From an uncultured Desulfomonile sp. (GTDB lineage Bacteria; Desulfobacterota; Desulfomonilia; Desulfomonilales; Desulfomonilaceae), in NCBI GenBank assembly GCA_903952205.1, contig CAJBEZ010000037.1, forward strand, positions 310,001-374,000: a stretch of 64,000 nucleotides of DNA. The letters are read 5' to 3'. Positions 1 to 64,000 of this stretch are shown here, one piece after another. The translations under genes and the position numbers were made by a program. The notes beneath the pieces were generated by a model. The model was given only the letters and a program-made list of their open reading frames with translations, had not been told where the DNA came from and did no database searches. Positions within the stretch are counted from its first letter, which is position 1. Each line of letters opens with the position of its first letter.

Positions 1-349
1 TGAGACTACCCGTGTTCACAAACGTTTTGAAATCCAAACCCATTTCCTCTACAAGAGGCGTCATGCCTTCGGCCGCCATTCTAGCCCTATCTATGAAAAT
101 TTCCGGGATTTTTCCAGCAGCTCCTGGGCCACAGGTAATCTGGCGCTCCTTGAAGCTTTTTAATAACTTTCGGGAAAGTCTTTCTCTCTCCTTATCCGAC
201 AAACAGTGTATCTCCCATGGCTGCATGTTTATTGCTGAGGGGGCGTTGGCCGCGTCCGTCAGGACTTTTTCCAGGGTTGATTTATCGAGCGGTCTGCCAT
301 CAAAACTTCTGACGCTTCGGCGTTGTCTTACCGTCTCAAGTAGATCCAT
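1..349 (-). CDS. Nitroreductase family protein, N-terminal part (cut by window edge)
   Basis: The reverse complement opens with ATG at 349 and stays open to the window edge, giving 116 codons. Residues 1-45 carry the family signature: RRSVRSF near the start, then APSAINMQPW about residue 40, the FMN-contact region of the nitroreductase/FMN-dependent oxidoreductase fold. A GGAG ribosome site lies about 10 nt upstream of the ATG. Members reduce nitro groups, quinones or flavins with NAD(P)H and FMN; the substrate cannot be told here. The C-terminal half is outside the window. It is divergent from the TPR gene downstream. The longer plus-strand frame over the same DNA (12-608) shows no protein-like pattern. 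Confidence 0.85.
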   Translation of the reverse strand, partial: MDLLETVRQRRSVRSFDGRPLDKSTLEKVLTDAANAPSAINMQPWEIHCLSDKERERLSRKLLKSFKERQITCGPGAAGKIPEIFIDRARMAAEGMTPLVEEMGLDFKTFVNTGSL

Positions 350-446
350 GTCAAATCACTCCAATATAAATTTATGTGGCTGCCTTATAAGCCAACGAGT
401 CAGCCGGCTTGCCCAATCGAATCAAAATGAGTATAAATCGTTAAAC

Positions 447-475
447 TTATCTAAAAGCCATTATGCAAGTATAAA
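447..475 (+). promoter_or_regulatory. Candidate sigma70-type promoter for the TPR gene
   Basis: A TATAAA -10 box (470-475) sits 17 nt after a weak TTATCT -35 box (447-452), in the divergent gap between the nitroreductase and TPR genes. The -10 matches consensus at 5 of 6 positions, the -35 at only 3. Transcription would begin near 482, which suits a GTG start at 529 better than the ATG at 490. Confidence 0.3.
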
Positions 476-528
476 ATCCAGCATAAAGAATGATAACACT
501 AAAGGCGTATTTAGGAGCAACCATTCCA

Positions 529-1752
529 GTGAAAAGAAATCTCTTTTGGATCTTGGGATCGATGACGCTCATTGTTGTGTCAGTGACAACATTGACTTGG
601 GCCGATGATTTCGTCGATGTATTCAGAGCGGGCCAGCAGGCTGAAGATTCAGGTTCCATGGACCAGGCCCTAGCTTATTACTCGGATGCCGTCAAGATGG
701 CTCCGCAGTCAGCTCGAGCATGGGCCAAAAGGGGGGAGGCCTATCTCAAAAAGGGGGAGCCAAGATTGGCTATCAAGGACCTGACTCACGCTATCAAGCT
801 TGACCCTGCTTACGCTCCTGCGTTTGTACGTCTTGGCTTCGCATACAATGCGGTGAATGAATACGCAAGAGCAGTCGAAGCCCTGGACGCGGCCATAAGA
901 TTAGAGCCCACTTCATCTGAGGCTTTAAACACAAGAGGGTTCGCTTTTAATGGACTTAACGATTACGATAGGGCCATTAAAGATTTCGACGGCGCCATAG
1001 CGCTGAACTCAAGTGACGCCAGATACTATAACAACAGGGGATTTGCTCGAAACGGCAAGAACCGTTTCGAGCAGGCGATTCAGGATTTCGATAAAGCTAT
1101 AGAACTCGATGCTTCCAACGCCATGGTCTACAACAACCGGGGGGTGGCTCTTATGAGACTCAAGAAATTCGACATGGCCCTGGATGATTTCAACAAAGCG
1201 ATAGAAATGAATTCCAGGTTTGCTTCAGCTTACCACAATCGTGGGATGGCCTTTAGCGGAAAAGGTAGACATGAAAAGGCGATTGAAGAATTCAGCAAAG
1301 TCATCGAGATGAATCCTAATTCCCCCGTTCTGTACAAGGATAGGGGAACGGCCTATGCCAGGCTTGGGGAATACGAACTCGCAAAAAAGGATTTCGAGAA
1401 ATCTGTCGAATTTGACAAACGATTCGCTCCAGGTTATTCGGCTTTGGGATTATTGATGGCCACGGCCGAGGACGATAGAATTCGAAACCCTGTTCTGGCA
1501 AAGAAATTCGCCGAAAAGGCCGTGTCCTTGGGAGACGCTACCACCCCAGAGTTGACCAGGAATCTGGCGGAGGTCCTGAAAGGAATACATGAAGACGCCG
1601 CCGCAATCCTGACTTTACGCAAAGCCATCGCAATGGATCCATCGAACAGGGAATTCCTGGAATTGCTTGAGGAATGGGACAAAGCTTCCCCGACAGCCGT
1701 TGCGAGCAGGGTTCATCAAACCCGCGCAAGGGTGTTTATGAACCTATGGTGA
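529..1752 (+). CDS. Secreted TPR-repeat protein
   Basis: Protein of 407 aa if started at GTG 529, where an AGGAG site lies 11 nt upstream and the product begins with a clean signal peptide (KRN, a hydrophobic stretch LFWILGSMTLIVVSV, then TWA before DD). An in-frame ATG at 490 adds 13 residues but has no ribosome site. After the signal come about nine 34-residue TPR units with typical A-x-x-x-RG/NRG and A-I-x-D-F/D-x-A-I-x-L motifs, such as YNNRGFARNGKNRFEQAIQD, then a helical C-terminus. TPRs mediate protein-protein contacts, so this is probably a periplasmic scaffold; the partner is unknown. It resembles the two TPR genes at the other end of the window. Confidence 0.85.
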   Translation: MKRNLFWILGSMTLIVVSVTTLTWADDFVDVFRAGQQAEDSGSMDQALAYYSDAVKMAPQSARAWAKRGEAYLKKGEPRLAIKDLTHAIKLDPAYAPAFVRLGFAYNAVNEYARAVEALDAAIRLEPTSSEALNTRGFAFNGLNDYDRAIKDFDGAIALNSSDARYYNNRGFARNGKNRFEQAIQDFDKAIELDASNAMVYNNRGVALMRLKKFDMALDDFNKAIEMNSRFASAYHNRGMAFSGKGRHEKAIEEFSKVIEMNPNSPVLYKDRGTAYARLGEYELAKKDFEKSVEFDKRFAPGYSALGLLMATAEDDRIRNPVLAKKFAEKAVSLGDATTPELTRNLAEVLKGIHEDAAAILTLRKAIAMDPSNREFLELLEEWDKASPTAVASRVHQTRARVFMNLW

Positions 1753-1783
1753 CGCAAGGGTGTTCAATTTAAGAGAGGAAACT

Positions 1784-2332
1784 TTGACAGAACCCAACGA
1801 CCGTATTTCAGAATACTTGAACTTGCGAATAGACTTTGGAGGAATCGCATCCGGTCCAAGGAGAGAAACCACCAGGTCAAGGATCGCCAAAGCTTTTGAG
1901 AGTCTCCCCGGAGAGATAGTGGATCTCTTCCTAAACGGGACAAGGAATCTGCAAATCAAGCTTATACCTGACCCGATTCTGCCTTTTGGAATGAAAACAA
2001 GAACTGAGTCTCATTTGGGACGGCTTATTTATACCTTGACCATTTGTGACGAAGCTCAACTCTGGGAGGAAGACCGCTTCCTAGGGGCCTTTCTACGCGA
2101 ATTGGGACATGTTGTGGCAATGCTTCCGCCGGAACGAGAATGGCCTACTGACAGGGGAGAAAGGGCGAGATTCCGTGAACTGGCGGAATGCAAAGCTGAC
2201 GCATTGGTCTGGAAATGGGGTCTCCGACACTATGACATAATCTATCTGAGCGCTACTTATCCTTCCCACTGGGTAGATAAGATTGTCAATGATATTAGCT
2301 TGATGCTAATTTATGACGAGAAGTCTGACTAA
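1784..2332 (+). CDS. Zincin-like protein with altered HExxH motif, function unknown
   Basis: A soluble protein of 182 aa from TTG 1784, which has GAGAGGA just upstream; a GTG at 1760 would add 8 residues. No signal peptide or membrane segment is seen. The middle holds FLRELGHVVAMLP followed about 30 residues later by ELAECKADALVWKWG. This is the layout of a metallopeptidase HExxH helix plus a downstream E-x-x-x-D/A-D helix, but the first histidine is arginine (RELGH). It may therefore be a non-catalytic relative of small zincins, or the likeness may be accidental. It follows the TPR gene by about 30 nt on the same strand and is probably co-transcribed with it. Confidence 0.55.
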   Translation: MTEPNDRISEYLNLRIDFGGIASGPRRETTRSRIAKAFESLPGEIVDLFLNGTRNLQIKLIPDPILPFGMKTRTESHLGRLIYTLTICDEAQLWEEDRFLGAFLRELGHVVAMLPPEREWPTDRGERARFRELAECKADALVWKWGLRHYDIIYLSATYPSHWVDKIVNDISLMLIYDEKSD

Positions 2333-2397
2333 TCTACGGCTTCAAGTGTCAGAGACTCCGGCATAAGTCTTCTCGTTTTTGTTGAACCCTTAAGCTT

Positions 2398-4410
2398 CTA
2401 TATACCCAACAGGGCGAGCGCTGTTCGGATTACATTGTCTTCATTAAATCCATAAAGAGACAAGACCTGTGAACCTGGGGCCGACGCTCCAAATTTGTCT
2501 ATTGAAATGATTTCTCCCTCGGTTCCAACCCATCTTTCCCAGCCGAATGAAGATCCCGCTTCAATAGCCAGCCGTTTCTTGATCGAAGGTGGTAAAACCT
2601 CATTTTTGTAGTCTTGGGACTGTTTTTGGAACAAGTCCCAACTCGGCATGGAAACGACTCTGGAAGAAATTCTATGTTTGTTGTAAATGACGTCTTGCGT
2701 TTTCAGAGCGAGATGTACCTCTGATCCGGAAGCAATTATAATTATTTGAGGTTCATCCTGGCCAAGGTCTGAAAGCACATAGGCCCCTCTCTCCAGGAGT
2801 TTGGCCGGAGCCAGTCTGCTTCTGTCCAGAACGGGAAGATTCTGCCTTGTGAGAATTAACGCCACTGGTCCGTTGGATTTTAGCGCCACGCGCCATGCCT
2901 CCGCTGTCTCGTTAGCCTCCGCGGGTCTTATGGAGGTCAAATTGGGAATTGCCCTGAGAGCGGCCAACTGTTCTATTGGCTGATGGGTCGGACCGTCTTC
3001 TCCGACCGCAACGCTGTCATGTGTGAAAACAAATATAGAATGAACATCCATCAATGCCGCCAGCCTGATGGCGGGCTTAAGGTAATCGCTGAAAATGAAG
3101 AAGGTGGCGGCGTAAGGTATGACTCCCCCGTGCAGCGCCATCCCGTTAACAATTGCGCCCATGGCGAATTCCCTAACTCCAAAGTGAATGTTTCGACCAG
3201 CGGAGTTTTCAGGTCCTTGAGCTGATTCACCCGAGATCATAGTCTTGGTTGATGGAGCCAGATCAGCCGAACCGCCCAAAATGTTTGGAACGTTCTTCGC
3301 TATTGCGTTAAGGACCTTCCCTGAAGAAACCCTGGTAGCCTCGGGTTTGTCTTTTGGGTTGAATACCGGGATTTCAGAATCCCAATTCTGTGCAAGCTCT
3401 CCTCGTGTTTGGCGGAAAAATCTTTTAGCGTTTTCAGGAAACTTTGATTCATAGTCCCTGGCGAGTCTCTTCCAATTTTCTTCCGCAATTTTTCCACTAA
3501 CCATACGGGACTTGAAATGATCCAACACTTCCGATGGAACATAAAATAGTTTGTCGGAAGGCCAGCGCAGATTTTCCTTGGTAGCCTTGAGCGCTTCTTC
3601 TCCAAGTGGTTCCCCATGTGCCGCAGCGCTATCCTGTTTTGGGCTTCCATAGCCAATATGGGTCCTGACCATGACCAGAGAAGGGCGCTCTGTTTCCTCA
3701 CGAGCTTGCTGAACGGCAGCGTGGATGGCGTCGAGATTGTTACCATCGGAAATCCGAACGACATGCCACCCATAGGCTTGGAACCGTTCTCCCACGTTCT
3801 CTGAAAAAGCCAGGGCAGTGCTACCTTCAATTGAAATCGCATTATCGTCATAAAGATATATAACTTTGCCGAGCTTCAGATGGCCGGCAAGTGAGGCCGC
3901 TTCTGACGCCACTCCCTCCATGAGGTCTCCATCGGAGACGATCGCGTATACATGATGATCAACCAAAGGTAGTTCGGGCTTGTTGAAATCAGACGCCAGA
4001 AAGCGTTCGGCGATTGCCATTCCTATTCCCATGGCAAAACCCTGGCCGAGAGGGCCGGTGGTGGCTTCTACTCCCGGTGTCAACCCATATTCGGGATGTC
4101 CCGGGGTTTTACTCTTCCATTGGCGGAAATTCTTTATTTCATCAAGTGACAGGTCATAGCCTGACAAATGGAGCAGGGCGTATTGCAAAGCCGACCCGTG
4201 ACCGGCTGAAAGTATGAAACGGTCTCTGTTGGGCCAGGCCGGATTGGAGGGGTTAAATTTCAAGAACCGGGTCCAGACTACGTACGCCATGGCCGCGGCC
4301 CCCAGAGGCAGTCCCGGATGGCCTGAATTGGCCTGCTGAACCATGTCTATCGATAAGGTCCTGATAGTGTTGACACATAACTGGTCTAAAGAATCCCCTG
4401 ACAAGCTCAT
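2398..4410 (-). CDS. tkt: Transketolase
   Basis: Thiamine-diphosphate enzyme moving two-carbon units between sugar phosphates in the non-oxidative pentose phosphate pathway. The product is 670 aa, the usual length for the family, when started at ATG 4410, which has AAGGA 8 nt upstream; the frame runs further 5' without support. Visible motifs: [18 protein letters not shown] near residue 25, [15 protein letters not shown] near 110, the ThDP motif [13 protein letters not shown] ending at DDN near 150-185, the pyrimidine domain [20 protein letters not shown] near 405 and [19 protein letters not shown] near 460. It lies 66 nt downstream of the DUF255 gene on the same strand and may share its transcript. 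Confidence 0.95.
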
Positions 4411-4476
4411 ATCACCATTCCTTAAGATTGAAAGTATAACTTTCAGATGATAACCGATTAGAAAGCCATTTCTCAA

Positions 4477-6621
4477 TCAATTTGTGGCCAAAAGAAACAG
4501 CATTCTGTCCGGATCATTTGTCGGGGTCTCACAAGCGAAATTACGACAAACATATATCGTGGCCTTATTATTGATCATTTCAAAGTTCACCAGATACGGA
4601 GCAACCTCTAATATTTCATGAGATTCTGAATCACATGGTTTGAATATCATTAACTTATTGGGCGCATAGATCCCGTTGAGACTTGTCATGATATTTTTTA
4701 CGTCCTTGGAGCCAAGATGCCCAACTAGGGCTATTTCAAAAGCCGGTCCGAGTAGGAAATCGACAAAAAGCAGGAATTGGGTATAGGCTGATGGGAATTT
4801 CCTGATGGTCGAAGAGAAGGCGCCGGCCACTTTGGAAGCCATTGACTCGAGTTCAGAAGAACCCGTGAACCTGGCAAGTTTAAGGATGTTCATCGCCGCG
4901 ACCGAATTTCCTGAAGGTGTGGCGCCGTCATAAACTTCCTTCTGACGCACCGGCAGTTTCTCTCCATCACTTGCAGTAAAAAAGAATCCACCGGTTTTGT
5001 TATCCCAGAACCTTTTTATGAAATCAGAATTCAACTCCAACGCTATTTTTATATACTTGGGGTCAAAAGAAGCCTCATAAAGTTCCAGGAGTCCCCAGAT
5101 AAAGAAGGAGTAATCGTCGATATGCGCCGATAGCCCTGATTCCCCGAGACGATAACGGTGAAGAAGCCTTCCAGTATCGTCGCGCATGTTGGAAAGAATG
5201 AAATCCGCCGCTCTTGCCGCCGCGTGATAATATTGTGGATTATCAAAAACCAACGAGGCTTTGGCCAACGCCGCAATCATAAGCCCATTCCAGTCCGTAA
5301 GGATTTTGTCATCCCTGTGAGGACGCACGCGATCTTCGCGAATTTTCAAAAGCTTTCTTCTAGCCACATTCCAGAGGCTTTCAATATTTTCTGAAACTCC
5401 AAACTGGTCTGAAAGATTCGCCAAGGGCTGTTTAAGGTGCGTTATGTTTGCTCCAGTTAGTGACTGAGTGGCTTCTTCCCTGAAATTGCCCATTGGATAT
5501 ACATTAAACGCCTTTTCGACAAGTTCCGCCTCATTCTTTTCTAACGACCTCCGAATTTCGTCCAGAGTCCACAAATAGAATTTCCCCTCAACTCCTTCAC
5601 TGTCTGCGTCTTCCGCTGAATAAAAAGCTCCCTCCGGCGATGTTAGGTCTCTGAGGACGTACTCAAATATCTCGTCTGTTGTTTTCATGTAGCCTGGATT
5701 GCCCGTAGCCTGGTAAGCTTCGGTATACGTGATTGCAAGCATGGCTTGGTCGTAAAGCATCTTTTCAAAATGGGGGACCAACCATTTGGCGTCTGTTGAA
5801 TATCGGTGAAACCCGAATCCAACATGATCATAAATTCCTCCAAGCCTCATCTCGTCAAGAGTTTTTGTGACCATTTGGAGGGCGCTGTCGTCTCCGGATC
5901 GTTTCCAGTATCTCAGCAGGAACAGCAGATTATGAGGCGTTGGAAACTTTGGCGCGTCACCGAACCCCCCCTGTTTATGGTCAAATCTTTGCGAAAGATT
6001 GTCATGGCAAGTTCTTAAAATGGCGGAGTCCAGAATATCGCCGCTGGAATCTTCCATGCCCTGGGACAGCGCTGACAGAATGGCGCTTGTAGTTTCTTGG
6101 ATTTTTGAGCGTTCATTGCGCCAGATGAATTCAATCCTTTCAGAAAGGTCAATCAAGCCTATCCTGCCCTGTTGAGTGTGCTTTGGAAAATAAGTCCCTG
6201 CAAAAAATGGCTGCCTTGCGTGCGTCATTATTATTGTCAAAGGCCATCCCCCACTCCCCGTCATCATCTGACACGCTGTCATGTACATGTGGTCTATGTC
6301 CGGCCGCTCTTCCCTGTCCACCTTGATGGACACAAATATCCTGTTCATGATTTCAGCGACTTGGTCATCTTCAAAAGATTCCTTTTCCATCACATGGCAC
6401 CAGTGACAGGTGGAATAACCCACCGAAAGAAAGATGGGCTTGTCTTCGAGCCTGGCTCTTTCGAAGGCTTCTTCTCCCCATGCGTGCCATTGAACAGGAT
6501 TATAAGCGTGCTGAAGAAGATAAGGACTTTTCTCTTTTATCAAAAGGTTCGGTTTATGTTCTCTCTCCTCGCATGATGTAGACATTGCGTCATTGTTACT
6601 AGAACCGGAATGATCTGACAT
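4477..6621 (-). CDS. Thioredoxin-fold DUF255 protein (YyaL/SSP411 family)
   Basis: A cytosolic protein of 714 aa. Residues 25-190 form a thioredoxin-like domain (N-L-L-I-x-E-K-S-P-Y-L-x-Q-H-A-x-N-P-V-x-W) with the redox pair in STCHWCHVM and the stretch [10 protein letters not shown] that follows it in this family. The rest is an alpha/alpha toroid like N-acylglucosamine 2-epimerases or glycoside hydrolases, with [17 protein letters not shown] and [10 protein letters not shown] motifs. Length fits the family (about 680-720). Its biochemical role is not established; a sugar- or redox-related function is only suggested by the folds. It is divergent from the hybrid kinase gene. Confidence 0.9.
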
Positions 6622-6817
6622 TAGATTTTCTCCTGCCTCGCGAAATGAGGGAAATTCCTTATGTGAATTTTGTCGGGACTTTTGATGAATTTGTTTGGAA
6701 CAGATATTTCAGAAAAAGATTTTTCTTTTTAGCTACAGTCCCCTAAAGAAAATAGGGTTAATTCCAGGAAATGCAACTTTCATCCGAGGTTTAACAAAAA
6801 CAGGGGGGAGCGACTCA

Positions 6818-9800
6818 ATGGCCTATGAACAATTTTTCTGTAAAGAGTTCGACTGTAAAGGTCGTCTGTCCTTGATTGTTGAGAAATACTCGTCTAGAAT
6901 TCAGAAACTGCGTGATTTATGTTCATCTTCTGTCATCTTTCTTCATTATCTTGCCTCTCTCGGAGGTTTTCTCTTGCAGGATCACGAAAAAACTAAGGAA
7001 CAACTCATGGTTGAACTGGCCACTTTTCGACTTAGAGTTTCCGAGTTTGAAAAGATTACAGCGAATTTTGGAAGCCCGCCTTCTGATGGAATCAATCAAC
7101 TGAGAAAGATGGAGTCAAAGGTTGAAGAAGGTGAAAAAAGATTCCGACTACTGTTCGAAAATTCCCTTGATGCAGTGATCATAACGGATTTGACAGGCAA
7201 CATCCTGGAACATAACCAATCTTTCCTTCGGCTTCTCGGATATCCGGTCGGAGATGCTCTTGGTAAGAAGAAAATTCAGGATTTCTTCTGCAATAAAGAA
7301 ACCGGACTGAGAATAAGGCGAGAGCTTGAATCCAACGAACTTATTAGAGATTTCGAAATGGCTCTCATTTCCAAGGATGGTAGGCCAATTGACACTATCA
7401 ATGTGATAAGTGTTTTCAAAGACCCAAACGGTAACGTCATAGGATATCAGGGTATTCTTCATGATGTTAGCGACCGAAAGAAAGCAGAACAGGAACTTCA
7501 GGATGTGCTGCAATTACAGGAGCAACTTCTTAGGACGGCGGCCACTGCAATATTTCGGGTTGATAGCGAAAGAAAGATTCAAGACGTAAATGATGAATTT
7601 TGCAATATAACGGGATTTACCAGAGAAGCGATTCTGGGATGCGACTGCCTGGTTGTGTGCGATGAACCCTGCACGACTAGTTGCGGATTATTAAATCCCG
7701 ACCGTAAGGAGAGAATTTTCAGGAAAAGGAGCAATATTCGCACTAAAGACAACAGAATTCTGACCGTATTAAAAAACGCCGATCTCCTAAAGGACAAGGA
7801 CGGCACGATCAAGGGAGGCCTGGAATCTTTCGTCAATGTTACGGACCTTATTGAGGCCGTTGAATCAGAAGCCGCTGAAGTACAGAAACTAAGATCCATG
7901 ATCGAAGGCATGGAGGAAGGGATCGTGGTGGCGGACGCATCGGGGATGGTGACGGAAGTCAATAGCTGGTTTCTGAACAAAACAGGTTACAGGAGAGATC
8001 AACTTCTTGGGGAAAGTATGTGGTCATTTCATCCTGATAACGAAGTTACCGAAAGGGTAAGACAGATTTTCGCGGACTATTCCCAAGGACTGCGGAAAGA
8101 AGCCCTGGCGATAAATCGTCAATTGTTAGGTTTGTACGTTTGCCTCAGGGTTCAACCTTTTCTTGTAAATGACGTCTTTCAGGGAATCATCCTCAATGTT
8201 GTGGATATGACTGAACAGGTTGAAGCCAGGATGGCCGCTGAGGCGGCAAGTGAAGCCAAAAGTCAGTTCCTTGCCAATATGAGTCATGAAATACGGACCC
8301 CGATGAATGGTATCATAGGCATGACCGAATTGATGATTTGCACTGATCTCACCGCAGAACAAAAGGAATACCTCCAGGCGGTGAAAATTTCCGCAGACGC
8401 GCTTCTATCGCTGATCAACGATATCCTTGATTTTTCTAAAATGGAATCGGGAAAGTTTGAATTAATGACTTCCGATTTCAGCCTGAGGGACTGCGTAGGC
8501 AACACCATGAGCACACTTGCCGGTCAGGCCCACAGCAAGAACCTCGAACTGGCTTTTCATGTGCCTCCAGAGACACCGGACAACCTGACCGGAGACCCGG
8601 GAAGACTGCGCCAGATTCTGGTGAATCTAGTAGGAAATTCGATCAAGTTTACCGGAAAAGGTGAAGTAGTAGTTAACGTTGAAACCGAAAATGAGACTGA
8701 CAGGGAAATAGAGCTTCATTTCAAGGTTAGTGACACAGGTATAGGAATCCCTTCTGACAAGATTGAACGAATATTCAGAGCTTTCGAGCAGGTTGACGGA
8801 TCCACGACAAGAGAATATGGCGGCACCGGGTTAGGGCTCGCGATCGCTGCGCAACTAGTAGAAATGATGCACGGGAAGATCTGGGTGGAGAGTGAGATTT
8901 GCAGGGGGAGTGTCTTCCATTTTACCGCTCGTTTTGGTTTTTCAGCGCAACCTGTTCGGCGGGTCCTTTCTACCGAAAAATCAAACCTGAAAGGCGTAAG
9001 AGTGCTGGTTGTCGATGATAACGCCACCAATAGGAAAATTTTGCACGAAACGCTTCTGTCGTGGGGTATGAGACCCACAGCCGTAGCTGACAGCAAGTTG
9101 GCGGTAGAGGCCATCCTGCAGGCTAGTAAGGAACTAAGACCTTTCTGTCTCGCTCTACTTGATTTCATGATGCCGGACATGAACGGGTTCGAGCTTGCGG
9201 GAGAAATCAGCCGTACTCCTGACACTAACATTGAAAAGATCGTGATGCTGACATCCGGCGGACAAAGGGGGGACGCTGCCAAATGTCAGGAATTGGGGAT
9301 CTCCGCATACCTAATGAAGCCAATAAAGCAATCTGATCTTATGGACGCTATCCTCATGACAATGACCAAAGTCTCTCCTGACAGCGACCAAAGGTCTTCG
9401 CTGATAACTCGTCATTCTGTTCGTGAAGCCCGCAAACGCCTGAACATCCTTTTGGCTGAAGATAACACCGTGAACCAGAAATTAGCGGTAAGGATCCTTG
9501 AGAAAATGGGCCATTCGGTCTGCGTGGCCCCTAATGGCCGGGAGGTTCTGAATATGCTGGGGATGCAGGACTTTCAGATGGTGCTAATGGATGTTCAGAT
9601 GCCGGAAATGGATGGCCTGGACGCAACTAGGGAAATTCGTAAGAAAGAGGCTGTTTCAGGCGCTCACATGCCGATAATAGCCATGACGGCTCACGCCATG
9701 ATCGGTGATAGGGAAAGGTGCATTGCTTCGGGAATGGATGATTATATTTCAAAACCGATAACTCCAAAGGAACTCTCACAGGTAATTGAAAAAGTCCTGA

Positions 9801-10204
9801 AAACTCTGGAAGATGAATCAGTCCCTTTAGTAAGTGAGGTGGAACCCAAAAACGTTATTGACGAAGCGGAATTACTTCAGAGGACAGGGGGTGATTTTCA
9901 TCTTTTAAGTGAACTGACAAGTATGTTTATAAAGGAATATCCAGAAGCTCTCAATATAATACGTAAAGCGATATTAAATGGAGACATGAATGAATTCCGT
10001 ATCGCATGTCACTCCTTGAAAGGATCGATAGCAACCTTCGCCAGCAGTTCAGCAACTACCGCAATAGTAAGGCTCGAGACACTAAAAGACTTAAGTCAGT
10101 CCGAAGAATTAATAATAAAACTTGAAAATGAGTTAAGATCTTTGACAGACGCTTTGATGAAATTGGTATCTGTACAACCGCAAGAAGAAAGTTCTGTGGT
10201 ATGA
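6818..10204 (+). CDS. Hybrid sensor histidine kinase/response regulator (PAS x3, REC x2, HPt)
   Basis: A soluble 1128-aa phosphorelay protein. ATG 6818 is chosen because AGGGGGGAG lies 7 nt upstream; the frame extends 41 codons further to a TTG without support. In order: N-terminal helices, three PAS domains (about 90-205, 215-335, 350-460), HisKA with [16 protein letters not shown] near 485, HATPase_c with DTGIGIP and [10 protein letters not shown], a receiver starting VLVVDDN near 728 with [11 protein letters not shown], a second receiver ILLAEDN near 874 with [11 protein letters not shown] and the TAHAM/K-P residues, and a C-terminal HPt with ACHSLKGS near 1064. The second PAS holds a dense cysteine group ([17 protein letters not shown]), suggesting a redox or metal cue. 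No output domain or adjacent regulator is seen. Confidence 0.95.
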
Positions 10205-10219
10205 GTTATGAATAAGATC

Positions 10220-10954
10220 TCAAAGTGGAGTAGAAATTCCCCCGTCCTTTCGAATTTTCCAAAAATGGAGAGCCATGACAAAGATCAATATGACGGGTAG
10301 AATAAAAATATGCCAGGCGTAAAGTCTTATGAGACAAAGGTCCTCCAATTCTAAAGGCCCCAAAAAAGCCAGCGCCAATCCATCTCCTATAAGAGGAATC
10401 CGTTCCGTCAAGTGTCGGGCAATTGTCCATGCCCAGAGAGCACGGTCGTCCCACACCAAAAGGTAGCCGGTAAAATCCAGAAAGAACACCAGCGCCAAAA
10501 GAAGTATCCCTATGATCCAGTTCAGACGCCTGGGAGCAAGGTATGACCTAGTCCAAAAGACTCGAACCATGTGAAACACAACCAGGATGACCATGAATTG
10601 TCCTCCCCAGTAATGGAGATTACGGAAGACAAATCCGAACGGAGTCTGATAGGTTATTCTCTGGACAGACTGATAGGCGCTGGAAAGGGAAGGCGCATAA
10701 TAAAGCAACAGAAGGCTTCCCGTAAATATTTCCACTAAAAACATCAGTGTGGCCAAGCCCCCCAGGCAAAATGTGAAACCCACACGTGATGACGCCTCAG
10801 GAACGAAGCGAGGGTGAATGTGTTCGATGAACGCCGCCAGTGAGTCTTTGTTCATGAAAACAGATTTGCTGTCGACATCATCAGACAAGGCTGAACTGTA
10901 GGAGCATGGATCATTTTCCAGCCGATTGCGCCGCTGTGAACAGGATTTGATCAC
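10220..10954 (-). CDS. Cytochrome b6-type diheme subunit (N-terminal cytochrome b domain)
   Basis: An integral membrane protein of about 244 aa with four hydrophobic segments. The heme histidines are visible: one pair in LHYWGGQFMVILVVFH with 13 residues between, and a second in WHIFILPVILIFVMALH with 14 between, the spacing of b6-type rather than mitochondrial-type cytochrome b. It corresponds to the N-terminal (PetB-like) half only; no subunit IV/C-terminal domain is encoded nearby. A GTG at 10954 overlaps the end of the Rieske gene by 44 nt; a shorter product from ATG 10855 is possible. With the Rieske protein it could form a quinol-oxidising module. Confidence 0.88.
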   Translation of the reverse strand: MIKSCSQRRNRLENDPCSYSSALSDDVDSKSVFMNKDSLAAFIEHIHPRFVPEASSRVGFTFCLGGLATLMFLVEIFTGSLLLLYYAPSLSSAYQSVQRITYQTPFGFVFRNLHYWGGQFMVILVVFHMVRVFWTRSYLAPRRLNWIIGILLLALVFFLDFTGYLLVWDDRALWAWTIARHLTERIPLIGDGLALAFLGPLELEDLCLIRLYAWHIFILPVILIFVMALHFWKIRKDGGISTPL

Positions 10955-11366
10955 GGCTTTCTGTTAGGAACATGCGAGGCAAAGACCTGGATGCCGGCCC
11001 GCGAATTACATCGCCCCGGATGTCAAATTCGCTTCCATGGCATGGACATTCAAAAAGTCGCTTTTCCTGATTCCATTTGTACCTGCACCCGAGGTGTGTG
11101 CATCTGTCATCAAGCGCCACAGAACCGGGAATGTCCTTACCTCTGATAACCCAGGCTTCGGCCTGAGGAATAAAACTCGGTTCCCCCTCTTTGATGGCGT
11201 CAAAAGTCGCCAAAGGGAGGAGCCTGTGTTTTTTCTGTTTAGTGTTGAAAAAGGCGAACCGTGAGACTGCAAAAGATGTTATCGAAACGACCAGCCCACT
11301 CATTATGAGAATTGGTAGTTTTAGGAATAATCGTCTACCTTTAGTATCTGATAATTCATTTGCCAT
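10911..11366 (-). CDS. Rieske [2Fe-2S] protein of a cytochrome b complex
   Basis: 151 aa from ATG 11366; the frame extends 25 codons further without a good signal. The N-terminus has a Tat-like motif (GRRLFLKLP) and one hydrophobic segment, so it is probably a Tat-exported, membrane-anchored periplasmic protein, as expected for cytochrome bc/b6f Rieske subunits. The cluster-binding boxes are CTHLGC and CPCHGSEFD, followed by GDVIRGPASRSLP. It overlaps the cytochrome b gene directly downstream, so the two form one unit. A hairpin terminator separates it from the sulfur-reductase cluster upstream. Confidence 0.92.
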   Translation of the reverse strand: MANELSDTKGRRLFLKLPILIMSGLVVSITSFAVSRFAFFNTKQKKHRLLPLATFDAIKEGEPSFIPQAEAWVIRGKDIPGSVALDDRCTHLGCRYKWNQEKRLFECPCHGSEFDIRGDVIRGPASRSLPRMFLTESRDQILFTAAQSAGK

Positions 11367-11393
11367 GGTGATAAAGTAGGCGCCTGATAGGGT

Positions 11394-11434
11394 TCTTGAT
11401 GGAAAAGACGCGGCGCTTTTGAGAAAAGCGCCGC
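11394..11434 (-). terminator. Rho-independent-type terminator
   Basis: A perfect inverted repeat of 11 bp arms with a 3-nt loop occupies 11410-11434 (arm GCGGCGCTTTT, loop CTC on the minus strand). On the minus strand it is followed by GTCTTTTCC, a short T-rich run. It lies 28 nt after the stop of the small secreted protein gene and before the Rieske gene, and would end transcription of the sulfur-reductase operon. Confidence 0.7.
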
Positions 11435-11461
11435 AAATCAAATTTCTTCGCTAATCAGTCG

Positions 11462-11707
11462 TTAACAGCCTGTCGTGGGCGGTTTTGGTTTTGTAGTTGC
11501 GGTGGCCGCTTTGAGAGCCGCTTCTGCTTCAGCCTTAGTCTTGAAAGGTCCCTTAACCACGTTTTTTTCATCTGCAGGTTTTTTGTCTGTCACAGCCATC
11601 TTTCCTGCGTCCTTGACTACGAAAAATTCATCGGCGAGCGCAGATGTAGCGAACGCGAAAGCAGTAAGCGCAAGAACAACCAACATCACCCGAAACGCCT
11701 TTTTCAT
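11462..11707 (-). CDS. Small secreted protein of unknown function
   Basis: An 81-aa protein from ATG 11707 with a strong ribosome site (GAGGAGG, 8 nt away). Residues 1-25 are a signal peptide ending SALA before DEFFVVKDAG. The mature part of about 55 residues is lysine/alanine rich, with KGPFKTKAEAEAALKAA and a terminal cysteine; a short SPOR-like turn is possible. Its place between the YeeE-type transporter and the terminator suggests a periplasmic accessory of the sulfur locus, but nothing in the sequence proves a function. Confidence 0.75.
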   Translation of the reverse strand: MKKAFRVMLVVLALTAFAFATSALADEFFVVKDAGKMAVTDKKPADEKNVVKGPFKTKAEAEAALKAATATTKPKPPTTGC

Positions 11708-11770
11708 AAATCAAACCTCCTCAAGAATTATTAATACATCCTACTAACATACAATATCATGTGTCCACAA

Positions 11771-12370
11771 TCATTTGTCATAGGGCGCCCATTTTTCGGC
11801 CACCCAGGCCAGGACGAAAGCTCCTAGCGCGGCAAAGGTGATAATGAGCGCCATTGTTTCCATTGAAGTCCCAAAATACTGCCATAGGGTAATTCGTCCC
11901 ATATCTGAACTCTTATAAAACGATCCCCAAATAGGCATTCCAAAAGCGAAGATGTCTATGCCTAAGACCATGCCGATCAAAAAAACAAGACTGTCTATCT
12001 TTCCGGAAGCAACCCCTACGATGGCGGTTCCGGGGCAATACCCCCCCACCAAAAATCCAAGGCCAAAAAGCACTCCACCAACGAGTTGAGGCCAAAAATA
12101 AGTTTGGAGCAAGGAATATTCAAGTAATAAAGCGTAGTCAAACAGGCCAAACCGGTTAAGGATGACTAAGCCCAACATAGCGGTAACTAAGGCTGAGAAC
12201 ATTACCCTAAGCACTCGCATGTCACGGAAATAAAATATTGATGTCAGATTACGGGAATCTCCAAACCCCGCTCTCTCAAGTACAAATCCGAAAAGAAAAC
12301 CAATACCAATCGCAACAAAAAGACTGGTACTGAAACTTATAACCTCGTATAGGTAAAGAGGCCCGGTCAT
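11771..12370 (-). CDS. YeeE/YedE-family sulfur transporter, second half gene
   Basis: A membrane protein of 199 aa with about five hydrophobic segments. ATG 12370 overlaps the stop of the preceding gene by 4 nt (ATGA) and has AAGGA 6 nt upstream; a longer frame to 12490 lies inside that gene. Characteristic features are GFLFGFVLERAGFGDSRNL at the N-terminus and GGYCPGTAIVG near residue 110, the conserved cysteine loop of the YeeE/YedE fold, in which cysteines relay thiosulfate through the membrane in characterised YeeE. Together with the upstream gene it makes up a full two-repeat transporter. Confidence 0.88.
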   Translation of the reverse strand: MTGPLYLYEVISFSTSLFVAIGIGFLFGFVLERAGFGDSRNLTSIFYFRDMRVLRVMFSALVTAMLGLVILNRFGLFDYALLLEYSLLQTYFWPQLVGGVLFGLGFLVGGYCPGTAIVGVASGKIDSLVFLIGMVLGIDIFAFGMPIWGSFYKSSDMGRITLWQYFGTSMETMALIITFAALGAFVLAWVAEKWAPYDK

Positions 12371-12894
12371 TCCCATTCCTTTCTGACAAAATAAGCGGCG
12401 ACAAACGCAGTCGCGAAAACCGTCATCATAAAAACCCAGCTGCCGACTACCATGGTCGCTCCTCCACTCAATGCCTGTCCACTTGTGCATCCCATGGCGA
12501 AACGGGTCCCAATTCCTCCAACGATTCCGCCCAAAAATGCCAGAACCAATCTGCGGGATGCTGGAAACGACTTGCCCTTACCAACCGATAGCTTAAATCT
12601 TCTTGCGGTGAGTACCGCGACTAGTCCACCAAAAAAAGCTCCAATGACTTCAAAGACAATCCAGTCAACAAAAACTCCGCTTGACCCAGGTTTATAAAAA
12701 CTGCTGAAATACTGGTTCTGCTCCACCGCCTGGGGATCAATAGCATGGGTAATAGCTGCTGCCGTCCTGGCTACGGCTCCGGATGCTCCAAGCCCCGTTC
12801 CCATGATGAAAAACGTCAGAAGTAAAACGAGCCCAAGGGCAATTCCCGCAACAAACGGGTTCCAATAACCTTCAGCGTAATCAGGTTTGCTCAT
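12367..12894 (-). CDS. YeeE/YedE-family sulfur transporter, first half gene
   Basis: A 175-aa membrane protein with four or five hydrophobic segments. It starts WNPFVAGIALGLVLLL and carries FAMGCTSGQALSGGA near residue 135, the other conserved cysteine loop of YeeE/YedE transporters. AAGGA lies about 10 nt before ATG 12894. In single-chain YeeE both repeats are in one protein; here they are separate, translationally coupled genes. The context (polysulfide/thiosulfate-type reductase genes upstream) suggests import or export of a sulfur compound such as thiosulfate for that enzyme; the substrate is inferred. Confidence 0.88.
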   Translation of the reverse strand: MSKPDYAEGYWNPFVAGIALGLVLLLTFFIMGTGLGASGAVARTAAAITHAIDPQAVEQNQYFSSFYKPGSSGVFVDWIVFEVIGAFFGGLVAVLTARRFKLSVGKGKSFPASRRLVLAFLGGIVGGIGTRFAMGCTSGQALSGGATMVVGSWVFMMTVFATAFVAAYFVRKEWE

Positions 12895-12944
12895 TTGTTT
12901 TCATTCCTTAGTATCGAGTCATGCATTCCATAAAATATATGAAA

Positions 12945-13310
12945 TCAGTTTGAAACATTGGTTGAAGCTTTCAAAGCCGTTTCCTGTTTCAATTTGTCAG
13001 GGACCCCCAGAGCTGCGGTCACTGGTTTATCTGAAGTAGTGTCGTTCCAAAGAACAGGCGACGGGTCATTTATGGGTAATTCCGCAGGACAGACTTTCGT
13101 GAACGTTGCCGTCAATTGAAACACCCCAGCCACCGCCACAGCGATCAAAGTCATTATTATAGTAGCCATGAGAGCTGAAGTTATTATTCTGCTTCTTTTC
13201 TCGCTTGCGTCATCCCGATACTTGGATTCGCCTTCGTTCAAAGATTTTGAGTCAGACTCATTATCTTCTCGTTTAATTCCCTGCCCATTTGTTTTGGAGT
13301 TCATAGTCAT
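12945..13310 (-). CDS. Small membrane-anchored protein in the sulfur-reductase operon, unknown function
   Basis: 121 aa from ATG 13310, which has TTAGGAG 3-7 nt upstream. Residues 1-40 are hydrophilic and charged, residues about 43-68 form one membrane helix (IITSALMATIIMTLIAVAVAG), and about 50 residues follow that are probably periplasmic, with a single cysteine in KVCPAELP. I do not recognise a family. It sits 10 nt after the TorD-type chaperone gene and 50 nt before the YeeE pair, so it is probably co-expressed; it could link reductase and transporter, but that is only a guess from position. Confidence 0.7.
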   Translation of the reverse strand: MTMNSKTNGQGIKREDNESDSKSLNEGESKYRDDASEKRSRIITSALMATIIMTLIAVAVAGVFQLTATFTKVCPAELPINDPSPVLWNDTTSDKPVTAALGVPDKLKQETALKASTNVSN

Positions 13311-13320
13311 ATCTCCTAAT

Positions 13321-13893
13321 TTAATAGATGATCCTGTTCCGTAATTCAATTGCTGTTGTAACTGGACGCTGAACAGTTTCCCCCAAACCGAGCGCCTTGG
13401 TGTTTTCGAGTAGCTGCTCCAGCCAGTCCAGATGGTCCATGGCAAACAAGCGAGCCTCCTCACTTTTATCGGTTTCGAACAGAAAACCCAAGAATTCCAG
13501 TATGACTGCCAAGTGATCGGGCGAGGAGGATCTAGTGCGGTCAAAGTCCACACCATATCTTTTCAATGTATCCAACATGTGGATTGCGCTGTCTCCCCAT
13601 ACTAACCCTTTAACGCCTCGTAAAGGGTGACCTTTTTCATCTGTCCATGACTTATAAACGGATTCCTCGAGAGATACCGATGGATTGGGGCCGAAGAAGC
13701 AACCGCGCGCAATATTCCAATTTTGAGAAAACGCTTGAAACAACAAATCAATTGATTGTTCCTGTTTCCCCAGAAGATTTTTCGCAAGGTCGAACATACG
13801 TCGGGTCTCTTCCTCATCGACGTCGGTATCGTCTCCAAATAGACTCGATAACGCGTAAGCAAGATCCGACATGTCTTTTTTAGAAGAAGCCAA
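13321..13893 (-). CDS. TorD/DmsD-family molybdoenzyme chaperone
   Basis: A soluble 190-aa, all-helical protein. Family marks are SPDHLAVILEFLGFLF near residue 120 and the FAMDHLDWL helix near 148, as in TorD/NarJ chaperones that bind the Tat leader of a molybdoenzyme and help cofactor insertion. TTG 13893 is preferred because AGAGGA is close upstream; an ATG at 13872 has none. Its gene is 15 nt downstream of the NrfD-type subunit in the operon whose first gene encodes a Tat-dependent molybdoprotein, the likely client. Confidence 0.85.
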   Translation of the reverse strand: MASSKKDMSDLAYALSSLFGDDTDVDEEETRRMFDLAKNLLGKQEQSIDLLFQAFSQNWNIARGCFFGPNPSVSLEESVYKSWTDEKGHPLRGVKGLVWGDSAIHMLDTLKRYGVDFDRTRSSSPDHLAVILEFLGFLFETDKSEEARLFAMDHLDWLEQLLENTKALGLGETVQRPVTTAIELRNRIIY

Positions 13894-13908
13894 GTTTGTC
13901 CTCTACCT

Positions 13909-14793
13909 TTAAATGATTTGCGGCGGAGTCCCCGAAAAAACTATCAGGGCCCTCAAACTCATGCCACCTATTAGAACCAGTATGTCGGCCCCAACAACGA
14001 GCGCTTTGGGCATCTCTCCGTATTCCAGGTATTCAATTACGCTGAGGAAAAAAGGCACAACGATTCCCAATATTACTACAAGGCCCCAGAAATATGGACT
14101 CAGTAGTCCTGATATAAGGAGGTTTGCCGAATACGCGGCTTCAGTTGATCTGGTAAGTGACATAAAAACCAGCAGCATTAACACCAGAGCTTCCACGGAC
14201 AGAAATATCACGTGTCCGAGAGCAAAATTAGATAGTGTCTTGATGGTTGCGACGTCAATTATAGCGGCGACGATCATCGCTGCGGCCAAACCGGTAGATA
14301 TGGCTGACGCCAGAAATAGTACGGGCATCAATGGAGTGTTCCAGAACGGCACGCCATTAACTACCGCAATAAGGACTCCAGTATACGTGGCGGTGCCTAG
14401 CGCAAATAAGCTTCCTACTATCTCAAGTGGTCTGACATATTTGTTGGCGAATTTACCTATAAAACCGATTTCATTAAGGGCCGCCGCGTACAGTAAAGCA
14501 ATAGGTATGAAAATCGATAGAACTATAACTCCCCAGGCGATCATGCTGCTCAAATTGTTAGCAAGATAGATCTGGCGCCAAGGTTCCCATAAACCCGCTT
14601 CCAAGTCTAAAACAAGACATAGGGTCCCAATAGCCACCAATGGTCCGGAAACCAAAGAACCTGCTTTGGCCAAAGCTTTTGACCAGTCAGGCGCCAAAAG
14701 GTCGCAGGCCACTGCAGCGAGGAAAGCTCCGGATCCAGCTCCAGCAAGGAAAAGATAGGTAATGATCAGCCAACCCCAAGCGCTTTCTTGCAT
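13909..14793 (-). CDS. NrfD/PsrC-family quinone-interacting membrane subunit
   Basis: 294 aa with eight or nine hydrophobic segments starting WGWLIITYLFLAGAGSGAFL, the hallmark opening of NrfD/PsrC proteins. Such subunits anchor periplasmic molybdoenzymes and exchange electrons with menaquinone. AAAGGAG lies about 7 nt before ATG 14793. It is directly between the ferredoxin-type subunit and the chaperone, completing a catalytic/Fe-S/membrane set. No heme-binding histidine pattern was noted, as expected. Confidence 0.92.
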   Translation of the reverse strand: MQESAWGWLIITYLFLAGAGSGAFLAAVACDLLAPDWSKALAKAGSLVSGPLVAIGTLCLVLDLEAGLWEPWRQIYLANNLSSMIAWGVIVLSIFIPIALLYAAALNEIGFIGKFANKYVRPLEIVGSLFALGTATYTGVLIAVVNGVPFWNTPLMPVLFLASAISTGLAAAMIVAAIIDVATIKTLSNFALGHVIFLSVEALVLMLLVFMSLTRSTEAAYSANLLISGLLSPYFWGLVVILGIVVPFFLSVIEYLEYGEMPKALVVGADILVLIGGMSLRALIVFSGTPPQII

Positions 14794-14795
14794 GA

Positions 14796-15338
14796 TCAGC
14801 TCCTTTTATAAAAAATCTTGGGACTTGTGCCCAGATCAGGCCTTAACGGCAGAGCCCCGGTTTGGGCGATGAATTTCGATATTTCGCTGTTTGGATCATT
14901 CAAATCCCCGAAAATACGGACTTGAGTCGGGCATGTGGAAACACAGGCTGGTGTTCCTCCAGCCCGAACAAGCTCAATGCAAAAACGGCATTTTTCCACA
15001 ATACCCAATTGATGATCTACAACCCTCATTTTGTATGGACACGCTTCCATGCAATACTTGCAGCCTACGCAAGTATTTGGATTGACTAGCACGACCCCCT
15101 CTTTGGAGGTAAAAGTTGCGCCAGTCGGACAAACGCGCTGACAGGGAGCATTTTCACAATGGTTACATTGTAAGGGGATGTATTCCTTGTCGAAGGAGGG
15201 ATATACACCCCGTTCCCGGTTCTTGATCCAATTGAATGTCTCTTTATAATCCAGGCCATTTTGATTCTGACAGGCGACCCGGCAAGAATGACATCCTATG
15301 CATTTCGTTGTGTCAATTGCCATTCCGTAACGCGGCAT
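14796..15338 (-). CDS. Four-cluster [4Fe-4S] electron-transfer subunit of the molybdoenzyme
   Basis: 180 aa from ATG 15338 (GAGGAG 6 nt upstream). Four cysteine groups are visible: CIGCHSCRVAC near the N-terminus, CNHCENAPCQRVCP, CVGCKYCMEACPYKM, and CRFCIELVRAGGTPACVSTC, the standard arrangement of PsrB/PhsB/DmsB subunits that wire the molybdopterin subunit to the membrane anchor. No signal peptide, so it is presumably co-exported with the Tat-dependent catalytic subunit. The NrfD gene follows after 2 nt. Confidence 0.95.
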   Translation of the reverse strand: MPRYGMAIDTTKCIGCHSCRVACQNQNGLDYKETFNWIKNRERGVYPSFDKEYIPLQCNHCENAPCQRVCPTGATFTSKEGVVLVNPNTCVGCKYCMEACPYKMRVVDHQLGIVEKCRFCIELVRAGGTPACVSTCPTQVRIFGDLNDPNSEISKFIAQTGALPLRPDLGTSPKIFYKRS

Positions 15339-15449
15339 ATCAATCTCCTCGCATTTGCTCAGCACATGGTGAGGCTGCAATAGAATTGCTCATAATTTTA
15401 CCCTCCCAGGTGGGTGGGAGATGTTTACCCGACAAGCGGCTAAGGATTT

Positions 15450-17651
15450 TCATGTGACAGTCTTCTCAACACGCACAATGATTTCATTTGACATGCAGTG
15501 GCCAAGCATCGGTTCAAAATATGTGGGAAGAAAATCGTTGTAGGATATGCCGTATCCAAACGCTGTCCGAAGGTTTCTGGAGAACACTCCGTAGCCGCTT
15601 GGCAGAAATACGCAGTCTTTGTGGATACCCTCCGTGACCATAGCTCTTGCCCGGCCTTTGCCGACAGCGTTGCTTATGGTCATGCATTCGCCATCCTTTA
15701 TGCCGAGGGCTATTGCTCTGGCAGGATGAATCCAGACTTTTGTCATATCATTTAGCTGGCTGATTTCTTTAAGATACTTTTGGTTGATGCTACGAGTGTG
15801 GGTTAAATGGGCCTGTTTACCGTGAACTAGACGAAACGAATGAGGATCTTTGGGATCGGGATGGACCAGGACTTCCTCCCAATCGGGCATGGCGGGCATG
15901 TTGTTGTCCTTTAAAATAGAAGAAACAAACTCAAGTTTCCCGCTTGCGGTGCTGAAATGAGGCTCTCCCGGTTCCCATTTGCCCCCAAGATCTATGACCC
16001 CTTCCTTTTTTAGACGGTCAAGAGTCACTCCAAGAGGAGCAAGGGCAGCCTGATTATATTCTTCCAATGTCCAGTTGAAATATTCGCCAATACCCAAATG
16101 CTGGGAAAGTTCATTCAAAATTACCACCATAGGTTTGGTGTCATACAGCGGTTTGACTACAGCTTGCCTGATGGATACCTGCTTGGATTGATAACTCAGA
16201 TGCGTGTGAACCACATCGTCGCGTTCAAGATAATAAGACTCAGGCAAAATGTAGTGAGACAGAGTGGCTGTTTCCGAAAGCACATAGTCAAAACTCACCA
16301 ATAGATCGAGTTTTCTATAACCTTCAATAACTCTAGCCGGATTAGGGCATGTTCGGAGTGGGTTATTATGGTAGACGAAACCAGCTTTGAGTTTTCCCTG
16401 TATCGCCAGCTCAGGAATAGCGTGTGTCAGCCCCAGTCCCACTGGAGTAAGCGGGTATCTTTCAGGGTCGCCGCTACCATCAACCATTGGTCCTTCTGGA
16501 ACAGTAGGGGCAGGATGCTTTTGTGGATCGAGTTTTCCAAGTTGGACCTTTGGCGCAAAGAACATCCCACCCCTCTGATTAAAGGTTCCCAGGAGACCGT
16601 TCACACAGCCGATGGTCCTGACAAGCTGAAAGCTGTTTTTGTATTGAGTTCCCATCGCTCCATGATAACCGCGATGCACAAAAGCCCTCGGAGCCGCCTC
16701 TGCAAGATCATGAGCCAGCTTTCGGATGACATCTTTCTGCACGTCCGTCCTTTGTTCCGCCCATTCGGGGGTGTACTCCTTTACTTTCTCAGCCCACTCA
16801 TCGAATCCTTCAGTATACTTTTCAACGAAGTCTTTTTGATAAAGGTTCTCTGTAATAATGACATTGGCTAAGGCCAGCATCAACGCCAGGTCAGCGCCAG
16901 GTCTGATTCGTATCCATTGGTGAGCGAACGCTGCTATCTCACTAAAACGAGGATCAACAACTACGAATTTTGCTCCACGATCCTTGGCCTTCGACATGTC
17001 GCTCAATTGCCTAAGCTGAAGCCCTGCGCCGAGGTTTCTTCCGATAAAAAGACCAAACCTGGTGTGCTCAATATCCTGCTCAGGCTTTGCATTGCCTGTC
17101 GTTATCCACCATCCGATGTTTCGAGGCAGGAAACAAGTACTAGCGTGGGAGAAGGAATTTTGAGAACCCAGGGCGTTTATGAAACGATTGGTCAAGCCTG
17201 CATTCCCCTCCGGATATTGAACAAGAAAGAATGATTCAGGCCCATATTTCTCTCTTATTGTTTGAAGTCTTTCGCCGATTTCTTTGTATGCCTGTTCCCA
17301 TGATATCGGTTCAAACTTGTTAGGCCCCACGCGCTTCAATGGTGATTTTACACGATCCTTGTTGTAGACTTCGTGTAGAAGGGCGTGCCCCTTGGCGCAA
17401 ACCCTTCCGTGGTTAATCCCTGCAATAGGAATTCCTTCGGCTTTCCAAATACGCCCACCTTTAGTGTAGACATTTATGGCGCACCAGTTACCGCAACCGT
17501 CGCATAGAGTTGGAGTAACCTTGACATCTTCCACAGGTTTTTCACTAGCGGCCCACGCCTCAAAATTCATGTAGCTGGACGCTACAACTGAAGCTCCACC
17601 AACTGCCGACCCTATGAGGAATTTTCTTCGGCTCATACCGGGTTTTTTCAT
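15450..17651 (-). CDS. Molybdopterin oxidoreductase, catalytic subunit (polysulfide/thiosulfate-reductase-like)
   Basis: 733 aa. Residues 1-35 are a Tat signal (SRRKFLIG). A [4Fe-4S] motif CDGCGNWC with a later CAKGH follows (residues about 50-90), then the DMSO-reductase-family molybdopterin domains (FVVVDPRFSEIAAFAHQWI, PGADLALMLALANVI) and the C-terminal molydopterin-binding barrel (HPARAIALGIKDGE). A cysteine in ASTCFLPRN near residue 173 is at the usual place of the Mo ligand in PhsA/PsrA-type enzymes. Exported to the periplasm, it probably reduces or oxidises a sulfur compound. Polysulfide, thiosulfate or tetrathionate cannot be told apart by eye; nearby YeeE-type genes favour a sulfur substrate over, for example, arsenate. 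Confidence 0.88.
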   Translation of the reverse strand: MKKPGMSRRKFLIGSAVGGASVVASSYMNFEAWAASEKPVEDVKVTPTLCDGCGNWCAINVYTKGGRIWKAEGIPIAGINHGRVCAKGHALLHEVYNKDRVKSPLKRVGPNKFEPISWEQAYKEIGERLQTIREKYGPESFFLVQYPEGNAGLTNRFINALGSQNSFSHASTCFLPRNIGWWITTGNAKPEQDIEHTRFGLFIGRNLGAGLQLRQLSDMSKAKDRGAKFVVVDPRFSEIAAFAHQWIRIRPGADLALMLALANVIITENLYQKDFVEKYTEGFDEWAEKVKEYTPEWAEQRTDVQKDVIRKLAHDLAEAAPRAFVHRGYHGAMGTQYKNSFQLVRTIGCVNGLLGTFNQRGGMFFAPKVQLGKLDPQKHPAPTVPEGPMVDGSGDPERYPLTPVGLGLTHAIPELAIQGKLKAGFVYHNNPLRTCPNPARVIEGYRKLDLLVSFDYVLSETATLSHYILPESYYLERDDVVHTHLSYQSKQVSIRQAVVKPLYDTKPMVVILNELSQHLGIGEYFNWTLEEYNQAALAPLGVTLDRLKKEGVIDLGGKWEPGEPHFSTASGKLEFVSSILKDNNMPAMPDWEEVLVHPDPKDPHSFRLVHGKQAHLTHTRSINQKYLKEISQLNDMTKVWIHPARAIALGIKDGECMTISNAVGKGRARAMVTEGIHKDCVFLPSGYGVFSRNLRTAFGYGISYNDFLPTYFEPMLGHCMSNEIIVRVEKTVT

Positions 17652-17685
17652 GACGCCTCCGTTGAGGAGAATGTTTCTATAGATT

Positions 17686-17714
17686 GTTATATATAAATAT
17701 CAATATATCGTCAA
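17686..17714 (-). promoter_or_regulatory. Sigma70-type promoter of the sulfur-reductase operon
   Basis: On the minus strand TTGACG (17714-17709) and TATAAC (17691-17686) are separated by exactly 17 nt of AT-rich DNA. Transcription would begin near 17679, about 28 nt before the ATG at 17651. Each box differs from consensus by one base, making this the best promoter I see in the window. Confidence 0.65.
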
Positions 17715-17757
17715 TGATTTTTATGGAAGGGGGGAATTAATGTTCCAAAAACATTTC

Positions 17758-18759
17758 TTAGGCTCTAAAATGATCCCAGCCTTTGGGGAAAATATCAAAG
17801 ACCATTCCAGATTTTTTTATCAGTTTCATCTCTGAGCCGGAGACAAATCTACCTATTTCAATCAGGTCAGCCCCTGCTTCAGTCACTGCAAGTTTTACCT
17901 TAGCAAATTCTTCCGATCTGATGGCGGCCAGGAGCACGTAATCCTCTCCTCCATTAAGAATCCATTCCATAGGATCCGCAGATAGTTCGAGAGCCGCCTG
18001 AGTTAAGGCCTCCGACAATGGAAGCATTTCTTCAAAGATTGTGGCTCCCAATCCTGATTGTTTGCAAACATGGCCCAAATCTGAACTTAAACCGTCGGAA
18101 ATGTCTATAGCCGCGTTGCAAGCTTGGGACCTTGCGAGAATTCTTCCAACTCCGACATGAGGTTTTGGTTTGAGATGCGCGTCAAGGAGAGGGGCGTAGA
18201 TCTGATCGGAAGAATTACTTGAGTTCCGAAGCAATTCTAAGCCGGCGGCCGAGTAGCCCAGATGACCGGACACCGCTATAATATCACCATCGTGGGCGCC
18301 ATTTCGAAAAAGGGTTTCGTTATTCTTAGTAAAACCAGTGACCAGAATATTTATGACCATGTCGGTGAGTGATCTGGTTGTATCACCACCGAGTATGTCC
18401 ACCTCGAATTCCGCTGCAAGTTCCGAAATGCCTCGGTAAAGATCTTCCAGCCAGATAACGTCAAAACAATCAGGTATAGCGATGCTTACAAAAGCTTGTT
18501 TTGGCGTTCCTCCACAAGCGGCTATGTCCGACAAGTTTACCGCCAGAGCCTTTGCCCCAATGCTGTGAGCGGTTTGTAGGTTCACGAGAAAATGAACCCT
18601 TTCTACCATCATGTCGGTGGTGATTAGCAAATTCTCATCAGGAGAGATTTTTATTATCGCACAGTCATCACCTATTCCACGGATGACGTCGTTGCCGTGT
18701 GTCTTGCACAATGACGATATGCGATCTATGAAACCGAATTCGCCAAGATCTTTTAACAT
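17758..18759 (-). CDS. thiL: Thiamine-monophosphate kinase
   Basis: Phosphorylates thiamine phosphate to thiamine diphosphate with ATP, the last step of cofactor synthesis. 333 aa from ATG 18759 (TTG three codons upstream possible). Family marks: GIGDDCAIIKI near residue 30, TTDMMVERVHFL, AKALAVNLSDIAACGG, and DISDGLSSDLGHVC and NGGEDYVLLAA further on. Third gene of a thiM-thiE-thiL series on one strand. The ThDP product would serve transketolase, among others. Confidence 0.95.
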   Translation of the reverse strand: MLKDLGEFGFIDRISSLCKTHGNDVIRGIGDDCAIIKISPDENLLITTDMMVERVHFLVNLQTAHSIGAKALAVNLSDIAACGGTPKQAFVSIAIPDCFDVIWLEDLYRGISELAAEFEVDILGGDTTRSLTDMVINILVTGFTKNNETLFRNGAHDGDIIAVSGHLGYSAAGLELLRNSSNSSDQIYAPLLDAHLKPKPHVGVGRILARSQACNAAIDISDGLSSDLGHVCKQSGLGATIFEEMLPLSEALTQAALELSADPMEWILNGGEDYVLLAAIRSEEFAKVKLAVTEAGADLIEIGRFVSGSEMKLIKKSGMVFDIFPKGWDHFRA

Positions 18760-18834
18760 TATTTTCAACGTAAATTGTTTGTTTCAGGCGCCCTAAATAT
18801 CATCACTCAAGGATCCACGCGTCAGGATTTGAAT

Positions 18835-19488
18835 TCAATGATTTGCGCGGTTTCGTTTTGCGCTTCGCACCATCTGTATGAGATCTTCAGTTGCTGAAAA
18901 TGGATCCGATTCCGAAACTATGGCGCTCACCACCGCTATGCAGTCAAGTCCGGCCATAACCACTTCATGTGCGTTATTTCGACCAATGCCACCAATGCCT
19001 ACAAGGGGAAGGGATGAGGACAGTCTGGCCTTGCGCACCCCATCTAGTCCCCACGGCAGGGTGATGTCTTCTTTGGTCGAGGTAAAGAACACCGGACTTA
19101 TAGCGAAATAATCCGCCAAAGATGCGGAGGTGGAGTCAATTTGGCTCAAATCATTCACAGATAATCCAATGATCTTGTCGGGTCCCAGAATCTTGCGAGC
19201 ATTTTCTAATGGCGTGTCGGACTGTCCAAGGTGAACGCCTTCAGCGTCCAGCGCCATCGCTACATCTATCCTGTCATTGATAATAAGAGGAACGCCATAG
19301 TCAGCCAAAAGTTTCTTGATTCTTGAACCTTCCTTTAAAAAGTCTCCGGCGCTGAGATATTTTTCCCTCAATTGCACGACTGAAACGCCTGCCCTAACAG
19401 ATTCACGAATGATTTCCTCATTGGATCCGCCTCGCGAAAGAGATCTGTCAGTTACAAGGTACACATCCCAGGATGAGACGTCTTTCAT
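18835..19488 (-). CDS. thiE: Thiamine-phosphate synthase
   Basis: Joins hydroxymethylpyrimidine diphosphate and thiazole phosphate to thiamine phosphate. 217-aa TIM barrel with VVQLREK, LIINDRIDVAMALDAEGVHL, and the phosphate-loop region LVGIGGIGRNNA. The ATG overlaps the thiM stop by 4 nt (ATGA), so translation is coupled. No obvious anomaly; size is normal for the family. Confidence 0.96.
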   Translation of the reverse strand: MKDVSSWDVYLVTDRSLSRGGSNEEIIRESVRAGVSVVQLREKYLSAGDFLKEGSRIKKLLADYGVPLIINDRIDVAMALDAEGVHLGQSDTPLENARKILGPDKIIGLSVNDLSQIDSTSASLADYFAISPVFFTSTKEDITLPWGLDGVRKARLSSSLPLVGIGGIGRNNAHEVVMAGLDCIAVVSAIVSESDPFSATEDLIQMVRSAKRNRANH

Positions 19489-20291
19489 GCCGGCTCAATT
19501 CTAGCGGAACTCTGAAATTCCTCGGGGGTAATGTTATGAAGCCGGTCAAGCACGTTGACCCAGAATGAACCGGGACCTTGCGACTTGGAAGAGGCTTGCT
19601 CCGCCACGACCTTGAACAACGCCAGGGCGCTAACTGTAGCCAGAAGGGCGTCTTTTTCGACTGCCAGAAAGGCTGCCACCATGACACTCGCCGAGCAGCC
19701 GGTTCCCGTCACACTCGTCATCATAGGGGAGCCACCGGAAATAAAGAGAGACAGCGTCCCGTTGGTTACGAAATCATTCTTCCCTGTTACCGCCAAGACA
19801 TTACCACGCTCTCCAGCAAGGCTTTTTGCCGCTTCGATGGCTTCCTCTGTAGTGTTTACCGAGTCTACTCCACGGGTTCTTCCGCCTGCTGCCGTAAGCG
19901 AGAGAATTTCGGAAGCGTTTCCTCTTATGGCGGTTGGCGCGGAAAATCTAGCTATCTCGCAAGCTGTGTCTGTTCTTAACTTCGTGGCTCCTGAACCTAC
20001 CGGATCCAAAACTAGAGGTTTACCTGCGATTCTAGCCAGACGAGCCGCATATGTCATTGATTCTACCCAGGTTTTTGAAAGTGTCCCGATGTTTATGACC
20101 AAAGCGCTGGAGATACCTGATATATCATCCATTTCCTCAATCGCGTGAGCCATTATCGGGGCTGCTCCCAGAGCCAGCAGAACATTTGCGGTAGTATTCA
20201 TGACTACGAAATTGGTGATGTTATGAATTACAGGGCGAGATTCCCGGATACGCCCCAAAATATCTCCGGCTGCTTTGGCGAATTCATTCAT
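19485..20291 (-). CDS. thiM: Hydroxyethylthiazole kinase
   Basis: Salvage kinase phosphorylating the thiazole alcohol, giving the thiazole phosphate for ThiE. 268 aa with VIHNITNFVVMNTTANVLLA at the N-terminus, VLDPVGSGATKLRT, and the ribokinase-type catalytic stretch TSVTGTGCSASVMVAAF near residue 195. AGGAGG lies about 9 nt before ATG 20291. First gene of the thi set. I looked for a TPP riboswitch upstream (20292-20363) and saw none. Confidence 0.95.
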   Translation of the reverse strand: MNEFAKAAGDILGRIRESRPVIHNITNFVVMNTTANVLLALGAAPIMAHAIEEMDDISGISSALVINIGTLSKTWVESMTYAARLARIAGKPLVLDPVGSGATKLRTDTACEIARFSAPTAIRGNASEILSLTAAGGRTRGVDSVNTTEEAIEAAKSLAGERGNVLAVTGKNDFVTNGTLSLFISGGSPMMTSVTGTGCSASVMVAAFLAVEKDALLATVSALALFKVVAEQASSKSQGPGSFWVNVLDRLHNITPEEFQSSARIEPA

Positions 20292-20363
20292 AGTCTGCCG
20301 ACCTCCTGAAACAGCTCTGAAAAGCCGTATGGAGCCGATGTGGGCTCACCAAACATTCTTCAA

Positions 20364-21740
20364 TCAATCCGATTTCTGTTTAGCCGCCTGTCTCTTGTGA
20401 AACAGTTTGAGCCTTTTTTCATAGTATGACCATATTGGGCTGTATGCTCCAGGAATAGAACCCTTCTCCTGAAATCCCTCAATGATCTTGGCTGCGCTGT
20501 CGGTTTTTTCCAAGTAGCTCATCCTTGGTTTGTCTTTTTGGTATTCTCTTATTTCGGGATACATGACCATGGGAATACACCCGGTGGAACACCTGGAAAA
20601 TGATTTTGAAATCCTTGAATAAATAGTCTGAAATGGTTCTTCCTTGATGTTTCCAAAGGTAACTTCACTAACTTCACAAGGCTGAACGTCGCCAGTTGAA
20701 GTGATGAAAAGATATTCGAACCTACATTGGCAGCCAAGCGCCTGGTCTTTTTCCAGCCATGTGGAAAGTCCACTCAGTGGGGGATGATTTGCGTAACGTG
20801 GGTCTGCGTAAAGTTTCTTTTGCAGGTTTGCCAATAAGGGGCTGTGCGCCAAGACACCTCTTTCCGCTTCCCGTCCGGACGGTTTCTTTTCCATCACCCT
20901 AATCTCGGCTACACCAAGACTCTTTGCAAGATCATAATATTTTATGAAATTCTCTGGTTTCAGTAAATCATCGGGAGGAACTAGCGACAGACAGGTGTAA
21001 ACGCCTGCGCGTTTGAAAAACTTAATGGCTTCGCAGGCTCTATCGAAAGCTTTGGGAGAACCCCTGAAGCTGTTGTGAACATCTGGATCAAAATGATCAA
21101 GACTCACCCATGCTCCAAAAATCCCGTTCTGTTTTAACTCGCCGGCGCGTTCCTGTGTAACTCCATAACCGCTGGTAAACATCCAGAGACATGTGTCGGA
21201 ATTCACATGTTTGACTAATCGAAGAAAACGGTCGTACCGATACATTGGTTCCCCACCATGGAGTATAATGCTGGGAACGCCCATTTCTTCGACAGCAGTG
21301 ATGGTGGTTTTCAACAGTTCTTCGTCAAGATCATTGCTTGTGACTCTCCTAGCGTTGGTGGAGCAGAATGGACATGAATAGGGGCAACAATTTGTTGTAG
21401 AGATGGAGACTATGCCCGTAGGGACTTCTTTCATGTCCAGATTGTTTACATAATTCATTATACGTTTATCAAACGCCACGGAAGGAAAGGGCGGGAAAGT
21501 ACTGTCCAGAACAACTTGGTCGCCAAATTGAACCATCCTTCGATACTTGAGGACCGCATTCTCTAGAAATGTCAATTTTACAAAGTTGAAAAGGGAATCG
21601 TTAATATTGAGACCTTTTTTGCGGCGTTTGGCGATGTTTTCTCTATCCATCAGTGTTTTAAGAGCCGAAACAAAGAATCTACCCAACATTCTTACGTTAT
21701 CCACTCCAGCTATATTAGACGTCAATTTCGATTCAAGCAT
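20364..21740 (-). CDS. Radical SAM protein with C-terminal cysteine-rich region, substrate unknown
   Basis: 458 aa. The radical SAM cluster motif is CPYSCPFC near residue 118, followed by LHGGEPMYR (GGEP) and a TIM-barrel pattern. The C-terminal part contains GCQCRFEYLFITSTGDVQPC and FSRCSTGC, a SPASM/twitch-like auxiliary cluster region. About 100 residues precede the barrel, more than in minimal members. Such enzymes modify peptides or small molecules, but no precursor peptide or partner is evident nearby. It is 72 nt upstream of thiM on the same strand; a link to thiamine synthesis is not indicated. Confidence 0.85.
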   Translation of the reverse strand: MLESKLTSNIAGVDNVRMLGRFFVSALKTLMDRENIAKRRKKGLNINDSLFNFVKLTFLENAVLKYRRMVQFGDQVVLDSTFPPFPSVAFDKRIMNYVNNLDMKEVPTGIVSISTTNCCPYSCPFCSTNARRVTSNDLDEELLKTTITAVEEMGVPSIILHGGEPMYRYDRFLRLVKHVNSDTCLWMFTSGYGVTQERAGELKQNGIFGAWVSLDHFDPDVHNSFRGSPKAFDRACEAIKFFKRAGVYTCLSLVPPDDLLKPENFIKYYDLAKSLGVAEIRVMEKKPSGREAERGVLAHSPLLANLQKKLYADPRYANHPPLSGLSTWLEKDQALGCQCRFEYLFITSTGDVQPCEVSEVTFGNIKEEPFQTIYSRISKSFSRCSTGCIPMVMYPEIREYQKDKPRMSYLEKTDSAAKIIEGFQEKGSIPGAYSPIWSYYEKRLKLFHKRQAAKQKSD

Positions 21741-21955
21741 AAATAAACTCCGTTCCCAATGTTAATTCTTTTTGTGAGGCCTTACATCAGCTAAAATTCG
21801 ATACCGCCATCTATTACAAGAAATGTCTCCTGAAACAGGAAGACTTATTGTCCACGGACGTTATAAAATGTTATCTGATCCGAGGTAACCCTGTAAGCAT
21901 GTTTTGAGACAATAATTTCGGTGGGTTGGCACATTCAATGTCCTTGATCGCCGTT

Positions 21956-23137
21956 TCATCCTCTTGCGCCGTGAACAACCACCGATTTTATAACTTGGCT
22001 CGCATTCTTCAGATCATCCAAAGTGTGATCACTCATGAGTGTTAGCCTGAGTCTCCCGGCGCCTTCCTTTACTGACGGGAACCTTATCCCCTGAACGAAC
22101 AGACCTTGTTTCAGGCAAGCTTTGCTGGCGATCATTGTGAGATCAGAGCGTCCTATCGGTATTGGATTAATATGACATGCAAAGTTCCTCTGAGGGAACA
22201 TTTCATTTATCATTCCGCCCATGATCTCGACATTCATTTGCAACCGCAACCTACGTTTTGCGCCCTCCTCTGACGCAATGATCTCTAAGGCTCTGAGAGC
22301 GGCTACGGATACGGCGGGCGGCGGAGCGGTTGTAAAAATAAAAGATCTGGCGCGATTAACAAGTAATTCTATGAAGGACCGACTGCCGGCGACATAAGCC
22401 CCACTAACGCCAACCGCTTTCCCCAAAGTTCCCATTTGCACGTCTGGAATTATTCCCCGTTCTGCGCATAACCCCTCGCCCTTAAGGCCATAAACACCAG
22501 TGGCATGAGCTTCGTCGACAACCATTGCAGCCCCGTAATGCCGACAAAGATCAGAGAGTTCCGTTAATGGAGCATGGTCACCATCCATCGAAAATACTGA
22601 TTCGGTTATGACCATTTTACGCCTTGGCGCCGAATTTTTCAGCGCGTCCTCTACAGCGTCCAGATCCAGATGCGGATAAACCGAGATATTTGCCCTGGAA
22701 AGACGACACCCATCTATTATGCTGGCATGGTTGAGTTCATCCGAAATGACCAGATCGTTCGCATTGGTCAATGATGTTATGATCCCAATGTTTGCCTGGT
22801 AACCACTTCCGAAAACCAGAGCCGCCTCTGTGCCTTTCCAGACCGCAATGAACTCCTCAAGTTCACGATGACTGGCGCAATTTCCAGCGATCAGACGGGA
22901 GGCTGTCGATCCGGCGCCGTGCGTCCAGACTGCATTAGAAAAGGCTTCCAATACCTTGGGATGTCCAGCCATGCCAAGATAGTTGTTACTGGAAAAGTTT
23001 AGTGCGATATGATCTTCTAGGTATATAATTCTACCGGGCGCCCCAGAAACCAGAGGCATGCTGCGGTAGAGTCCCCTGTCGTGCAGTTCTCTAATCTCAG
23101 CGCTCAGATCCCAATTTTTTGAAAGCTCTTTTATCAT
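21956..23137 (-). CDS. bioF: 8-amino-7-oxononanoate synthase-like aminoacyl transferase
   Basis: PLP-dependent alpha-oxoamine synthase, 393 aa. Seen: NFSSNNYLGMAGHPKV, HGAGSTASRLIAGN, VVDEAHATGVYG and TLGKAVGVSGAYVAG with the PLP lysine. BioF condenses pimeloyl-ACP/CoA with alanine in biotin synthesis; the close relatives Kbl (threonine catabolism) and serine palmitoyltransferase share all these motifs. No other biotin gene is adjacent, so BioF is the likeliest but not the only call. The gene is divergent from the metallo-beta-lactamase gene across a 100-bp gap with a perfect short palindrome. Confidence 0.82.
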   Translation of the reverse strand: MIKELSKNWDLSAEIRELHDRGLYRSMPLVSGAPGRIIYLEDHIALNFSSNNYLGMAGHPKVLEAFSNAVWTHGAGSTASRLIAGNCASHRELEEFIAVWKGTEAALVFGSGYQANIGIITSLTNANDLVISDELNHASIIDGCRLSRANISVYPHLDLDAVEDALKNSAPRRKMVITESVFSMDGDHAPLTELSDLCRHYGAAMVVDEAHATGVYGLKGEGLCAERGIIPDVQMGTLGKAVGVSGAYVAGSRSFIELLVNRARSFIFTTAPPPAVSVAALRALEIIASEEGAKRRLRLQMNVEIMGGMINEMFPQRNFACHINPIPIGRSDLTMIASKACLKQGLFVQGIRFPSVKEGAGRLRLTLMSDHTLDDLKNASQVIKSVVVHGARG

Positions 23138-23142
23138 ATCGT

Positions 23143-23157
23143 GGACTCAATGAGTCC
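23143..23157. promoter_or_regulatory. Perfect 15-bp palindrome between divergent genes (operator candidate)
   Basis: GGACTC-AAT-GAGTCC, arms 6 bp and spacer 3, lies 6 nt upstream of the bioF ATG in the bioF/metallo-beta-lactamase gap, followed by a run of alternating A/T. Size and position suit a dimeric repressor site or a leader hairpin. It does not look like the known BirA operator. Confidence 0.35.
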
Positions 23158-23237
23158 TTATATATATAATATAAACTAAGGATACTCTAAAAAATATTAG
23201 AATGTCCCCCGGATCATGATGGAGTTAAAATTATAAC

Positions 23238-24083
23238 ATGAACATCAAATTTTGGGGAACTCGCGGTTCAATAGCTTCGCCGGGACCGGAAACAGTTGTG
23301 TTCGGAGGTAACACAACTTGTGTTCAGATAACAACCGATTCTGGTCTTGTAGCGGTGATTGACGCAGGAACGGGCATTAGAAATCTGGGCGATTTTTTGC
23401 TCCACAGATCTGAGCAGAAAATGATTCATTTTTTTGTTACCCACGTTCACTGGGATCATTTAATCGGACTACCATTTTTTGCGCCACTTTTCAGACCAGA
23501 TTATCATGTTGTCTTCAATGGATGCAGGAAATGCTTTGAAGGTGTAAAAAGAATTTTTTGCAGTGATGCCATAGACGGAACATGGCCAGTGCGTTTTCAG
23601 GATCTAAAGGCGCAAATCGATCCTCCTGCTGAGGCGCCGATGGGAAGTTTTTCTTTGGGAGACGTTTTAGTTGAATCTCACGGGTTGCAACATCCTCAGG
23701 GAGGGCTCGGTTTTAAATTCACAGAGGGTAAGAAGAAATTTGCTTTCCTGACCGATAACGAACTTACCGAAGAAGGTTGGAAAGGAACATGTTTCAAAGA
23801 TTTCGTTAATTTTTGTCAGGGCACGGATGTTCTGGTTCATGACTGTCAGTATTCACCCGAGGAGATGATAAGCCGCAAGGGATGGGGCCATTCCGATACT
23901 ACTATTGTAGCTAGGCTGGCGGTGGAAACAGGGGCCAAAAAATTAATATTGTTTCACCACGATCCATGGCGAAACGATGACGGGGTTCGGGAGATCATTA
24001 CTAAATGCAGAGAAAGTCTTGATCGTCTCAATTCAAATATCTTCGTGGACGCTGCCCGAGAAGGAATCACAATAGCTTTATAA
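23238..24083 (+). CDS. Metallo-beta-lactamase-fold hydrolase
   Basis: 281 aa, soluble. Starts MNIKFWGTRGSIASPGPET, with the metal motif THVHWDHLIGLPFF near residue 68, LTDNEL near 170, DVLVHDCQYS near 200, GHSDTTIVARLA and a later FHHDP. This set is typical of the RNase Z/PhnP-like branch of the superfamily, often acting on phosphodiesters or cyclic nucleotides; the true substrate is unknown. Single-gene unit facing murJ convergently. Confidence 0.85.
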   Translation: MNIKFWGTRGSIASPGPETVVFGGNTTCVQITTDSGLVAVIDAGTGIRNLGDFLLHRSEQKMIHFFVTHVHWDHLIGLPFFAPLFRPDYHVVFNGCRKCFEGVKRIFCSDAIDGTWPVRFQDLKAQIDPPAEAPMGSFSLGDVLVESHGLQHPQGGLGFKFTEGKKKFAFLTDNELTEEGWKGTCFKDFVNFCQGTDVLVHDCQYSPEEMISRKGWGHSDTTIVARLAVETGAKKLILFHHDPWRNDDGVREIITKCRESLDRLNSNIFVDAAREGITIAL

Positions 24084-24093
24084 TTGATGGTTT

Positions 24094-25677
24094 TCATTTC
24101 TTTAAAACGGACTTGATTGATCTCATTTGCTCACATTTCAAGAAGTGAGCGCAAACGGCGTAAACGCCTATCCCTACAATTACGCATGTCAGAAGGACAA
24201 CAAGGTTTTTCCAACTGATCCCGTGAGACCACAGGCCAAATCCTCGTATTGAGAATAAGAAAACGCCCATTATGAACGAAGCTGCGGTAATTCTAGCTAT
24301 CGAAGCTAAGAATCCTGCAATATCAAACCATTTTATCCGCCTGATGAGGATAAGGAAAAGAATCAGGAAGTTGACCGCCGCAGCCAGCGTCGTTGCCAGA
24401 GCTAGGCCACCATGCTTCATAGGATGCATCAACAGTATTCCGGCTCCAAGGTTGAGCGCTACAGCGAACAAAGATACCCACAGAGGAGTCTTGGTGTCCT
24501 TCAACGAAAAGAAAGCCTGAGTCACTACTTTAAGCCCCGAGAAAGCCCACAATCCGGCGGTGTACCACAAAAGAGCGTATGAGGTTTCGATCGTGTCGGT
24601 ACAAGTAAAGCGTCCATGCTGAAAAAGAACCGAAATGATGGGTTCTCGGAGGACAATCAGTCCTACCGACGCTGGAATAATGAAAAATGCTATCAGCCTT
24701 AATGAAAAAGACACAGACTCTCCGAGCCCCTTGTAATCACCGGAGGAAGCCAATCTGGACATCGAGGGAAGCGCTGCCGACCCGAGAGCGATCGCAAATA
24801 CGCCCAACGGCATTTCGACAAGTCGGTCAGCGTAGTAAAGCCATGAAACGGAGCCGACAGGCAATAGAGAAGCCAGCATCGTCCCAACGAGTACGTTGAC
24901 TTGGTACACAGCTCCGCCAATAGCCGCCGGGACAAACAGTCTTCCCATACGCCTCAAAGGAGGATAACCAAAATGGAAGTCAGGTTTGATAGTAACCCCT
25001 TCGGCCATCAGGAACGGCGCCTGTAATAACAGTTGAAAGAGTCCCGCGAGCGTCACAGCCCACGATAAAGAATAACCCGGGGGCCAATCCAGGCCTTTTG
25101 TAAGAATGAGAATTCCACCGATCATGGAAATGTTGAGGAGAATCGGGGCCGCCGCAGGAGCTGCAAACCGGCCCAGGCTGTTCAAGGCCCCTGAAACAAG
25201 AGCGACAAGAGAAATAAAAAAGATGTAAGGAAACATGATTCGGGTCAACTGAATTGTGAGACCAAATTTCTCAGGGTCATCAAAGAAACCCGGAGCGATA
25301 ACCCTAACTATTTGAGGGGTAAAAACAATTCCAAGAACAGTTATGAAGCAAAGGACAATAGTTGAAAATGTTACGGCGATTCGCGCCAGCCTGACTCCCT
25401 CTTCTTTGCCGTCTTTCTGTAACGTCTCTATGAATGTTGGAACAAATGCCGCTGATAGAGCCCCCTCGGCAAATAGCCGACGAAGAAGATTTGGTATCCG
25501 GAATGCAACGAAAAAGGAGTCGGACCCCACGCCGGCTCCTAGAACAATAGCAATTATCAGGTCCCGGATGAATCCGGAAATACGACTGAGGCTCGTCCAG
25601 AAACCAACAACTCCAGCCGCTTTTGTAATAAGTTTTTTCTCGGACTTCACTGAGTGGTCTGTTTTGATTGGTAACAA
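24094..25677 (-). CDS. murJ: Lipid II flippase MurJ
   Basis: Moves lipid-linked peptidoglycan precursor across the inner membrane. 527 aa with about 14 hydrophobic segments of the MOP/MATE fold. Typical stretches: SRISGFIRDLIIAIVLGAG, DSFFVAFRIPNLLRRLFAEG (family arginines), AFVPTF, and ALLWYTAGLWAFSGLKVV. Start chosen at TTG 25677 because GGAGGA lies 9 nt upstream; an upstream TTG at 25716 lacks a site. It follows ldcA by about 40 nt on the same strand, so two cell-wall genes are together. Confidence 0.93.
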   Translation of the reverse strand: MLPIKTDHSVKSEKKLITKAAGVVGFWTSLSRISGFIRDLIIAIVLGAGVGSDSFFVAFRIPNLLRRLFAEGALSAAFVPTFIETLQKDGKEEGVRLARIAVTFSTIVLCFITVLGIVFTPQIVRVIAPGFFDDPEKFGLTIQLTRIMFPYIFFISLVALVSGALNSLGRFAAPAAAPILLNISMIGGILILTKGLDWPPGYSLSWAVTLAGLFQLLLQAPFLMAEGVTIKPDFHFGYPPLRRMGRLFVPAAIGGAVYQVNVLVGTMLASLLPVGSVSWLYYADRLVEMPLGVFAIALGSAALPSMSRLASSGDYKGLGESVSFSLRLIAFFIIPASVGLIVLREPIISVLFQHGRFTCTDTIETSYALLWYTAGLWAFSGLKVVTQAFFSLKDTKTPLWVSLFAVALNLGAGILLMHPMKHGGLALATTLAAAVNFLILFLILIRRIKWFDIAGFLASIARITAASFIMGVFLFSIRGFGLWSHGISWKNLVVLLTCVIVGIGVYAVCAHFLKCEQMRSIKSVLKK

Positions 25678-25719
25678 AAGGAACAATTCCTCCAGCGAAC
25701 GAAATGTAAGGAACAAGGT

Positions 25720-26646
25720 TCAAATGACTCGTAAAATTATGTCCTTGGCTGACACCATGAACTCTACTTCTGCGCCTACCGGAAAAGGTATGTTTGGCAA
25801 TTCATGCCCATGAGGGTATCGGGAAATCACGGGAATTTGTCTGGCAGTGACATAATCGAGGATTATCTTCTCTACGGTAGATCGGGCGCCATCTGAATAA
25901 TTTCCTGTAAAGTGAGCGATTATGACACCTCGAATTTTGCTGAAAATGCCTGCAAGTTTCATCTGAGTCAGCATGCGATCAATTTTATAGGGAGGTTCAT
26001 TAACTTCTTCAATAAATAAAACACTCCTAGAAAAATTTGGTAAAAAAGAGGTTCCCAATAGAGAAACAATTAAGGAAAGACACCCACCCAAAAGCTTGCC
26101 TCTTGCCTTGCCCTGGCGTAGTTTCAATATCTGGGAATGAAATCCGCCCACCATTACATATTTTTCTAACGGTTGGGTAAGGGCTCTGACCAGATGATCC
26201 GAAGTGATCTCATCCAAATCATCCGCCATTTGCCCGGCCAGCATCGGTCCAGCTATAGTGATCAGCCCAGAGCGTTGGAAAGCGGCCATGGATAGAGCGG
26301 TAAGATCGCTCATGCCAAGCATGATTTTTGGGTCAGTTTTCATTGCCTCGAAATTGATTTTGGGAAGTATCCGCATGACTCCATAGCCACCCCTGGCAAA
26401 AATGATTCCTCTTATTTCGGGATCAATCAAAAAGTTATTGAGACTTTTCACTCTGTGCTCGTCGGACCCAGCCAGATAATCTTCACTCATGTGGATATTG
26501 TCGCTGAGTTTGAACCTCAGTCCCAGCGCCTCGATAAACGCGATTCCCTTTTCCAGGTCAGTGGGATTGACAGGGCCGGAAACCGCTGCTATTCCAACCA
26601 GATCTCCCTTTTTTAAAGGAGCGGGAATTATAGGATTAGATCTCAC
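25720..26646 (-). CDS. ldcA: LD-carboxypeptidase
   Basis: Cytosolic serine peptidase releasing terminal D-alanine from murein tetrapeptides during recycling. 308 aa from GTG 26646. S66-family marks: GDLVGIAAVSGPV at the N-terminus, FARGGYGVMRIL, nucleophile serine in GMSDLTAL near residue 113, the glutamate in FIEEVNEPPYKIDRML near 210 and the histidine in GHELPNIPFPVG near 282. Upstream of murJ. No ideal ribosome site is seen at the GTG. Confidence 0.92.
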   Translation of the reverse strand: MRSNPIIPAPLKKGDLVGIAAVSGPVNPTDLEKGIAFIEALGLRFKLSDNIHMSEDYLAGSDEHRVKSLNNFLIDPEIRGIIFARGGYGVMRILPKINFEAMKTDPKIMLGMSDLTALSMAAFQRSGLITIAGPMLAGQMADDLDEITSDHLVRALTQPLEKYVMVGGFHSQILKLRQGKARGKLLGGCLSLIVSLLGTSFLPNFSRSVLFIEEVNEPPYKIDRMLTQMKLAGIFSKIRGVIIAHFTGNYSDGARSTVEKIILDYVTARQIPVISRYPHGHELPNIPFPVGAEVEFMVSAKDIILRVI

Positions 26647-26734
26647 GATGAACCACCGATGTCATTAGGATTACAAGCCTCCTACAAGTTGTTAAACAAG
26701 CCCTGGAGTGATAGTATTACCATTAGAGGTTAAA

Positions 26735-27106
26735 ATGGCAGTTATTTTTCACATCGAAGACGAGAGTTCAGTGAGGCTACTTTACAAGGAAGTCTTTGAA
26801 GAACAGGGTTTTCAGGTTATTCAAGCCTCTGATGCTGAAGAAGCGCTAAAAATGCTGAAGGGGCAAAAACCGGACATTATAATTTTGGATCTCAAAATGC
26901 CGGGAATGGGGGGCAGGGGTTTTCTGGAGAGATTCTATCGAATGAAGTTAAGAATTCCACTGGTAATAAGCTCCGCATATCCCTATTATAACTCCGACCC
27001 GTCAATTCCTCCTGTTGACGCATTTATAATTAAGTCTGGTGACCTGACAGAGCTTGTCGAAAAGGTGCGGGAATTATTACACAAAAAAAGTTTTTTTGAG
27101 CGTTAG
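26735..27106 (+). CDS. Single-domain response regulator
   Basis: 123-aa CheY-like receiver. ATG 26735 has AGAGGT about 4-9 nt upstream; the frame extends 9 codons further. Acidic pocket HIEDESS, phosphorylation aspartate in IIILDLKMPGMGG near residue 53, and lysine in AFIIKSGD near 105 (the proline normally after it is missing). No kinase is adjacent, so it is an orphan. It is divergent from ldcA and its stop overlaps that of trmL convergently. Confidence 0.9.
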   Translation: MAVIFHIEDESSVRLLYKEVFEEQGFQVIQASDAEEALKMLKGQKPDIIILDLKMPGMGGRGFLERFYRMKLRIPLVISSAYPYYNSDPSIPPVDAFIIKSGDLTELVEKVRELLHKKSFFER

Positions 27107-27564
27107 CCTGGAACGTGCTTCAACTGCCTCAAACCTTCAAAAACTATTATTCCAGCCGCTGTAGACAAATTTAAACTTCTTGTTTTGCTTAGATCTATTG
27201 GAATTCGGGCTATTCGGAGAGGAAATCGTTCGAACAAATTTTTTGCCAAGCCGGCTGTCTCAGGACCGAAAAGAATGTGGTCCCAGGGTTTAAAAGCGAT
27301 ATTATAATAAATTTCCCCCCTTTTGGAACCTGTAAGCACAATTTGGGCAGGCCCCACAGACTGAAAATAGTTTTCTAAACTATCCCAAACGACTAGATCA
27401 AGTTTCTTCCAGTAATCGAGACCGGCTCGTTTGACGCGTTTATCCCCGATATCAAAGCCCAGGGGTTTTATGAGGTGCAGGCGGGCGCCCACTGCAACAC
27501 ACAGGCGTCCAATGTTTCCTGTATTAGGAGGAATTTCAGGATTGACAAGCACTACGTTGAACAT
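27103..27564 (-). CDS. trmL: tRNA (cytidine/uridine-34) 2'-O-methyltransferase
   Basis: A short SPOUT methyltransferase of 153 aa: NPEIPPNTGNIGRLCVAVGARL at the N-terminus, KRAGLDYWKKLDL, LFGPETAGL and RSLNLSTAAGIIVFEGLRQL at the SAM knot. TrmL methylates the wobble ribose of tRNA-Leu isoacceptors. Length is that of the minimal family. It stands alone with its stop overlapping the convergent receiver gene by 3 nt. Confidence 0.95.
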   Translation of the reverse strand: MFNVVLVNPEIPPNTGNIGRLCVAVGARLHLIKPLGFDIGDKRVKRAGLDYWKKLDLVVWDSLENYFQSVGPAQIVLTGSKRGEIYYNIAFKPWDHILFGPETAGLAKNLFERFPLRIARIPIDLSKTRSLNLSTAAGIIVFEGLRQLKHVPG

Positions 27565-27639
27565 TAGGCCTGGCTCAATAATTGCGGATCGTGGCGTTCG
27601 GGATAAATTATACCCTTCATACGGTCTAAAGATCTTACC

Positions 27640-28962
27640 CTATCCGAGAATGTCAGTGTTCCAGGGTATCAAGCCGGCGACTTTTGAAATCTCGAAGTTT
27701 GACATGTCTGCATAAGGTTGTTTGTCTCCAACTATGATAAAGGCGTCGTCATTAGTATGCGTTCCTGTGAAAATGTCATGATGGCACAATGCCTTAGCGT
27801 TTACTGACGCTTTGATATCGTATCCGCGGCTTGGAATAACAATAATATCGGGAGCTAGTTCTGAACACGGTCCTTGATAAACCTCTTCCTTAAGTTTTAC
27901 CTGTTCAAACACTGGTTCGTTCAAGTAATTATGACTGTTCATGAAAGCAGGCCCCAAGTCGGATGTCATGAACCTTGAAAGTTCATTTTTTATCCTGACC
28001 GCTTTTTCAGAGGCCTGAATTTTAGAGAGCTTTCCATTCCTGAATCTTGTTCTGGAATTCAGATAAATTCGAGTTGGATCCATGGCAAACGCGTCTGATT
28101 CTCGACTCACACTGGAAATATCTTGCGGGTCAGGAGAATCAAAGCTCAAGTAGCCCAATGATTGCAACAGGCGATTCAAGTTTACGTGGATCTTGAGATC
28201 CGTAAACCCGTGATCGGACAAAATTACCTGTCGAGTTCCAATATCCAACCTTTCCAGAAAACCGGTCACAAAGTTGTCGACTCTGCGGTAGTAAGAAATA
28301 GCCTCCTCGTAAAGAGGGTGATCTGTGTTCCGCAACGCGTCAAAGAGAAAATGATTGAGACGATCAGTTCCTGTAACTACTAAAATAAAAATGTCCCATG
28401 GTTCTGAAAACAAGCCGAAAACAACTTCTTCTAAAGGTCTCAAAGTTGAGAAAAGGTCATTTATCAGAAAGCTTCTGTCTTGACGGGCCCTGACGTTGTC
28501 CGTATCAATCCTGTAATTTTTAGATTTGAGCCAAGGAATCAGCGACATCGGTTGAACGGCGCGTTCAAATATGGGGGAAACAAAGCCGGAAATCAAAACA
28601 CCATTCAAAGGACGGGCCGGATAGGTAAAAGGTAGATTCACCACTATGGTTTTTTTCTCTGGATATCTTTTCCAAAGAACCGGAGCCTTAATGTCATCAA
28701 AAGACGGAAGCTTAAGCTTCACTTGATCTTTTTCGAGGTCGGTGAACCCGAATATGCCATGGCGCCCCGGGCCAACGCCAGTCATGAAAGAAGTCCACGC
28801 CACACTTGAGATCGGTGGCAGGCTCGAGTTCATGGGGACGAAGGTTCCTGCGGCTGCAACTTTTTTCAACCCCGGCATCACCGACAATTCAAAAAAATGT
28901 TTCAGCAGGGAATAGGGAACGCCATCCAATCCCACAAAAGCTATTCTGTTAAAGTCTGACAT
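27640..28962 (-). CDS. Type I phosphodiesterase/nucleotide pyrophosphatase-family protein
   Basis: 440 aa, alkaline-phosphatase superfamily. IAFVGLDGVPYSLL supplies the first metal aspartate, PPISSVAWTSFMTGVGPGRHGIFGF the serine/threonine nucleophile region (residues 50-72), VTGTDRLNHFLF a second metal site and ILSDHGFTDLK the DHG motif near 248. No signal peptide, so cytosolic. Substrate unknown; relatives hydrolyse nucleotide or phospholipid diesters. It is the last gene of a three-gene minus-strand series with the PHP and decarboxylase genes. Confidence 0.85.
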   Translation of the reverse strand: MSDFNRIAFVGLDGVPYSLLKHFFELSVMPGLKKVAAAGTFVPMNSSLPPISSVAWTSFMTGVGPGRHGIFGFTDLEKDQVKLKLPSFDDIKAPVLWKRYPEKKTIVVNLPFTYPARPLNGVLISGFVSPIFERAVQPMSLIPWLKSKNYRIDTDNVRARQDRSFLINDLFSTLRPLEEVVFGLFSEPWDIFILVVTGTDRLNHFLFDALRNTDHPLYEEAISYYRRVDNFVTGFLERLDIGTRQVILSDHGFTDLKIHVNLNRLLQSLGYLSFDSPDPQDISSVSRESDAFAMDPTRIYLNSRTRFRNGKLSKIQASEKAVRIKNELSRFMTSDLGPAFMNSHNYLNEPVFEQVKLKEEVYQGPCSELAPDIIVIPSRGYDIKASVNAKALCHHDIFTGTHTNDDAFIIVGDKQPYADMSNFEISKVAGLIPWNTDILG

Positions 28963-28976
28963 TCTTATAATAGATC

Positions 28977-29864
28977 CTATCGAGTATTATCCAATCTCTT
29001 CTTCATTTCCTCGAGCAGAGAATAAGGTAAAGGGGGCCTGTCAGGAAACTCTCCCAGCTTAACCCCAGGCTTGTTAGCGCCATGAAAATCGGTTCCTCCC
29101 GTGACTACGAGGTCAAATTTTGAGGCCAACCTCACATACATTCTGGTTTGATCTTTTGTATGCTTCGGATAATAGGCCTCGATTCCTTGCAGTCCCTTGT
29201 CGATGAGAGAGAGGAGCGCTTCCTCAAAACGATCCGGGTCCTCCTGATTCAAGGAATAAGGATGGGCCACTACCGGTATTCCTCCAGCTGATATGATCAA
29301 CTGTAAAGCTTTGGACGCTGGTAACTTGACCTTTGGCACATAGGCGCAAGCCCCCTTCCTGAGGTATCTGTCAAAGGCCTCCTGCATAGTCTTTACATAC
29401 CCTTTTCTGAACATGAGACCGGCAAGGTGTGGGCGCCCAGGAACTCCTCCAGTTGCAACTTTCCTAACCTCTTCTTCCCTAATGAAAACATTTTGAGCCG
29501 AGAGTTTGGAAAGAATCTTGGCGATTCTGGATTGCCTCTGAATTCTTAAGAAGTTAAGAGATTTTTGTAATTCAGGATCATCAGATCGAATGAAGAATCC
29601 AAGAATATGCAGAATCCCATAATCGTATTCTGCGCTAATTTCAACACCCGGGACAACTTCCAGATCAAGTTCGAATTCTTTTACGGCTAATGTCGCCGGT
29701 TCCAGGCCATCCAGCGTATCGTGATCAGTCAGCGCAATAGCTTTCAAACCAATAGTGGCTGCGTGCCGGACAAGTTCCGACGGACTCATGGTTCCATCCG
29801 ACATATTGCTGTGAGCATGAAGGTCTATAGAAGGTCCAGGAGCGAATCTAGCCAGTGATTTCAA
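28977..29864 (-). CDS. PHP-domain phosphoesterase
   Basis: 295 aa with the four PHP metal motifs: DLHAHSNMSDGTMSP, LTDHDTLDGL, VPGVEISAEY and VTGGTDFHG. Arrangement and length match the YciV/RNase AM-like group, which removes phosphate from nucleoside 3',5'-bisphosphates or trims short RNA ends; which activity applies here is not visible. The TTG start overlaps the stop of the decarboxylase gene (TTGA), so the two are translationally coupled; AAAGGAG lies slightly far upstream. Confidence 0.88.
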   Translation of the reverse strand: MKSLARFAPGPSIDLHAHSNMSDGTMSPSELVRHAATIGLKAIALTDHDTLDGLEPATLAVKEFELDLEVVPGVEISAEYDYGILHILGFFIRSDDPELQKSLNFLRIQRQSRIAKILSKLSAQNVFIREEEVRKVATGGVPGRPHLAGLMFRKGYVKTMQEAFDRYLRKGACAYVPKVKLPASKALQLIISAGGIPVVAHPYSLNQEDPDRFEEALLSLIDKGLQGIEAYYPKHTKDQTRMYVRLASKFDLVVTGGTDFHGANKPGVKLGEFPDRPPLPYSLLEEMKKRLDNTR

Positions 29865-31252
29865 TTGTCTGATGAGATTTCTCCTTTCGATTGTCTACTT
29901 AGATTAAGCGCCTTATCGACAGTTTTAGAAAGGATATCCCATATCATGTCCAAAAAATTGAGCGAATCTGACTTCATCAAAACGCTTCTTAAGCACGTGA
30001 CATAATCCTGATCCCACGTAAAATCCTTCCAGACTTCTTTGAAGAGACTCATTGGCAAATTTGCTTTCGCAAGATGTAGATCCTCGCGTGAGGCCATTTC
30101 AAAAACTTCGTCCGCTAATCTGGAAGATTCGGACGATGACTCGCTTCTTATAGTCCATACAACGATGTCCAGTTCTGGACGCAAACCGGTCAAAAACCTG
30201 GAATCAGTTGTGATTCTATTGAACAACCTCAAAGCGGCCATACGGCAATCGCCCAAATCTCGGGCAAAAGCTCCTCCACGAACCATGGGTAACAACCTCT
30301 GGGTTGCCCACAGCGCCACAGCGGAAGATCCGGGTCTGGAACACTCAAGGCTGATCTCCCCGAGATGAAGTTCTGAAGACGAAAAATATGTGTAGGGTGA
30401 ATCATGCTTATAAAAAGTTCCGACAGACGGATCTCGGAAAATTACACATCCACAACCATAAGGTTGAAGCCCATGTTTGTGTGGATCAACGACTATTGAA
30501 TCAACTTGACTCATGACATCGTAAATCGCGCGGGTCTGAGCCCCCAGGTTGTCGGCGAGTATGAAATAGCCTCCATAGGCGGCGTCAGCGTGAATCCTGA
30601 ATCCATAGGACTCCTGGAGCCTAAGAATTTCCGGCAATGGGTCAACCGATCCAGTGGCGGTTGTGCCGATTGTGACGACGACGGCGCCCACATTCCCTTT
30701 ATCCAGAGCCTTTCTCAATGACGTTATATCCATACGGGCGTTGGTGTCGACCTCCGTAGATTCAAAAGGGATGTTCAACACGGAACAAATTCTACTGTGA
30801 GTATAATGAGCCTGCTGGGAAGCCAGTATTTTTTGGCCGGGTCTCAAACACCTGGATATCCAGAGCGCTTCGAGATTTGCCATCGTGCCTCCACCGCAAA
30901 GATGGCCGAGAAACGTTTCCCACCCAAACATTTTTGCAATCTCGGCCACCGCTTCTTTTTCCATGGCGGAACTGGCCCGGCCCCCATCCAAAGCATGATT
31001 ATTCGGGTTTATCCATAATGATAAGGTATACGCCAGACGGGCTATAGGATGAGGTGGCTTTAGCATCTGGCCAATATAGTATGGATGATGGTAAGGATAA
31101 TTGTCTTGCATTCGTAAAGCAACTTCGTTCAGGACTTCTCTAATCGCATCGAGATCTATCGAATGAGAGATTTGGGGTAAGCTTTTGAATCCGTCTTCAA
31201 GAATCTCAAGCGCTTCAGGAAGGAGATTCAGAGTTCTTTTTTCGAGTGTCAT
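29861..31252 (-). CDS. Group II PLP-dependent amino acid decarboxylase
   Basis: 463 aa. Seen: YPYHHPYYIGQMLKPPHPIA, LCGGGTMANLEALW (PLP phosphate), HADAAYGGYF with the PLP-ring aspartate, and DPHKHGLQPYGCG with the Schiff-base lysine near residue 268. This is the glutamate/tyrosine/DOPA decarboxylase fold; candidate substrates are glutamate, tyrosine or cysteine sulfinate, not resolvable by eye. Cytosolic. First gene of a coupled series with PHP and phosphodiesterase genes; no transporter or antiporter is present nearby. Confidence 0.88.
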   Translation of the reverse strand: MTLEKRTLNLLPEALEILEDGFKSLPQISHSIDLDAIREVLNEVALRMQDNYPYHHPYYIGQMLKPPHPIARLAYTLSLWINPNNHALDGGRASSAMEKEAVAEIAKMFGWETFLGHLCGGGTMANLEALWISRCLRPGQKILASQQAHYTHSRICSVLNIPFESTEVDTNARMDITSLRKALDKGNVGAVVVTIGTTATGSVDPLPEILRLQESYGFRIHADAAYGGYFILADNLGAQTRAIYDVMSQVDSIVVDPHKHGLQPYGCGCVIFRDPSVGTFYKHDSPYTYFSSSELHLGEISLECSRPGSSAVALWATQRLLPMVRGGAFARDLGDCRMAALRLFNRITTDSRFLTGLRPELDIVVWTIRSESSSESSRLADEVFEMASREDLHLAKANLPMSLFKEVWKDFTWDQDYVTCLRSVLMKSDSLNFLDMIWDILSKTVDKALNLSRQSKGEISSDN

Positions 31253-31466
31253 GTCGATTCCCTAACAATTTAAGAGTATTGGTAAAACCCTCATTCGACA
31301 GAATTTTGCAACTTGACCCATTTGGAGGTTTTCTTATATCGAATGAGCCTCTAGTTAGCGATAATCTTTAACAGACGCTTCTATACCTGTCAAACAGCCT
31401 GGAGCCGGGTTGTAGACTAATGATTTTGTATGGTCAAGAATGATTGAAAGAGGTGAAGAAATTCTT

Positions 31467-33005
31467 ATGGATCTTACCATGATGAAGGAAATTGCCCGAG
31501 AGTTGAACCAGGAACTTCACGGCGGGATAATTTCAAAAGTTTTTCAGCCTCTTCCTCGAGAAATAGGACTGAAAATATTTCAACCCGGATTTGGTGAAAA
31601 AAGGCTTATTCTCAGCTCCGATCCAAAGTTTGGCAGGATACATCTCACAAAACTCCGTTTGATCAATCCGCCTAGACCGCCAAGATTCTGTTCATATCTC
31701 AGGGCTCACTTGACGAACGCTCGTATAAGTAGGATTTGGCGCCACGACAGTGATCGTATAGTCTACATCTTATGTAAGGTGAGAATTTCAGATTCGGTTG
31801 TCGAACGAAATCTCATCCTAGAGCTTTTGGGACGAGATTCCAACATCTTGCTGGTCGACGCAACCACAAATTTGATTATGGATAGTTTGTGTCATATTCG
31901 TCACAAAGACTTCGGAAACAGAGTCGTAATCCCCGGTATTGAATATCAGGACCCTCCGGGAAACCCTAATCAGTCTCGATCAAAACCGAGAAAGGTAGAT
32001 CGTTATTCATTTATAGGAATTCGAACAGAATCAGGCGACCAAAACCCCGAGACTCCAGTTGTCGATTCTGAAGAGGATTCGCATGGTAAGAAAATCAATG
32101 ATTTTGCCGATGCTTTCTTCAGCCACATACTGGTTGACTCATTACTCGAAAATCTTAGACGACAGGTCTCCAAGCCAATACAGACTAGAATCAAATCAAT
32201 CGCTAATCGAATAACAAAGATAAAAAATGATATCGAGAAATTGGAGAGTTTTATAGATAAATGCAGGCAGGGAGAGCTGTTGAAAACTGTTTTGAAGAAA
32301 ATAAGAAAAGGACAATCTTCAGTTGAAGCTCCAGACTGGGAGACAGGCAAGACTGAAGTCATCATGCTGGAGCCGGCGCTAGATCCTGTATCCAACATGC
32401 GGAAACTTTTTGCTAAATCGGCCAAGGGTAAAAGGGGAATAGAAATAGCCAGGTCAAGATTGACTCAAGCTGTCGAAGAAAAGAAATGTCTGGAAGAAAT
32501 GCTGTTCTTTGTACAGGAGGCAAAGAGCCCAGAAGATCTGGAATCATTGTCGAAAGAATTTGAACTGAGTGGCAAGTCAGTGAAAGCAGCGCCAAGGAAA
32601 AACTCACGCAAAAACGACATTGATTCGCGAAGTGCTAAAAACTACCGCGAATTGGTGAGCCCTTCCGGTTACCCAATCCTTGTTGGGAAGAGCGCCCAAG
32701 GTAATGATTTTATTACCAAGAACAAGGCCAGGAAAGGGGACCTATGGTTTCACGCAAAGGACACTCCGGGGTCTCACGTCATTCTTGTCTGCAGAGATTC
32801 CCGGGAAGTTTCAGATCTGGATATAATACATTGCTCAACTATAGCGGCCAAAAGTTCAAAGTTGAAAAATACGGGTAAAGTCGAGGTCATGTTTGCTGAC
32901 GCTGTCAATGTGGCCAAAGTTAAGGGAGGATTTCCCGGACTGGTCACTGTAACAAGACACAAGACAATAGTGGTAAATCTGGACGAAAATTGCGACCCTT
33001 GTTGA
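31467..33005 (+). CDS. NFACT-family ribosome quality-control protein (RqcH/FpbA-like)
   Basis: 512 aa from ATG 31467 (AGAGGTGA about 10 nt upstream; ATG 31440 is in frame but unsupported). NFACT-N domain (GGIISKVFQPLPREIGLKI; LELLGRDSNILLVD), a charged coiled coil at about 225-370, then the NFACT-R domain with DFITKNKARKGDLWFHAKD and GSHVIL near 435. Bacterial RqcH binds stalled 60S-like 50S subunits and recruits Ala-tRNA to tag nascent chains. This protein is a little short of the usual 560-580 aa, mainly in the middle. No partner gene nearby. Confidence 0.88.
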   Translation: MDLTMMKEIARELNQELHGGIISKVFQPLPREIGLKIFQPGFGEKRLILSSDPKFGRIHLTKLRLINPPRPPRFCSYLRAHLTNARISRIWRHDSDRIVYILCKVRISDSVVERNLILELLGRDSNILLVDATTNLIMDSLCHIRHKDFGNRVVIPGIEYQDPPGNPNQSRSKPRKVDRYSFIGIRTESGDQNPETPVVDSEEDSHGKKINDFADAFFSHILVDSLLENLRRQVSKPIQTRIKSIANRITKIKNDIEKLESFIDKCRQGELLKTVLKKIRKGQSSVEAPDWETGKTEVIMLEPALDPVSNMRKLFAKSAKGKRGIEIARSRLTQAVEEKKCLEEMLFFVQEAKSPEDLESLSKEFELSGKSVKAAPRKNSRKNDIDSRSAKNYRELVSPSGYPILVGKSAQGNDFITKNKARKGDLWFHAKDTPGSHVILVCRDSREVSDLDIIHCSTIAAKSSKLKNTGKVEVMFADAVNVAKVKGGFPGLVTVTRHKTIVVNLDENCDPC

Positions 33006-33069
33006 CAGGAAGGCGGGGCCTTAGACGGCATCGACCGTGCGAGCCGCCCCAGGCCCTGGAATTGCAAAG

Positions 33070-33408
33070 TTATTTTTTCATGATGTCTTGTCTTGTGACG
33101 TTCATAATTCTTATGACCTTGTTCTTACCATCTACAACTTTATAGGCAATCCTAACGATGTCTCCGGGAACCGCCTCTTTGCCTATAAGGGCTTCTGAGA
33201 GGTCGAAAACCATTGTCTTCCCGGTTGGATTGCCATATTTGTTCTGCGGAGTGAAATTTATGTCATACTCCTCAATGGTTATTGATTTCGTTTTGGTGTC
33301 ATTGGTCACAGTCTTGCCCTGCGCGACTTCCGCTGCAAGTGCGGGAGTGACCAGAAAAATCAGTGTTAGGACGCAACTGATATAATATAAGCAAAATCTC
33401 TTTTTCAT
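33070..33408 (-). CDS. Small secreted protein of unknown function
   Basis: 112 aa with a signal peptide (KKRFCLYYISCVLTLIFLVT, cleaved after ALAA). The mature part of about 85 residues looks like a small beta domain: KSITIEEYDINFTPQNKYG, MVFDLSEALIGKEAVPGDIVRIAYKVVDGKNKVIRIMNVT. GAGGTGA lies about 7 nt before ATG 33408. It is 38 nt downstream of the TauE-type gene on the same strand, so it may be a periplasmic component of that locus; I do not recognise the family. Confidence 0.75.
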   Translation of the reverse strand: MKKRFCLYYISCVLTLIFLVTPALAAEVAQGKTVTNDTKTKSITIEEYDINFTPQNKYGNPTGKTMVFDLSEALIGKEAVPGDIVRIAYKVVDGKNKVIRIMNVTRQDIMKK

Positions 33409-33446
33409 CGTTAACTCACCTCACAAGCAAAGATAATTTGGTTAGC

Positions 33447-34469
33447 CTAATGAGAAGCGGCCTTCTTTTCCCGTAATTCTTTAGCGGCGCCGCTAAACAT
33501 TATCCAGCAGATGTATACACAAATGCTTCCTACCGCACCCAGAATGAGCACTGTCGCCGATGTATTGAACCCGTACTGCTTTAGAATTATGGAAACCATA
33601 CATGCCAAAACCGCCAATCCAAAAGCGATACGAATACCGTATCCTTTGGCGTATTTTGTGGCTACGGTTCCGATTTGAGCTCCAATAGCGGCGCCCATTA
33701 GCATTACGAACACGGCGTAAATCTCAATTCGACCTTTAGCCCCGTAGGTGAATGTTCCATAAAGACCCGAAATCATAACCTCGAAAAGGTCAGTTCCAAC
33801 AGCTATATGCGTCGGGCAACCGATCAGGTAAACGAGAGCCGGCATGCGGATTAAACCACCGCCAATGCCCAGAAAACCTGCCAGGATCCCTGTGAGGAAA
33901 CTTACCATAATGGGTAACCATGCCGAGCAGGTAAATCCCGCTGTTTTGAAATGAACCATTGGAGGGATCTTGATCCGATGAAGTGTTTTGTACCAGGTGA
34001 TGCCTTCAGCTCCGTGCTCCCCGACGTCTCCCGCTTTCTTTTTCTTGTTCGCTTTATAATAATCATAGAAAACCATGATACAAATTAATGCGAGGAGTCC
34101 AACGTACACCCATCGGACAACGGGACCAATCGTGCCTAGACGTTCAAGCCACATGACTACCTGGGCGCCGATTTCTATGCCGATAACCGTTCCTATGATC
34201 ATTATACATCCGAGCTTATAATCGACGTTTCCAAATTTGGAGTGCCGAAATGTCGAAATCATCGATTTACCGGCTATGTGCGCTATGTCGGTGCCTATAG
34301 CGAATGCCATTGGGAAGCCGAGGATATTTAGACCGGGAGTGACCATCCAGGCCCCACCCATACCAAAAAATCCACCGATACATCCCACAGAGAAGCCTAT
34401 CAAGACCAATCCAGGCCAGAAGATGTCGACGCCTGAGATGGGCATATACATAGTGTACCATTCCAACAT
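33447..34469 (-). CDS. TauE/SafE-family sulfite/sulfonate exporter
   Basis: 340 aa with about nine membrane segments. Two family repeats are seen: GGFFGMGGAWMVTPGLNILG near residue 35 and GFLGIGGGLIRMPALVYLIG near 200, each with the GxGGG/P pattern of TauE/SafE permeases, and an acidic HIAGKS/DLFEV pair after each. Members carry sulfite, sulfoacetate, taurine-derived anions or other organic anions. It follows the small membrane-protein gene by 40 nt. In a sulfur-metabolising organism sulfite or a related anion is plausible; the direction of transport is not visible. Confidence 0.9.
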   Translation of the reverse strand: MLEWYTMYMPISGVDIFWPGLVLIGFSVGCIGGFFGMGGAWMVTPGLNILGFPMAFAIGTDIAHIAGKSMISTFRHSKFGNVDYKLGCIMIIGTVIGIEIGAQVVMWLERLGTIGPVVRWVYVGLLALICIMVFYDYYKANKKKKAGDVGEHGAEGITWYKTLHRIKIPPMVHFKTAGFTCSAWLPIMVSFLTGILAGFLGIGGGLIRMPALVYLIGCPTHIAVGTDLFEVMISGLYGTFTYGAKGRIEIYAVFVMLMGAAIGAQIGTVATKYAKGYGIRIAFGLAVLACMVSIILKQYGFNTSATVLILGAVGSICVYICWIMFSGAAKELREKKAASH

Positions 34470-34509
34470 GTTTATCCTCCTAATAGATGTAGTTCAATGA
34501 AATTAGGTG

Positions 34510-34812
34510 TTAATGCTCGACAATTTTTCTGGACGTCAGGTCTATTCCAATCCGTTTCATGATTTGATCCGTAATTAATCCGAGGGTGACTCCCATTAAA
34601 GCAGTAATTATCGTAACCTCAAGTCCGAACCACAGTGGGTTGGTGTTGTAGGAATCTACGAAGTATCTTCCCCAGCCTGCGCTGACTCTTCGACTGTCCG
34701 CTACGACGATCAACATTTCCGCCGCTGGTCCGGCCGCTCTGACAAGTTCGGGCAGAAACACGGTGAAGACTGTCGCTCCTAACGTGAGCAAAGTGTGTAA
34801 ACGTTTTCTCAT
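34510..34812 (-). CDS. Small membrane protein upstream of the TauE-type gene
   Basis: 100 aa from ATG 34812 (AGGGAGGT about 8 nt upstream). Residues 1-27 form a signal-type helix ending VRAAG; a second helix lies at about 60-82 (LWFGLEVTIITALMGVTLGLI). It resembles the small membrane proteins found beside TauE genes in Desulfovibrio (I recall the name DVU0150 family, unverified). Its constant position suggests a partner subunit of the transporter. First gene of the unit 34812 to 33070. Confidence 0.7.
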   Translation of the reverse strand: MRKRLHTLLTLGATVFTVFLPELVRAAGPAAEMLIVVADSRRVSAGWGRYFVDSYNTNPLWFGLEVTIITALMGVTLGLITDQIMKRIGIDLTSRKIVEH

Positions 34813-34837
34813 TATCTAGACCTCCCTAGAGATTACT

Positions 34838-34867
34838 GATCACATAGCGTTACAAATGTTTGTGATC
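34838..34867. promoter_or_regulatory. Inverted repeat upstream of the TauE operon (operator candidate)
   Basis: GATCACA (34838-34844) and TGTGATC (34861-34867) are perfect inverted arms with 16 nt between; the right arm runs into a 10-bp palindrome TGATCGATCA. It lies 26-55 nt upstream of the TauE-operon start. The rest of the 384-bp gap between that start and the gene at 35197 is AT-rich with no further gene seen. Confidence 0.4.
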
Positions 34868-35116
34868 GATCATCTAAGTAACTTGCAACCCTTATGCCAG
34901 TATTGTTGACTCCTGCTGAAAGCGGCAGGTGACTAAACAAGACATTGTATCAATCAACTTTTAAAATCGGTTCGGCTCATCGTTAAGACGGTGTCCAATT
35001 TCTTTACAACGTGTAAATTATCGAAACCTTTTCACTTCGGCATCAAGACCACAGATCCCGGGGATGGACGAAATGTCTTCTTTTAAAGGGGTTTGTGAGG
35101 TTGAGCGAAGTAGACT

Positions 35117-35182
35117 TCAGGGGCATATTTATTGCTCAAGATGCTGTAGAATTCGAATAGTGATATGTCAGCAAGCCCCTGA
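35117..35182 (+). promoter_or_regulatory. Potential structured leader before the phosphohistidine protein
   Basis: TCAGGGGC (35117-35124) and GCCCCTGA (35175-35182) are perfect 8-bp inverted arms, with inner TTGCT/AGCAA complementarity, ending 14 nt before the ATG at 35197. In RNA this would be a long hairpin next to the AAAGGT ribosome site and could affect translation. There is no resemblance to a riboswitch class I know. Confidence 0.3.
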
Positions 35183-35196
35183 GAAAGGTACGTAAT

Positions 35197-37851
35197 ATGG
35201 CAGGCATCCTGAACAGAATTATTGACCGCATAAAAGTCTGGCAAAGAAATGACAAGACCCGAACGAATGACAAGATTTCGCGGGTTTTTAGATTCAAATA
35301 CTCATGTTTCAAGGATTTACTGGCTTCTAATACCGAGATGCTGGATATAATCACCGATATCGAGGAAAGACTTCGCGGCGAAAACATATTTGGAATGTCT
35401 TACGTGAAGACACAAGCCACCCGGTCAGTCTTTCACACGTTGAGAATGGTCAAGAGTCTGGACGATCTTTCCGGTCACCATTATCCGATGCTTTTCAAGA
35501 CCCTCGACGATATTAATAATTCTATAAACGAAGAACTTAACAGACGGCAGGAACTCAGGATCGCCGATTACACTCTGCCGTATTCTCAGATAAATAAAAA
35601 CATGTCCGACTGGGTGGGGGGAAAGAACGCAAATCTTGGGGAAATCAAAAACAATGTTGGGTTAATTATCCCAGAGGGCTTTGCGATCACGACCAGCGCG
35701 TGCGACTACTTTCTGGGGGCAAATGACCTACTGGATCAAATAACTCGACTGAGGGTAAATCTGGACCCGGATGATCCAGCTTCAATCAATATTGCCGGCG
35801 AAAAGATTCAGGGCCTCATATTGGACTCCGAGCCGCCAAAGGACCTGGTGGATAAGATCCTGTCGGCCTATTCTGAACTGAGCGAAATGGTTGGCGCCCG
35901 GAACTGTCCCGCCGAGAGAAATAGGCCGCTAGTGGCGTTAAGGAGCAGCGCCATAGGTGAAGACAGTTCACTTTCTTTCGCGGGGCAATATTTAACGTTA
36001 TTGAATGTTGAGGAAGAAGGAATCATTGAGGCTTACAAATCTGTTGTAGCGAGTCTATACAACACCCGCGCTCTGACTTACCGACTGGAGAAAGGAATAA
36101 GGGACGAAGACATCTCAATGAGTGTGGCATGCATTGAGATGATAGATTCTGAGGCAAGTGGTGTCATGTACTCCAGACATCCATTCGACATGGTCAAAGA
36201 CGAAGTGTTGATTAACGCGGTATGGGGACTCGGCCCATATGCGGTTGATGGGGTAGTAAACCCTGACGCGTACCTGATATCCAAAGACGGGAACCTTACG
36301 ATCATCAGTAAAATAGTATCAGAAAAACCTGTTGAGCTAAGACTTAAACAGGGTGGCGGGGTTGAGGAGGCTATAATCCCGGAAGCTAAAAGGAACGAAG
36401 CCTGTCTCACAGATGAACAGGTCAGAACTCTGGCCGGTTATGCATTAAGGCTTGAAAACCATTATCAGTGCCCTCAGGATATCGAGTGGGCCCTTGACAG
36501 GGCCGGTCGGCTGCTGATTCTCCAGTCAAGACCACTGCGTATAGAGGATATCCTTGATAAGGCCGGTATTTCGGCTTTCCCTGCCGTTGAGGGTTACGAT
36601 GTGATCCTCCAGGGAGGCTCATCTGCGTTTCCTGGAATAGGATGCGGTCTGGCTCACCATGTAAGAAACGATGAGGATTTACTTGATTTTCCGGTCGGGG
36701 GAGTCCTGATAGCGCCACACTCGACGCCTCAGTTTGTTGTAGTCATGAAAAAGGCTTCGGCTATTGTCACTGATGCTGGAAGTGTCACGGGTCACATGGC
36801 TTCCCTGGCGCGTGAATTTGGCACGCCAACTTTACTCGGAGTAATAGGGGCGACCAAGACTATTATGCAGGGAGCGGAAATCACTGTAGACGCATATTCG
36901 GGGAGAATTTACAGTGGCAGAGTTCCCGAACTTCTTTCAATCCAGAGGACTAAAGATTCGAGCATCAAGGATACACCAGTCTATCAGGCTCTAAAAAAAG
37001 TTTCAGATCTAATAATCCCCCTGCGCCTGGTCAATCCAAAAGCATCCAATTTTGCGCCGGAATACTGTTCTACGCTTCACGACATTATGCGGCTAGTTCA
37101 CGAGCTTTCCTACAGGGAAATGTTCAAGATAAGCGACATAGTCTCGGATACGGATGGGGCCGGAGCCAAGCAACTTAGGGCTCCTATCCCGTTGGATTTG
37201 CACATAATTGACTTGGGAGGAGGCTTTACGCATGTTTCCGAGAAAGCAAGATTTGTCTCAGTCGAAGATATAACATCAATACCGTTCAAAGCAGTTCTTG
37301 CAGGCATGTTACGAGATGATTTGAGGCATCATGGAGGCAAACCAATTGATCTCGGAGGCTTTTTTTCCGTAATGAGAGAGCAGATGTTTGCTCCAAACGT
37401 GCCTTCTGAACGTTTTGGTGACAGAAGTTACGCAATAGTCTCGGACAAATATCTCAATTTTAGCTCAAGGATAGGTTATCATTACAGCGTGCTCGACGCG
37501 TTCTGCAGCGAATCTACGAATAAAAATTTTGTGACGTTTTCCTTTAAAGGCGGGGCTGCGGACGACATACGAAAAAACAGGAGGGCTCGCTGTATTGGAT
37601 TGATTTTTCAGGAACTCGGTTTTCAGGTTGAAGTAAGAGAAGATAGAGTGGACGCTCGCTATTACAAATACGATGAAGAGGCAATCCAGGAAAAGCTTGA
37701 TCTAGTAGGAAGGCTGCTCCAGTTTACAAGACAAATGGATATGCTTATGCAGAGTGAAGCTAGTGTGCAGGCTATAGCTCAAAGTTTTCTTGACGGCAAT
37801 TATAGCTTGGACGCGGAGTTTTGGCAGGGATTAACTTCTCACGATCGATAA
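35197..37851 (+). CDS. ATP-grasp (PEP/pyruvate-binding) protein with phosphohistidine domain and atypical C-terminus
   Basis: 884 aa, soluble. Residues 1-125 are helical and unassigned. Residues about 130-460 are the PPDK_N ATP-grasp domain (WVGGKNANLGEIKN, VALRSSAIGEDSSLSFAGQYLT cut here as family blocks, and GVMYSRHP, CPQDIEWALD). Residues about 495-580 form the swivelling phosphohistidine domain, with the histidine in DAGSVTGHMASLAREFGTP. The C-terminal 300 residues lack the PEP/pyruvate TIM-barrel motifs of PpsA or PPDK and hold blocks such as PLDLHIIDLGGGF and FVTFSFKGGAADD. It should be able to autophosphorylate on His from ATP; the acceptor is unknown. It is named after pyruvate-water dikinases by likeness only. 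Confidence 0.88.
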   Translation: MAGILNRIIDRIKVWQRNDKTRTNDKISRVFRFKYSCFKDLLASNTEMLDIITDIEERLRGENIFGMSYVKTQATRSVFHTLRMVKSLDDLSGHHYPMLFKTLDDINNSINEELNRRQELRIADYTLPYSQINKNMSDWVGGKNANLGEIKNNVGLIIPEGFAITTSACDYFLGANDLLDQITRLRVNLDPDDPASINIAGEKIQGLILDSEPPKDLVDKILSAYSELSEMVGARNCPAERNRPLVALRSSAIGEDSSLSFAGQYLTLLNVEEEGIIEAYKSVVASLYNTRALTYRLEKGIRDEDISMSVACIEMIDSEASGVMYSRHPFDMVKDEVLINAVWGLGPYAVDGVVNPDAYLISKDGNLTIISKIVSEKPVELRLKQGGGVEEAIIPEAKRNEACLTDEQVRTLAGYALRLENHYQCPQDIEWALDRAGRLLILQSRPLRIEDILDKAGISAFPAVEGYDVILQGGSSAFPGIGCGLAHHVRNDEDLLDFPVGGVLIAPHSTPQFVVVMKKASAIVTDAGSVTGHMASLAREFGTPTLLGVIGATKTIMQGAEITVDAYSGRIYSGRVPELLSIQRTKDSSIKDTPVYQALKKVSDLIIPLRLVNPKASNFAPEYCSTLHDIMRLVHELSYREMFKISDIVSDTDGAGAKQLRAPIPLDLHIIDLGGGFTHVSEKARFVSVEDITSIPFKAVLAGMLRDDLRHHGGKPIDLGGFFSVMREQMFAPNVPSERFGDRSYAIVSDKYLNFSSRIGYHYSVLDAFCSESTNKNFVTFSFKGGAADDIRKNRRARCIGLIFQELGFQVEVREDRVDARYYKYDEEAIQEKLDLVGRLLQFTRQMDMLMQSEASVQAIAQSFLDGNYSLDAEFWQGLTSHDR

Positions 37852-37895
37852 GTAATAGGTTTTGAATAGATAGTGAGTCCCGGCAAGAGCATAAT

Positions 37896-38291
37896 TCAAA
37901 GGACCAACTTTCTCCTTGCGATTTTTCTGTCATATGCGTTTTCGATCTTTTCCAGCAGAGTTTCAATAGAATACGGTTTTAGCAGATAGTCATAGGCCCC
38001 GTTTCTGATAATACTTTTGGCGGTTTCAACAGAAGCGTGACCAGTCAAGACGATAACCTCTATGTCAGGATCAATTTCCTTGATTTTAGGAAGGGCTTCA
38101 ACTCCACTCATTTCAGGCATTCGCACGTCGAGGATGACAACATCATAGTGATTTTTTCTAAGTTCATCCAAAGCTTGGGTAGCGGAACCGCACGTTGAAG
38201 CCTCTAAACCCTCTGCGGTCAGAAGCTTGCGCATGGTAGAGCGAAAGCGATCTTCATCATCAACAATCAGGACATTAGGTTTATTGGTCAT
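37896..38291 (-). CDS. Single-domain response regulator (NtrC-type receiver)
   Basis: 131 aa. VLIVDDE at the N-terminus, phosphorylation aspartate in VVILDVRMPEMSGVE near residue 53, VLTGHAS switch threonine near 82 and lysine in YLLKPYS near 105; a helical basic tail follows. No output domain. Twenty nt downstream of the histidine kinase gene on the same strand, its likely partner. A short gap separates its stop from that of the convergent phosphohistidine protein. Confidence 0.93.
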   Translation of the reverse strand: MTNKPNVLIVDDEDRFRSTMRKLLTAEGLEASTCGSATQALDELRKNHYDVVILDVRMPEMSGVEALPKIKEIDPDIEVIVLTGHASVETAKSIIRNGAYDYLLKPYSIETLLEKIENAYDRKIARRKLVL

Positions 38292-38310
38292 GGTTATTGT
38301 TACCTCATAG

Positions 38311-39207
38311 TTAGGATTTCACTGGCAGCCTGACCGTGAAAAGGGTTCCTGTATTGGGCCTGCTTTTGACAGTGATGGAACCGCCAAGTCTTTCGATGAT
38401 TCCTCGGCAAATCGCCAAACCTAGTCCTGTTCCATTTTTATCCTGTTTGGTTGAAAAGAAAGGGAGAAAAATTTTTTCAAAGTTTTCTTCAGGAATTCCG
38501 CAACCGTCATCCTGAATCTCTATATCTACCCATAGTTTGTTGATGAATTTGGTCCTGAGGTCTATCGTCCCGTGTTCCCCGATAGCCTGTCTGGCGTTCA
38601 TGACAATGTTTAGAAGGACCTGCTGAATTAGTGGGGCGTCCGAATTTATGATCGGCGCTCCGGGATCCAGTTCAAGATTAACTTTTATGTCGCCAGAACG
38701 GCCCTCTCTAATAATTATTTCGTGAACGACTTTTACAATCTCGTTAATGTCGATGTTCTGAATCACGACATTCAATTCTCTGGCCATACTCAGCAATTTC
38801 TGGACAATCTGATTGCATCGATGAACCTGATTCTCAATCTCAACAAGAGAATCCGTGCAGTCCTGGATATCCTTCATGTTATCAGGAGGCGATAAAATCT
38901 TATTTAACAGTCTTTTGGCCCAGTGGGCTTCTTGAGCAATTATGGCAAGAGGATTGTTTATCTCGTGGGCTATTCCTGAAGCTAACTCATCAAGGGAAGA
39001 AAATATCTTTGGCCTGTTAGATGTCGGGTCTCTTGCCGGATTGGCGTCCCGGCCTTGGGAGGCATTCAATAGAGTTCTAATTTGAAAGAACACACAACAA
39101 GACAAAATTATGACGATGGATGCAGATAAGATATTGCCTGACGCGAAGAATAAAAAGCCCGTCACGGCTAATAGAACTGGCGCTAAGTAGTTAATTCTCC
39201 GATCCAT
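38311..39207 (-). CDS. Membrane-bound sensor histidine kinase
   Basis: 298 aa from ATG 39207 (four codons longer from a TTG). Two hydrophobic segments in the first 50 residues with almost no periplasmic loop, then HisKA with ELASGIAHEINNPLAIIAQE near 78, N-box NIVMNARQAIG, DDGCGIP and [18 protein letters not shown]. It is the NtrB-like type common in deltaproteobacteria. With so small a periplasmic part it may sense within the membrane or through a partner such as the nearby permease. Between two receiver genes. Confidence 0.93.
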   Translation of the reverse strand: MDRRINYLAPVLLAVTGFLFFASGNILSASIVIILSCCVFFQIRTLLNASQGRDANPARDPTSNRPKIFSSLDELASGIAHEINNPLAIIAQEAHWAKRLLNKILSPPDNMKDIQDCTDSLVEIENQVHRCNQIVQKLLSMARELNVVIQNIDINEIVKVVHEIIIREGRSGDIKVNLELDPGAPIINSDAPLIQQVLLNIVMNARQAIGEHGTIDLRTKFINKLWVDIEIQDDGCGIPEENFEKIFLPFFSTKQDKNGTGLGLAICRGIIERLGGSITVKSRPNTGTLFTVRLPVKS

Positions 39208-39281
39208 GTTTATAACCAACTAATAATCACAGGGAACAAGACGACTTCGTTCATCGAGAAATTATAAAGTATCAATTACTG

Positions 39282-39674
39282 TCAGACGCCTCTTTCCTGT
39301 TCAATCAATTTCCTGTCATAAGCCTGAACGATAAGATTCAGTAATTCATTAAACGGAACAGGTTTCATCACATAATTGTAGGCTCCTAATTGCAACCCCT
39401 GTATGCCGGCTTCCACCGAACCATGTCCCGTTAGCATGATTACTTCAGTCAATGGTTTCTTCTTTTTGATTTCCCTTAGAACCTCGATCCCACTCATCTT
39501 GGGCATTTTAACGTCAAGCACGACCACGTCCGGATCCTTGGACTCTACCAGTTCTAGACCATCGGGCCCGTTCATTGCTCCGTAGGATTCAAGCCCCTTG
39601 TCTTTTAGTCGCTTGACCATCGTGTCTACAAAATCAACCTCATCATCTATCACTATTACTTTGAACCGGTCCAT
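39282..39674 (-). CDS. Single-domain response regulator
   Basis: 130 aa. VIVIDDE, aspartate in VVVLDVKMPKMSGIE near residue 54, MLTGHGS and YVMKPVPF with the lysine; a short helical tail. AGGAGG lies close upstream of ATG 39674. Its sequence is close to the receiver at 37896, suggesting the two receiver/kinase pairs arose by duplication. Lies just downstream of the Cache-type kinase. Confidence 0.93.
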   Translation of the reverse strand: MDRFKVIVIDDEVDFVDTMVKRLKDKGLESYGAMNGPDGLELVESKDPDVVVLDVKMPKMSGIEVLREIKKKKPLTEVIMLTGHGSVEAGIQGLQLGAYNYVMKPVPFNELLNLIVQAYDRKLIEQERGV

Positions 39675-39726
39675 GTCTTGCCTCCTGGCTTAGAAGCTGG
39701 TTATAATGCAACAGAGGAATCAGTTC

Positions 39727-41397
39727 TCACATGGAACTCGAACCCTGCGGGACACTAATAATGAATGTGGTCCCTTTCCCTTCCTCGCTCTCTACAGCAA
39801 TATGTCCCCCGAGTTTTTCCATTATTCCGTAGCTGATTGAGAGTCCAAGTCCGGTTCCTTCATCGGGTCTCTTCGTGGTGAAAAAAGGATCGAAAATTTT
39901 GGATATCAACTCTCTTGAAATTCCCGGGCCATTGTCCGATATCTTTACCATAATCTGTTTATGGTTCTGTTTGTCGGTAAAGGTTTCAACCCTAATTTGG
40001 CCTGATTGTCCTACGGCGTCAATGGCGTTATCTATAATGTTTAAAAAGACCTGCTGAAGTTGGTTCGGGTCTGTAGAGATTTTTGGAAGATTGTCATCGT
40101 AATTGGTCTGTATTTGTATGTCCCTGAAATGCGCTTCATTCTCAAGAAACGTCAATGTTTCCATCAATATTTGATTAATATCCACGAGTTCCTGGGTTGT
40201 TTCCATCCTTCTGCCAAACCTGAGCAATCGATGCGTTATTTCTCGGGATCGATTAACCTGACGTTCAATCTTTTTTATGCATTGGTCAAATTCCTCAAAA
40301 TTCTCAGTCTGTTTTATGTCCTCAGAATCGAGGAGATCTTTCATCCATCCTGCTTGATCGCCGATAATTTGAAGAGGGTTATTGATTTCGTGGGCTATCC
40401 CTGCCGCCATCTTACCTAGGGCCGCCATCTTGCTTGACTGTATGATCAAGTCTTCGCTCTTCGATTTTTCTTTCTCGATTTCCTTCAATCTTCGAGTCAT
40501 GACTCGTGTGGTTAATACAGTTCCAATGATGACAAGGAAGACGCCAAAAGCCAATATCACGGCTTCAATATAGTGGGCCCTGAAGAGCAACGCCATCTCT
40601 TCTTGGGGATCCTCTGAAATCACCAGGACCCAATTCGGATTCACGATCGGAACGGCCGCGTACAGAGTTTCATTCCCTTGAAAACTCAGCGTCTCAACTA
40701 TTAGTGCACGTGATGATGAAAAATCAAGGGAACTTGGATGGGTCAGCAATTTTCCAGAGAATCGAGGCGCCGTCTGAAGGATGTTGGCCCTGTTAACTAT
40801 AAAAGCGTCTCCACGTTTTCCAATCTGGGCTCCAGCGACTATTTCGTCTATAATTGCAGAATTGATGGTCGCTCTAAGGATCCAGACCCGATTATTCTGA
40901 ACCGTGGTAACCGCTATTATGAAGTGAGGCGCTTTTCTGAACCCGAGAAATACATCGCTCACATAGGCGCCGGTTGATTGAACCGCATTAAACCAATCTT
41001 CATGGGCATAGTTAACGGACATGAGTTTGTCGTGATAAGGGCCTACGTAAGCAAGATGATTCCCTTCCGAGTCAATTATCCCCAAATCGATAAATGACTT
41101 TGACCTCGACTGCATAGCATTAAAAACCTTGGTCAAAAATGTTTCGTCTGCAAGTTTTTCGAAAGAATGAGTTTGGGCAATCGTGTTTAGCTGAGATATT
41201 CTCTCATCAATAAAGAGTTCGAGGGAGCTTTTTCTATTCTGGGCTAGGTTTCGTAAAGACTCAGTCATCTTATTTTGAAAAGTGCTGTTGAACTGATAAT
41301 AAATTGTCGCTCCCAATGTAAATAGAGGGATCAGCGAGAAGCCAAGTGTTACAGCTATGATTTTAAGACCGAGCTTTTCGAAATGCTTTTGGGACAT
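39727..41397 (-). CDS. Sensor histidine kinase with periplasmic dCache domain
   Basis: 556 aa. A membrane helix at 12-34, a periplasmic sensing part at about 35-275 that looks like a double Cache domain (LGIIDSEGNHLAYVGPY, DWFNAVQSTGAYVSDVF, VWILRATINSAII), a second helix near 278-300, then HisKA with KMAAGIAHEINNPLQIIGDQ near 340 and HATPase_c ending DNGPGIS/GTGLGLSISYGIMEKLGG. Cache domains bind small molecules such as organic acids or amino acids. The product pairs with the receiver 50 nt downstream. A C-terminal ATP-binding region is complete. Confidence 0.95.
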   Translation of the reverse strand: MSQKHFEKLGLKIIAVTLGFSLIPLFTLGATIYYQFNSTFQNKMTESLRNLAQNRKSSLELFIDERISQLNTIAQTHSFEKLADETFLTKVFNAMQSRSKSFIDLGIIDSEGNHLAYVGPYHDKLMSVNYAHEDWFNAVQSTGAYVSDVFLGFRKAPHFIIAVTTVQNNRVWILRATINSAIIDEIVAGAQIGKRGDAFIVNRANILQTAPRFSGKLLTHPSSLDFSSSRALIVETLSFQGNETLYAAVPIVNPNWVLVISEDPQEEMALLFRAHYIEAVILAFGVFLVIIGTVLTTRVMTRRLKEIEKEKSKSEDLIIQSSKMAALGKMAAGIAHEINNPLQIIGDQAGWMKDLLDSEDIKQTENFEEFDQCIKKIERQVNRSREITHRLLRFGRRMETTQELVDINQILMETLTFLENEAHFRDIQIQTNYDDNLPKISTDPNQLQQVFLNIIDNAIDAVGQSGQIRVETFTDKQNHKQIMVKISDNGPGISRELISKIFDPFFTTKRPDEGTGLGLSISYGIMEKLGGHIAVESEEGKGTTFIISVPQGSSSM

Positions 41398-41692
41398 GAA
41401 AATCCTCCGACACCGGTCGGTCAGTATTTAGATCGGGCTCATTTGCGGATCGCTGCGCCGGCTGAAAATGGACATCAAGTTTTTCGCAACAATCCTATGA
41501 CGCTACTTGGCGTAAAACGCTGATGAAATCGAGCATCGAATAGAATTAGAGCAAAGCCCGTGCCACAAGCTGAATAACTCTCCAACCTCATAGGAATCTC
41601 ATGTAATTCAAATTCCAAGACAATCCATGATGCGGAAAATGCCCTTTATTTTTTTGGCTGGAAGGAATATTTATGGTGGTATGTCAGTAATT

Positions 41693-41707
41693 TTTACATC
41701 ATGTAAA
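41693..41707. promoter_or_regulatory. Perfect 15-bp palindrome in a 460-bp intergenic region
   Basis: TTTACAT-C-ATGTAAA has 7-bp arms about a single base. It is nested in a wider inverted repeat CCCTTTA (41642-41648)/TAAAGGG (41704-41710). It lies 150 bp upstream of the phosphatase gene at 41859 in the divergent gap 41398-41858, where no gene is otherwise seen. A TTGACA box occurs at about 41747 but has no good -10. Confidence 0.4.
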
Positions 41708-41858
41708 GGGATTAAAGCTTGAACAAGAAAAAAATGCGGGTAATTTGACAAAACTTCAACAAACGGACAATCCCAGTTGTTTTTTTTGTTCTAATGTGGT
41801 AACTATTCAATTTAATAAGAAAAAGTTAATTGACTTTTATTCGGCGTATCTTTGAATC

Positions 41859-43019
41859 ATGGAAAAAGCTGAAATGAACAGATCTAAAGTCTTGGTCGTC
41901 GAAGATCATCCCATGAGCCGACGCATCTTGGAAACCATGTTAACCAAGAACTACAACGTTATCTCGGCCGAATCTGGGAAAGAGGCTATTGAGAAGGCCC
42001 AGGTTGAACCTCCTGATCTGGTATTGCTGGACATAGAAATGCCTGGACTGAATGGATTTGAGACGCTTGCAATATTGAAATCCGGGATCATACAACCTGC
42101 TGTGCCAGTAATATTCCTTACTGCCCTGGAAGATTCAAAAAGCCGGGAAACTGGCCTTGAAGCAGGCGCTGTTGACTATATTACCAAGCCCTATGACAGA
42201 CAGGAACTTCGGATAAAGGTCAAGAATCACCTTGCCCTTTATGAGGCTCGCAAGGAAATCGAGGCCAAAAACAGGGTAATGGCTAGAGAAATGGAGATGG
42301 CCTCTCAATTACAGAGGTCTTTATTGCCCGAAGAATTTCCTGTGGTCGATAGGATTAAGTTTGCGGCTTTGTACAAGCCAGTCTCCCCGGCCGGGGGAGA
42401 CTTTTATGACGTCATTGAACTCGGATCATCCGTTATAGGATTTGCTGAAGTTGATGTATCCGGACATGGGGTTGCTTCTGCGATGGTGGGGGCAATGTTT
42501 AAGATGGCCTTTCAGTCATTCGCAAACACTACTCGGTCCCCTGCAGAGCTGCTGAGGGTTATAAACGACCAGATGTATGGAATTCTTCCGGATTCTGACT
42601 TTCTTACGGTCTTCTACGGCATAATAGATCTTCAAACTCTTGAGTTAGTCTACACAAACGCAGGGCACCCCAAACCTATGCTTTTTAGGAGTAGAAACGA
42701 AGAAATTGAGGAACTTGGTGTGGGTGGACCCTTAGTGGGAGCCCTAATGGGGATGGATTACGAAGAAGACAAAATACAGCTCAATTCCGGTGACAGAATC
42801 CTCATTTTCACTGACGGTGTTACAGAAGCGTCTCCGGCAATTGAGCAGGAAGATTCAGATGAATTCTACGGGATAGAAAGGCTCAAGGAAAAATTTCTAG
42901 TGAACTCAACACTTGAGTCAAAGGACATCCTGAAAGTGGTCATGGATGATCTTATAGCATACCACGGTTCGCAATCATTTGATGATGATATAACTATTTT
43001 CCTCGCTTCAATAGTCTAA
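41859..43019 (+). CDS. Response regulator fused to PP2C/SpoIIE-type phosphatase (RsbU/RssB-like)
   Basis: 386 aa. Receiver at 8-125 (VLVVEDH, LVLLDIEMPGLNGFE, YITKPYD), a helical linker ending AREMEMASQLQRSLLPEEFP, and a PP2C/SpoIIE phosphatase at about 165-386 with GGDFYD, DVSGHGVASAMV, TVFYGIIDLQ, YTNAGHPKP, FTDGVTEA and DDITIFLA. Such proteins dephosphorylate a phosphorylated STAS anti-anti-sigma factor when the receiver is activated. A STAS gene lies at 45650 and an RsbW-like kinase at 46041, so the system is local. Confidence 0.95.
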   Translation: MEKAEMNRSKVLVVEDHPMSRRILETMLTKNYNVISAESGKEAIEKAQVEPPDLVLLDIEMPGLNGFETLAILKSGIIQPAVPVIFLTALEDSKSRETGLEAGAVDYITKPYDRQELRIKVKNHLALYEARKEIEAKNRVMAREMEMASQLQRSLLPEEFPVVDRIKFAALYKPVSPAGGDFYDVIELGSSVIGFAEVDVSGHGVASAMVGAMFKMAFQSFANTTRSPAELLRVINDQMYGILPDSDFLTVFYGIIDLQTLELVYTNAGHPKPMLFRSRNEEIEELGVGGPLVGALMGMDYEEDKIQLNSGDRILIFTDGVTEASPAIEQEDSDEFYGIERLKEKFLVNSTLESKDILKVVMDDLIAYHGSQSFDDDITIFLASIV

Positions 43020-43199
43020 TCGGAACGGCCCTATTCGGGGGAATTCTGATTGAATGTTTGTATTCCAAAGTGTGGCTAAATGGGATCATACCTTTTCCGA
43101 ATTATGATGTCAGTTGAAGGTTAGGACAGACGTTTGCATTGAGACCGCAGGCGATTTCAAACCAGTCTTGTCAATTAGAGAAATGAGTTTGAGAAAAGT

Positions 43200-43949
43200 A
43201 TGCCCGAGAGAGACCACAAATTTCAACGTGACCATGAATTAATGGAAAGATTGTACCGAAAATATGCGCGGGACGGCATCAGGATCTCGCGCTGGAAACA
43301 ATGGCTACGGTACAAGAGCAAAAAAATGGTTTGGAAACTCGTAGTGGGGGGGACTAAAATTATTAAAAGGTCTCTGGACATGCTGGGAGCGCTCATTGGC
43401 CTCATCATTCTATCCCCAATTCTTGGAATTACAGCATTGCTCATAAAACTAGAAGACGGCGGGCCTATATTTTTCGTGTCCGATCGAGCCGGTAAGTGGG
43501 GGAAGACATTCAAAATGTACAAATTCCGCTCAATGATTTCAACAGCGGAACAAATGAAGGAAGATCTTCTGGAACAAAACGAAACAGGGGGGGTGATTTT
43601 TAAGATAAAGCAGGATCCTAGAATCACCAAGGTTGGCAGGGTAATACGGAAGTCAAGCATAGATGAGCTTCCTCAGTTATTCAATGTGCTGAAAGGTGAC
43701 ATGTCCTTGGTTGGGCCGCGACCGCATCCCCCTAAAGAAGTTGAACTATACAACTTGACTGATCGACGAAGACTGGATGTGACCCCTGGGCTCACCTGTT
43801 TCTGGCAGGTTGGAGGGAGGAGTGAGATCGACTTTGCGCATCAGGTCAACCTGGATGTTCAATATATAGAGAGTCAATCGCTTTGGCTTGACTTGAAACT
43901 TCTACTAAGGACGATACCAGCGGTTCTGACAGGCAGGGGGGCGTATTAG
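43200..43949 (+). CDS. Bacterial sugar transferase (polyprenyl-phosphate hexose-1-P transferase)
   Basis: 249 aa. One membrane helix at about 60-88 (KRSLDMLGALIGLIILSP) and the catalytic core: RAGKWGKTFKMYKFRSM, RITKVGRVIRKSSIDELPQL, NVLKGDMSLVGPRP, GLTCFWQVGGRSEIDF. This is the short WecP/EpsL-like form. It starts oligosaccharide or exopolysaccharide synthesis by loading a sugar phosphate onto undecaprenyl phosphate. It lies between the PP2C phosphatase and the nucleotidyltransferase fusion, within a polysaccharide region. Confidence 0.93.
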   Translation: MPERDHKFQRDHELMERLYRKYARDGIRISRWKQWLRYKSKKMVWKLVVGGTKIIKRSLDMLGALIGLIILSPILGITALLIKLEDGGPIFFVSDRAGKWGKTFKMYKFRSMISTAEQMKEDLLEQNETGGVIFKIKQDPRITKVGRVIRKSSIDELPQLFNVLKGDMSLVGPRPHPPKEVELYNLTDRRRLDVTPGLTCFWQVGGRSEIDFAHQVNLDVQYIESQSLWLDLKLLLRTIPAVLTGRGAY

Positions 43950-43980
43950 TTTAAGGCGCTAAAAACAATGGGTTTGTTTT

Positions 43981-44002
43981 GGATTTCTTGATCAAGAAAT
44001 CC
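43981..44002. promoter_or_regulatory. Perfect 22-bp palindrome (operator or hairpin)
   Basis: A perfect inverted repeat with 11-bp arms and no spacer (left arm GGATTTCTTGA) lies 60 nt upstream of the fusion gene at 44062 and 30 nt after the sugar transferase stop. No T-tract follows, so a terminator is less likely than a protein-binding site or RNA hairpin. Confidence 0.45.
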
Positions 44003-44061
44003 CGCACGCTGCGCCCTTATGAACATTAAACAATTTCTAGTTGTACTCTTGGCGGTCTTGA

Positions 44062-45534
44062 ATGCAGGCTGTTCTCACTCTTTTTAAGGATTCAAAAAGT
44101 TTTCAGCCGATTACGCGAAAGCGTCCGATTGGTATGCTCCCAATTCTCAACAGGCCTTTGATTGAGTGGCATATCATGAACTGCGTAAATAGTGGGATAA
44201 GAGAGATAATAGTAATTGCTGTTGAAAATCCTCTCACTGTGGGGGAGTTTGTGAGGCCTGACACCCGTTGGGGTGTTTCAATAGAAATGCTTGTCTACAA
44301 GGATCCATATTCTTCCCTGGATGTGCTGAAACGAATCTCTGGGATGGTGCATGAAACCACGGTTATTATTCCGGTAGAAACTGTAGCGAACCTTTCTTAT
44401 GAGAGGCTCGCAGATATTCACGGTGAAGGACATGGACATATCACCAAAATAGTATCGAAGAATATGATTGACTTCCGATGCGATAATGACTCGATAAATG
44501 AATGTGTTCAAGTAAAAAGGCCTGAATCCTCGGAAACCGGAATATACATTTCAGACGCTGTTGATCCCGAATCTGCGGTTGCTGTCGACTATCCCTGGGA
44601 CGGAAATTTCATGGCAGTCGAAACTCCCCAGGATCTATGGAGCGCCAACACCGCATGCGTCGGGGGACTTTTTCCAGATTTTTTGGGTCCCGAGTATGCT
44701 GATTTGAACCTTGGCCAACCGAAAATAGGACACCACTGTCACATTGATTCTACCGCTATTATTGATGGACCATCAGTCATAGGGAGTTTTTCAAGAATTA
44801 ATGCGGGCGCAAGGGTCTCCAATTTCTCGGTTCTCGGAGAAGGTGTCATTTTGGACCAGGCCGCCAAGGTTAGCGCCAGTGTAATCTTTGGTGATACATA
44901 CGTCGGGACTGACGCAAGTATCTTTAAGAGCATAGTTGTGTCGAATGTCTTAATGAATCTCGACGTGGGGGTATGGACGTCTGTTAGTGACCCTTTTTTA
45001 TTATCAGGGGTAAACAAAAAGATAATATATTCTGTTTCTCAAAAAGTCGCGGACAAAAGCTTGGCCTTAATTCTTCTGCTTGTGACTGCGCCTGTGTGGA
45101 TTGGAAAAGGATTGATCAACCTTATCAACAGCAAGCCATTCTTCGACGTTCGCATCTTAATGATCAGAGATTTATATTTTGATCCTGCGTCCAAAGATGC
45201 GGCCAGGCCTGGTAGATTCTTTTATTTCAATCATTCTGGTCCGTTTGTAGAGCGACTCCCTTGTTTGATAGACGTTTTACTGGGCAAAATACGTCTTATA
45301 GGTGTTCGGCCTCTAAAAGAAGAGGACTTTGAAAAATATCAGGAGGATTGGGCGCTGCAACGTTTCGAATCGCTTGATGGCTTATTTACTCCTGTAGACG
45401 CAGAATGCTCGGAAGATGCGCTTGAAGAGGAAAAAATAGCTGTTGAAAACTATTATACGGCCACCAGGAACCTGGAAGAGGACATCAAAATACTTTGGAA
45501 AGGCATCAAAAGGCTTTTGATGGGAGACAAGTAG
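44062..45534 (+). CDS. Nucleotidyltransferase / left-handed beta-helix / sugar-transferase-like fusion
   Basis: 490 aa. N-terminal residues 1-210 resemble sugar-1-phosphate nucleotidyltransferases (IGMLPILNRPLIEWHIM keeps the P-x-L-N-x-P-L pattern), but the glycine-rich GGxGTR loop is absent, so catalysis is doubtful. Residues 230-325 look like hexapeptide left-handed beta-helix repeats. The C-terminal 160 residues recall bacterial sugar transferases: ADKSLALILLLVTAPVW as a membrane segment and LLGKIRLIGVRPL matching the LxGxMSLVGPRP block, though with a weakened core. It may be a regulator or scaffold of the sugar-transferase pathway. Located in the polysaccharide/partner-switch locus. Confidence 0.75.
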   Translation: MQAVLTLFKDSKSFQPITRKRPIGMLPILNRPLIEWHIMNCVNSGIREIIVIAVENPLTVGEFVRPDTRWGVSIEMLVYKDPYSSLDVLKRISGMVHETTVIIPVETVANLSYERLADIHGEGHGHITKIVSKNMIDFRCDNDSINECVQVKRPESSETGIYISDAVDPESAVAVDYPWDGNFMAVETPQDLWSANTACVGGLFPDFLGPEYADLNLGQPKIGHHCHIDSTAIIDGPSVIGSFSRINAGARVSNFSVLGEGVILDQAAKVSASVIFGDTYVGTDASIFKSIVVSNVLMNLDVGVWTSVSDPFLLSGVNKKIIYSVSQKVADKSLALILLLVTAPVWIGKGLINLINSKPFFDVRILMIRDLYFDPASKDAARPGRFFYFNHSGPFVERLPCLIDVLLGKIRLIGVRPLKEEDFEKYQEDWALQRFESLDGLFTPVDAECSEDALEEEKIAVENYYTATRNLEEDIKILWKGIKRLLMGDK

Positions 45535-45649
45535 GAAAAGTTTCTAGGAGATTATTGGCCCACAGGAAAATAAGCCCAAATTGTTTTGGCAAGGGGGAGA
45601 TGACAAATTCAGAGACCCCATGTCTAGGGCGATGACAGGAGAATCAAAT

Positions 45650-45982
45650 ATGGAGATTGAAAAACTTGAAGGGGTTACTGTTATCAGTACAGATGAAAGA
45701 CTAGACGCAATGATAGCCCCGAAGTTAAAAGAAATGGTTAAAAAAATGTCTGAAGAGGCCTCCACCAAGCTTGTTATAGATTTAGGCAAAACAAAGTTTA
45801 TAGACAGTTCAGGTTGTGGCGCTTTGGTGGCAGCCTTGCGCACTCTACTGAAGAACCACGGAGATCTGAAGATAGCGCGACCGTCTCCCCAAGCCAAAAC
45901 TCTTTTCCAGTTGACGAGGTTGCACAGAGTTTTTGAGATCCATGATAATTTGGACGACGCTATAAAGTCGTTTGACAAATAG
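45650..45982 (+). CDS. STAS-domain anti-anti-sigma factor
   Basis: 110 aa from ATG 45650 (AGGAG 8 nt upstream; a longer frame begins further 5' without support). The STAS core is LVIDLGKTKFIDSSGCGALV, with the serine pair at the phosphorylation site in DSSG, followed by LKIARPSPQAKTLFQLT. Phosphorylated by an RsbW-like kinase and reactivated by a PP2C phosphatase in partner switching; both are encoded close by. Not membrane-bound. Lies 116 nt after the sugar-enzyme fusion. Confidence 0.93.
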   Translation: MEIEKLEGVTVISTDERLDAMIAPKLKEMVKKMSEEASTKLVIDLGKTKFIDSSGCGALVAALRTLLKNHGDLKIARPSPQAKTLFQLTRLHRVFEIHDNLDDAIKSFDK

Positions 45983-46040
45983 GATTCCAGACCTTTTCTA
46001 GTAGCTGCGCCTGGATGAGCTTGGAACGAGGGAATTGTAG

Positions 46041-46496
46041 ATGGGGCAGGAACTGTATATCAAAATTGAGGTAAAAGCGGAAATATTTCTGCTCAGACCT
46101 TTAGACATATTTGTTCGCAATTTGGTAAAACAATTGCCTGCGTTCTCAAGCGACCAAGACACTGTTGACAGCATAGAATTGGCCTTCAACGAAGCCTATG
46201 CGAATATCAGCCGTCATGCCTACAAATCAGGAGTCAAAGGCCCCGTTCAGATAGAGATATTTGTAAAAGACAGAATGCTTGAAATCAGGCTTGAAGATAA
46301 TGGAGAAAACTTTAATCCCACTGAAGTAAAGGAACCGGACTTTCAGAATCTTGGTGAAAGTGGATTGGGCATCTGGCTCATGAAACAGTTTATGGATGAC
46401 TTGGTTTATGAGTCTGGAGAACGTGGACAGAATGTGCTTCGATTGATTAAGAGAATCCCCGATGAAAAGATGTCTTGGTCTGTAGGGTGTTCCTGA
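46041..46496 (+). CDS. RsbW-like serine kinase/anti-sigma factor
   Basis: 151 aa, a GHKL ATPase without HisKA. N-box ELAFNEAYANISRHAY near residue 50, G1 RLEDNGENFNP near 92 and G2 GLGIWLMKQFMDD near 113. Such proteins bind a sigma factor or another target and phosphorylate the STAS antagonist. No sigma factor gene is adjacent, so the target may be something else, for example polysaccharide synthesis. Fifty-eight nt downstream of the STAS gene. Confidence 0.9.
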   Translation: MGQELYIKIEVKAEIFLLRPLDIFVRNLVKQLPAFSSDQDTVDSIELAFNEAYANISRHAYKSGVKGPVQIEIFVKDRMLEIRLEDNGENFNPTEVKEPDFQNLGESGLGIWLMKQFMDDLVYESGERGQNVLRLIKRIPDEKMSWSVGCS

Positions 46497-46592
46497 TAGA
46501 CCGTGACGGTGATCATAGAGTTAAGAAAATATCCTTCAAGAAATTAAAGAATTAAATGAATCGATTCAATTGAGATTTTCGGACAGAGGACT

Positions 46593-46916
46593 ATGATGAT
46601 TACAATTGACAAGTTGGTAGAGGAACTTGGGATGGAACCCGATGAAGTTGCGGAATTCATCTCAGTATTCTTGGATTACACTGAAAACGAAGACTTACCA
46701 GCGCTTCTTGAAGGAGTAAATTCCAGGAACCCCGAAATTGTTAGACAGCGGGCCCATTCCATAAAAGGCGCAGCGCTTAACTTGATGCTGACAGAGATCT
46801 CATCTCTGGCGGAGCAAATGGAGAAGAACGCCGCTTCTGGAAACCTTGATCAAAGCGAGGCTCGTTACAATGCAATTGTTGAGAAGGTGAAAATGGTTAG
46901 AGATTTGTTGACTTGA
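46593..46916 (+). CDS. Stand-alone HPt phosphotransfer protein
   Basis: 107 aa, helical. RQRAHSIKGAALNLML near residue 52 has the phosphohistidine and following S-I-K-G, then LAEQMEKNAA. AGAGGA lies 2-7 nt upstream of the tandem ATG ATG start. Acts as intermediate in phosphorelays between hybrid kinases and receivers; the REC-PP2C protein at 41859 is a plausible recipient. It completes the partner-switching set. Confidence 0.9.
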   Translation: MMITIDKLVEELGMEPDEVAEFISVFLDYTENEDLPALLEGVNSRNPEIVRQRAHSIKGAALNLMLTEISSLAEQMEKNAASGNLDQSEARYNAIVEKVKMVRDLLT

Positions 46917-46969
46917 AAATCTTAAAAGGGAACCAGATTTTAAGAATTTTGTATTAAAAATTCAGAATA

Positions 46970-46999
46970 TTGACAGAAACGTCCAGTTGATGATAGTTT
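46970..46999 (+). promoter_or_regulatory. Promoter of the tRNA-Met gene
   Basis: A perfect TTGACA (46970-46975) and a weak TAGTTT -10 (46994-46999) are 18 nt apart, ending 13 nt before the tRNA 5' end, the geometry expected for a stable-RNA promoter. Confidence 0.5.
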
Positions 47000-47012
47000 A
47001 AAAAATTATTAC

Positions 47013-47089
47013 GGCGGTGTAGCTCAGAAGGTTAGAGCATGCGGCTCATATCCGCAGTGTCCGGGGTTCGAGTCCCTGCACCGCCACCA
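47013..47089 (+). tRNA. tRNA-Met (anticodon CAT)
   Basis: A 77-nt cloverleaf with encoded CCA. Acceptor GGCGGTG pairs with CACCGCC, D-arm GCTC/GAGC, anticodon stem TGCGG/CCGCA around the loop CTCATAT (anticodon CAT at 47047-47049), T-arm CGGGG/CCCTG with TTCGAGT. Position 1 is G paired with C72, so it is not an initiator. An Ile2 tRNA (CAT modified to lysidine) cannot be fully excluded but elongator Met fits best. Located between the HPt and glycosyltransferase genes. Confidence 0.95.
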
Positions 47090-47279
47090 CGCTAAAGCGC
47101 CCACCTATTCAGAATGTCGACTCCTTCAATCAGTTGTGTTATAGCGTCAACGTCGGGAACCTTCTTTCAAGAGGAACCAACCAAGAGTCTTGGCAAAGTT
47201 ATAGTTTTTTGTGTAAGGTCGTGATGACACTAAATTTGAATTTACCGTTTCCGGCTCGGAGAGGTTCTGAAATTCTACA

Positions 47280-48170
47280 ATGTCTACCACTGAAAGAAAT
47301 CATTTGTTAGGGTTATCAATAACAATCGTCATGCCGGCCTACAATGAAGAAAAGACGGTAAGCGATGTTATCAGAGGGGTTAAGGCCTGTGTTCCCAATG
47401 CCCGTATACTGGTCATCGACGACGGTTCAACCGACAACACCCGTCGAATTGCAGAAGCCGCCGGCGCAGAAGTTGTCAGGCATCCCAACAACAAAGGAAA
47501 CGGGGCGTGCCTAAAGACTGCGTTGAGGTCGATAGATGGTGGAATAATAGGGGTATTGGATGCTGATGGACAGCATGACCCAGGGCAGTTGCCGGAGATG
47601 TTGGAATTGTTAAGGGATTATGATCTGGTGGTTGGGGCAAGGAATTTTGCGCCTCAAGAAGGGTCTCCGCTGAGGAACCTTGGTAACAGGATCCTCCGTA
47701 AATTGGCTTCATTTCTTGCAGAAAGGGATATTCCAGATCTCACGTCAGGTTTTCGAGTTTTTCGTCACGATATTGCGATCAAGTTCCTGCATCTTTACCC
47801 GAATGGCTATTCGTTTCCTTCCACCAGCACTTTGTCGTTTATCACCGCAGGATATAATGTGACGTTTATGCCGGTTTCCGTAAGTTCTAGACCTGCAGGG
47901 ACAGAAAGCAAATTACGTCCATTCCGAGATGGGTTCAGGTTCATAATGTTTATTCTCAGGATCATCACAATGACAAATCCGAACAAAATATTTTTACCTT
48001 CCGGATTAACGATGATACTGATTGGCGTCGTATTGACAATCAGGAATCTCATATTGTTTCAACAATTTTCAGAAGGCGTGGTTCTTTTCCTTGCGGGGGG
48101 GATCAACATTATATTCTTTGGTCTTATTCTTGACCAGTTTGCATTACTTCGACTTCAGGCACGAGATTAA
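47280..48170 (+). CDS. Glycosyltransferase family 2 (dolichol/polyprenyl-phosphate mannose synthase-like)
   Basis: 296 aa. GT-A fold with TIVMPAYNEEKTVSDVI, VIDDGSTDNTRRIA, GVLDADGQHDP (the DxD-type metal site) and DLTSGFRVFRHD, then two C-terminal membrane helices from about 235 (FLPSGLTMILIGVVLTI, GVVLFLAGGINIIFFGLIL). Such enzymes transfer a hexose to undecaprenyl phosphate. Starts 26 nt before the AsnB-type gene. Precedes it in an operon and fits polysaccharide assembly. Confidence 0.93.
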   Translation: MSTTERNHLLGLSITIVMPAYNEEKTVSDVIRGVKACVPNARILVIDDGSTDNTRRIAEAAGAEVVRHPNNKGNGACLKTALRSIDGGIIGVLDADGQHDPGQLPEMLELLRDYDLVVGARNFAPQEGSPLRNLGNRILRKLASFLAERDIPDLTSGFRVFRHDIAIKFLHLYPNGYSFPSTSTLSFITAGYNVTFMPVSVSSRPAGTESKLRPFRDGFRFIMFILRIITMTNPNKIFLPSGLTMILIGVVLTIRNLILFQQFSEGVVLFLAGGINIIFFGLILDQFALLRLQARD

Positions 48171-48195
48171 AATTGAAATGTAAGTCAATCTGACA

Positions 48196-50082
48196 ATGTG
48201 TGGAATCTGCGGAATTTTTTCTATAGGAGATTCTAGCCCTGTATCAATGCAATTGCTGCAGGAAATGAACCGAACCATGGTTCACAGGGGGCCTGACGAC
48301 GAAGGTTACCATATCGATGGTCCTGCCGGCCTCGCAATGAGGAGGTTGAGCATAATAGACGTCGAGGGCGGGCGCCAACCGTTGGATAATGAAGATTCTT
48401 CGATATGGATAGTTTTTAATGGGGAGATCTATAATTATCGGGAAATTAGAACACATCTCACAAGAAAGGGACACAGATTTCGGACAGACTCCGATACTGA
48501 GGCAATCGTTCATTTGTACGAGGATTATGGCGCCGAATGCGTAACTTATCTAAATGGGATGTTTGCTTTTGCGATATGGGATTCCAGGGGCAAACGGATT
48601 TTCGCCGCAAGAGATCGAATGGGAATAAAACCCTTTTTTTATTGCTTCGACGCCAATGGCAATTTCTGTTTCGCCAGTGAGATTAAAGCCCTATTAAAAA
48701 CATCTGTAGACAGATCACCAAACCTGCAGGCGCTCTATGATTACAGTTCTCTAATGTACACTCCTACTCCCGACACCGCATTCAGGGCGATAACAAAACT
48801 TGAGCCTGCTTCATCCCTAATGTGCTCATTCAATGGTTTGGTCAAGAGATCCTATTGGGACATTCCAACCCCGGCAGCGGGAGAAGAGGAACACAAAAAA
48901 TCATCCTACGACGAAGAGATTGTTGACCTGATTGAAACTGCTGTAAAAAGGCAAATGGTATCTGATGTTCCCATCGGGGCGCTGCTTAGCGGGGGGCTGG
49001 ATTCTACCACGATAGCGGCGATCATGGCACGCAGGCTGCATACTCCTCTGAAGACTTTCACTATAGGATTTCGCCACAAATCATATAATGAATCTGATGA
49101 AGCGCGCTTTGTCGCCACCCAAATAGGGTCAGAACACTTCGAAAAAATAGTAGATCCCTTCATGGTAGGATCTATAGAAAATCTGCTGGGTATTTTCGAC
49201 GAACCCTTCGCAGATTATTCCGCTATTCCGACCTTCCTGGTTTCAAAAATTGCTTCAGAGATGGTTCGAGTGGTTCTTACGGGGGACGGAGGAGACGAGG
49301 TCTTTGCGGGATACCCTACCCATTTTGCATTCAAGTTGAGTAAAATCTTCAGACTTGTCCCGGGTTGGATCAGAACGAACATCATCAACAGGATGGTGTT
49401 GTCCCTGCCAACTTCATTCGAGAGAATTAGTTTTGATTACAAGGCCAAGAGATTCGTGACAGGCGCTGACTTGCCATTTGAAAGAGGCCATTATTGGTGG
49501 AAAGTCATATTCGATGAAAAAGATAAGGAACTCCTTTTTACAAGAGATTTCCTTAATACGGGTTTTCAGGATACCTTCAGAGTTTTTGACAAACATTTCG
49601 AGCGTGTTAGAAAATGTCATCCATTGAATCAGATTCTATACGTCGATGCAAAAACATTCTTGGTTGATGATAATCTTACAAAAGTTGATAGGATGACCAT
49701 GGCAAATTCACTCGAGGCTCGAGTTCCATTCCTGGACCACGAGCTGGTTGAAAGAATAGCCGTCATACCTCCGGGGGTTAAATCCAGAGGCTTCCAGACC
49801 AAGAGCCTATTGCGGAGCGCTGTAAAACGTCTGCTGCCGGCATCCATCAGAAAGGGAAAGAAAAAGGGGTTCACTCCACCATTGCCTTTTTGGATAAGAA
49901 GTGAACTCAAATCCTTTGTTTGTGATGTCTTCTCGTACAAACGCCTGGCCAAATCAGGGGCAATCAATCCGAATTACTGCAAAACCCTGCTCGAAGAGCA
50001 TCTAAATGGAGTCAGAGACAATAACAGGCAAATATGGACAGTGATAAGCCTGGTATTGTGGCTCGAGAAAAATCCACTCTAA
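48196..50082 (+). CDS. asnB: Glutamine-hydrolysing asparagine synthase-type amidotransferase
   Basis: 628 aa. Cys-2 nucleophile in MCGICGIFS, glutaminase motifs MVHRGPDDEG, RRLSIIDVEGGRQP and FNGEIYNYREIR; the synthase domain has GALLSGGLDSTTIAAIM (PP-loop) near residue 265, TGDGGDEVFAGYP and KVDRMTMANSLEARVPFLDHELVERIA. All catalytic residues appear present. In polysaccharide clusters such paralogues may amidate uronic acids rather than make asparagine. Same strand and close to the glycosyltransferase gene; faces the MoaD/AOR operon convergently. Confidence 0.93.
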   Translation: MCGICGIFSIGDSSPVSMQLLQEMNRTMVHRGPDDEGYHIDGPAGLAMRRLSIIDVEGGRQPLDNEDSSIWIVFNGEIYNYREIRTHLTRKGHRFRTDSDTEAIVHLYEDYGAECVTYLNGMFAFAIWDSRGKRIFAARDRMGIKPFFYCFDANGNFCFASEIKALLKTSVDRSPNLQALYDYSSLMYTPTPDTAFRAITKLEPASSLMCSFNGLVKRSYWDIPTPAAGEEEHKKSSYDEEIVDLIETAVKRQMVSDVPIGALLSGGLDSTTIAAIMARRLHTPLKTFTIGFRHKSYNESDEARFVATQIGSEHFEKIVDPFMVGSIENLLGIFDEPFADYSAIPTFLVSKIASEMVRVVLTGDGGDEVFAGYPTHFAFKLSKIFRLVPGWIRTNIINRMVLSLPTSFERISFDYKAKRFVTGADLPFERGHYWWKVIFDEKDKELLFTRDFLNTGFQDTFRVFDKHFERVRKCHPLNQILYVDAKTFLVDDNLTKVDRMTMANSLEARVPFLDHELVERIAVIPPGVKSRGFQTKSLLRSAVKRLLPASIRKGKKKGFTPPLPFWIRSELKSFVCDVFSYKRLAKSGAINPNYCKTLLEEHLNGVRDNNRQIWTVISLVLWLEKNPL

Positions 50083-50151
50083 GCTTCGTGCCCACATGAA
50101 GATCAATCACCGGGGTGAACTTGGGTCTAAAAAACTTCTTTAGAAAAAATC

Positions 50152-50373
50152 TTATCCTCCCAGCGTCAAACAAACTAATGTGACCACGTCTCCTTCCTTC
50201 AGGTTGTAGTCTTCCATTTGTCTTTTCCGATCCACCAATCCAATAGCCTTTAATTCCTTGGGAAGGTCGAATGCGTGAATAAGATCCTGGATCGTTGAAT
50301 TGCTCTTCAACTCCACAACGGCTGCTTCAAAATGATCCTTCAGCAAACCAACGGGTTGGACATATACCCTCAA
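50152..50373 (-). CDS. MoaD/ThiS-like sulfur-carrier protein
   Basis: 73 aa, beta-grasp, ending in TLGG, the diglycine tail that is adenylated and thiocarboxylated. The TTG start overlaps the AOR stop (TTGA) and has GGGAG close upstream, so it is tightly coupled to the AOR gene. Dedicated MoaD-like proteins beside AOR genes are thought to supply sulfur for the tungsten/molybdenum-pterin cofactor. Small but well supported by motif and context. Confidence 0.85.
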   Translation of the reverse strand: MRVYVQPVGLLKDHFEAAVVELKSNSTIQDLIHAFDLPKELKAIGLVDRKRQMEDYNLKEGDVVTLVCLTLGG

Positions 50374-52250
50374 AAGAGATCTCCCATGACACGGGACTTT
50401 TCGATCGCCAAGTCATGATCCATGATAACTTGCAGAGAAGGCGATCCGGAAATAGAATCCAAATCCATCAACTCATAGAAACGTCTTTTCATTTCCGCAA
50501 AGTTTATTTCTATACCTTCAGGAGCTCCATCCGTGGCAGGCGCCAACAAACGACGGGAAACGACATCATCTTTTGCGCCGATTCCAAACCTGTGGTTGAT
50601 AAGCCTTTGCAAATAGAATATTCTTCGACCTGTTTTCATCATGTCTTCAATGTCCCAGTTCATGCCTGCAACGTAATTAAACAATTCGACCCATTCCGGT
50701 ATTGTGATCTCGCGGTCCGCAAACTGGCACATGCATGCGCTGTTTTCCAACGCTCCCAGAGTAACGGCTACAACAGCCGCCTCTGGTTTGTTATCCGACG
50801 ACATCGGATCGAGTTCAAGATCAAAACCAATTTCAGGGTAATAACAAGCGCCCATTTCCATGAATAACATTGGGGAAAACACGTGACACGCGCCTCGATG
50901 ACTGATGGCATACGTCAAGGCAAGGCCATGCCCTCCTCCGCGAGGGTCGTGCATGGGCGCTTCCAGACCTTTTGCATGGACTGTATAGCTGTTTGAATCA
51001 CCGCCTGTCCTTTTCGCCGCAGAGACTGATCCTTCCGCGAGTAACCGGCCAAGCTTTCCTTTTCTGAGGGCTATGAGCGGGATCAGATTTTCAATTATGG
51101 TCCTCATGTCACCCCATTTGAACTTCAAGCCTGCCGTGTCTGACAGCCCCAGGTCTCCTTTTTCAAAAGCCTCAATAGCCCATGCTATGGTGGATCCGCA
51201 AGATATGGTGTCCAGCCCCAGATCGTTGCAAACCCGCCCAGCCTTGCACGTGGCGGCCAAGTCCATCGATCCCAGGAGCGAGCCAAAAGCCGCTATGGTC
51301 TCGTACTCTGGTCCTGGGCCTTTCGATAAGGCAAATGGTCCGTCATCTATTTGTACAACCCTTTTACAAGCAACATTGCAGAAAGCGCAGTTAGCTCTTC
51401 TAATCAAATATTTCTCCGATAATGTTGATCCTGTGAGAGCCTCGGCCATTTCCTCCCAGAAATTGGAAGTGAAATTTCTTATGGGAACGTCCCCCAAATG
51501 AACCCCACCTTCAAGATTTGACGCTGTTCCATTTTCCCTCATTACTCCAAGTGTCACAGATTCTCTGGCTCGATTGTTCAAATCACTTACAAGTCTTTTA
51601 CAATTCTCCGGGTCGTGTACATAAAAAGTCTTCTTGGAAGCTTTCAAAACGATGGCTTTAAGTTTCTTTGACCCCATGACAGCGCCTAATCCGGTTCTGC
51701 CAAAAGCGCTGTGCCCGTCATTCATTATGCATGCGAACTTTACCAGATTTTCACCGGCTGGTCCTATCGCAAGTGTCTTGAATGATTGGCCAAACCTGTG
51801 CTTCAAGATAGAAGTGGTAGACTCTATTCCTTGTCCCCACAATTCTTGACACGATTCAATCTTGACTGACAGGTCCTTGATTACCAAAAGGGATGGGTAG
51901 TCGGCTGCGCCAGACACAATGATTCCATCGAAACCAGCGTATCTCAACTCGGGAGCAAAATTTCCTCCACAAGAAGAATCAGCCCAATGGCCTGTCAACG
52001 GAGAACGAGCCGCTGCAGAGAAACGACTTGATCCGGAAAGGTGTAAGCCGGCGAAGGGTCCAAGCGAGAATATCAGTAGGGATTCAGGAGCGAGCGCATC
52101 AGCCTCGAAATCGCCGTTTTCGAGAAATATTCTAGCGGCAAGTCCAGCGCCTCCTATAAAATTGCGGTAATGATCATGTGTAGGTTCATAGAAACCGGTT
52201 GATCCGCTGGTAAGATCTACTTTCAGAAATCTACCTGAATATCCTTTCAT
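50370..52250 (-). CDS. Aldehyde:ferredoxin oxidoreductase (tungsten/molybdenum pterin)
   Basis: 626 aa, cytosolic. Opening GYSGRFLKVDLTSG, AGLAARIFLENGD; SGSSRFSAAARSPLTGHWADSSCGGNF family block in the first domain; cluster cysteines CAFCNVACKR near residue 292 with a further cysteine in SACMCQFA near 495; and GPGPEYETIAAFGS with the pterin region. Oxidises aldehydes to acids reducing ferredoxin, or the reverse. Preceded by SCP2 and Fe-dehydrogenase genes and followed by the MoaD-like gene. Substrate range unknown. Confidence 0.93.
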   Translation of the reverse strand: MKGYSGRFLKVDLTSGSTGFYEPTHDHYRNFIGGAGLAARIFLENGDFEADALAPESLLIFSLGPFAGLHLSGSSRFSAAARSPLTGHWADSSCGGNFAPELRYAGFDGIIVSGAADYPSLLVIKDLSVKIESCQELWGQGIESTTSILKHRFGQSFKTLAIGPAGENLVKFACIMNDGHSAFGRTGLGAVMGSKKLKAIVLKASKKTFYVHDPENCKRLVSDLNNRARESVTLGVMRENGTASNLEGGVHLGDVPIRNFTSNFWEEMAEALTGSTLSEKYLIRRANCAFCNVACKRVVQIDDGPFALSKGPGPEYETIAAFGSLLGSMDLAATCKAGRVCNDLGLDTISCGSTIAWAIEAFEKGDLGLSDTAGLKFKWGDMRTIIENLIPLIALRKGKLGRLLAEGSVSAAKRTGGDSNSYTVHAKGLEAPMHDPRGGGHGLALTYAISHRGACHVFSPMLFMEMGACYYPEIGFDLELDPMSSDNKPEAAVVAVTLGALENSACMCQFADREITIPEWVELFNYVAGMNWDIEDMMKTGRRIFYLQRLINHRFGIGAKDDVVSRRLLAPATDGAPEGIEINFAEMKRRFYELMDLDSISGSPSLQVIMDHDLAIEKSRVMGDLF

Positions 52251-52269
52251 GAATTACCCCTGGCGTGGG

Positions 52270-52689
52270 TTAGGCAATTATCTTGCCTTCCCAACCCATT
52301 TCTCTGAGAGTGTTTCCGTAAATTGAAGCCACCCTTTTAAGTTTTGGAGCCAACTTCAGCAAGCCTGTGGCAGATCCCTTCACTCTTATCTTCTTCCTGG
52401 TAATCGCCATAACTGGATTAAGCTTGTTTGACCAAGACCTGTGAGCGTCATCAGCCGACAGACTCATTGTGAGATCAGGCTGCTCCTCAGGCTTGCCCAC
52501 TTCGGCCTTTATGTCTCCGTTTCTGCAATCAACGTGGAATGAGCAGTTTGGGCCGTCTTCAGTATAGTCAAACCAAATCAGTTGATTCACTTTCTTTAGT
52601 CCCTCAGACAGTTCAGGGTCTTTCTTGGCGTTTTCAAAAAGCGCCAGAAAAGCCTTGATCGGCTCTGTTTCATCTTTCCAAAATTCCAT
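52270..52689 (-). CDS. SCP2 sterol-transfer-family protein
   Basis: 139 aa, soluble. Pattern NQLIWFDYTEDGPNCSFHVDC, EQPDLTMSLSADDAHRSWS and AITRKKIRVKGSATGLLKLA is that of SCP2-like lipid-binding domains, ending LREMGWEGKIIA. Binds acyl chains, sterol-like or hydrophobic compounds. It sits between the alcohol dehydrogenase and aldehyde oxidoreductase genes with 17-20 nt spacing, so it may carry a hydrophobic alcohol, aldehyde or acid substrate; this is inferred from position. Confidence 0.82.
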   Translation of the reverse strand: MEFWKDETEPIKAFLALFENAKKDPELSEGLKKVNQLIWFDYTEDGPNCSFHVDCRNGDIKAEVGKPEEQPDLTMSLSADDAHRSWSNKLNPVMAITRKKIRVKGSATGLLKLAPKLKRVASIYGNTLREMGWEGKIIA

Positions 52690-52706
52690 TTCAGCCTCCT
52701 TGATTT

Positions 52707-53903
52707 CTAGAATGCTCTTATAAACAGGTTGAATATATCTGTATCTTCAAGAACTCTTGGGTTGTAACTTATCTGGCTGTCTCCAGCCGCAAGTTCTACC
52801 AGACCCGCTAGTTCTCCGGGATCAGTTGGAAGACTGAAGTCTTTTAGCGTGTCTGCAAGACCTATATCCATCTTCAGCTTCTTGATAACGTCCACACACG
52901 CCGTAGCCTTCACGTGGTCTGGTTCATTCTCTTTAGAAACGCCCAGCGCCTGAGAAATCATAGAATATCTCTCTGGAACTTCCGATGCGTTGAACTCCAT
53001 GACCAAAGGCAGCATAATCGCATTAGCGAGACCATGAGGGATCGAATAAAGAGCGCCCAATGCGTGCGCCAGCGCATGCGCAGCTCCTGTCATTGCGTTG
53101 CAGAAACACATGCCCGCTAGTGTCGCCGCTATCAACATTTGTCCTCTTGCTTCGATGTTCTCTGGTTCCTGAACCGCAAGCGGAAGGGCCTGATGAATCA
53201 TTCGAATTGCATGTAATCCCAGCGCGTCGGAAATCGGCTGCGCCGCAGTCGAAGTAACACCTTCGATAGCGTGAGTAAGAGCGTCCATTCCAGTGAATGC
53301 CGTTATTTTTGCCGGGAGCAGGATGGTAAGTTCTGGATCCAGAATTGCTATATCAGCATTGCAATATGGGTGTGTGACTGAAAGTTTCGCCTGTGATGAG
53401 TTGTCCATCACGACTAGAACATTGGTAACTTCGCATCCTGTTCCAGCGGTGGTAGGTATCGCTATATGAGGCGCCAAAGGCGCTGCGTCTTCCCAAAGGG
53501 CGGCTTGATCGGCCAGAGGTTTGAAATCAATCAACCCTTTTCCTAGAAGGATATTTACAGCTTTTGCCGTATCAAGAACACTCCCACCTCCGACAGCAAT
53601 CAAAGAATCGGCACGAGTGTCATTGTACATCCGAGTCGCTTCATTGATATTTTCAATCCTGGCGTCTTGAACGATATTATCAAAGAGTCCAGCAGGTCGA
53701 ACTCCGGACTTTTCGAGCGCTTCAACAACCTGTTGGGCGACGCCGGCCTTGACCAGGCCTTTATCAGTTAAGATCAGAGGTCTGTCTGCGTTCATTTGTC
53801 CGAGCTCAAAAGCGATTTCGGACCTTGCGCCTGGTGAATAAAGTATTCTTCCTCTGTTGACCCAAGTGAAGAATGGATCAAATTGTGGCAGATGGAAAGC
53901 CAT
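52707..53903 (-). CDS. Iron-containing alcohol dehydrogenase
   Basis: 398 aa. NAD-binding GGGSVLDTAKAVNILLG and PTTAGTGCEVTNVLVV, metal ligands in FTGMDALTHAIEG and AHALAHALGALYSIPHGLANAIMLP (two histidines). Group III enzymes interconvert alcohols and aldehydes. AGGAGG lies 12 nt before ATG 53903. First gene of the four-gene series to MoaD; together they allow alcohol to aldehyde to acid oxidation. Metal and substrate not determinable. Confidence 0.94.
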   Translation of the reverse strand: MAFHLPQFDPFFTWVNRGRILYSPGARSEIAFELGQMNADRPLILTDKGLVKAGVAQQVVEALEKSGVRPAGLFDNIVQDARIENINEATRMYNDTRADSLIAVGGGSVLDTAKAVNILLGKGLIDFKPLADQAALWEDAAPLAPHIAIPTTAGTGCEVTNVLVVMDNSSQAKLSVTHPYCNADIAILDPELTILLPAKITAFTGMDALTHAIEGVTSTAAQPISDALGLHAIRMIHQALPLAVQEPENIEARGQMLIAATLAGMCFCNAMTGAAHALAHALGALYSIPHGLANAIMLPLVMEFNASEVPERYSMISQALGVSKENEPDHVKATACVDVIKKLKMDIGLADTLKDFSLPTDPGELAGLVELAAGDSQISYNPRVLEDTDIFNLFIRAF

Positions 53904-53938
53904 AGGATTTATGCGACCTCCTAACCCAATGACGTGAA

Positions 53939-53958
53939 TCCCCGGCTTTTGGCGGGGA
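53939..53958 (-). promoter_or_regulatory. Hairpin in the leader of the dehydrogenase operon
   Basis: TCCCCGCCAAAAGCCGGGGA (minus strand) folds into a stem of about 8 bp with one mismatch and an AAAA loop, just 12 nt ahead of AGGAGG. It could influence translation. The remainder of 53959-54311 shows no gene, terminator or clear promoter. Confidence 0.3.
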
Positions 53959-54311
53959 GATTTCCAGATATTTTACCTCATGGTAGAATGGGAGCAAACC
54001 TTCCAGAACCAGTCAAAATAATTTCTGGAAAGTTACGAATAAAGACCGCTTGAGCCTAAACTAGACGATCTAGGATTGCAAGTATCATGTTGCCCCAATT
54101 CTGAGACACCCAGTAAAGTAAATTTGCAAAGCCATGATTAAATGTATGTGCGATGAGTCTTTCAGGCCAGGTGAAACCAGAGACTCATTTCTGAACAGGC
54201 AAATCTATTCAATGAGAAGGAGTCCCTTCAAACGTTTATTGATGAAGTAAGGCCTTGAGGCTAAAAGGAATTTTCTATTCAATTATATAGGGCGCCGGTC
54301 GAGTTGATTGC

Positions 54312-55355
54312 TTACTCGTCATCCTTTTCCAGCCTGGCAGTGCCGGAGTTCTTCGATTTTAGCTCAAACTCTTGAAGTCTGAAGGGGTTTGAATTAATTG
54401 AGCCAGGCGCAACATTAGTGACTTCCTGTTTTGTCTTACTATCAGAGCCCCATGAGTACTTCTGGGCAGGGACTTTTGACGCTTCCCCTGGAACAACGGA
54501 TTTTCTAGGACCGACAGAGGAAGATTCGTCATCTCTCCGAGCGCTTGACATATTTGTCGAATCATTTTGATCGGATTCCACGAGCTTGAATTTCTTTATG
54601 ATTCCATTGGAACCGCTGATTGAAGCGTTTTGAACCGTAAGATCGTTGAGGTTCAAGTCCACCACTATTCGGAATGTTTGGGATGGAACCTTCTTGTTCT
54701 GAAGCTCGACTAAAAGGAGGCTATTGGTAACCAGTGATTGTTTGACTTCAAAGCTGGAATTCTCGATTTTGTCCTCTGCGGCCGGTCGACCCGGCACTGA
54801 AGATTGAACAGGAACGGGAGCAGAAACAGCCCTGTTAACGGCGTCCTTTTTGTTTACTGTCGGTTGTTTTGGGCGTAAAGCCTGAGGGACATTAGGTTTC
54901 GGTGTTGGTTCACGACTCGCGTTTCCCTGAATTGTTCGGAGATCCGTGGGAACGTTGCCTAGAGCCACGACTGCCAGATTTCCGCGTCTTTCTACCATAA
55001 ATGGAGGAACCGGGTATTCTCCAAAATCTATGACTAGTCTTGCCCTTCGATCATTCTTGCCCAATCGGATTTCATTTATTGGGGGTTTGTCGACTTTGAT
55101 TCTCAGAGGAACTTTCCCTAGCCCCGTGGTCTCAAAATCTATTACCAAACGATAGGGATTCTGGAACGCAAACGCCGTATGATTCCCCAAATCCTTGTCA
55201 CCCTCTATGGTAATCTGTTTCTGATCCGGTGAAACCTGGACCCGGTTTATAACGGCCGTATCCAAATCTTGGGCCTTAGCGAAACCAATCATCAATGGCA
55301 GAGCGGTAATCACAAGAAGGATGTTTTTTAAAATGGGAGAAGCTCTAAAAAACAT
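54312..55355 (-). CDS. Secreted AMIN-domain protein
   Basis: 347 aa from ATG 55355, with AAAGGA about 9 nt upstream; the frame extends 23 codons further without support. Signal peptide residues 1-27 (KNILLVITALPLMIGFAKA). Residues 32-130 form an AMIN domain (QNPYRLVIDFETTGL, RARLVIDFGEYPVPPF), then a low-complexity linker, a second related segment VDLNLNDLTVQNASI, and a charged tail. AMIN domains bind peptidoglycan, as in PilQ and amidases; this protein has neither a secretin nor an amidase domain. Divergent from the rhodanese gene. Confidence 0.75.
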   Translation of the reverse strand: MFFRASPILKNILLVITALPLMIGFAKAQDLDTAVINRVQVSPDQKQITIEGDKDLGNHTAFAFQNPYRLVIDFETTGLGKVPLRIKVDKPPINEIRLGKNDRRARLVIDFGEYPVPPFMVERRGNLAVVALGNVPTDLRTIQGNASREPTPKPNVPQALRPKQPTVNKKDAVNRAVSAPVPVQSSVPGRPAAEDKIENSSFEVKQSLVTNSLLLVELQNKKVPSQTFRIVVDLNLNDLTVQNASISGSNGIIKKFKLVESDQNDSTNMSSARRDDESSSVGPRKSVVPGEASKVPAQKYSWGSDSKTKQEVTNVAPGSINSNPFRLQEFELKSKNSGTARLEKDDE

Positions 55356-55463
55356 GTTCGTAAATCCTTTTAAACTCGAAATGAATTTTTTCGTAAGAAT
55401 CATCAGGCTTTTTATGAAACACACTTGACATTATGATCCTGGTCGGATTTTATACAGACTCAC

Positions 55464-55479
55464 ACTATCACAAGATAGT
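55464..55479. promoter_or_regulatory. Short inverted repeat between divergent genes
   Basis: ACTATC-ACAA-GATAGT, 6-bp arms with a 4-nt spacer, lies in the AT-rich gap between the AMIN gene and the rhodanese gene and could be a shared operator. Confidence 0.25.
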
Positions 55480-55582
55480 AGCTGTGTCAAAAAATAACAT
55501 CAAAATAAGACAATAGCAAATATATATGATTTAGAAAGTTAATTATAATATATAATCTATTGATATTAGATAGGAAGCTATA

Positions 55583-56074
55583 ATGGTAAACTTAAGTTTG
55601 CTGATTCTCAAGGCTGCAATGATCGCTTCATCGTGTCTAATAATTGGGTTGGGTTCGAATCTGATTCGAGCAAGACACATTCCCTGGTTCTACGCCCAGG
55701 CGTCAGAGATTACAGTGTCAGGCCAGAAAATTCCTTTCGTAACGATTGAAGAAGCTGAAAATTTGATCAACGACCCATTAGCCGTATTTATCGACACTAG
55801 GGAAGAAAAGGATTACATGCTCGGGCACGTTTCAGGGGCGTTGTTTCTCTCTCCAGAGGAGAAGGAAAACAGGTTTCCTGGCATTGAACCTTTGATCACT
55901 CCTAACATGAAACTTATTTTGTATTGTTACGGACCAGAGTGTGACATGGCTGAAAAAGTTTCCGCTTTTCTGATCAACTTTGGATATACAAACATTGTGA
56001 TCATGAATGAAGGTTACGCCGCATGGGAAAAAAAGGGACTTGCAACTGAGAAGTCAAGCCGGTCAAAGAGGTAG
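55583..56074 (+). CDS. Membrane-anchored rhodanese-domain protein
   Basis: 163 aa. Residues 5-27 are a hydrophobic signal/anchor, then FVTIEEAENLIND, LAVFIDTREEKDYMLGHVSGA and the active loop LYCYGPECDMAE near residue 115, with catalytic cysteine in CYGPEC. Exported rhodanese domains transfer sulfane sulfur or bind sulfide or oxyanions. First of four closely spaced genes (16 nt to the next). The second cysteine of the loop is unusual and could act in a disulfide. Confidence 0.88.
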   Translation: MVNLSLLILKAAMIASSCLIIGLGSNLIRARHIPWFYAQASEITVSGQKIPFVTIEEAENLINDPLAVFIDTREEKDYMLGHVSGALFLSPEEKENRFPGIEPLITPNMKLILYCYGPECDMAEKVSAFLINFGYTNIVIMNEGYAAWEKKGLATEKSSRSKR

Positions 56075-56089
56075 GAAGGATATGATTAA

Positions 56090-56530
56090 ATGAGGTGGAT
56101 CACATTGATGTCCAGACTTGTTGTGGGCTTCCTGTTTATATACGCCAGCGTCTACAAGATATTGGATCCTGGAGAGTTTGCCGGCTCAATCAGAAATTAT
56201 GGCCTTATCCCGCCAGTGTTCAGCAATCTGGTTGCGTTGACTCTTCCGTGGTTGGAATTGGTAAGTGGGGCCTTTTTGATATTGGGAATACAGACGAGAG
56301 CGTCGGCGTTGCTGACGTCGTTAATGATGCTGGTTTTTCTTGGGGTTATTATCTATGCTTACGCTATAGGTCTTGATATAGATTGCGGTTGTTTTTCTTC
56401 CTCAACGGAATCAACTGGACGGATTGGGCTGTTCCATATATTCAGAGACATAGCGGTGGCGTTATTGTCATTTTGGGTCCTGGTGTTTGACAAAGGGGAG
56501 TTTAGAATTGTTTCTGCGTTTCGCCTATGA
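56090..56530 (+). CDS. MauE/DoxX-family membrane protein
   Basis: 146 aa with four hydrophobic segments. Marks: LVVGFLFIYASVYKILDPGEFA, LPWLELVSGAFLILGIQTRA and IDCGCFSS, the cysteine pair of MauE-type proteins. MauE is needed for disulfide formation or electron transfer in methylamine dehydrogenase maturation; paralogues often accompany rhodanese or thiol-redox proteins. Stop overlaps the next gene (ATGA). Co-transcribed with the rhodanese gene. Confidence 0.85.
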   Translation: MRWITLMSRLVVGFLFIYASVYKILDPGEFAGSIRNYGLIPPVFSNLVALTLPWLELVSGAFLILGIQTRASALLTSLMMLVFLGVIIYAYAIGLDIDCGCFSSSTESTGRIGLFHIFRDIAVALLSFWVLVFDKGEFRIVSAFRL

Positions 56531-56541
56531 GGTGGGCCGAT

Positions 56542-57006
56542 ATGAATGTTGAGCAATCAATCGGGAAGTTTGAAAGATTTGTCAGTTATGCTCTCATGAT
56601 CATGATGGGTATTGTAATATTGTTGGCGCTCCTGGATGTTGGTTGGCTTATCATGATGGACATTGTCACCCCTCCGATTCTAATTCTGGATACCAATGAA
56701 CTCCTTGATTTGTTTGGTATGTTTTTATTGGTCCTTATTGGACTGGAATTGCTGGAGACTATATACTCGTTCCACGAAAAACGAGTCATAAGAGCTGAAA
56801 TCATCCTTGTAGTAGCCCTGATCGCATTGGCCAGGAAAATAATTATTCTTGACGAAACCAAACTTTCCAGCCTGACTTTCCTTGACATTGGGATCCTGAT
56901 GTTCGCTTTGGCCGGGGCTTACTTTCTGTTGAAGCTTGCCGGGGAACGCTTTCAAGCTAAGAATTTCATCACCGCCAATCCGCCTAATGAACCGAAAATC
57001 AAATGA
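56542..57006 (+). CDS. PsiE-family membrane protein
   Basis: 154 aa from ATG 56542, which has GAGGTGG 6 nt upstream; ATG 56527 overlapping the previous stop is possible. Four hydrophobic segments; VSYALMIMMGIVILLALLDV, LDTNELLDLFGMFLLVLIGLELLETI and VRAEIILVVALIALARKIII are typical of phosphate-starvation-inducible PsiE-like proteins of unknown mechanism. Stop overlaps the deacetylase-like gene by 4 nt. Confidence 0.82.
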   Translation: MNVEQSIGKFERFVSYALMIMMGIVILLALLDVGWLIMMDIVTPPILILDTNELLDLFGMFLLVLIGLELLETIYSFHEKRVIRAEIILVVALIALARKIIILDETKLSSLTFLDIGILMFALAGAYFLLKLAGERFQAKNFITANPPNEPKIK

Positions 57007-57965
57007 AATTGTTGGTGACCATAGATGTCGAAGAAGAAGGTTTGTTTAGCGGGAAGTACCCTCGGGAAGAATCCTCAGCTTCCAATGTGTTTGAGTTGGA
57101 CGCTCTCGATTCGGTGTTTCTTGAACTAAACGTTAGGCCAACCCTTATGGTTTCATATCAAGTGGCAAACAAGGACAAATCCCTGAAGAAAATTGTTAGT
57201 CTTAAGGACAAATGGAAGGCTGAAGTAGGGGCGCACCTTCACCATTGGAACACTCCTCCAATTGTCTTTGATGAAATTCCGCAGCCGACACCCTCAGAAT
57301 TGATGTCTGTAGATCTTTTGGAGGCGAAGGCCAGTTCATTGTTCGAGTCACTGTCCAATGGAAAATCGAAACCCACTTCTTTTCGGATGGGTCGTTTTAA
57401 TCTGGGCCCAAAAATGTTCCAGGTTCTGGAACGAATGGGAGTAAAAGTTGACAGTAGCATTTCGCCGTTAAGAAAATCGTATGGTGGAGCCGATCACTTG
57501 ATGGCTCCGCCGGACCCATACTTTCCAAACCCGCTGGATCCAAGGGAAAAGGGAAAATCGTCGGTGCTGGAAGCGCCCGTCACAATACTACCAATATTCA
57601 GGGGAGTTGGTAAGTGTTTGGATTTGTTGTCGAGAACCGGATGTTTCCCGGAAAAGGCTACCGAATGGCTGGCCATGAACGTCGCGTCAATTGCGATTCA
57701 GCCGGCATGGGTCAACCTAAATGTTGTAAAAACGGGAGTTAGGCTGCACAGGGCAAGAGGAGGAGAATGTCTGACAATTTTCTTCCATTCATCCGAACTT
57801 GTACCTGGCATGAATCCTCTCAATCCCACTAAAGAAGCTGTTCAAGATTTTATAAAGAATTTAAAAACCTTCATACGGTGGCTACAGACTCGATATGAAG
57901 CGAAATCCTACACTCTTTCCGAACTGTATCCTGTTTACGAAGGTCAAAGAGTCATATCGGAATAA
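57003..57965 (+). CDS. Polysaccharide-deacetylase-like (NodB-fold) protein
   Basis: 320 aa, no signal peptide. LLVTIDVEEE gives the catalytic/metal aspartates, VGAHLHHWNTPP the histidine ligands near residue 80, SFRMGRFNLGPKMFQVLERMGVKVDSS the R-x-G-R-F motif near 125 and IFFHSSELVPG the C-terminal histidine near 260. All five NodB-type motifs are recognisable. The substrate is unknown; last of the coupled rhodanese-MauE-PsiE-deacetylase series, an odd mixture. Convergent with ktrA. Confidence 0.82.
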   Translation: MKLLVTIDVEEEGLFSGKYPREESSASNVFELDALDSVFLELNVRPTLMVSYQVANKDKSLKKIVSLKDKWKAEVGAHLHHWNTPPIVFDEIPQPTPSELMSVDLLEAKASSLFESLSNGKSKPTSFRMGRFNLGPKMFQVLERMGVKVDSSISPLRKSYGGADHLMAPPDPYFPNPLDPREKGKSSVLEAPVTILPIFRGVGKCLDLLSRTGCFPEKATEWLAMNVASIAIQPAWVNLNVVKTGVRLHRARGGECLTIFFHSSELVPGMNPLNPTKEAVQDFIKNLKTFIRWLQTRYEAKSYTLSELYPVYEGQRVISE

Positions 57966-57988
57966 TAACAATAAGATTCACCGACTTT

Positions 57989-58660
57989 TCAATCTGAAGC
58001 GCTTTCCTGGATTCGCGCGAGATCGGCTTCCCTCCCAATCATGACAAGTATGTCGCTAGGTTTCACAATAAAATCCGGGCCTGGCAGGAAGACGAATCTG
58101 GTCGGGATAAGTTCCTTTACCGCTATGACAAAAACGCCGAAACGTTCCCGTAACTTGAGTTCCTTCAAGTTTTTCCCATGAAATGAGTCAGGAACCCCAA
58201 CGTCCATGACTTCAAAATCTTCAGCAAGCGGTATGAAATCGAGTAAATTTGGGTTAATAATCTGCGCAGCTACTCGTTTTGCTGTTTCTCTCTCTGGAAA
58301 GATAGTCTCGGTGGCTCCTACGGCTCTCAGAATAGTGGCGTGATCTTCGCTGACCGCTTTCGCCCGTATCTTTTTAATTCCAATTTTCTTGAGATGGAGA
58401 GTGCAGAGAATGCTGGCTTCCATGCTTTCGCCAAGGCTTACAATAGCTTCATCGAAATCCGGAGTAATTACCGAATTCAACCCGGCAAAATCTTTTGCGT
58501 CCAAAATTCTGGCGCGTTGAACTTCATCCACTATTGAATTTACTCGAATTTCATCATTATCCAGAGCAATAACTTCAGCGAATTTTGCCAGTTCTCTGGC
58601 GAGTTCGCTGCCAAACTGGCCCAGGCCAATGACACATATAAGTTTGGTAGACCTTTTCAT
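57989..58660 (-). CDS. ktrA: K+ uptake regulatory protein (RCK; KtrA/TrkA-type)
   Basis: 223 aa. RCK_N with LICVIGLGQFGSELARELA (GxGxxG) and IALDNDEIRVNSI; RCK_C (TrkA_C) in the second half, VGVPDSFHGKNLKELKLRERFGVFVIAV. Single-RCK length means KtrA rather than the double TrkA. Binds nucleotides and gates the channel. The start overlaps the stop of the trkH/ktrB gene by 4 nt. Confidence 0.9.
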   Translation of the reverse strand: MKRSTKLICVIGLGQFGSELARELAKFAEVIALDNDEIRVNSIVDEVQRARILDAKDFAGLNSVITPDFDEAIVSLGESMEASILCTLHLKKIGIKKIRAKAVSEDHATILRAVGATETIFPERETAKRVAAQIINPNLLDFIPLAEDFEVMDVGVPDSFHGKNLKELKLRERFGVFVIAVKELIPTRFVFLPGPDFIVKPSDILVMIGREADLARIQESASD

Positions 58661-60030
58661 CCAATCATTACTGTCCCTTCAGGATATCTAACTCTAACCG
58701 TAGTTTTTGGAACCATCCAGAGAGCAATACTTAAAGGCCCAAGTCTACCAATAAACATGGTGCTTACCAACCACAATTTTCCGTAGACAGAAAGGTTTGG
58801 CGTCAGTCCAGTGGACAGGCCAACTGTTCCAAATGCCGACACCTGCTCGAAGATCAAACTTAAAGAATCGACCTTAAGTTTGGACTCTGTAGTCAACAAT
58901 ATCAATACGCCGATTATATTCCAGAATAAAGCCAAAGCCATCAGGATGTCAGTTTTACTCACAAGTTCGTGTGACAACCGCCTGTCTCCCAGTCGGACAT
59001 CACTTTTTCCGCGCAAACCTGCCACCAGCCTGGCGCAATATATGGCCACCGATGAAGTCTTGACACCCCCTGCGCACGATCCAGGGGACCCACCAATGAA
59101 CATTAGAATAATGAGAATAAATATAGAGGCGGAAGGAAGTCTTGCTATGTCGACAGAATTGAAACCCGCAGTGCGCGCAGTAACAGACTGAAAGAGTCCT
59201 CCTACGATCTTTTCTACCCAGGAATTTTCATCAGGGGTCAGCCCGAATCCGATCAAGAGAAAGGTCCCGCCGACAACCAAAACTGTTGATACCCACAACA
59301 CAACCCGGGAATGGAGTGAAAAAGCTCTGGGCTTAGAGGCAGTCTGGTCAATTGAGGAACCCCTGAGACCAGACCAAATTTCATGTAATACTGAAAAACC
59401 AAGTCCTCCAAGTATAATGAGAGCCATTATTACGAAAAGCACTCCATAGTTATCTCGCAATCCCACTAAATTGTCGCTCCTGAGCGAAAAACCGGCATTG
59501 CAAAAAGCCGACACGGAATGGAATATTGCAGAGAAGAAAGCTTGGGCAGGATCCATAGATTGGGATAGAAAGAAAACTAGAAAAATCACACCAAATCCTT
59601 CTATGGCGAAAGTCAACGCAATAATGGTCTTAAAAGCCTTGTGGAACTGGCTTGCCAGGTCCTTCTGGAAAAGCGTTTCCTGAAGCGCCGCCTGAGATCG
59701 CAATGACATTCTTCGACCCAACGTTTGGAAAGCCAGGGCGGCAAAGGTCATAATTCCGAGTCCCCCTAACTGGATCAAGATCACAATTATAACCTGACCC
59801 AGAAAAGTAAAATCAGACCCGGTGTCAACAACCGTGAGCCCTGTAACGCAAACTGCGGAGGTCGACGTGAAAAGCGCGTCCACGAAACTTACTCTGCCCG
59901 GATGAGCGGCCCATGGGGTTGTCAGCAAGATAGCGCCGATCAATATAACAAAAGCGAATCCTCCGAATAACATGGTCTCTGGAGTCCACAACCTCGAGGC
60001 CAATGATATCAATTTTGATTTCAGTCCCAT
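58657..60030 (-). CDS. ktrB: K+ transporter membrane subunit (KtrB/TrkH-type)
   Basis: 457 aa with about ten membrane segments in four P-loop repeats; CVTGLTVVDTG is the first selectivity filter (VTGL), and SVSAFCNAGFSL, TARTAGFNSVD and SAFGTVGLSTGL mark the other three, with glycine at the filter in each. Uses the cation gradient or acts as a channel for K+ uptake. AGGACA is 5 nt before ATG 60030. Forms an operon with ktrA. Confidence 0.93.
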   Translation of the reverse strand: MGLKSKLISLASRLWTPETMLFGGFAFVILIGAILLTTPWAAHPGRVSFVDALFTSTSAVCVTGLTVVDTGSDFTFLGQVIIVILIQLGGLGIMTFAALAFQTLGRRMSLRSQAALQETLFQKDLASQFHKAFKTIIALTFAIEGFGVIFLVFFLSQSMDPAQAFFSAIFHSVSAFCNAGFSLRSDNLVGLRDNYGVLFVIMALIILGGLGFSVLHEIWSGLRGSSIDQTASKPRAFSLHSRVVLWVSTVLVVGGTFLLIGFGLTPDENSWVEKIVGGLFQSVTARTAGFNSVDIARLPSASIFILIILMFIGGSPGSCAGGVKTSSVAIYCARLVAGLRGKSDVRLGDRRLSHELVSKTDILMALALFWNIIGVLILLTTESKLKVDSLSLIFEQVSAFGTVGLSTGLTPNLSVYGKLWLVSTMFIGRLGPLSIALWMVPKTTVRVRYPEGTVMIG

Positions 60031-60182
60031 TAATTGTCCTGTAAATGAAAATCAAATATAGTTCAAGAACCATGCGATTGAAAACGATATTGTAACAAAT
60101 CCCGAGTCAATGATGTTCATATTAGTTTGTCCAAATCAATCACAAATTGACACCCCAAGATTTAGATTCTAATGTGCATTTA

Positions 60183-61382
60183 ATGATTCCAAGAATAACA
60201 AGCGCACTGGGAATAATGTTGATACTGGGTTTCTGTTATGTAATTTCCAGTAACCGAAGAGTGATCGTTTGGCCGCAGATCTTCTGGGGGATCTTTCTGC
60301 AGTTCATGTTTGGAATACTCATTTTGAAAACTTATCCTGATATAGTGTTTCAATTCGCTCAGAGTGTTTTTGAGGGATTAAATTGGTACGCCTCAACCGG
60401 AGCTAAGTTCCTGTTTGGCGCCCTCACCGGCAATGTCGATTTCACTATATTGTCCATGGGCGCAGTCATAATATTTGTCAGTTCTATTATGGGAATGCTT
60501 AATTACCTGCGGATATTGCCTGCGACGATGTACATTCTCGCGCGAGTAATGCAAAAAACCATGCGTACATCAGGCGCCGAGACAATGGCCGCCGCAATGT
60601 TCGTCATGATGGGCGTTGAGGTTGTGACTGCCCTCAAAAATGTTTTGGGAAGACTGACAAAGTCAGAGTTGTTCACAGTGATGACCTGTTTCATGTCTAC
60701 CATAGCAGGCTCGGTAATGGCCGTATACGTAGGGGTTTTTGGCGCCAAAGCCGGACACATCTTTGCCGCAAGCGTGATGAACGCCCCAGCCGGTCTGGTC
60801 ATATCCAAAATGCTCTTGCCGGAGACTTCGGCGCCGGAAACTCAGGGCGTATGGAGTTGGAGAAACATTACCTCAGGGGATCACAGTCTAGTCGAATCAG
60901 CGGCGAATGGAGCAATAGACGGCCTGAAACTAACCGCCACCATTGCAGCCGTTTTGTTGGCGTTTGTTTCGTTCATCAACATGATCAATGGGGGCCTTGG
61001 GTATCTCGGGACCTCTTTCGAGAATCTGGGAGGGTACCTTTTCGCACCGGTGGCGTTTCTGCTCGGGACTCCATGGGAAGACTGCGCCAAGGCAGGAGAA
61101 CTTCTTGCGTTGAAGACGTTTTTCAATGAATGGATAGCTTACAGCCATCTCAAAATAATGGTCTCGGAAGGCTCAATCTCACCGCGTGGGACAATGATAA
61201 TGACTTACGCCCTGTGTTCCTTTGCCAACTTTGGAAGTCTTGCCATTTTGATCGGAGGACTGTCGGCTCTTGCCCCCGAAAGAAGATCCGAAATAGCGGG
61301 CTTGGGACTCAAATCTCTCCTGGCGGGTTTGCTTGCAGGATTCATGACGGCTGCTATGGCCGGCTTCTTGCTGCAATCCTAG
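60183..61382 (+). CDS. Concentrative nucleoside transporter (NupC/CNT family)
   Basis: 399 aa from ATG 60183 (a TTG 12 codons earlier is in frame; neither has a clear ribosome site). About ten membrane segments: VIVWPQIFWGIFLQFMFGILIL, FEGLNWYASTGAKFLFGALTGN, AETMAAAMFVMMGVEVVTALKN, MTCFMSTIAGSVMAVYVGVFG, NAPAGLVISKMLLPET; KTFFNEWIAY near residue 330 and ALCSFANFGSLAILIGGLSALAPERR close it. These are the CNT family substrate/ion motifs. Imports nucleosides with Na+ or H+. Divergent from ktrB. Confidence 0.92.
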   Translation: MIPRITSALGIMLILGFCYVISSNRRVIVWPQIFWGIFLQFMFGILILKTYPDIVFQFAQSVFEGLNWYASTGAKFLFGALTGNVDFTILSMGAVIIFVSSIMGMLNYLRILPATMYILARVMQKTMRTSGAETMAAAMFVMMGVEVVTALKNVLGRLTKSELFTVMTCFMSTIAGSVMAVYVGVFGAKAGHIFAASVMNAPAGLVISKMLLPETSAPETQGVWSWRNITSGDHSLVESAANGAIDGLKLTATIAAVLLAFVSFINMINGGLGYLGTSFENLGGYLFAPVAFLLGTPWEDCAKAGELLALKTFFNEWIAYSHLKIMVSEGSISPRGTMIMTYALCSFANFGSLAILIGGLSALAPERRSEIAGLGLKSLLAGLLAGFMTAAMAGFLLQS

Positions 61383-61702
61383 TCTACAACTCCAATCAGC
61401 ATCTGGCCCAGAATTCCTTTCTTGAAAATGATCCTAGCGCCTGCCAGCATTTTGAACTTCGGGAATGCGATCTATGAAAATTTCCTGAATTCGGAATGGT
61501 TGGGTTTTATTCATCTATGGAACAAACATGAGGAGAACATGTCATTATTATTAATAAATTTATCTGGCTGGAAGTTCTTTTAGCGCAGAAACCATTGCGG
61601 CGAAAAACGGTAATAAATGAAGCAATCACTTTAAAATAGACAACTATCTATTGAGTATGATAATATTAATAGTGTGACATTATAATTTATTTGTAAACAC
61701 AA

Positions 61703-63127
61703 ATGAAAGCTTTTAAGAAATTTGCATTTTTTGTCGGTTTGATGCTTGTGTTCGTAATCCTCCCTGGTGAGATACGATCACAATACGCTGAGGATTTTTA
61801 CGAAAATGCCAAGCTGGCTTATAGAGCAGGGGAGTATTCAAAATCACTGGATTATTTCACTAAAGCCATAAAGGCGGGGATATCGACATCGGAGGTATAT
61901 TTCAGAAGGGGACTGAGTCTTGAGAAATTAGGAGATACCGCACATGCGATAGATGACTATACTAAAGCCATTCAACTCGACCCGCAGATGGAGACAGCCT
62001 ATAACAACAGGGGCAGCGCATATTACAGGCAGGGTTCGTTTGACCAGGCCATCAAAGATTATTCGAAAGCCCTCCAACTGAATCCATCATACTCTCTGGC
62101 CTACTACAATCGCGGCAACGCATATTATGGAAAAGGAGATCTGGATCAATCGATAGGTGATTTCACCAGGTCATTGGAACTTGATCCTACGGACCCTGAC
62201 TCTTACAACAATAGAGGATGGGCGCTTGTGCAGAAAGGACAGGTTTCAAAGGCCATACCGGATTTTAATCGTTCCATCGAGTTAAATTCTGACTATTCCC
62301 TTGCCTATTATAACAGGGGAGCGGCCCTGTTAAAGCTGGATGATAAGAATGGCGCAATTTCTGACTTGACCAAGGCCATAGAACTCAACCCAAAATACGA
62401 ATTGGCCTTTTTCCAGAGGGGCAACGCGCATTTCAGGAACAAGGATCTTGATAAGGCATTGGAAGACTATAATCAAGCGGCCAAGCTGAATCCAAATCAT
62501 CCGGATGTTTACAACAACCGTGGATGGCTTTTCTTTTCAAAGGGGGACATAAATCAAGGAATTGGAGACGCTTCAAAGGCGATAGCTCTGAATCCTGATT
62601 TGGCTAGGGCCTACGCCAATCGCGGGTGGATGTTGAGGTCTTCCAAAGATTGTATCAAGGCAATTGGCGACTTTTCAAAAGCTTTGGAACTTGAAGGTCC
62701 GTCGGCGACTGTTCTGGCGTATCGAGGACGATGTTATCTGGAAACCGGAGACAAAAAAAAGGCTGTATCGGATTTTCAGGAGGCCTACAATCTAGATCCA
62801 AACAATCCTGAGATCATCGTTGTTTTGGCGGAGACGAACCAGGAATCCGGTGATTATGATTCGGCGATCAATTTTTTAACAAAATTAGTTTCGATAAAAC
62901 CGGATGACGCTTTGGCCTATATGAAATTGGGAGTGGTTTTGGGAAAGCAGGGAAGATTTTTCGATGCGACCCAGGCGTTATCCAAGAGTATAGAACTGGA
63001 CCCAAAGAATGGCGATTCATATTTTAACCGAGGGATTGTTTATGAATTCTTGGGGGATACGTTCAGTGCGTCGGCGGATTTCTCCAAGGCTAAGAAATTA
63101 TCCTCTGAAAAGAATAGCCTGTCGTGA
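61703..63127 (+). CDS. Secreted TPR-repeat protein
   Basis: 474 aa. Signal peptide 1-27 (FKKFAFFVGLMLVFVILPGEIRS-type) followed by about 13 TPR units from residue 30, for example YNNRGSAYYRQGSFDQAIKD and YYNRGNAYYGKGDLDQSIGD. Very similar in style to the TPR protein at 529 and the next gene. Presumably a periplasmic scaffold. The upstream gap (61383-61702) is AT-rich with a TATAAT at about 61679 but no convincing -35; nothing else is seen in it. Confidence 0.88.
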   Translation: MKAFKKFAFFVGLMLVFVILPGEIRSQYAEDFYENAKLAYRAGEYSKSLDYFTKAIKAGISTSEVYFRRGLSLEKLGDTAHAIDDYTKAIQLDPQMETAYNNRGSAYYRQGSFDQAIKDYSKALQLNPSYSLAYYNRGNAYYGKGDLDQSIGDFTRSLELDPTDPDSYNNRGWALVQKGQVSKAIPDFNRSIELNSDYSLAYYNRGAALLKLDDKNGAISDLTKAIELNPKYELAFFQRGNAHFRNKDLDKALEDYNQAAKLNPNHPDVYNNRGWLFFSKGDINQGIGDASKAIALNPDLARAYANRGWMLRSSKDCIKAIGDFSKALELEGPSATVLAYRGRCYLETGDKKKAVSDFQEAYNLDPNNPEIIVVLAETNQESGDYDSAINFLTKLVSIKPDDALAYMKLGVVLGKQGRFFDATQALSKSIELDPKNGDSYFNRGIVYEFLGDTFSASADFSKAKKLSSEKNSLS

Positions 63128-63134
63128 CCGACCC

Positions 63135-64000
63135 ATGACAACACCGCCACATTTGGATATTCTTATGCGTCCATCAGAGGAAAAATCGTCGGAAACCAAT
63201 ACCCTTTTGAGAAAATTATTGATCCAAAAATCATCACTGATGTTTTTCTTGATCATTATTCTTTTTGTCTTTGGGGCTTCTGTTTGCCTCTGCATAGCTG
63301 CCCCACAGGATGACAAGTCAGTTTTTACTCGGGGGGTAGAGGCTCAGTGGAGAAGAAACGTCGATGAAGCAATAAAGTTGTACAGTAGTTATCTGGAACG
63401 AGCGCCTAAGGACGCTCGAGCTTTCTTCTACAGAGGAGTAGCGTATAGATCAAAGGGAATTGAGGACCGTGCGCTGGATGATTTTACCAAGGCTGTAGAA
63501 CTCAATTCTGATATGCTCGAACCACTTTATGGTCGAGGTCTCATATATGTTCATCGAAAGATTTATGACAAAGCGCTTGATGATCTGACCAAGGTGGAAA
63601 AAAAATCTCCTGGATATCCCGGTCTGATGCGCGCCAAAGGAGAAGCTGAGCTATACCTCGGAAAATCTGAAGCCGCAATCAGAGACCTAACAAAAGCATT
63701 TGAGAATAACCCTGAAGACGGGGAGACGTACTTCTTGAGGGGAACGGCCTATCTCAAAGTAGGTATAAAAGAGAAAGCCGAATCTGATTTTCAAAGGAGC
63801 TTGCAGTTTAATAGCCAGAATGCGTCAGCCTGGCTCAATCTGGGGAACCTCGCCCTAGAGTCTTCAAAACCTGAAAAGGCTATCGAATATTACGACCATG
63901 TTCTTGAACTGGACCATGGAAACGTAACCGCTCTGAGAAACAGGGGTTATTCAAAATTTCTGTCCGGAGATTGGCAAAATGCATTGAAGGATCTGGACCC
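63135..64000 (+). CDS. TPR-repeat protein, N-terminal part (cut by window edge)
   Basis: ATG 63135, 7 nt after the previous TPR stop; 288 complete codons to the edge without a stop. A hydrophobic anchor occurs near residue 33-57 (SSLMFFLIIILFVFGASVCL), unlike the clear cleavable signal of the previous gene, then TPR units from about 65 such as AFFYRGVAYRSKGIEDRALD and YFLRGTAYLKVGIKEKAESD. Translation start may be lower (ATG at 63165). Tandem paralogue of the preceding gene; probably one transcript. Confidence 0.85.
   Translation, partial: MTTPPHLDILMRPSEEKSSETNTLLRKLLIQKSSLMFFLIIILFVFGASVCLCIAAPQDDKSVFTRGVEAQWRRNVDEAIKLYSSYLERAPKDARAFFYRGVAYRSKGIEDRALDDFTKAVELNSDMLEPLYGRGLIYVHRKIYDKALDDLTKVEKKSPGYPGLMRAKGEAELYLGKSEAAIRDLTKAFENNPEDGETYFLRGTAYLKVGIKEKAESDFQRSLQFNSQNASAWLNLGNLALESSKPEKAIEYYDHVLELDHGNVTALRNRGYSKFLSGDWQNALKDLD

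Follow-up and report, generated by a model that had tools for sequence, protein, structure and literature searches.

In anaerobes with sulfur respiration or disproportionation, how does sulfane sulfur get across the cytoplasmic membrane? This unsettled question is raised by ten genes (A to J) in a 64,000-nucleotide stretch of DNA from an uncultured Desulfomonile species (the window, by which we mean the whole of that stretch). Located by open reading frames and by Pfam and NCBIfam matches, the genes all lie on the minus strand, from 17651 down to 10220, and encode, in order, a molybdoenzyme, an Fe-S protein, an NrfD protein, a TorD protein, the small protein E, a transporter (F and G), the secreted protein H, a Rieske protein and a b6-type cytochrome. 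Why might such an enzyme be accompanied by a transporter and by H? The features are these:

17686..17714, minus strand: conserved promoter, TTGACG (17714-17709), 17-nt spacer, TATAAC (17691-17686)
15450..17651, minus strand: A, Psr/Phs-type molybdopterin catalytic subunit, 733 aa (PF00384/PF01568/PF04879)
14796..15338, minus strand: B, Fe-S subunit with 16 Cys that 17/17 rows share
13909..14793, minus strand: C, NrfD membrane subunit (PF03916, 155.6 bits)
13321..13893, minus strand: D, TorD-type chaperone (PF02613), in part of the family only
12945..13310, minus strand: E, small membrane-anchored protein; invariant C74-P and N-D-P motifs come after a single hydrophobic segment
12367..12894, minus strand: F (Yee1), half of a split YeeE/YedE (PF04143, 72 bits, profile 174-309)
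11771..12376, minus strand: G (Yee2), the other YeeE/YedE half (PF04143, 62 bits, profile 4-158)
11462..11707, minus strand: H, predicted secreted protein of 81 aa, terminal GC in 13/13 family rows
11409..11435, minus strand: terminator-like hairpin in the H-I gap, 12 pairs (7 G-C), T-rich stretch after
10911..11366, minus strand: I, membrane-anchored Rieske protein (PF00355), CTHLGC and CPCHG motifs
10220..10954, minus strand: J, b6-type cytochrome (PF00033), N-terminal half only, ExtP-like

The locus is a real, conserved gene set. All the families named in a preliminary description of this DNA were found (Molybdopterin, Molydop_binding and Fe4S4; Fer4_11; NrfD; PF02613; Sulf_transp, PF04143; Rieske; Cytochrome_B), although the YeeE/YedE transporter, present as described, is encoded by two genes and not one. 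A search for the gene order in other genomes, which that description had suggested, found it kept well beyond the source genome, throughout the Desulfomonile family, D. tiedjei DSM 6799 included (genome G010 carries the DSM 6799 plasmid at 100%); D. tiedjei DCB-1 is listed among thiosulfate disproportionators (PMC12998232). Besides the window there are 16 family loci, the downstream genes being counted only where the contig reaches them: A-B and F are kept in all 16, C and E each in 15 of the 16, G in 15/15, H in 12/12, and I and J in 11/11. The TorD gene, also part of the set as first described, is present in the window but optional, the gap between C and E being too short for it in 9/16 family loci (the eight rows for D take in only loci where it was detected). 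A was found in 17 of the 18 family genomes, source genome included, with 69-86% identity; the genome with no match (G007) is 82% complete, and the match in G008 is a fragment at a contig edge. One locus (L034), with an A 86% identical, is without C and E, and its G is broken, through either misassembly or real loss. dsrA is present in 18/18 family genomes, and a scan of viral_contigs found no relative of the locus.

What kind of enzyme is encoded? The preliminary description took the locus to be that of a sulfur-type molybdoenzyme, and the best matches are indeed of the Psr/Phs type. A has a twin-arginine start and an Fe4S4 Cys motif, its Cys173 aligns with a PsrA cysteine, and its best PDB match is PsrA (2vpw, 356 bits); its score of 460 bits on the NCBIfam PhsA model is below the cut-off of 694, and the ArrA and YnfE/F models score it far below PhsA. 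In the tree it stands in a separate clade that has a sister group. The locus has the constitution of PhsABC/PsrABC: a molybdoenzyme, a four-cluster Fe-S subunit and an NrfD anchor in one operon. At about 50% identity, the sister enzymes are encoded without YeeE or H (where it could be seen, a secreted rhodanese-type protein is encoded upstream); we therefore rejected the idea that the enzyme needs the transporter.

The transporter halves align with the two halves of TsuA, and each has a single conserved cysteine: F Cys136 (codon 12489-12487; Cys in 16/16 rows) aligns with TsuA Cys293, and G Cys114 (codon 12037-12035; 14/14 rows) with TsuA Cys91. Both TsuA residues are reported to be indispensable, with PmpA and PmpB as matching halves (PMC11582611). 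Proteins of the TsuA type are reported to move thiosulfate (PMC11582611), and the split pair YedE1E2, with one essential Cys per half, to import zero-valent sulfur and not to export it (PMC10812762). F and G score higher on selenium YedE models than on TsuA, but always below cut-off (G reaches 39.8 bits on TIGR04112, cut-off 200); because a separate, full-length YedE in the source genome (L003) passes the selenium model (464.5 bits, cut-off 200), we set aside selenium transport by F+G. The neighbouring protein E also has a conserved cysteine, Cys74 (16/16 rows).

H consists of a hydrophobic N-terminal segment (read from the sequence, not by a signal-peptide program), a small beta-alpha domain and a Pro/Lys-rich tail; its structure model is weak (pLDDT 63), and it has no domain match in Pfam or NCBIfam and does not belong to the SoxY/SoxZ family. 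Its sole cysteine is its last residue (codon 11467-11465). All 13 family loci encode an H ending in glycine-cysteine, as against 0/15 distinct paralogues elsewhere. That H is a generic paralogous secreted protein is therefore only partly true: the same genomes encode paralogues, but a final Cys is confined to the operon copies. Like SoxYZ, H is predicted to be exported and has its cysteine on a C-terminal arm. Metal binding or disulfide formation would be other possible uses of a terminal cysteine.

The preliminary description, in noting a small secreted protein, missed this invariant cysteine, which proves to be a rule for a whole transporter clade. Among the closest split-YeeE relatives outside the family, 21/21 genomes have an abutting or fused ORF ending in GC or GCG, and new genomes have a Cys-ended partner in 6/6 testable loci, a seventh being cut by its contig end. 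Among generic split-YeeE controls such an ORF is adjacent in 1/38 and lies anywhere within 3.2 kb in 6/38. The Cys-tailed Yee2 group is one clade (support 100/100; 37 rows versus 38), the rows of which are related by descent, so that these counts are not of independent events. The terminal cysteine is strictly linked to this clade, and this, with the cysteine itself, is the main new result. The scaffolds that carry the tail are unrelated (the half-SPOR-like H, a rhodanese, an MBL-rhodanese, a TM stalk and an extension of Yee2). Two of the rhodanese carriers (L126 and L137) have no Cys in the rhodanese domain, which leaves the tail as the available thiol. The earlier view that the transporter belongs with the enzyme also gains from these comparisons: in two other families the tailed split-YeeE pair again comes after a Psr operon, so that Psr genes sit with a tailed YeeE in three families and two A lineages. 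Finally, in other families the receiving residue of G is likely to be selenocysteine, judging from an in-frame TGA exactly at the G Cys codon in L126, L127, L176 and L137. In L137 the TGA is followed by a hairpin with a GGUC loop, although the folds do poorly in comparison with shuffles (z -0.37 and -1.52); the TGA was also counted in L184-L186, the frame of L186 ending at GGY.

What might all this be for? We think it rather probable that A-H form a periplasmic sulfane-sulfur relay that leads into the cytoplasm through H and F+G. The quinone-linked enzyme (A, B and C) would have a sulfane-sulfur compound as its periplasmic substrate, thiosulfate or polysulfide being the likeliest; H would pick up sulfane sulfur on its C-terminal Cys as a persulfide; the flexible tail of H would then pass it to the heterodimeric F+G, whose channel cysteines (G Cys114 and F Cys136) would move it inwards, where it could become available to the cytoplasmic Dsr pathway. 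E may tether or dock parts of the apparatus through its membrane-proximal cysteine, and I and J might also have some role. The step from H to F+G can be read as working like that from SoxY to SoxT. More broadly, and here we find the case evenly balanced, there may be an unrecognised class of extracytoplasmic sulfur carriers, defined by a C-terminal Cys tail and not by fold, which would serve one heterodimeric YeeE importer clade from interchangeable scaffolds, would have a receiving Cys replaced by selenocysteine in some lineages, and would be coupled, in Desulfomonile and two other families, to a Psr-type enzyme. If the relay exists, it would provide a periplasm-to-cytoplasm route for sulfane sulfur in sulfur respiration or disproportionation; with a small single-Cys carrier encoded beside its transporter and enzyme, the question can be put to a direct test, and the Cys-tail rule is a sequence signature for finding such systems.

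Could this instead be an ordinary thiosulfate or polysulfide reductase operon, with YeeE as a sulfite exporter or a transporter of thiosulfate as a small molecule, and with a redox or structural role, not that of a carrier, for the tail cysteine of H? The Psr/Phs-type scores of A, B and C, the thiosulfate transport reported for TsuA-type proteins (PMC11582611) and the lack of any known carrier domain in H would all suit this idea, but we consider it unlikely, as it leaves unexplained a terminal cysteine that tracks the transporter clade over unrelated scaffolds and is absent from H paralogues; moreover, in the split pair described in PMC10812762 zero-valent sulfur was imported, and export was not sped up.

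A further question is whether the ten genes act together. The promoter that the preliminary description placed before the first gene is borne out by conservation, though not by a generic sigma-70 scan of the region, which gave 11 sites against 9.7 +/- 3.1 expected by chance: 12 aligned upstream regions share TTGA and an AT-rich inverted repeat (18 invariant columns), and the spacer in the window holds the near-palindrome ATATATTGATATTTATATAT. A single ten-gene transcript is not assured, because the hairpin stands between H and I. Of the 11 corresponding gaps in other family loci, only those of L035 and L051 hold a comparable hairpin; those of L038 and L055 have a weak one (in L055 equalled by 5/40 shuffles), and the search gave none in the remaining seven.

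Beyond the hairpin, I has its four cluster cysteines in 12/12 rows and a b6f Rieske protein as nearest PDB relative. J scores 244 bits on the ExtP model NF040969 (cut-off 290) and 139 bits on b6, and keeps a Cys aligned with that of the cytochrome b6 CLGG motif, in 9/9 rows if only those with letters at the site are counted (the starts of L039, L041 and L046 are wrong). The other cytochrome b half, PF00032, is absent from the source genome and from all seven genomes of the genus, and with J being an N-terminal half only, a complete bc1/b6f complex is ruled out. The proposal that the Rieske/b pair connects to the quinone pool found no support: the reductase, with its own NrfD quinone anchor, has no need of such a link, and the pair lies behind a terminator-like hairpin with its other cytochrome half missing genome-wide. 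Might electrons flow the other way, the enzyme oxidising periplasmic sulfane sulfur or sulfite to reduce menaquinone, and the pair passing electrons to a high-potential acceptor? I and J do go with the operon wherever the contig reaches them (11/11), and in cable bacteria a partial complex III of Rieske and cytochrome b has been put forward as the means of quinol oxidation (PMC13047784), but no c-type cytochrome gene was recognised as acceptor among the ten genes of the window, and the missing cytochrome half and the parting of H from I also make this improbable. Least probable of all, and hardly to be expected, is a role for transporter and tail in the handling of selenium or a thiophilic metal in place of sulfur, with A a selenate, selenite or arsenate reductase: the model scores of F and G, the likeness of J to ExtP of the Geobacter selenite/tellurite cluster, the in-frame TGA codons and the report that most Sec-containing transporters are tied to metal resistance (PMC13188914) are outweighed by the separate selenium-type YedE, the rhodanese and MBL-rhodanese proteins that accompany relatives of the pair, and the poor ArrA and YnfE/F scores of A.

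How, then, does the proposed relay compare with known systems? The closest parallel to H and F+G is SoxYZ and SoxT1 of Hyphomicrobium, in which a periplasmic Cys offering sulfane sulfur to a YeeE-type transporter is termed "conceivable" (PMC11582611); SoxT, however, is described there as one protein of 330-350 aa, with SoxYZ in a Sox system, whereas F and G are separate halves and H, the proposed carrier, is a small unrelated protein beside a Psr-type enzyme. PmpAB and YedE1E2 are likewise two half-transporters with one conserved Cys each at the positions of TsuA Cys91 and Cys293 (PMC10812762, PMC11582611), but F and G are longer (175 and 201 aa, against about 130 as reported), and their clade stands apart from the sampled generic split pairs, every testable locus examined having a Cys-tailed partner. 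PhsABC and PsrABC share the catalytic, Fe-S and NrfD subunits, PsrA (2vpw) being the best structural relative; A, by comparison, is under the PhsA cut-off in a clade of its own with a sister group, and the operon here includes a proposed dedicated importer and carrier. The Psr operon of Desulfurivibrio shares a secreted sulfur transferase (rhodanese), and YeeE/YedE occurs in the same organism; by the locus numbers given in PMC12142623 the YeeE genes lie outside that operon, and its account of these genes describes no Cys tail. Disproportionation clusters have a YeeE-type protein (YTD) or a molybdoenzyme with TorD (MOLY), but YTD, as described, has yedE beside tusA and dsrE, neither TusA nor DsrE being encoded at the window locus, and molyABC is without the membrane anchor that NrfD provides here (PMC12998232); membership of either was ruled out on gene content. 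The Geobacter ext cluster shares a b-type cytochrome of the ExtP kind (NCBIfam ExtP; PMC5877670), but J is below the ExtP cut-off, and the locus has no ext cytochromes or porin. Set against all these, the genes amount to a Psr/Phs-type enzyme with a probable dedicated split importer and a putative Cys-tailed carrier, and look like a sulfur-delivery arm into the cell.

The locus is a compact set of ten genes (A to J), with intergenic gaps of at most 111 bases and overlaps at F/G and I/J:

17651-10220, minus strand, ten-gene locus
A, molybdoenzyme
B, Fe-S subunit
C, NrfD
D, TorD-type chaperone
E, small membrane protein
F and G, two halves (Yee1 and Yee2) of a YeeE/YedE transporter
H, 81-residue secreted protein
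I, Rieske protein
J, b6-type cytochrome

The preliminary description had this list right except that it took the transporter for one gene, and the gene order it had read from this genome is kept in other loci of the family Desulfomonilaceae. A was found in 17 of 18 family genomes, including the own genome (69-86% identity); these include Desulfomonile tiedjei DSM 6799, identified by a 100% match of the initial 6000 bases of its second contig to plasmid NC_018026.1. Among 16 family loci checked by tblastn, A-B and F were present in all and C and E each in 15; where the contig was long enough, G was found in 15/15, H in 12/12, and I and J in 11/11. Nine of the 16 have no space for TorD. The exception to the common layout, L034 (L034:12829-14339), is missing NrfD and E, and its G is broken, the result of either deletion or misassembly. 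Upstream of the operon lie thiamine genes, thiM-thiE-thiL (window 17758-20291, minus strand), as in 10 of the 16 family loci, L046 having only thiL, and convergent with the cytochrome b gene is a large PAS hybrid sensor kinase (window 6695-10204, plus strand), a kinase about 70% similar occupying the same position in L038 and L039.

When upstream regions of A were aligned (leaving out L055, whose region differs, and L041, L042, L047 and L052), twelve shared TTGA and an AT-rich inverted repeat, placed where the sigma-70 spacer and -10 box would be. ArsR-type repressors typically have AT-rich inverted repeats of this kind as their operators.

The enzyme A is a Tat-type relative of Psr/Phs: its top PDB match is Thermus PsrA (2vpw, 356 bits), and its top NCBIfam model is PhsA, at 460 bits against a cut-off of 694. 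Its Cys173, kept in 16/16 rows, aligns with a PsrA cysteine at what is presumably the position of the molybdenum ligand in this enzyme family. Another PhsA-like protein is encoded in the own genome (C29, 553 bits over the matched part). The substrate of A is not fixed by its sequence, and a paper on cable bacteria likewise leaves the Phs/Psr substrate unsettled from sequence (PMC13047784). The nearest enzymes outside the family are about 50% identical to A, in six loci (L043, L045, L048, L049, L050 and L056) and in L044, whose contig is cut after the start of B. Each of the six has A and B together with a TorD and an NrfD that is less closely related, with no transporter, H or Rieske gene adjoining the enzyme genes. 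Directly upstream of A in four of them (L043, L045, L049 and L050; L048 was outside this comparison and L056 starts close to a contig end) is a secreted protein of one type, which in L049, the only one scanned, is a rhodanese.

In the transporter, the Sulf_transp profile is matched by F over its second half and by G over its first, and phmmer alignments (residues counted by hand) place F Cys136 on Cys293, and G Cys114 on Cys91, of TsuA. Each is the sole conserved cysteine of its half (16/16 rows for F, 14/14 for G). The same two TsuA residues are indispensable, and PmpB and PmpA correspond to the two YeeE halves, according to PMC11582611. The third TsuA cysteine is missing from F and G, as it is from PmpAB. 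PMC10812762 reports that the YedE1E2 pair, with one essential cysteine per half, imports zero-valent sulfur and does not accelerate export. One family genome has a second split YeeE pair (G014:C155:23814-24844), and the own genome encodes, at L003 (G000:C99), a separate full-length, selenium-type YedE with an adjoining TusA-like gene.

In H, an N-terminal hydrophobic segment precedes a small beta-alpha domain and a tail predicted with low confidence, in a model that is weak as a whole (pLDDT 63). Its sole cysteine is the final residue, and in each of the 13 family rows the last two residues are GC. H is one of a family of small secreted 'FYVVKD..GPFKTKAEAE' proteins, with as many as seven copies per genome in D. 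tiedjei and other family genomes (L064-L079), which we take to resemble half of a SPOR domain. Paralogues occur in the same genomes as the operon H, and a terminal cysteine was found in none of 16 H-type loci outside the operon (15 distinct proteins, L068 and L073 being one; L070 runs past its contig end).

Such a cysteine tail (GC or GCG) accompanies a whole clade of split transporters. A G profile searched against 395 genomes of the phylum matched 21 genomes outside the family at 124 bits or more, remaining matches being at 95 bits or less. In 21/21, which include the loci where the pattern was first noticed, a tailed ORF lies directly against the pair or is fused with it. Of 38 controls taken roughly by rank from part of the weaker matches, six have a GC/GCG-ended ORF on the same strand at any distance up to 3.2 kb, and one has an adjacent tailed ORF, which at 74 residues may be spurious. 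A second search covered 55 genomes of another class and added seven loci, of which three score about 121 bits. Six of the seven have the tail; the contig of the seventh (L180) ends before the expected position. A third, of eight genomes, gave no further match to the profile. In a tree against the 38 controls, the 37 tailed rows (10 of the 13 from the family and every one of the 27 others) formed one clade, with support of 100/100. The carriers are diverse:

Carriers of the cysteine tail (f numbers are search-tool labels of other families)
H
Secreted rhodanese (f40, f15)
Secreted MBL-fold protein with three rhodaneses (scanned in L131, L132, L135)
Long ORFs similar to the MBL-rhodanese carrier (f71, f97)
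Shorter carrier ORFs, listed with the MBL-rhodanese kind (two f91 genomes)
Membrane stalk (f108)
Extension of G behind an additional hydrophobic segment (f50)
G-rhodanese fusion (L136)

The L126 rhodanese carrier has no cysteine besides that of the tail, and the L137 carrier has none within its rhodanese domain; these scaffolds retain the tail without the usual rhodanese thiol. The split YeeE-rhodanese of L136 (L136:2925-6628, tail GGCG) has as neighbours two multiheme cytochromes c, of which one carries a cytochrome b561 domain. Among the open-access papers that the literature searches listed, none described a cysteine-tailed partner of split YeeE in its title or the start of its abstract.

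Association with Psr enzymes recurs in f40 (order taken from L126 and L127; L176 was examined for its tail only) and f15 (L137), where the order is A-B-C-F-G-tailed rhodanese. In the tree, their A proteins form a lineage different from that of the window, L137 being a fragment on a long branch. In both, the exact position of the conserved channel cysteine in Yee2 is taken by an in-frame TGA, in the context GGY-U-PGT (GL-U-PGT in L137):

TGA-bearing Yee2 genes
L126:1505-2110
L127:7552-8157
L176:1656-2261
L137:3005-3640

One TGA also lies inside Yee2 of f108 (L184-L186), and in all three families it probably encodes selenocysteine in a sulfur transporter. A selenoprotein review lists YeeE/YedE with the motif GUxSG (PMC13188914), which would match the F half, whereas the TGA found here is in the G half.

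In the Rieske/cytochrome b pair, I keeps the Rieske motifs, and J, which retains the CLGG cysteine, represents only the N-terminal half of a b6-type cytochrome. Neither the own genome nor the genus has PF00032, the second cytochrome b half, which occurs in 7 of 18 family genomes. The window, L035 and L051 have a strong hairpin separating H from I; in L038 and L055 this hairpin is weak, and seven other family loci showed none. We therefore do not confidently count I-J in the sulfur relay.

Beside the observed parts of the locus, their conservation and the tail rule, we propose a relay in which the enzyme would make or use a periplasmic sulfane compound, and the H tail would carry the sulfur. 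PMC12998232 tabulates D. tiedjei DCB-1 among the thiosulfate disproportionators, and dsrA is present in 18/18 family genomes. F and G may then import the sulfur carried by H, for consumption by the cytoplasmic Dsr pathway. SoxY ends in a GGCGG arm. Delivery of sulfur from SoxYZ to SoxT1 is called conceivable in PMC11582611, and the doubt in that word extends to the relay proposed here. The relay would operate much as that from SoxY to SoxT, although the sequence of H does not make it a SoxY.

Follow-up and report, generated by a model that had tools for sequence, protein, structure and literature searches.

The window, by which we mean the whole 64,000-nucleotide stretch of uncultured Desulfomonile sp. 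DNA that was analysed, encodes a PPDK-like protein of 884 residues. On one side, the gene is flanked by divergent genes for a DVU0150-family protein and a TauE/SafE permease, and on the other by a kinase-receiver-kinase-receiver set. The features of the locus are as follows:

33070-33408, minus strand: small exported protein with a weak DUF4881-like C-terminus (Pfam E 1.5e-5, below cut-off)
33447-34469, minus strand: TauE/SafE (TSUP) anion permease, 340 aa (Pfam E 1e-41)
34510-34812, minus strand: small DVU0150-family protein with a single TM segment and a conserved C-terminal GIDLxSRxxxEH (NCBIfam NF040783, above cut-off)
34884-34899, minus strand: sigma54-like -24/-12 site TGGCATAAGGGTTGCA, 71 bp before the DVU0150-family/permease genes
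35121-35136, plus strand: sigma54-like site GGGCATATTTATTGCT, 60 bp before the PPDK-like gene
35197-37851, plus strand: whole gene of the PPDK-like, predicted phosphohistidine phosphotransferase (ORF of 884 aa, Pfam, 80-row full-length alignment)
35278-35580, plus strand: N-terminal helical domain, residues ~28-128, conserved in the family (AlphaFold helices 2-59, 67-92 and 98-114)
35611-36540, plus strand: ATP-grasp domain (PPDK_N, PF01326), residues 139-448 (Pfam E 4e-95)
36691-36903, plus strand: swivelling phosphohistidine domain (PEP-utilizers, PF00391), residues 499-569, with His533 in a GH motif (Pfam E 2e-18)
36949-37848, plus strand: uncharacterised C-terminal domain, residues 585-884 (~590-884; no Pfam match, AlphaFold)
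37896-38291, minus strand: single-domain response regulator without an output domain (Pfam Response_reg over 7-117 of 131 aa)
38311-39219, minus strand: histidine kinase (Pfam HisKA and HATPase_c)
39282-39674, minus strand: single-domain response regulator without an output domain (Pfam Response_reg over 6-115 of 130 aa)
39727-41397, minus strand: dCache-domain sensor histidine kinase (Pfam dCache_1, HisKA and HATPase_c)
41550-41565, minus strand: exact sigma54 consensus TGGCACGGGCTTTGCT, 152 bp before the kinase/receiver genes

The first-pass annotation of this DNA had correctly named the permease and the two receiver/kinase pairs, but it missed the DVU0150-family protein (34510-34812) and the recurrence of such neighbours across the family. 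In an alignment of 45 relatives, the C-terminal GIDLxSRxxxEH of the DVU0150 family is near-invariant; this end of the protein is probably on the cytoplasmic side, and its conserved histidine is a candidate phosphate acceptor. The small exported protein, encoded downstream of the permease, recurs in 10 loci. A receiver-SpoIIE phosphatase gene (41859-43019), divergent from the kinase/receiver set, adjoins only one of 80 relatives and thus probably lies outside the core system.

All three transcription units in the window have a sigma54-type site upstream, and comparable sites lie ahead of the gene in some ten relatives resembling the closest orthologues. As enrichment is weak across the family (27% for PPDK_A at a score of at least 17, against a background of 13%), we restrict the sigma54 claim to the window and the closest orthologues. 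Across the window as a whole, the pattern is not enriched (19 matches, 14.8 expected). The DVU0150 family takes its name from the DVU0146-DVU0151 operon of D. vulgaris, which is a sigma54-regulated transport operon, DVU0150-DVU0146 having been independently assigned to a sigma54 regulator (PMC4641369). The passages on this operon mention no PPDK-like partner; DVU0150-family relatives adjoin both the permease and the PPDK-like gene in the window and in Nitratidesulfovibrio loci.

The PPDK-like frame starts with an ATG closely preceded by a ribosome-site-like AGAAAGG, and 79 aligned full-length relatives rule out an artefact or frameshift. As the first-pass annotation had proposed, an ATP-grasp domain and a swivelling histidine domain with a TGH motif are present, both recognised by Pfam. 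Every ATP-grasp catalytic position tested (K143, R249, D428, E430, Q443 and R445) is invariant in 80 aligned full-length sequences, as is His533 (80/80), which is preceded by glycine in 78; the regulatory threonine two residues before the histidine is retained in fewer than half of the family's sequences. Because these catalytic positions and His533 are conserved, autophosphorylation of the protein, also anticipated at first pass, is likely. Matches to PF00391 and PF01326 place the protein in the PEP-utilising (swivelling phosphohistidine) phosphotransferase superfamily, with the phosphohistidine itself predicted. The N-terminal ~125 residues, flagged early on as an extra helical segment, are indeed helical in the full-length AlphaFold model, where three long helices precede the ATP-grasp domain, and PEP synthase lacks them. 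Among 60 genomes searched, this segment was nearly confined to frames long enough for a PPDK-like protein.

The remainder of the protein departs from the PEP synthase plan. PEP-utilizers_C (PF02896), the Pfam model of the PEP/pyruvate TIM barrel, finds no match in the 884-aa protein, nor any at E<=1 in the C-terminal domains of 94 relatives. The missing barrel is meaningful because the same model detects two other genes elsewhere in the same genome. In its place, residues ~590-884 are confidently predicted to form a separate, conserved alpha/beta domain (AlphaFold pLDDT 87, pTM 0.80). The initial view of the C-terminal ~300 residues as a distinct block without a TIM barrel was thus borne out by structure prediction and profile search alike. 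The domain carries a strict signature: C624, H628, D629, R632, H635, E636, H762, GG785-786, R796, D816, R845 and D848. It has no Pfam match, and its profile retrieved nothing better than E 0.8 from PDB sequences. By structure, no PDB entry matched its fold at E<=0.001 (best Foldseek E 0.01), Foldseek against the PDB and viral models gave no confident match, and a second look with VIA-align reached Z 5.7 at best. The low-score structural matches were to bilin reductases, the C-Ala domain of alanyl-tRNA synthetase and MotA. A new fold is possible for the predicted domain, although a missing structural match is no proof of one.

Could the protein still be a standard or degenerate PEP synthase or PPDK? 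Its best curated models are PEP synthases, matched through the ATP-grasp domain, with all tested catalytic residues, and the swivelling phosphohistidine domain that follows it in PpsA and PPDK as well. These scores fall far below the cut-offs (for TIGR01418, 357.7 bits against 739.75), the NCBIfam models of PEP synthase stop matching at about residue 593, and in a search of PDB sequences PEP synthases align to residues 125-581, with nothing credible past that point. Compared with PpsA/PPDK, the window protein has the conserved alpha/beta domain instead of the barrel, an additional helical domain at its N-terminus, and GH rather than (C/S)H at the histidine. As PEP-utilizers_C is absent from the protein and its relatives, the predicted C-terminal fold is different, the active-site residues are not degenerate and genuine barrel proteins are encoded elsewhere in the genome, we give this explanation almost no weight. 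The members of a large family whose best scores are to PEP-synthase models appear not to be PEP synthases.

A dikinase core joined to a non-PEP acceptor domain, as seen here, is also found in rifampin phosphotransferase (RPH) and in the two-component HpeHI/phenylphosphate synthase, and the characterised relatives of this kind phosphorylate small molecules (PMC12167813). In RPH, however, the His domain is C-terminal, after the substrate domain (PMC12167813), whereas that of the window protein is central (499-569 of 884), and its acceptor domain is unrelated to RPH in sequence. RPH was rejected as an identity, with 220 bits to NF041857 against a cut-off of 999 and the wrong domain order. A small-molecule dikinase of this type would use its C-terminal domain to bind a compound imported by the permease, or the product of that compound, and phosphorylate it, thereby trapping or activating it. 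The shared ATP-grasp and swivel core and the known activities of the relatives fit this explanation, and several permease-matched subfamilies could mean several substrates. The strict conservation of the His/Asp/Arg/Glu signature from one subfamily to another would be in keeping with a small-molecule active site as well, which counts against reading the protein as a permease controller. We nevertheless find a small-molecule dikinase, the main rival to permease control, doubtful in light of the paralogues, permeases and mutant phenotypes described below.

While the first-pass annotation treated the protein as a lone oddity, it is one of a large family that recurs widely and includes several subfamilies, each matched to a permease. 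Relatives are encoded by 506 candidate stretches in public genomes; the best 80 of these are mostly from Desulfobacterota, with one contig labelled Riflebacteria and one Schekmanbacteria. Among 99 related genomes, 40 contain the C-terminal domain, in at most 12 copies per genome. The ATP-grasp, the histidine and the C-terminal signature are all intact in 144 of 149 long members. In four tandem paralogues the ATP-grasp is ruined while the swivel His and the C-terminal domain are retained, and an active copy is adjacent; in a fifth the His is lost as well and the C-terminal domain retained (ruined paralogues at L205:8286-10853, L049:9611-12103, L218:8554-10977, L219:9228-11705 and L217:12270-15125, the first without a PPDK_N match). 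That four ATP-grasp-dead paralogues keep both the His and the C-terminal domain suggests that the domain acts beyond one chain's own kinase cycle, and its retention in such paralogues speaks against a small-molecule dikinase. A search for plasmid spread of the family gave no plasmid match, PADLOC anti-phage defence models matched neither the PPDK-like protein nor the permease, and PHROGs gave one weak, short match.

Loci of relatives were selected by the C-terminal domain, not by permeases. A TSUP gene lies within 6 kb of 101 of the 172 non-redundant relatives, against ~2% by chance; about 40% have none at this distance, which counts against a permease role, although many contigs end early. 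In twelve related genomes, 19 of 25 relatives have a TSUP neighbour, where ~2.4% would be expected from the density of TauE genes. The best 80 of the 506 public loci, many of them short, include the permease in 54 cases and a DVU0150-family gene in 45. The pairing extends to subfamilies: PPDK cluster 6 goes with TSUP cluster 2 (50/62), PPDK 5 with TSUP 4 (12/14), PPDK 3 and 4 with TSUP 3 (15/15), and PPDK 1, 2 and 10 with TSUP 5 (4/4). This correspondence gives a Mantel r of 0.62 against a permutation maximum of 0.20; species kinship adds to the correlation but does not explain the pairing of whole paralogous clades, several of them in a single genome.

Other subfamilies have other partners. 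A lectin-fused subfamily adjoins ChrA chromate transporter genes in five loci. Relatives of ~1,050 aa stand directly beside ChrA in L041, L043, L044, L046 and L216, with ChrB too in L044; several relatives of this length carry a weak lectin/glycosidase-like C-terminal tail, and a search for fusion partners as clues gave nothing stronger than such tails. A further subfamily (L166, L167, L163 and L165) has a TSUP permease, an Alph_Pro_TM protein and universal-stress-like proteins as neighbours, which points to another permease-matched version. The common theme of the family's neighbourhoods is an oxyanion permease. For a small-molecule dikinase acting on different substrates, a single signature across subfamilies with different permeases, including ChrA, would be odd. 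If instead the protein acted indirectly, by changing metabolism (AMP/ATP, Pi) or gene expression, then its link to the permease would be mere co-regulation, and sigma54-type co-regulation could hold the genes together. We consider this very unlikely, as the matching of permease subfamilies to protein subfamilies is specific and spans many genera and, in the nitrate cluster discussed below, mutant phenotypes are common to the permease, receiver and PPDK-like genes.

Output-less receivers and histidine kinases are the usual neighbours of relatives. A single-domain receiver lies within 3 kb of 95 of 171, and of the 113 relatives whose loci extend at least 3 kb to either side, 95 have either a TSUP gene (within 6 kb) or such a receiver (within 3 kb) nearby. 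As both receivers in the window lack an output domain, the output of the circuit is probably protein contact. Transfer from phosphohistidine to aspartate is established chemistry for HPt domains, and phospho-His533 might exchange phosphate with the neighbouring receivers, so that the protein would be an ATP-fed input or sink of the two-component circuit. The frequency of receivers near relatives and their missing output domains both fit such a phosphorelay. The swivel His, however, is a PPDK-type site and not an HPt helix, and a relay would leave the conserved C-terminal domain and the permease pairing unexplained; we regard it as distinctly unlikely.

The link to a permease has a genetic counterpart in Desulfovibrio, where insertions in a cluster of D. 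vulgaris and D. alaskensis (DVU0251-DVU0245 / Dde_0597-0605) lead to nitrate resistance (Korte et al. 2014, PMC4001038). The cluster comprises the TauE permease DVU0251, DVU0250, a PtxB-like protein, a kinase, the receiver DVU0247 and the PPDK-like DVU0246 (PMC4001038). Like the window, it has a permease, a receiver, a kinase and a PPDK-like gene, but its permease is of another clade and its partners are DVU0250 and the PtxB-like protein. Single mutants of DVU0246, DVU0247, DVU0250 and DVU0251 grew equally with or without 100 mM nitrate, whereas a DVU0245 mutant showed no such resistance (PMC4001038). A leaky thiosulfate transporter was proposed for the cluster (PMC4001038), and PMC9723548 takes up the same interpretation.

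In Desulfovibrio sp. Rs511_bin20 (L223), we find the gene order and domains of the nitrate cluster (DUF169, TauE, DVU0250-like, phosphonate-binding protein, kinase region, 119-aa receiver, PPDK-like). Its PPDK-like protein, an 887-aa frame, carries the family's C-terminal domain (E 4e-61) and signature; most of the Nitratidesulfovibrio genomes searched, from the genus including D. vulgaris, encode a counterpart with >=92% identity. Judging by this synteny, DVU0246 would carry the domain too; as published (2235 bp), DVU0246 is shorter than the 887-aa frame. The nitrate-cluster paralogue and the window protein are only ~28-33% identical over the main domains, a point against carrying the phenotype over to the window. 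Because the permease gene comes first in the cluster, we infer that an insertion in DVU0246 cannot silence it by polarity, so that loss of the phosphotransferase behaves like loss of the permease. Nitrate itself is not plausibly phosphorylated, and a small-molecule dikinase would not readily account for a gene loss that mimics loss of the permease. This phenotype and the single signature across subfamilies with different permeases favour permease control over a small-molecule dikinase. The transport-regulating role that had been raised as a possibility at first pass thus gains backing from the family-wide TSUP pairing and from the published mutants of a homologous cluster.

Given that anion-uptake permeases and two-component regulators accompany its genes, the protein probably controls or powers those permeases, rather than making PEP. 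We propose a model, to which we give an even chance, in which an ATP-driven phosphohistidine phosphotransferase activates or energises its partner anion permease under two-component control. Judging by the conserved catalytic residues, His533 would be autophosphorylated from ATP, as in PEP synthase, rifampin phosphotransferase and HpeHI. The swivel would then hand the phosphoryl group on to the domain at the C-terminus, a stand-in for the PEP/pyruvate barrel, and through this domain the permease would be activated or energised; in the window, that permease is the TSUP protein together with a membrane subunit of the DVU0150 family. One of the proteins in this complex is the probable phosphoryl acceptor. 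The two kinase/receiver pairs probably set the activity of the phosphotransferase by protein contact, perhaps at the N-terminal helices, and sigma54 probably drives co-expression of the three transcription units. What the sequence shows is the domain make-up, its conservation, the pairing with permeases and the sigma54-like sites; the phosphorylation chemistry, the acceptor and the direction of control are our inference.

In outline, this arrangement is similar to nitrogen PTS enzyme I (PtsP), a swivelling-His phosphotransferase whose regulatory outputs include transporters. PtsP takes its phosphate from PEP and its carriers are HPr-like, whereas the donor site of the window protein is an ATP-grasp, and none of the annotated neighbouring genes is HPr-like. 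More broadly, and tentatively, we suggest that the family may constitute a previously unrecognised phosphotransfer system, fed by ATP and widespread in anaerobic Desulfobacterota. In it, an autokinase of PPDK type, equipped with a new acceptor domain, would control or energise oxyanion permeases (TSUP, ChrA) through phosphotransfer, itself subject to two-component receivers that lack outputs. Such a system would parallel the regulatory PTS in function, but run on ATP rather than PEP.

Neither the catalytic core nor the phenotype of the nitrate cluster is new, the latter having been published; what is new is their extension to a general system, and the literature searched holds no description of the C-terminal domain, the family-wide partnership with oxyanion permeases or their co-diversification. 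A phosphohistidine enzyme with an uncharacterised domain is thereby tied to anion permeases that seemingly admit nitrate, and perhaps thiosulfate, to sulfate-reducing bacteria, which bears on the inhibition of these organisms in oil fields. Permease control would explain nitrate resistance after disruption of a 'dikinase' gene and, if true, would be a rare case of phosphotransfer controlling secondary anion transporters. The defined His residue and the conserved signature are now targets for testing. Elsewhere in the same genome, we also observed two adjacent gene pairs that separate a PPDK_N-only protein from a swivel-domain protein (G000:C37:216473-217880 and G000:C37:230167-231495), a layout resembling that of phenylphosphate synthase or HpeHI.
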